A stretch of 12,724 nucleotides of DNA from Planctomycetes bacterium UBA1135 (lineage in GTDB: Bacteria > Planctomycetota > UBA1135), in contig DCAK01000080.1 in NCBI GenBank assembly GCA_002311925.1, positions 1 to 12,724 on the forward strand, in the 5' to 3' direction. A model generated the notes under the pieces. The model saw nothing but the letters and a program-made list of their open reading frames with translations, made no database searches and was not told where the DNA came from. Below, in pieces: positions 1 to 12,724 of the stretch. The position numbers were made by a program, and so were the translations under genes. How positions within the stretch are numbered: the first letter of the stretch is position 1; each line of letters starts with the position of its first letter.

Positions 1-212
1 TCGCCCAAGCCCTTCTCAAGCATGAAACCCTCGACGGGGAGGAAGTGCAACGTCTCGTGGACGGGGTCATGCCCGAAGACTTGAGGCCCCCCAAGCCCGC
101 GACCAAGCCGCCTCCCTTGCCCTCGGCATCCGAGGGAAATGAATCAGAATCGGAAACGGCTCCCAGGTCGGACCTTCCCCCTACAGGCGAGGAAGGCCTG
201 TCCCCAGCTTGA
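1..212 (+). CDS. ftsH: ATP-dependent zinc metalloprotease FtsH, C-terminal end (partial)
   Basis: Only the last 69 residues are in the window; the reading frame begins at base 3 and ends with TGA at 210-212. The start of the fragment contains ALLKHETLDGEEVQRLV, which matches the conserved end of the FtsH peptidase domain (family pattern: LL..ETLDGEE...L). It is followed by a Pro-rich, then acidic and Ser-rich tail of about 45 residues, typical of the variable FtsH C terminus. FtsH is a membrane-anchored AAA+ zinc protease that degrades misassembled membrane proteins and selected regulators. The AAA and HExxH regions lie upstream and cannot be checked. Its stop codon overlaps the folP start in the tetranucleotide TTGA, which suggests co-transcription and coupled translation. 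FtsH next to folP is a known arrangement in many bacteria. The identification rests on a short but characteristic stretch. Confidence 0.85.
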   Translation, partial: AQALLKHETLDGEEVQRLVDGVMPEDLRPPKPATKPPPLPSASEGNESESETAPRSDLPPTGEEGLSPA

Positions 213-1303
213 CCCGGTACACTGCCGCCGTGGCGCGGCCGTGGGATTTTTCGGATTTCGGCAAGGAACCCGTTTTTCTGCCCCTCGAAGAGGGCTGGTG
301 GCGAGGTCCTCGTGAAAACGACCCGGCAATCCTGGAATCCCTAGCGGAGGTGGGGTTGGCAAGCGGGCCTCCTCGGGCCGATGGATCCAATTCATGGCGG
401 CCATCCAGAATCGGCGAACCCTTGGCCGTTGCCATCGACCATCCGACTCGGGCCTTTGAAATCGCCCGCAAATACAACGCGGCCCTTGAGGGGTTTTTCG
501 CCCCCCCACCCTTTCCTTCCTTCATGGCCATCCTCAATCTCACGGAGGATTCCTTCAGCGACGGGGGGGCGCTCCTGCCAGCCGGGGCCTTGGAGGAAGC
601 TGCCACGCTGCGCAAGGCTGAAGGAGCATCCTGGCTGGACCTGGGCGCGGAAAGCACTCGCCCCGGCGCCGCTCCGGTCGAGGATTCCATTCAATCCGAG
701 CGCCTGCTCCCCGCCATCGAGCGCTTGCTCCCCTTCCAAATTCCCCTGTCCGTGGACACCCGCAGCGCCAAGGTCGCCGAGGCCTGCCTGGACGCGGGGG
801 CAACGATGATCAACGATGTGAGCGGCCTGACCCACGACCCGGCAATGGCCGGGCTGATCGCCGAAAAGGGTTGCCCCGTGGTTCTGATGCACATGAGGGG
901 GACCCCCTCAACCATGGTCGACCACACTGACTATTCCGATTTGTTCGGGGAAGTGGCCGATGAACTCGCCACTCGTGCGCGAGCCGCCCTGGATGCCGGG
1001 ATTCATCCCGACCGCATCATTCTCGACCCGGGAATCGGATTCGCCAAGGATTCCCGGTCGAGCTGCGCTCTTGTCGAGGGCGCCGGCGCCTTCCGTGCCC
1101 TTGGGTTCGACATCCTTCTCGGACCTTCCCGGAAATCCTTCCTTGACCCCTCCGGCCTTCTGGACCCTTCCGACCGGGACGCCTCCACCCTGGAAGCCGC
1201 CCTCACCTGCGCCCGCCAAGGCGTCGCCGTTCTCCGCCTCCACAACGGCAGGAAATGGGATTCCATTCGGAAAGCCGCCCGAGCCGGTGAGGTTCTCGCA
1301 TGA
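209..1303 (+). CDS. folP: Dihydropteroate synthase with an N-terminal extension
   Basis: This enzyme condenses p-aminobenzoate with dihydropterin pyrophosphate to give dihydropteroate in cytosolic folate synthesis. The core motifs appear in order: MAILNLTEDSFSDGG (106-120, with the metal-binding Asn), ESTRPGA (148-154), SVDT (181-184), INDVSG (201-206), MHMRGTP (227-233), LDPGIGF (272-278), GPSRKSF (305-311) and RLH (343-345). At 364 residues it is about 90 longer than the usual 260-280. The excess is N-terminal (residues 1-100) and resembles only loosely the extra domain of some longer FolP proteins. The start is TTG at 209, inside a TTGA overlap with ftsH; GAGGAAGG at 189-196 is a possible ribosome binding site about 12 nt upstream. 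A later start would cut into the extension but not the core. Function is well supported; the exact start is less certain. Confidence 0.93.
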   Translation: MTRYTAAVARPWDFSDFGKEPVFLPLEEGWWRGPRENDPAILESLAEVGLASGPPRADGSNSWRPSRIGEPLAVAIDHPTRAFEIARKYNAALEGFFAPPPFPSFMAILNLTEDSFSDGGALLPAGALEEAATLRKAEGASWLDLGAESTRPGAAPVEDSIQSERLLPAIERLLPFQIPLSVDTRSAKVAEACLDAGATMINDVSGLTHDPAMAGLIAEKGCPVVLMHMRGTPSTMVDHTDYSDLFGEVADELATRARAALDAGIHPDRIILDPGIGFAKDSRSSCALVEGAGAFRALGFDILLGPSRKSFLDPSGLLDPSDRDASTLEAALTCARQGVAVLRLHNGRKWDSIRKAARAGEVLA

Positions 1304-2157
1304 CCCCCATCCTTCTCGGCCTGGGCCGCCAGGAAGTCGGCATGGTCCTGGAAATTCTCGTCCTGACGGCGGCCATCTACGCCGTGCTCCGTTTCCTGCG
1401 CAGCACGCGCGGTTTCGGAGTCATCACCGGGTTGGGGATTTTCATCGTTCTCTTTTTCCTGCTCCTCAACCTGCTTAATTTCTGGCCGGGAGTCCCGGTT
1501 CTGGACAACATCGTCTCCCGGGTGGCCCCCTTCCTGGTCATCATCCTGGTGGTCCTCTTCCAACCCGAACTTCGCCAGGGGATTTCCAGATTCGGCCGCC
1601 CCGGACTCTTCGGCTGGTTCGGCCCCGCTCACGCAGACCCTGAAATCCTGGCCCGCATCACTGCCGCTGCAGGCAGGATGTCCAAGGAGCGCATCGGGGC
1701 ACTCATCGCCCTCGAAAGAGGGGTCTCCCTCGAGGCTTACGCGGAAACCGCGGTGGCGGTGGACGCTCCGGTAACCGCGATTCTCCTCGAGACGCTCTTC
1801 TTCCCCGGCGGGCCCCTCCATGACGGGGCGGTCCTTGTCCGTGGCGATTCAGTCGTGGCGGCATCCAGCCTCCTCCCTCTCACATCCAACCCGGAAATCG
1901 GCCGTCGCCTTGGCACCCGCCACCGCGCAGCCATCGGCCTCACCGAGGAAACCGACGCCGTGGCCCTCGTGGTCAGCGAAGAGACGGGCCGGATTTCCCT
2001 GGCAGTCGGAGGAGAATTCCATCCCTCCATTCCTCTTGACCAGCTCGAGGATCGGCTCCGAGAAGCCATGCAGACCGAAGCTCGCAAACCCGCGGAAGAG
2101 GAGCCACCCCCTCCCCACGAGGAAGATCCCGCCCCAACTGAGGAGGCCTCCTCTTGA
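1300..2157 (+). CDS. cdaA: Membrane-bound diadenylate cyclase CdaA (DisA_N domain)
   Basis: The protein makes cyclic di-AMP from two ATP at the inner membrane. The 285-residue sequence has three hydrophobic N-terminal segments (about 13-33, 40-60 and 70-88) and then a DAC/DisA_N domain with the catalytic motifs HDGA (174-177) and GTRHR (205-209), plus ERG at 139-141. The last 25 residues are Glu/Pro-rich and probably disordered. Length and layout match CdaA (YbbP/DacA). The ATG overlaps the folP stop as ATGA, and GGTGAGG at 1286-1292 is a well-placed ribosome binding site. It is followed by cdaR and glmM, the classical c-di-AMP/peptidoglycan gene trio. In Firmicutes (established knowledge) CdaR and GlmM bind CdaA and modulate its activity; the same regulation here is inference from conserved order. 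Confidence 0.96.
   Translation: MTPILLGLGRQEVGMVLEILVLTAAIYAVLRFLRSTRGFGVITGLGIFIVLFFLLLNLLNFWPGVPVLDNIVSRVAPFLVIILVVLFQPELRQGISRFGRPGLFGWFGPAHADPEILARITAAAGRMSKERIGALIALERGVSLEAYAETAVAVDAPVTAILLETLFFPGGPLHDGAVLVRGDSVVAASSLLPLTSNPEIGRRLGTRHRAAIGLTEETDAVALVVSEETGRISLAVGGEFHPSIPLDQLEDRLREAMQTEARKPAEEEPPPPHEEDPAPTEEASS
2140..2153 (+). promoter_or_regulatory. Palindromic ribosome binding site of cdaR
   Basis: The sequence GAGGAGGCCTCCTC is a perfect 14-base palindrome. Its left half contains a consensus Shine-Dalgarno AGGAGG (2141-2146), 7 nt before the TTG start of cdaR at 2154. Its right half is the exact complement, so the site can fold on itself (5-bp stem GAGGA/TCCTC with loop GGCC) and hide the ribosome binding site. 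Ribosomes finishing cdaA would open it. The bases also encode the last residues of CdaA. Confidence 0.55.
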
Positions 2158-3308
2158 GCAGCTTCCCAAAAATCCTTCTGGGCGACCCCGGCCGCAAGCT
2201 TGTCGCCCTGGGGCTCGCGGTCTTCTTGTGGTGGCAGGTTCAGGGGACCATCTCAGGACCCAAGGACCATATTTTCACCGTGCTCCCCGCAACCGCGGCC
2301 ACCACTCCCGAAGACAACACCCTCCTGGTCGTGGTTCCCGAGGGATGGGTCCTGGTGGAACCCGCCCCCCGCTCGCAGGTGAGCATCACCTTCTTCGGCC
2401 CCCGCGCGACCCTGGACGCCTTCTTCGCCAGCCAGTGTGCCGCCTCGATTTCCCCCTCCATCGAAGCTGGGCCCGAAGAAACCACCTGGACCCTCGACAA
2501 CCTGCGGGCCCAGGACCTCGACTGGATTCGCTCCCAGGACGCGGCCTCTCTCCTCGGGGATGGCCAAAGCAACGATTCGGGCCTGGGGCGCTTGCGTTTC
2601 GAACGCCTAACCGGTTTCCCGGTCGCCTTGGAACCCTCCCTGGTGAAAGTCGCCGGGGCTCCCGCGGAAGGATACCTAGCCGACACCTCGGGGCTGACCT
2701 TCGAGCCCAACCAGGTTTCGGTCAGCGGTCCCCACGGCGCCATGGAGGAATTGTCCAAGTCCTTGGAAGCCGCCCGCTCCGGTGAAACCCCCGACATCCC
2801 CCTCTTCCTTCCCCTCCAAGTGCCTTCTCAAAGCCGGGACGACCTGCGGGGCCTGCCCCTCGCCCTCTCCCCAAGGGCGGTCGCCCTCGGGATTCGGATG
2901 ACCCCTGAAACGGTGCTCTCCACACTCCCCATCAAGCTCAAGGATCTGCCCCGCGTCGAATGGGTCCCGGATTCCGAGGACCTTGTTCTTGCAGGCTCCC
3001 CGCAGGAAGGGATTTGGCGGCCGAGCGCCTGGACCCCGACTCCATGGGTGGCTGAGCTCAGCGACGCCGACCTTCTGCCTGGAAGCTTCGACGAAACCTG
3101 GGTTCGGGTCCATGTGATGCTTTTTCTCAACATGGGCGAGATTCCCCCCAATGCCGCGAATGGATTTCGCTTGCCCCTTGGTTGGGCCCTTACCGGAATC
3201 GAAGACCCGGATGAGGTTCATCGCCTCCTCGGCGCTCTTCGCGTGGGTCCTCGCCAGAACGAGGACCGACTGGTTCCGATGGACCGGGTCCTACCTGAGG
3301 ATGGCTGA
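2154..3308 (+). CDS. cdaR: YbbR-domain protein, CdaA regulator CdaR
   Basis: This 384-residue protein has one N-terminal membrane segment (about 14-30; pattern GRKLVALGLAVFLWWQV, the hallmark start of YbbR proteins), and the rest is predicted to lie outside the membrane. A YbbR-type repeat is visible around residues 150-235: a segment with PAEGYLA, then VSVSGPHGAMEEL. Other repeats are too diverged to delimit by eye. In Firmicutes the homologue binds CdaA and tunes c-di-AMP production; that role here is inferred from family and from its position directly after cdaA. The start is TTG within a TTGA overlap with the cdaA stop, supported by AGGAGG 7 nt upstream; no better start lies nearby. It overlaps glmM by 8 nt. 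No enzymatic motif is seen. Confidence 0.85.
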   Translation: MSSFPKILLGDPGRKLVALGLAVFLWWQVQGTISGPKDHIFTVLPATAATTPEDNTLLVVVPEGWVLVEPAPRSQVSITFFGPRATLDAFFASQCAASISPSIEAGPEETTWTLDNLRAQDLDWIRSQDAASLLGDGQSNDSGLGRLRFERLTGFPVALEPSLVKVAGAPAEGYLADTSGLTFEPNQVSVSGPHGAMEELSKSLEAARSGETPDIPLFLPLQVPSQSRDDLRGLPLALSPRAVALGIRMTPETVLSTLPIKLKDLPRVEWVPDSEDLVLAGSPQEGIWRPSAWTPTPWVAELSDADLLPGSFDETWVRVHVMLFLNMGEIPPNAANGFRLPLGWALTGIEDPDEVHRLLGALRVGPRQNEDRLVPMDRVLPEDG

Positions 3309-4644
3309 CCCTCTTTTCGGAACCGACGGAATCCGGGGCCGGGCGGGGGAATATCCCCTGATTCCTGAATTCCTCGAAAAATTGGGCGAAACCCTCGCCG
3401 CCCACTTGCGCGGACCGGATTGTCCCGGCCGGGTCCTCGTCGGCCACGACGGAAGGGAAAGCGGAGAGCCCTTTTCCTCGGCGATTGCCGAGGGGTTAAA
3501 CCTCGGCGGTGTCGGGGTCGACCTCCTTGGACTGGCCCCGACCCCTTGCGTGGCTCACCTCACGGGGGAGGGCCCCTATCAGGCGGGAGTCGTGATTTCC
3601 GCCTCCCACAACCCGGCAACGGACAACGGCATCAAGCTCCTTTCTTCCAAGGGCGCAAAAATCAACGATGAACTGGAAAACGACCTGGAAGCGGCGCTCA
3701 ATGAATCTCCCCCGCCTCGACCCTCCGCTCCCGGAGTCACGGCTCGAAAAAGCCTTCTCGGCGATTATCTCTCCTGGCTGAGGAACGAGGCCTTCCCCAA
3801 TCTCGATTTCGGCGGAAGAAAGGTGGTTGCAGATTGCGCCAACGGAGCCTGGTCCCAGTTGGCCCCTCGCGTTCTCCGGGCTTTCGGCGCCGACCCCGTC
3901 ATCATTCACGACGGCCCCAACGGCGCCAACATCAACGAGGGCTGCGGCTCGCTCCACCCCGAGATGACCGCGAAAGTGGTGACCCGCGAAGATGCATTCA
4001 TGGGATTGAGCCTCGATGGGGATGGAGACCGGGTTCTCTTGTCGGACGCGAAGGGTCGCATTTTGGATGGGGACGCCGTCATGGCGGGTCTTGCCAAGCA
4101 CACCCTCCCGATCGACAAGACCGTGGTCGCTACCGTGATGAGCAATCTCGCCCTCGAAAATTGGGTGAAGGCCCTCGGGGGAACCCTCCTCAGAACTCCC
4201 GTCGGGGATCGCCATGTCGCCGAAGCCATGCGAGAGGGCGGGCATTCCCTTGGCGGAGAAAAATCCGGACACCTTCTCTTCGGAGAGGAACACGATTTCA
4301 GAGGGGATGGCGTCTACACCTTCCTCAAGGTGGCGGAGGCCGTGCTCGCCTCAGGTGCCTGCTCCTCGGCATTCGTTGAAGATTACGCCGACCTCCCTCA
4401 AAGCCTTCGCAACCTTCCCGTGACCAGCCGCCCTCCCCTCGAAACCCTCCCCAATTTCTCGGTGGCTTGCGCCCAAGTTGAAGATACCCTCCAGGGCAAG
4501 GGTCGCATCGTGGTCCGCTATTCGGGGACCGAGAACCGCCTCCGTCTCATGGCCGAAGCCGAGTCGCAGGAGCTGGTTGAATCGGTTCTTGACACCCTGC
4601 AAGCCTCGGCGGAAGAGGAAGGGATTCTCGGCGACCTCTCATGA
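3301..4644 (+). CDS. glmM: Phosphoglucosamine mutase GlmM
   Basis: GlmM converts glucosamine-6-phosphate to glucosamine-1-phosphate, a cytosolic step towards UDP-GlcNAc, peptidoglycan and lipid A. The 447-residue length is typical. The N terminus MADPLFGTDGIRG matches the family. The phosphoserine loop ISASHNP carries the catalytic serine at about residue 102; the Mg-binding loop DGDGDR is at 239-244, the sugar-binding GGEKSGH at 318-324, and the phosphate-binding RYSGTENR at 406-413. All four active-site loops are intact. I chose ATG 3301: the frame is open upstream to 3151, but that stretch lies inside cdaR and has no homology to the family. It overlaps the end of cdaR by 8 nt and overlaps tsaB as ATGA. 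GAGG lies immediately before the ATG, too close for a normal ribosome binding site, so coupling to cdaR is likely. Confidence 0.97.
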   Translation: MADPLFGTDGIRGRAGEYPLIPEFLEKLGETLAAHLRGPDCPGRVLVGHDGRESGEPFSSAIAEGLNLGGVGVDLLGLAPTPCVAHLTGEGPYQAGVVISASHNPATDNGIKLLSSKGAKINDELENDLEAALNESPPPRPSAPGVTARKSLLGDYLSWLRNEAFPNLDFGGRKVVADCANGAWSQLAPRVLRAFGADPVIIHDGPNGANINEGCGSLHPEMTAKVVTREDAFMGLSLDGDGDRVLLSDAKGRILDGDAVMAGLAKHTLPIDKTVVATVMSNLALENWVKALGGTLLRTPVGDRHVAEAMREGGHSLGGEKSGHLLFGEEHDFRGDGVYTFLKVAEAVLASGACSSAFVEDYADLPQSLRNLPVTSRPPLETLPNFSVACAQVEDTLQGKGRIVVRYSGTENRLRLMAEAESQELVESVLDTLQASAEEEGILGDLS

Positions 4645-5285
4645 TCCTGGCCCTCGAACTTTCGGGACCCAGTTCCACGGTGGCTCTCGGTTCCCCCTCG
4701 GGTGTTCTTGAACGCGATTTCTCGGGAGAACGAGGACGAGCCCTCATCGCTGAAGTGGACGCTCTCGTCCAGGAAGCAGGCATGGACAAGGTTGCGATTC
4801 GAGGCATCCTCGTCGGTCGAGGCCCGGGAAGCTACACCGGACTGCGTATCGCCTGCGCGGCGGCCCGGACTCTCGGCCACGCTTTGGGGATTCCCGTCGG
4901 AGGGGTGGGCAGTTTCCCAGCAGCGGCTCTGGATGCCCCCGTGGGTTCCCAAGTCCACATCGTGCTGGATGCCTACCGAGGGGAGGTCTACCACGCGGTC
5001 TACGCAAGAAGCGAAGGCGGAGTTGAAGAGAGGCAAGGCCCTCGACTTCTGGCCAGGCCGGACCTGGAAGGGGCTCTCCCACCGGAAGCCAGCATCCTCG
5101 GCGACCCGGAGTTGACTCCCGAGGGCGCCCATCACTTTGCGGACCTCGTGGCCCCTCGGGCCACGGGCCTGATTCAACTGGCGTTGGAACAGGGGGTCGA
5201 GTGGGACGGGCAAGGGGTGGAGGACCTGGGCGACCCCACCCCTCTCTACCTCAGAGCGGCCGCCTTCAGGCCGGCTGCAAAATAA
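4641..5285 (+). CDS. tsaB: tRNA t6A biosynthesis protein TsaB
   Basis: TsaB (YeaZ) is the non-catalytic ASKHA-fold partner of TsaD in making threonylcarbamoyladenosine at position 37 of ANN-decoding tRNAs. The 214-residue length is normal. The diagnostic motif GPGSYTGLR is at residues 61-69, with N-terminal ILALELSGPSSTVAL (phosphate-1-like loop), LDAYRGEVYHAVY in the middle, and PLYLRAAA near the end, as in the family. The ATG overlaps the glmM stop as ATGA and no strong ribosome binding site is visible, consistent with translational coupling. It is the last gene of the operon: it ends 80 bp from the convergent histone gene, and no T-tract terminator for this strand was found. Confidence 0.94.
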   Translation: MILALELSGPSSTVALGSPSGVLERDFSGERGRALIAEVDALVQEAGMDKVAIRGILVGRGPGSYTGLRIACAAARTLGHALGIPVGGVGSFPAAALDAPVGSQVHIVLDAYRGEVYHAVYARSEGGVEERQGPRLLARPDLEGALPPEASILGDPELTPEGAHHFADLVAPRATGLIQLALEQGVEWDGQGVEDLGDPTPLYLRAAAFRPAAK

Positions 5286-5310
5286 GCGTGGAGCGCCTTT
5301 CGGCCTCCAT

Positions 5311-5351
5311 AAAAAACTGACGGCGCGCCTGGCTGGCAGGCACGCCGTCAG
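5311..5351 (-). terminator. Rho-independent terminator of the histone gene
   Basis: Bases 5317-5351 form a long hairpin: a 9-bp stem CTGACGGCG/CGCCGTCAG, one C-A mismatch, five more pairs and a 5-nt loop. On the minus strand it is followed at once by six T residues (5316-5311). It begins 14 nt after the histone stop codon. On the plus strand the hairpin is followed by GGGGGGTT rather than a T-run, so it should end minus-strand transcription only. A smaller GAAA-loop hairpin (5290-5308) lies just beyond the T-tract. Confidence 0.88.
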
Positions 5352-5365
5352 GGGGGTTCCAGCGC

Positions 5366-5536
5366 CTACAGGTCGGCGGGACGGAGGGTCTTGCGGCCGT
5401 TCGCGGCGGCGCGGGACTCGGCCTGGGCGATTGCCCTGCGGACGTAGTGGTCGAGGGCACCGTAAAAATCACCGGAAACATTGCAGCTGGTGGCAGCCGC
5501 CTTCGTGCGACTCTTGGAAATGATCAGGTCAGACAT
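5366..5536 (-). CDS. Bacterial histone-fold protein (single minimal fold)
   Basis: The 56-residue product resembles single-fold bacterial histones of the Bdellovibrio Bd0055 type and archaeal histones. It starts MSDLIISKSRTKAAA and has a central predicted helix (about 21-45, FYGALDHYVRRAIAQAESRAAA). It then has the hallmark NGRKTLRPADL (46-56): GRKT at 47-50 (loop 2 strand/DNA-contact motif) and Asp55, positioned for the Arg-Asp clamp of histone folds. The chain stops there, so the third helix is nearly absent, as in short bacterial histones. Charge is mildly basic (9 Lys/Arg, 5 Asp/Glu). The likely role is DNA binding as a dimer, as a nucleoid protein. ATG 5536 is chosen; a TTG at 5593 in frame would add 19 residues encoded by the hairpin-rich leader. 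An A-rich stretch AAGAAAAAAAC precedes the ATG instead of a clear ribosome binding site. The assignment is by remembered family pattern; a profile search would decide. Confidence 0.8.
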   Translation of the reverse strand: MSDLIISKSRTKAAATSCNVSGDFYGALDHYVRRAIAQAESRAAANGRKTLRPADL

Positions 5537-5553
5537 GTTTTTTTCTTGAATGT

Positions 5554-5567
5554 GCCGGGAAACCGGC
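5554..5567 (-). promoter_or_regulatory. Leader hairpin just upstream of the histone start
   Basis: Perfect inverted repeat GCCGG/CCGGC with a 4-nt loop (TTTC in the minus-strand transcript), 17 nt before the histone ATG. It leaves the A-rich segment next to the start unpaired and may protect the mRNA or keep the start accessible. Its function is inferred. Confidence 0.4.
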
Positions 5568-5590
5568 GGGGTGAGTAGGGGTTGATTGAA

Positions 5591-5617
5591 CAAGGTCGGG
5601 GTTCGTGCCCCGCCTTG
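5591..5617 (-). promoter_or_regulatory. Strong hairpin at the 5' end of the histone leader
   Basis: CAAGG and CGGGG pair with CCCCG and CCTTG around a 6-nt loop, with one bulged base at 5596 (10 bp in all). It lies at the predicted 5' end of the histone transcript, where a hairpin often stabilises an abundant mRNA. It could instead be an operator in the divergent promoter region; nothing in the sequence separates these. Confidence 0.4.
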
Positions 5618-5623
5618 CCCCCG

Positions 5624-5652
5624 ATTCCAACGAACCCGAAGCCCCCCGTCAA
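5624..5652 (-). promoter_or_regulatory. Candidate sigma70-type promoter for the histone gene
   Basis: On the minus strand TTGACG (5652-5647) is followed after 17 nt by TGGAAT (5629-5624). The -35 matches consensus at 5 of 6 bases and the -10 at 4 of 6. Transcription would start near 5617, giving a leader of about 80 nt. The spacing is ideal but the -10 is weak. Confidence 0.4.
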
Positions 5653-5669
5653 ATCGGAATCTGCTAAAT

Positions 5670-5699
5670 TTGGCCGTATTCCGGTGTTAATCGCATATT
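5670..5699 (+). promoter_or_regulatory. Weak candidate promoter for the unknown 366-residue gene
   Basis: TTGGCC (5670-5675), an 18-nt spacer and CATATT (5694-5699) each match consensus at 4 of 6 bases. The predicted start point near 5706 would leave only a few bases before the GTG at 5710, i.e. a nearly leaderless mRNA. No ribosome binding site is seen before that GTG, which agrees, but both boxes are weak. Confidence 0.25.
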
Positions 5700-5709
5700 C
5701 TCTCGGCCT

Positions 5710-6810
5710 GTGAACGTCCTCCTCGCCTCCATCATGTTGGCCATTCCCGGCCATTTTGTTCCATTTCAAACTCCGGCTGGGGACGGGGTGGACAGGATAT
5801 TGAATCGCTTGGAAGGGCTCTCCGTGGCGGACCAATCCGTTCTGGTTGAGGAAATCCAGGCAGGAGTTCTGGCCGGGAACCACCCCAGACTCGAGGCATT
5901 GCGCAAATTGGCTCAATGGGCTGAAAAGGAAGGGTTGGAAACCAAGCCCATCAACCTCGCCTATTTCCAGGCGGAAAAATACGCCCCCGCCTTGAAGCTG
6001 CGCACCAAGGTCATGGGAGGCAAGAATAGGAAGTGGAAGTCATTGAAGGCAAAGTACTTCCGTAATTCCGATATCCCTTGGACCGCAACAGAATGGGCCT
6101 GGGACCATGGACGAAATCGTCTTCGGTCGCGACTCGACCCGCTGGGCCCCAAGGAAGTCCTCCGCGCCCTCCTTGAAGGGCAGATCGACCCCGAAGGCCG
6201 CCTTGCCGCCATGGCGGAGGGCTTCCTCGACCACGACTCGGGAATGGACGCCGAAGCCTGGTATTTCGAGCACTGCTACCGGGATCGCGACGGCTTGGTC
6301 TTTTCTGGAATCCGCCTTTTCGACATGTGGGGCACGACCCGCGAAATCGAGATTTCAGATGTGGAGGCCATCGCCTGGCTGCGCCGAGTTGCGGGAGAAG
6401 AAAAATTGCGTTCCCCCATCCCAAAAAGGCTCCACGACCCCATTTATTCGCGCATTCATGATTCTTTCGAGCATTGGCGCGAATATCGGGAATTGAGGCG
6501 AGCCCTCGCCGTCCGCCTCGTGGACCCGGGAGGCGAGGTCCCTCCCGTGTGGCGTCCCGTCGTGAAACGCCTTGATCGAGCCTGGGTGGATTTGAAGGTG
6601 GACCCTGCGGAAATGAGGAAATTTCTTGAAGCCCACTCGAAGCGAGACCGTTTTCTCGTGGAGAGCAAACTCCTGGCCGAAGTCGTGGACGCCGAAATTT
6701 CCTCCGATGAGAGGGAGCCATGGCGGGAGGAAACGTTGTCCACTTGCGTGGCTCGACTGGCCCTGAAGGAAGTCCGTGCCCTTGGGCTCCTCGGCGCAGG
6801 AATTCGCTAA
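5710..6810 (+). CDS. Unrecognised 366-residue protein, possibly exported
   Basis: I do not recognise this protein. The N terminus (MNVLLASIMLAIPGHFVPF) is hydrophobic and could be a signal sequence, although it lacks the usual early Lys/Arg. The rest is hydrophilic, rich in charged residues, Trp and Arg, and looks largely helical; no zinc-binding, nucleotide-binding or hydrolase motif stands out. Tryptophan-rich patches occur at about 120-140 (PWTATEWAWDHGRNRLRSRL) and near 255-260 (HWREYREL). GTG 5710 is the first start after an in-frame TAA at 5665-5667; an ATG at 5734 is an alternative that would shorten the hydrophobic segment. Base composition and codon use look like those of its neighbours, and the long open frame supports a real gene. 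It is divergent from the histone gene and 46 bp upstream of alr. Confidence 0.75.
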   Translation: MNVLLASIMLAIPGHFVPFQTPAGDGVDRILNRLEGLSVADQSVLVEEIQAGVLAGNHPRLEALRKLAQWAEKEGLETKPINLAYFQAEKYAPALKLRTKVMGGKNRKWKSLKAKYFRNSDIPWTATEWAWDHGRNRLRSRLDPLGPKEVLRALLEGQIDPEGRLAAMAEGFLDHDSGMDAEAWYFEHCYRDRDGLVFSGIRLFDMWGTTREIEISDVEAIAWLRRVAGEEKLRSPIPKRLHDPIYSRIHDSFEHWREYRELRRALAVRLVDPGGEVPPVWRPVVKRLDRAWVDLKVDPAEMRKFLEAHSKRDRFLVESKLLAEVVDAEISSDEREPWREETLSTCVARLALKEVRALGLLGAGIR

Positions 6811-6819
6811 GAATCCTCG

Positions 6820-6848
6820 TTGGAACCCGAGGGGGTTATCCGGATAAT
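6820..6848 (+). promoter_or_regulatory. Candidate sigma70-type promoter of alr giving a leaderless mRNA
   Basis: TTGGAA (6820-6825) and GATAAT (6843-6848, 5 of 6 consensus) are separated by exactly 17 nt. A start point about 7 nt downstream falls at 6855-6856, next to the alr ATG at 6857. There is no Shine-Dalgarno sequence at usual spacing, as expected for a leaderless transcript. Confidence 0.5.
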
Positions 6849-6856
6849 CTCATTCC

Positions 6857-8014
6857 ATGGCTCCCCGACACCGCGCATGGGCCGAGGTCGACCTTGACGC
6901 CTTCCGGTCCAATCTGCAGGAAACCGCAAAGATGGCAGGGGCCGCCGAAGTTTGGCCCGTCCTCAAGGCCAACGCCTATGGCCACGGGGCCAAAGAGACT
7001 GCCAGGATTTGCGAAGAAGAAGGAATCGCCCGCATCGGGGTTGGAGACAGCGGCGAAGCCCTGGAATTGAGAGGGCATGGAATCGCCACCCCTCTCCTGG
7101 TCCTCGGAACGGTCATCGACAGCGAGTTGCCGGACATGCTTTCGCACGGAATCGAGGTCGGAGTGCACTCCGAATTGCGGGCTCGCGAACTCGGGGCTCT
7201 CGCCGCCAATTCCGGAAGCACCCTCGGGGTTCACCTCAAGATCGACACCGGGATGGCCCGCTTGGGAGTCCGTCCCGAAGCGGCCCTGCGGGTGGCTCAA
7301 ACCATCGCCGAGTCCACGGCCCTGAATCTCCGCGGCGTGATGACCCACTTTTCATCCGCTTCGGCGGGCAAGACCGCCTCGGGGCAGCAGGCCCTCTTCG
7401 TCTCCGTCCTTGGGGAAATTCGGGACGCTGGCATTGAAATCCCATCGGTCCACTGCGCGTCTTCCGCCTCGATTTTTTCGGAAGGGGATTTCATCGGGGA
7501 TGCCGTTCGACCAGGAATCTCCCTCTTCGGCATCCTTCCCCCCGGAGTCGCCGAGGTCGCCCATCTTCGACCCGTTCTATCCCTGCGCGCCCAGGTGGTC
7601 TTTCTCAAGGACCTCCCGGCCGGCGCCCCGGTCGGATACGGCGGCAAGTGGACCTCCCACCGGCCGACCCGTCTCGCCACCCTGCCCATCGGCTACAACG
7701 ACGGTGTCCCCTATCGACTGGGAGCGCAGGGGCGGGGCAGCGCTCTCATTCGTGGAACCCGCTGCCCCATTGTGGGCGCCGTGAGCATGGACTACTGCAC
7801 GGTGGATGTGGGCCATGTTCCTGGAACCGAACTGGGGGATGTCGCCACCCTCATTGGCAGGGACGGTGTCGAAGAGATTCGGGCCGAGGAGGTGGCCAAC
7901 GCCGCAGGCACCATTCCGTATGAAGTTACATGCTCCCTGGGGGCCCGGGTTCACCGGGTGTTCCGCGGAGGCGAAGCCGGCTCCTCGATCCGGCCTCGCG
8001 AACCTGTGGCATGA
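6857..8014 (+). CDS. alr: Alanine racemase (PLP-dependent)
   Basis: Alr interconverts L- and D-alanine in the cytosol, supplying D-Ala for peptidoglycan. The 385-residue length is typical. The PLP lysine lies in VLKANAYGHG (Lys37). KIDTGMARLGV (128-138) follows, then AVRPGISLFG (216-225; Arg218 is expected near the PLP pyridine). The catalytic tyrosine is in VGYGGKW (Tyr261), where many homologues have VSYG. LATLPIGYNDGVPY (273-286) and VSMDYCTVDV complete the C-terminal beta domain. All key residues are present. The N terminus RAWAEVDLDAFRSNL fits the usual family start, so ATG 6857 is well supported. The last 20 or so residues (after RVHRVF) are extra. The stop overlaps the next gene as ATGA. 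Confidence 0.96.
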   Translation: MAPRHRAWAEVDLDAFRSNLQETAKMAGAAEVWPVLKANAYGHGAKETARICEEEGIARIGVGDSGEALELRGHGIATPLLVLGTVIDSELPDMLSHGIEVGVHSELRARELGALAANSGSTLGVHLKIDTGMARLGVRPEAALRVAQTIAESTALNLRGVMTHFSSASAGKTASGQQALFVSVLGEIRDAGIEIPSVHCASSASIFSEGDFIGDAVRPGISLFGILPPGVAEVAHLRPVLSLRAQVVFLKDLPAGAPVGYGGKWTSHRPTRLATLPIGYNDGVPYRLGAQGRGSALIRGTRCPIVGAVSMDYCTVDVGHVPGTELGDVATLIGRDGVEEIRAEEVANAAGTIPYEVTCSLGARVHRVFRGGEAGSSIRPREPVA

Positions 8015-11000
8015 AATCGCCTCTCTTCCCCTTGGGGGCTACCGGGCTGGTCGTCCTCTCCGCATTCCTTCCCATCCCGGTGCCGGCCTGGGCCCTCCCC
8101 TCCAAGCTGGTTGCGGGGGAAGCCCGATTGGATTTGGAAATCGCGGCAGCTTGGTTGACCTGGGGCCGCGGCAAGGTCCACCTTGAGGGAATCCTCCTTC
8201 TGGAAGGGGAGAAGAATTTTTTCAAGGCTCGAACGGTCATTCTGGAGACGGAAACACGCCCGGGTTCCTCCTTCTTGGCGCTCCGGCGCCTGAAGATGGA
8301 GGGGGCGGAAGTCTTGCTCGACAAGGAGAGGCTCGACTTGCTCTCCGGGGGCGAGGATGCGGAATTCGGACCCCTTGCCGTCGAGGTGGAGGACCTGCAA
8401 TTCGGCTGGAAAACCGCTGCCAAGACTTGGAGGGCCCAGGTCTTCAGCGGAGGAGGGAGCCTGGCCAACGGCGAAATTCAATTGGATGCGAGTCTCGGAA
8501 TGGAAGGGCTGGGGGCTCGATTCGCCCTTCAGGTTCGAGGGGCCGATCGCTTCCAGACCTGGCAAATCCGGGTCAAGGGGAACCAGCAACTTCCCCGCAC
8601 CGTGATTCTGGCGTCGGTCCCCGGCCTGCAGATTCAAAAGGGTGAACTGCGCCTGGACGGGGCCCTTGATGTGGAAAAGGGAGAGGTCCTGGCTTCCAAG
8701 CTTGAATTCCACCTCGCCGGAGGGGAGGCCCGCTATCGGGAACCCGGAAACTCCCTCCCCGATGACCTCTGGAAAGTGGAAAAGGTTGAAGCTGGGATTC
8801 GAGGCAGCCTCGCGGGGGGATTCCAGGCTCATGCGACCGCTTCATGGGGGGCTCATTCCTTTAGTGCCCAGAGCCTTCTGCTTCCCCGTGGGGACGATTG
8901 GGCCCTTCATATTCGAGGAGAAATCCCCGAAGCAACCCTCGACGATGCGGCACGGCGCCGACTTCTTCGCCTCGACCCCGGGGTCGGAGAAGTCCTGGAA
9001 GCCTTGAACCTCGTGGGGGCAAGCGCGCTGGGATTCGGGCTCGACGCCTTTCCCGGCGAACCGGTCCAATGGGCGGCCGCGGCCCGCGACCTCGACATGG
9101 AATTGACCTACCTCGGATTCCTCGAGGCCGATGGCGACCGCCCCTCCTTTCCCTATCCGGTGGAGGAACTGCACGGGGATGTGGCCATGATTCCAGGGCG
9201 GATTCTCCTCGAGGTGGACGGTCGGATGGGGGGAAGTCCCACCCATGGGATGGGAATCGTTTCTCTCCCCGAATCCGGAGCCGCCGGATTGGCCCTGGAT
9301 GTCGGCGTGGATTCCCTCCCGGTGGACGCAAGGGTGGAAGCCGCTCTCGCCGGGATTCCCGATGCGGCAGCCTTCTGGCGAGAGTTGGGTTCCCCCGTGG
9401 GCGGGAGGGCGCGGATTGATTTGAGGGTCCGCCGAGCCTCCGGAGGAAGGATGAAGGTGGGGCTTGGAATCCGGGGGAGGGTGGAGGGAACCCGATTCCG
9501 CCCCTTGGTTCTTCCCGTGGACTCAAGGCTGGAGGGTTTGGACTTTTCCTGGACGCCGGGGGAGGCCTCCTTCCATGGCGTTTTGTCGGCCTTGGGCAGC
9601 CAGGCTCAACTGACCGGAGATTTGTGGATGCCCCGTGAGGCCGACCTCCCATCGCTGCGAGTATCCGCCCGGGGCGAAGGGCTGACTCCCTCCGACGAGG
9701 ACCGCCAAGTCCTGGAAGACATTCTCGGCCTTCCCAAGGGAGCCTCGGACCTTTCCGTTTCCGGACCGGCCGGTTTCCAGGTTGATTTCTTCCGTCCGGG
9801 AAAGGCGAAAGAGCCGCAGATTCTGGTGGCATGGACGGACGGGCCATTGGACCTGGAATGGAAGCCGACCGAAACGCATTTCTCCGGAGCCATTGGAAAA
9901 GGCGCAGTGGTCCGAACTGGCGGGAAGACCCTTCTTTCCTTTCCATGGCTGGAATCCCGTGCCCTGGGAGGAAACGCCACGGCTGGGATTCTGAAATCGA
10001 CGACCTCGGATGCGACCCGGGCCCTCTGCAGATTCATGGACGTGGAAGCCTCCTTCGGGGGGCCTGACGGGATTGAATTGGCTGGAGACGCGACCCTTGA
10101 AGTTCTCGTGGGCGAAAATTTTTCCGCCAGTCTCCATCCCCGAAAACTGGATTTCAGCATCAAGGGGATGACGGGACACATTTCCACCGGCAGGATCCGG
10201 ACAACAGGGACCCTGCCCGGGGTTTTGAATGGAGAGGTGGAGGTGGAGGATGCAACCTGGGGCGGGCGCGACGGACTCGCCCAGGCTCGAGGCCGTGTGA
10301 GCATCGTGGACGCCGGCTTGGGGGACGAGGGGCTCGAGGGCGTATTCGCCCTGTCCCACGGGTCGTGGCTCTGGTCGGGGATGGCGTTTTCGAACATGAA
10401 GGGAATCGCGCGCAAGGGCGACCCGGGTTGGATTCTCAACGACCTGGGAGGCGACCTCCTCGGAGGCAGCTTCACCCCCGGCAAGGGAGCCATCGGAATT
10501 CCCGTCGAGGGAGGCGAGGGTTTCCTCAGGCTCGGATTCGAGAATCTGGATCTCGGCGCATTCCGGAATTGGTCGGGCTCCGACGGCCAATGGTCCGGCA
10601 AATTGGACGCCGTCCTGGATCTGCGAGGCCCCTTCGACGACCCTCTAGCCTGGAAGGGACCCATGAGTTTCCATGTGACGCGTGGGCAATTGGCCACCGT
10701 TCCTGTCCTTTCCGAGATTTGGAAAGCGGTCGGCGTGAACCCTCCTCTCTTTCGCCGCGGGACCCTGGCCCTCCAGGCCACGGGAGACGGCCAACTGCAA
10801 ATCGAAGACTTCGAATTGGACCACGACCTTCTTGCCGTCGAGGGAAAGGGAAGCATCGGCTTGGATGGATACCTCGACCTCAAGGTCAGCCTGAATCCAT
10901 TCAAGGTTTTTCGTTCCGTCCCCCTCTTGTCCCACGCCATCGATCTTCTCGTGGAACACGATGTCTACGGTCCAGCTTCCTCGCCCAGGGTGACCAAGCA

Positions 11001-11130
11001 CCCCATCGTCAGCATCCAAGGCCCGCCCTTGCCACGGGTACCCTTCCCATTCTGGCTTCCGCCCGAGCCTTCCCGTTCCTGGCTGGCCTCTCCGGCCCTG
11101 CGGGTGGAACCCTCCCCGCTCCGGGACTAA
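8011..11130 (+). CDS. Large exported AsmA/YhdP-like protein
   Basis: The 1039-residue product begins with a clear signal peptide: Lys2, a hydrophobic core (about 9-22) and an AWA site at 26-28, so cleavage is likely after residue 28. The mature part is dominated by repeated short beta-strand patterns (alternating hydrophobic residues, many Gly/Asp turns), as in AsmA-like beta-groove proteins. Residues about 870-1010 match the AsmA-like C-terminal domain: FDDPLAWKGPMSFHVTRGQL, then LFRRGTLALQATGDGQLQ, DLLAVEGKGSIGLDGYLDLK and a closing NPF. Such proteins are thought to help move or organise lipids between the membranes of diderms; that role is inferred here. Unlike classical AsmA there is no obvious membrane anchor other than the signal peptide. 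ATG 8011 overlaps the alr stop as ATGA; the frame is open from 7930, but those extra 27 residues precede the signal peptide and lie inside alr. Confidence 0.8.
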   Translation: MKSPLFPLGATGLVVLSAFLPIPVPAWALPSKLVAGEARLDLEIAAAWLTWGRGKVHLEGILLLEGEKNFFKARTVILETETRPGSSFLALRRLKMEGAEVLLDKERLDLLSGGEDAEFGPLAVEVEDLQFGWKTAAKTWRAQVFSGGGSLANGEIQLDASLGMEGLGARFALQVRGADRFQTWQIRVKGNQQLPRTVILASVPGLQIQKGELRLDGALDVEKGEVLASKLEFHLAGGEARYREPGNSLPDDLWKVEKVEAGIRGSLAGGFQAHATASWGAHSFSAQSLLLPRGDDWALHIRGEIPEATLDDAARRRLLRLDPGVGEVLEALNLVGASALGFGLDAFPGEPVQWAAAARDLDMELTYLGFLEADGDRPSFPYPVEELHGDVAMIPGRILLEVDGRMGGSPTHGMGIVSLPESGAAGLALDVGVDSLPVDARVEAALAGIPDAAAFWRELGSPVGGRARIDLRVRRASGGRMKVGLGIRGRVEGTRFRPLVLPVDSRLEGLDFSWTPGEASFHGVLSALGSQAQLTGDLWMPREADLPSLRVSARGEGLTPSDEDRQVLEDILGLPKGASDLSVSGPAGFQVDFFRPGKAKEPQILVAWTDGPLDLEWKPTETHFSGAIGKGAVVRTGGKTLLSFPWLESRALGGNATAGILKSTTSDATRALCRFMDVEASFGGPDGIELAGDATLEVLVGENFSASLHPRKLDFSIKGMTGHISTGRIRTTGTLPGVLNGEVEVEDATWGGRDGLAQARGRVSIVDAGLGDEGLEGVFALSHGSWLWSGMAFSNMKGIARKGDPGWILNDLGGDLLGGSFTPGKGAIGIPVEGGEGFLRLGFENLDLGAFRNWSGSDGQWSGKLDAVLDLRGPFDDPLAWKGPMSFHVTRGQLATVPVLSEIWKAVGVNPPLFRRGTLALQATGDGQLQIEDFELDHDLLAVEGKGSIGLDGYLDLKVSLNPFKVFRSVPLLSHAIDLLVEHDVYGPASSPRVTKHPIVSIQGPPLPRVPFPFWLPPEPSRSWLASPALRVEPSPLRD

Positions 11131-11140
11131 GGTGGCCGGA

Positions 11141-12232
11141 ATGCTCCATGCAGTCGTGATGGCGGGGGGGTCGGGCACCCGATTCTGGCCCGAAAGTCGG
11201 GAGGGGAAACCCAAGCAGCTCCTACCCTTGACGGGGGGCAAACCCATGATTGCGGAGACCCTCGACCGCTTGAGGCCCCTGATTCCCCCCGAAAGAACAT
11301 GGGTGGTATGTGGAGCGGCCCAGGCGGAGGGAATCCTTGAAGCCTGCCCCGACCTTGCGGAGGCTCAACTCATCGTCGAACCCTGCCGCAGGAACACCGC
11401 CGCCTGTGCCGGGTTGGCGGCCCTTGTGATTGCCGGGGAAGACCCTGAGGCGATTCTCGCCGTGCTTCCGGCCGACCATGCGATTTCCCCCCCCGAAGCC
11501 TTCCAGGATGCTCTTGAAGCCGCGGCCCATGCCGCTCGCATGCCCGAGACCCTGGTCACCTTTGGAATTCCTCCGACTCGACCCGCCACCGGATACGGCT
11601 ACATCCGAAGAGGAGCGGAGTGCGGGGAATTCGGGGGGGCCCGAGCTTGGAAAGTGGATCGGTTCAGCGAAAAGCCGGATGCTCCCACCGCCCGGACCTT
11701 TCTTGAGGAAGGGTCCTATCTCTGGAATGCCGGCATCTTCGTCTGGGGCGCCGAAACCCTGCTTATGGAAATCCACCGCCACCTCCCCGGCCTCGCCGCC
11801 GGGCTCGAATCCTTGAAGCCCTCCCTGGCAAGGGGCGATTTCAAGGAAGCCATCGCCACCCTCTACCCGACCCTGGAGTCCATCTCCGTGGATTACGGGA
11901 TCCTCGAAAAAGCTGAAAAAGTCGTCGTCATGGAAGCATCCTTTGATTGGAGTGATTTGGGTTCCTGGGATTCCCTTTGGGAAGAAAGTGAAAAGGACGC
12001 CGATGGAAATGCCGCCGTCCTTCCCGCGGGCGGCGCAATCGTCGCCAAGGATTCCTCCGGAGTCCTCGCCTATTCCTCCGAAGCTCAGACCATCGCCCTT
12101 CTCGGAGTCGAGAATCTCATCGTGGTCCGCACCCCGGATGTGGTTCTCGTCGCCCGGCGCGATCGGGCCGAGGAGGTCAAGGCCTTGGTGGAGAGACTCG
12201 AGGCGGAAGGCCGGGGCGACCTCTTGAAATGA
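11141..12232 (+). CDS. manC: Mannose-1-phosphate guanylyltransferase
   Basis: The enzyme makes GDP-mannose from mannose-1-phosphate and GTP, for cell-surface polysaccharides or glycosylation. The nucleotidyltransferase motifs are present: GGSGTRFWP (9-17) with PKQLLP (24-29), EPCRRNTA (80-87), LPADH (109-113), ATGYGYI (149-155), FSEKPD (175-180) and WNAGIF (195-200), followed by ISVDYGILEKAEKV and FDWSDLGSWDSLWE. At 363 residues it lacks the C-terminal phosphomannose isomerase domain of bifunctional forms. ATG 11141 is chosen because AAGGTGG (11129-11135) is well placed before it; GTG 11132 would add three residues. It starts 10 nt after the AsmA-like gene and overlaps ruvX as ATGA. A general sugar-1-phosphate guanylyltransferase of the same family is the only close alternative. 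Confidence 0.93.
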   Translation: MLHAVVMAGGSGTRFWPESREGKPKQLLPLTGGKPMIAETLDRLRPLIPPERTWVVCGAAQAEGILEACPDLAEAQLIVEPCRRNTAACAGLAALVIAGEDPEAILAVLPADHAISPPEAFQDALEAAAHAARMPETLVTFGIPPTRPATGYGYIRRGAECGEFGGARAWKVDRFSEKPDAPTARTFLEEGSYLWNAGIFVWGAETLLMEIHRHLPGLAAGLESLKPSLARGDFKEAIATLYPTLESISVDYGILEKAEKVVVMEASFDWSDLGSWDSLWEESEKDADGNAAVLPAGGAIVAKDSSGVLAYSSEAQTIALLGVENLIVVRTPDVVLVARRDRAEEVKALVERLEAEGRGDLLK

Positions 12233-12651
12233 GACGCGTGCTCTCGGTGGATTACGGGGGCCGCCGCACCGGCCTGGCGGTGAGCGATGCGGCCGGCATT
12301 ACCGCTCAACCCCTCGAGCCGATTGACAGCCTCGACCTTCAGGTGACCATTCAAGGAGTGGTGAAGGTGGCGGTGGACCGGGAAGTCGCGGTGGTTCTTG
12401 TGGGCATGCCCTACATGCCCGACGGGAGCGAGGGGGAGCAAGCGGCCCATGTCCGGCTCTTCGTCGGCGAGCTGGAAAAGCGACTTCCGGATGGGACCCA
12501 TGTCGTCTTCAAGGACGAGCGCCACACAACCAAGGAGGCCGCCAGTCTTTGGCGCCAGGCCGGCATCAAGGGCAAGAAGGCCAAGCCCTTTCTGGATTCA
12601 ACAGCGGCTGTGATTTTGCTGCGGGAATACCTGGAAGAAACCGCCGTATAA
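12229..12651 (+). CDS. ruvX: Putative Holliday junction resolvase / pre-16S rRNA nuclease RuvX (YqgF)
   Basis: This is a 140-residue RNase H-fold nuclease of the YqgF family, implicated in maturing the 5' end of 16S rRNA and proposed as a Holliday junction resolvase. Family motifs are intact: VDYGGRRTGLAVSD (7-20, catalytic Asp8), VLVGMPYMPDGSEGEQA (56-72), KDERHTTKEA (95-104, with Asp96) and LDSTAAVILLREYL (122-135, with Asp123). Length is normal. The ATG overlaps the manC stop as ATGA, so it is read as the last coding gene of the alr operon. Its stop codon TAA is part of the TATAAT that probably serves the next gene, rnpB. Which of the two proposed activities applies cannot be told from sequence. 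Confidence 0.95.
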   Translation: MRRVLSVDYGGRRTGLAVSDAAGITAQPLEPIDSLDLQVTIQGVVKVAVDREVAVVLVGMPYMPDGSEGEQAAHVRLFVGELEKRLPDGTHVVFKDERHTTKEAASLWRQAGIKGKKAKPFLDSTAAVILLREYLEETAV

Positions 12652-12652
12652 T
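12647..12652 (+). promoter_or_regulatory. -10 box of the rnpB promoter, overlapping the ruvX stop codon
   Basis: A perfect TATAAT at 12647-12652 includes the ruvX stop TAA (12649-12651). Transcription is expected to start about 7 nt later, at 12659-12661, exactly where the RNase P RNA appears to begin. No clear -35 at 16-18 nt upstream and no TGn extension were found. Confidence 0.6.
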
Positions 12653-12658
12653 CACCCC

Positions 12659-12724
12659 CGGAGTGTCGTCCGGGCGGCCGCGACTCGTTTCGGCGGGTCG
12701 AGGAAAGTCCGGGCTCCACAGGGC
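12659..12724 (+). ncRNA. rnpB: RNase P RNA, 5' end (partial, cut by window edge)
   Basis: RNase P RNA is the catalytic RNA that removes 5' leaders from precursor tRNAs. The diagnostic conserved block GAGGAAAGTCCGGGCTCC lies at 12700-12717, followed by ACAGGGC, matching the universally conserved 5' part of the bacterial RNA (P4/J3-4 region). Just before it CGACTCG and CGGGTCG form a stem (12680-12699 region) with a short loop, consistent with a simple P3. The remaining domains lie beyond the window. The 5' end is set from the TATAAT upstream and is uncertain by a few bases. Confidence 0.92.

Follow-up and report, generated by a model that had tools for sequence, protein, structure and literature searches.

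The window, a stretch of 12,724 nucleotides, carries on its minus strand a 56-codon open reading frame (5366..5536; ATG at 5536-5534, stop at 5368-5366), for which homologues, a structure model and selection point to a gene for a histone of the face-to-face (FtF) type, 56 aa in length. The product ends in NGRKTLRPADL, as a preliminary description of this DNA had stated. A protein search identified 377 homologues at E ≤ 0.01, 120 of which were listed. Absence of the frame from relatives had been raised as a concern, but a match is present in 55 of 61 genomes (its own and 60 relatives), with one per genome and none in the other six. Below, G000 denotes the genome of the window, G001 a sister genome, g1 the genus of these two and f1 their taxonomic family, of which 26 genomes were included. 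Between the orthologous genes of G000 and G001, dN is 0.12 and dS 2.6 (NG86), giving a dN/dS of approximately 0.05 (NG86) to 0.12 (YN00), and 31 of the 45 differences fall on third codon positions, which points to purifying selection. Together, the number of homologues, the low dN relative to dS, the third-position differences and the presence in 55 genomes confirm by sequence comparison that the reading frame is real, far beyond chance. In G000 the frame remains open upstream of the ATG (106 codons), and an in-frame TTG start would give a protein of 75 aa; this start is unlikely, since in G001 a stop in the same frame precedes the corresponding ATG by two codons. The G + C content of the sampled stretches is 60.5% for G000 and 49.4% for G001, though both are placed in the same genus.

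The histone gene stands alone on its strand; it converges on tsaB and diverges from a gene for a 366-aa protein, in line with the suggestion that it has its own transcription unit. The gene order folP-cdaA-ybbR-glmM-tsaB-histone-alr, with the histone gene reversed, is kept in relatives. We compared the window with 16 regions, 12 from f1 and four from other families, each cut at 12-13 kb. In 12 of 12 f1 regions the reversed histone gene is flanked by tsaB on one side and by the 366-aa gene and alr on the other, with some 2-3 kb extra between histone and tsaB in G017 and G023. Within the limits of these cut regions, glmM and ybbR are found in 12 of 12, cdaA in 11 and folP in 10. Three of the four regions from other families also have a reversed histone gene beside tsaB, glmM, cdaA and folP, the exception being G030. 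On the basis of this shared locus, the histone gene is vertically inherited. Among the matches listed, the closest named proteins are from Planctomycetota, and in a contig scan most of at least 49 loci carry Planctomycetota titles, with a few from other phyla. In our best explanation, the gene forms a transcription unit by itself under a sigma-70-like promoter, and has been passed down at one locus through a Planctomycetota order. The neighboring 366-aa protein (5710-6810, plus strand) adjoins the histone in all 12 f1 regions and was undetected in the four regions from other families. It gave no match to Pfam, NCBIfam or PADLOC, and the lack of a PADLOC match led us to discard a link to defense.

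A candidate promoter, TTGACG-17-TGGAAT, was found by comparison with relatives, with the -35 element TTGACG at 5647..5652 and the -10 element TGGAAT (TGCAAT in G001) at 5624..5629, both on the minus strand. A sigma-70 scan of the window gave no promoter for the histone gene, because the scan requires the second base of the -10 box to be A. The pattern TTGA-N2-N16..18-nRnAAT, written after reading the leaders, is present in 20 of 24 f1 leaders against a mean of 0.33 (maximum 3) in shuffled sequences; as the leaders are related to one another, neither this shuffle count nor those that follow can be read as a probability. Directly upstream of the -35 element (5653-5671, minus strand), the stretch AAATTTAGCAGATTCCGAT resembles AAATTCGGCATTTCCGC in many relatives, and is possibly an UP element or a regulator site.

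The leader of the window folds better than its shuffles (z = -3.49; range -3.76 to 0.03 for the 16 leaders folded), which agrees with the structured leader proposed earlier. Hairpin I (5590..5618, minus strand; minimum free energy fold) is close to where the predicted transcript starts. Its stems occur in 16 of 24 leaders, not above the shuffles (mean 10.75, maximum 19), and its conservation as such is therefore weak. Hairpin II (GCCGGTTTCCCGGC, 5554..5567, minus strand) is located 18-31 nt before the ATG. Among the 24 leaders, 19 have a stem of at least 5 pairs 12-50 nt before the ATG (5.17 on average and at most 11 in the shuffles), and its sequence differs between genera. Applied to nine leaders, RNAalifold and a covariance model recovered hairpin I alone (covariation term -0.13 kcal/mol); as the MAFFT alignment of the leaders misplaces hairpin II, we relied on the shuffle test. 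Searched against Rfam, the leader matched no family at the gathering score, and its matches at E ≤ 10 were no better than chance. Downstream of the gene lies the strong intrinsic terminator that had been noted (5317..5351, minus strand), a 15-pair stem followed by T6. G001 keeps the promoter region, the hairpin just before the ATG and the terminator, of which the stem is maintained by paired changes. The plain reading of these signals is a constitutive promoter with a stabilizing leader.

An AlphaFold2 single-chain model of the protein (pLDDT 92) contains helices at residues 8-14 and 22-45 and a short turn at 53-55. Of the third helix, only these last three residues are helical, and the chain ends at residue 56. 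The model therefore bears out the preliminary description of a minimal single-fold histone that almost lacks its third helix, and does not correspond to a nucleosomal archaeal histone such as HMfB, for which a full-length third helix would be needed. The best match in Foldseek is HLp (TM 0.84-0.87, probability 1.00, E 1.7e-3). A profile of 56 family members, chosen among the 120 matches listed, was searched against the PDB sequences and matched the histones HTkC (9f2c, E 2.3e-11), HLp (9qt0, 1.9e-7) and HBb (0.027); HTkC is also the best sequence match in a single-sequence search (E 6.6e-4).

The residues R42, N46, R48, T50 and D55 are invariant in 56 of 56 aligned members, and correspond with identical spacing to R48, N52, R54, T56 and D61 of the FtF profile. 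FtF histones are defined by a torus-shaped homotetramer, and these five residues are given for them (Schwab et al., 2024, PMC11390915); bacterial dimers such as HBb are described there as lacking R48 and N52. In our alignment, HBb has S and D at the positions of R42 and N46. The same source reports a salt bridge between a conserved arginine and the carboxyl group of the residue that follows the conserved aspartate (PMC11390915), which we read as a contact to the chain end in the FtF interface. The window protein stops one residue past D55. As its residues, their spacing and the chain end match the FtF type and HBb differs, we classify the window protein by sequence as an FtF-type, alpha3-truncated histone. 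This corrects the class from the dimer type to the FtF tetramer type: the preliminary description had likened the protein to Bdellovibrio Bd0055, and that assignment fails on the residues and on the profile scores (E of HBb far weaker than those of HTkC and HLp), though it ties on the fold alone (VIA-align Z 8.3 for HBb vs 8.4 for HLp).

This tie, together with the RKTxxxxD motif that is common to both classes, is what favors a DNA-bending dimer like Bd0055/HBb, a tailless protein acting like HU that would owe its FtF appearance to inherited residues. We regard such a dimer as unlikely, since R42 and N46 are invariant in the family and the gene is under purifying selection, while HBb has other residues there, and since the chain ends where the FtF interface as reported would have it end (PMC11390915). 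Most likely, R42 and N46 and the chain end join two handshake dimers into a ring-shaped tetramer. By analogy with Leptospira HLp, whose tetramer is reported to wrap approximately 60 bp (PMC12701072), it would most likely wrap a similar length of DNA.

Histones of relatives start with a lysine- and alanine-rich tail; some of these tailed proteins are named histone H3/H4 or DUF1931 by their sources. With start codons placed by eye and the fold boundary cut by us, a basic N-terminal tail, 16-56 residues long with a net charge of +4 to +26, is present in 22 of 22 f1 histones outside g1 with a placeable start. The f1 genomes include the two of g1, and the remaining two were not counted: G012 is cut by a contig end, its remainder being lysine-rich, and G022 is cut inside the fold. 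Both g1 histones are tailless, with two residues before the fold and a charge of 0, and the metagenomic proteins P0002 and P0003, close to that of G000, also have no lysine-rich tail. Beyond f1, tails remain basic though often shorter; they are absent or nearly so at L081, L086 and L104, at the distant L122 and L123, and in the 56-aa proteins P0070 and P0081.

In a tree built from four flanking proteins of 16 genomes, G000 and G001 fall together (support 1.0) inside the f1 sample, with tailed outgroups and a poorly resolved f1 root (0.33). The simplest reading is one tail loss in g1, between the start codon and the fold. Because the leader has been retained as far as the ATG, a deletion of the codons for the tail is probable. 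Could the tail have moved, made elsewhere in the genome or from an upstream non-ATG start of a shortened gene? The open frame upstream in G000, with its TTG, leaves room for this, but that frame is not lysine-rich and is closed by the stop in G001; moreover, a tailed relative used as query matched only the histone locus in both genomes, in a search that is weak on low-complexity sequence and covered genomes that are 80% (G000) and 73% (G001) complete. We therefore consider a relocated tail very improbable. Taken jointly, an FtF alpha3-truncated histone, likely a tetramer, expressed as a single-gene unit and with its tail lost in g1, is in our judgment highly probable as the best explanation of the data.

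Tails are described as a frequent, though not a general, feature of bacterial FtF histones (PMC11390915), and both tailed and tailless forms are thus already known. A limited survey of titles and abstracts yielded no description of tail loss inside a bacterial histone family that is otherwise tailed and, as far as we found, no work on what bacterial histone tails do. The locus offers a natural experiment, with one gene, locus and promoter, a tail in 22 of 22 readable f1 relatives and none in one genus; a tail swap between the tailed and tailless forms could show a role for histone tails outside eukaryotes. The net charge per chain is +4 in the window histone, against approximately +10 to +28 in relatives. 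Weaker compaction and bridging of DNA than by the histones of its relatives is therefore expected, and the tailless histone should show weaker inter-particle bridging and condensation.

The genome search for HU that had been proposed found two HU genes in G000, and HU-family genes are present in 61 of 61 genomes. A histone that packages the DNA alone, as in Leptospira, is thereby ruled out. The two HU genes also leave room for the histone as a drifting minor relic that has lost its tail while HU packages the DNA, the more so as six of 61 genomes have no histone match. The low dN/dS and the retention of promoter, leader hairpin II and terminator speak against drift, and we consider such a relic improbable. 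On our reading, the window histone may well be abundant.

The HU loci are L037 (1001-1441, contig G000:C60) and L036 (G000:C18) in G000, and L038 and L039 in G001. With tail ends cut by a pattern of our own, the first HU of G000 (HUa) has 57 extra C-terminal residues (net -11), and the tail of the second (HUb) measures 88 residues (net -17) in G000 and 90 residues (net -16) in G001. HUa of G001 is interrupted by an assembly gap, followed by an acidic stretch in another frame. In all 23 other f1 genomes in which it was found, HUa extends no more than approximately 7 residues beyond the fold (14 by script, at 0-2 residues, and nine by eye; G008 has only HUb). Their HUb tails measure 13-42 residues (net +1 to -4) in 21 genomes and, by eye, about 30 residues in two more; G018 has only HUa. 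Outside f1, the HUb tail of G029 has 32 residues (net -7).

With HUa of G000 as query, a protein search returned 400 matches, of which 120 were listed and the best 15 and the next 51 examined. Acidic tails, 46-61 residues long and with a net charge of -9 to -16, are present in 13 of the best 15, and 12 of these 13 end in SSYWG, SSNYWG or NSSWV; the other two, P0132 and P0136, come from contigs of 746 and 764 bases and seem to have broken ends. No acidic tail was found in the next 51 matches, five of which were unparsed but are only 89-93 residues long. HUb tails carry SPF or SPW near the end (two sequences). The HUa tails diverge in sequence while keeping length, charge and aromatic tip, which suggests selection on the acidic HU tails. 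The tail tip of SSB acts as a docking peptide, and the aromatic tip of the HU tails perhaps does the same. By another analogy, the acidic tails may shield the DNA-binding face of HU, as reported for HMG-box proteins (PMC4207994). In the titles and abstracts of our limited survey, HU proteins with acidic tails were not reported.

One lineage thus combines three tail changes in the same charge direction, the loss of the histone tail and the acidic tails of both HUs. These opposite tail changes on histone and HU are the novel lead of this work; linked evolution of the two is suggestive, and a functional link may exist. Proteome-wide acidification was rejected as the cause, as samples of the proteomes lack a comparable shift. 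The median pI of sampled ORFs of at least 200 aa is 5.46 in G000 (n = 123), 5.39 in G001 (n = 91), 5.47 in G017 (n = 242) and 5.80 in G009 (n = 163). Among reciprocal best hits, charge per residue differs by -0.0085 for G000 vs G017 (16 pairs), by -0.0152 for G000 vs G009 (20 pairs) and by -0.0053 for G017 vs G009 (24 pairs), so that the G000 proteome may have undergone a small general acidic shift. None of the 16 and 20 pairs shows a gain of a C-terminal tail of at least 30 aa in G000.

In many f1 genomes, topoisomerase I (L182, 772-3723) ends in a C-terminal tail rich in lysine that strongly resembles the tails of the histones there. G000 keeps this lysine tail (the G001 copy is a fragment), and a general loss of lysine tails was not seen. 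Hist_deacetyl is found in 12 and SIR2 in 15 of 26 f1 genomes, and neither in the two incomplete g1 genomes; this distribution is too patchy, and the genomes too incomplete, to uphold a loss of tail-modifying enzymes. A pairing of tailless histone and acidic HU elsewhere is contradicted in the one case tested, the tailless Krumholzibacteriota locus L081, with three HU genes without long acidic tails. The link is therefore seen in one lineage only. Tentatively, g1 may have reversed its chromatin electrostatics in one linked change: the histone would have lost approximately +20 per chain and both HUs gained acidic, probably disordered C-terminal tails with an aromatic tip. The HUs would then behave in an HMGB- or SSB-like manner, with a self-shielding tail, dynamic DNA binding and partner recruitment by the tip, on a lightly charged, open histone chromatin.

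Among known histones, the best structural match is HLp of Leptospira perolatii (PDB 9qt0-9qt2; PMC12701072), a bacterial FtF histone reported with the same single fold, a one-turn third helix and the R/N/R/T/D residues, and with 32-34% identity to the window histone in the structural alignment. Leptospira is reported to be without HU (PMC12701072), whereas the genome of the window has two HU genes. The archaeal FtF histone HTkC of Thermococcus kodakarensis (PDB 9f2c; PMC11390915) is described as a chain of 59 residues without a long tail, like the window protein, but is archaeal, keeps the conserved arginine with a glutamate in place of the asparagine, and is not a same-locus ortholog of the window gene. 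The Bdellovibrio histone HBb/Bd0055 (PMC10627809, PMC11317129) shares the minimal fold and RKTxxxxD, and is presented as a dimer type without the FtF arginine and asparagine. The tailed FtF histones of Planctomycetota (e.g., P0005 and P0009) are approximately 80% identical in the fold and lie, within f1, at the same locus with the same promoter; they carry the basic N-terminal tail that the window histone lacks.
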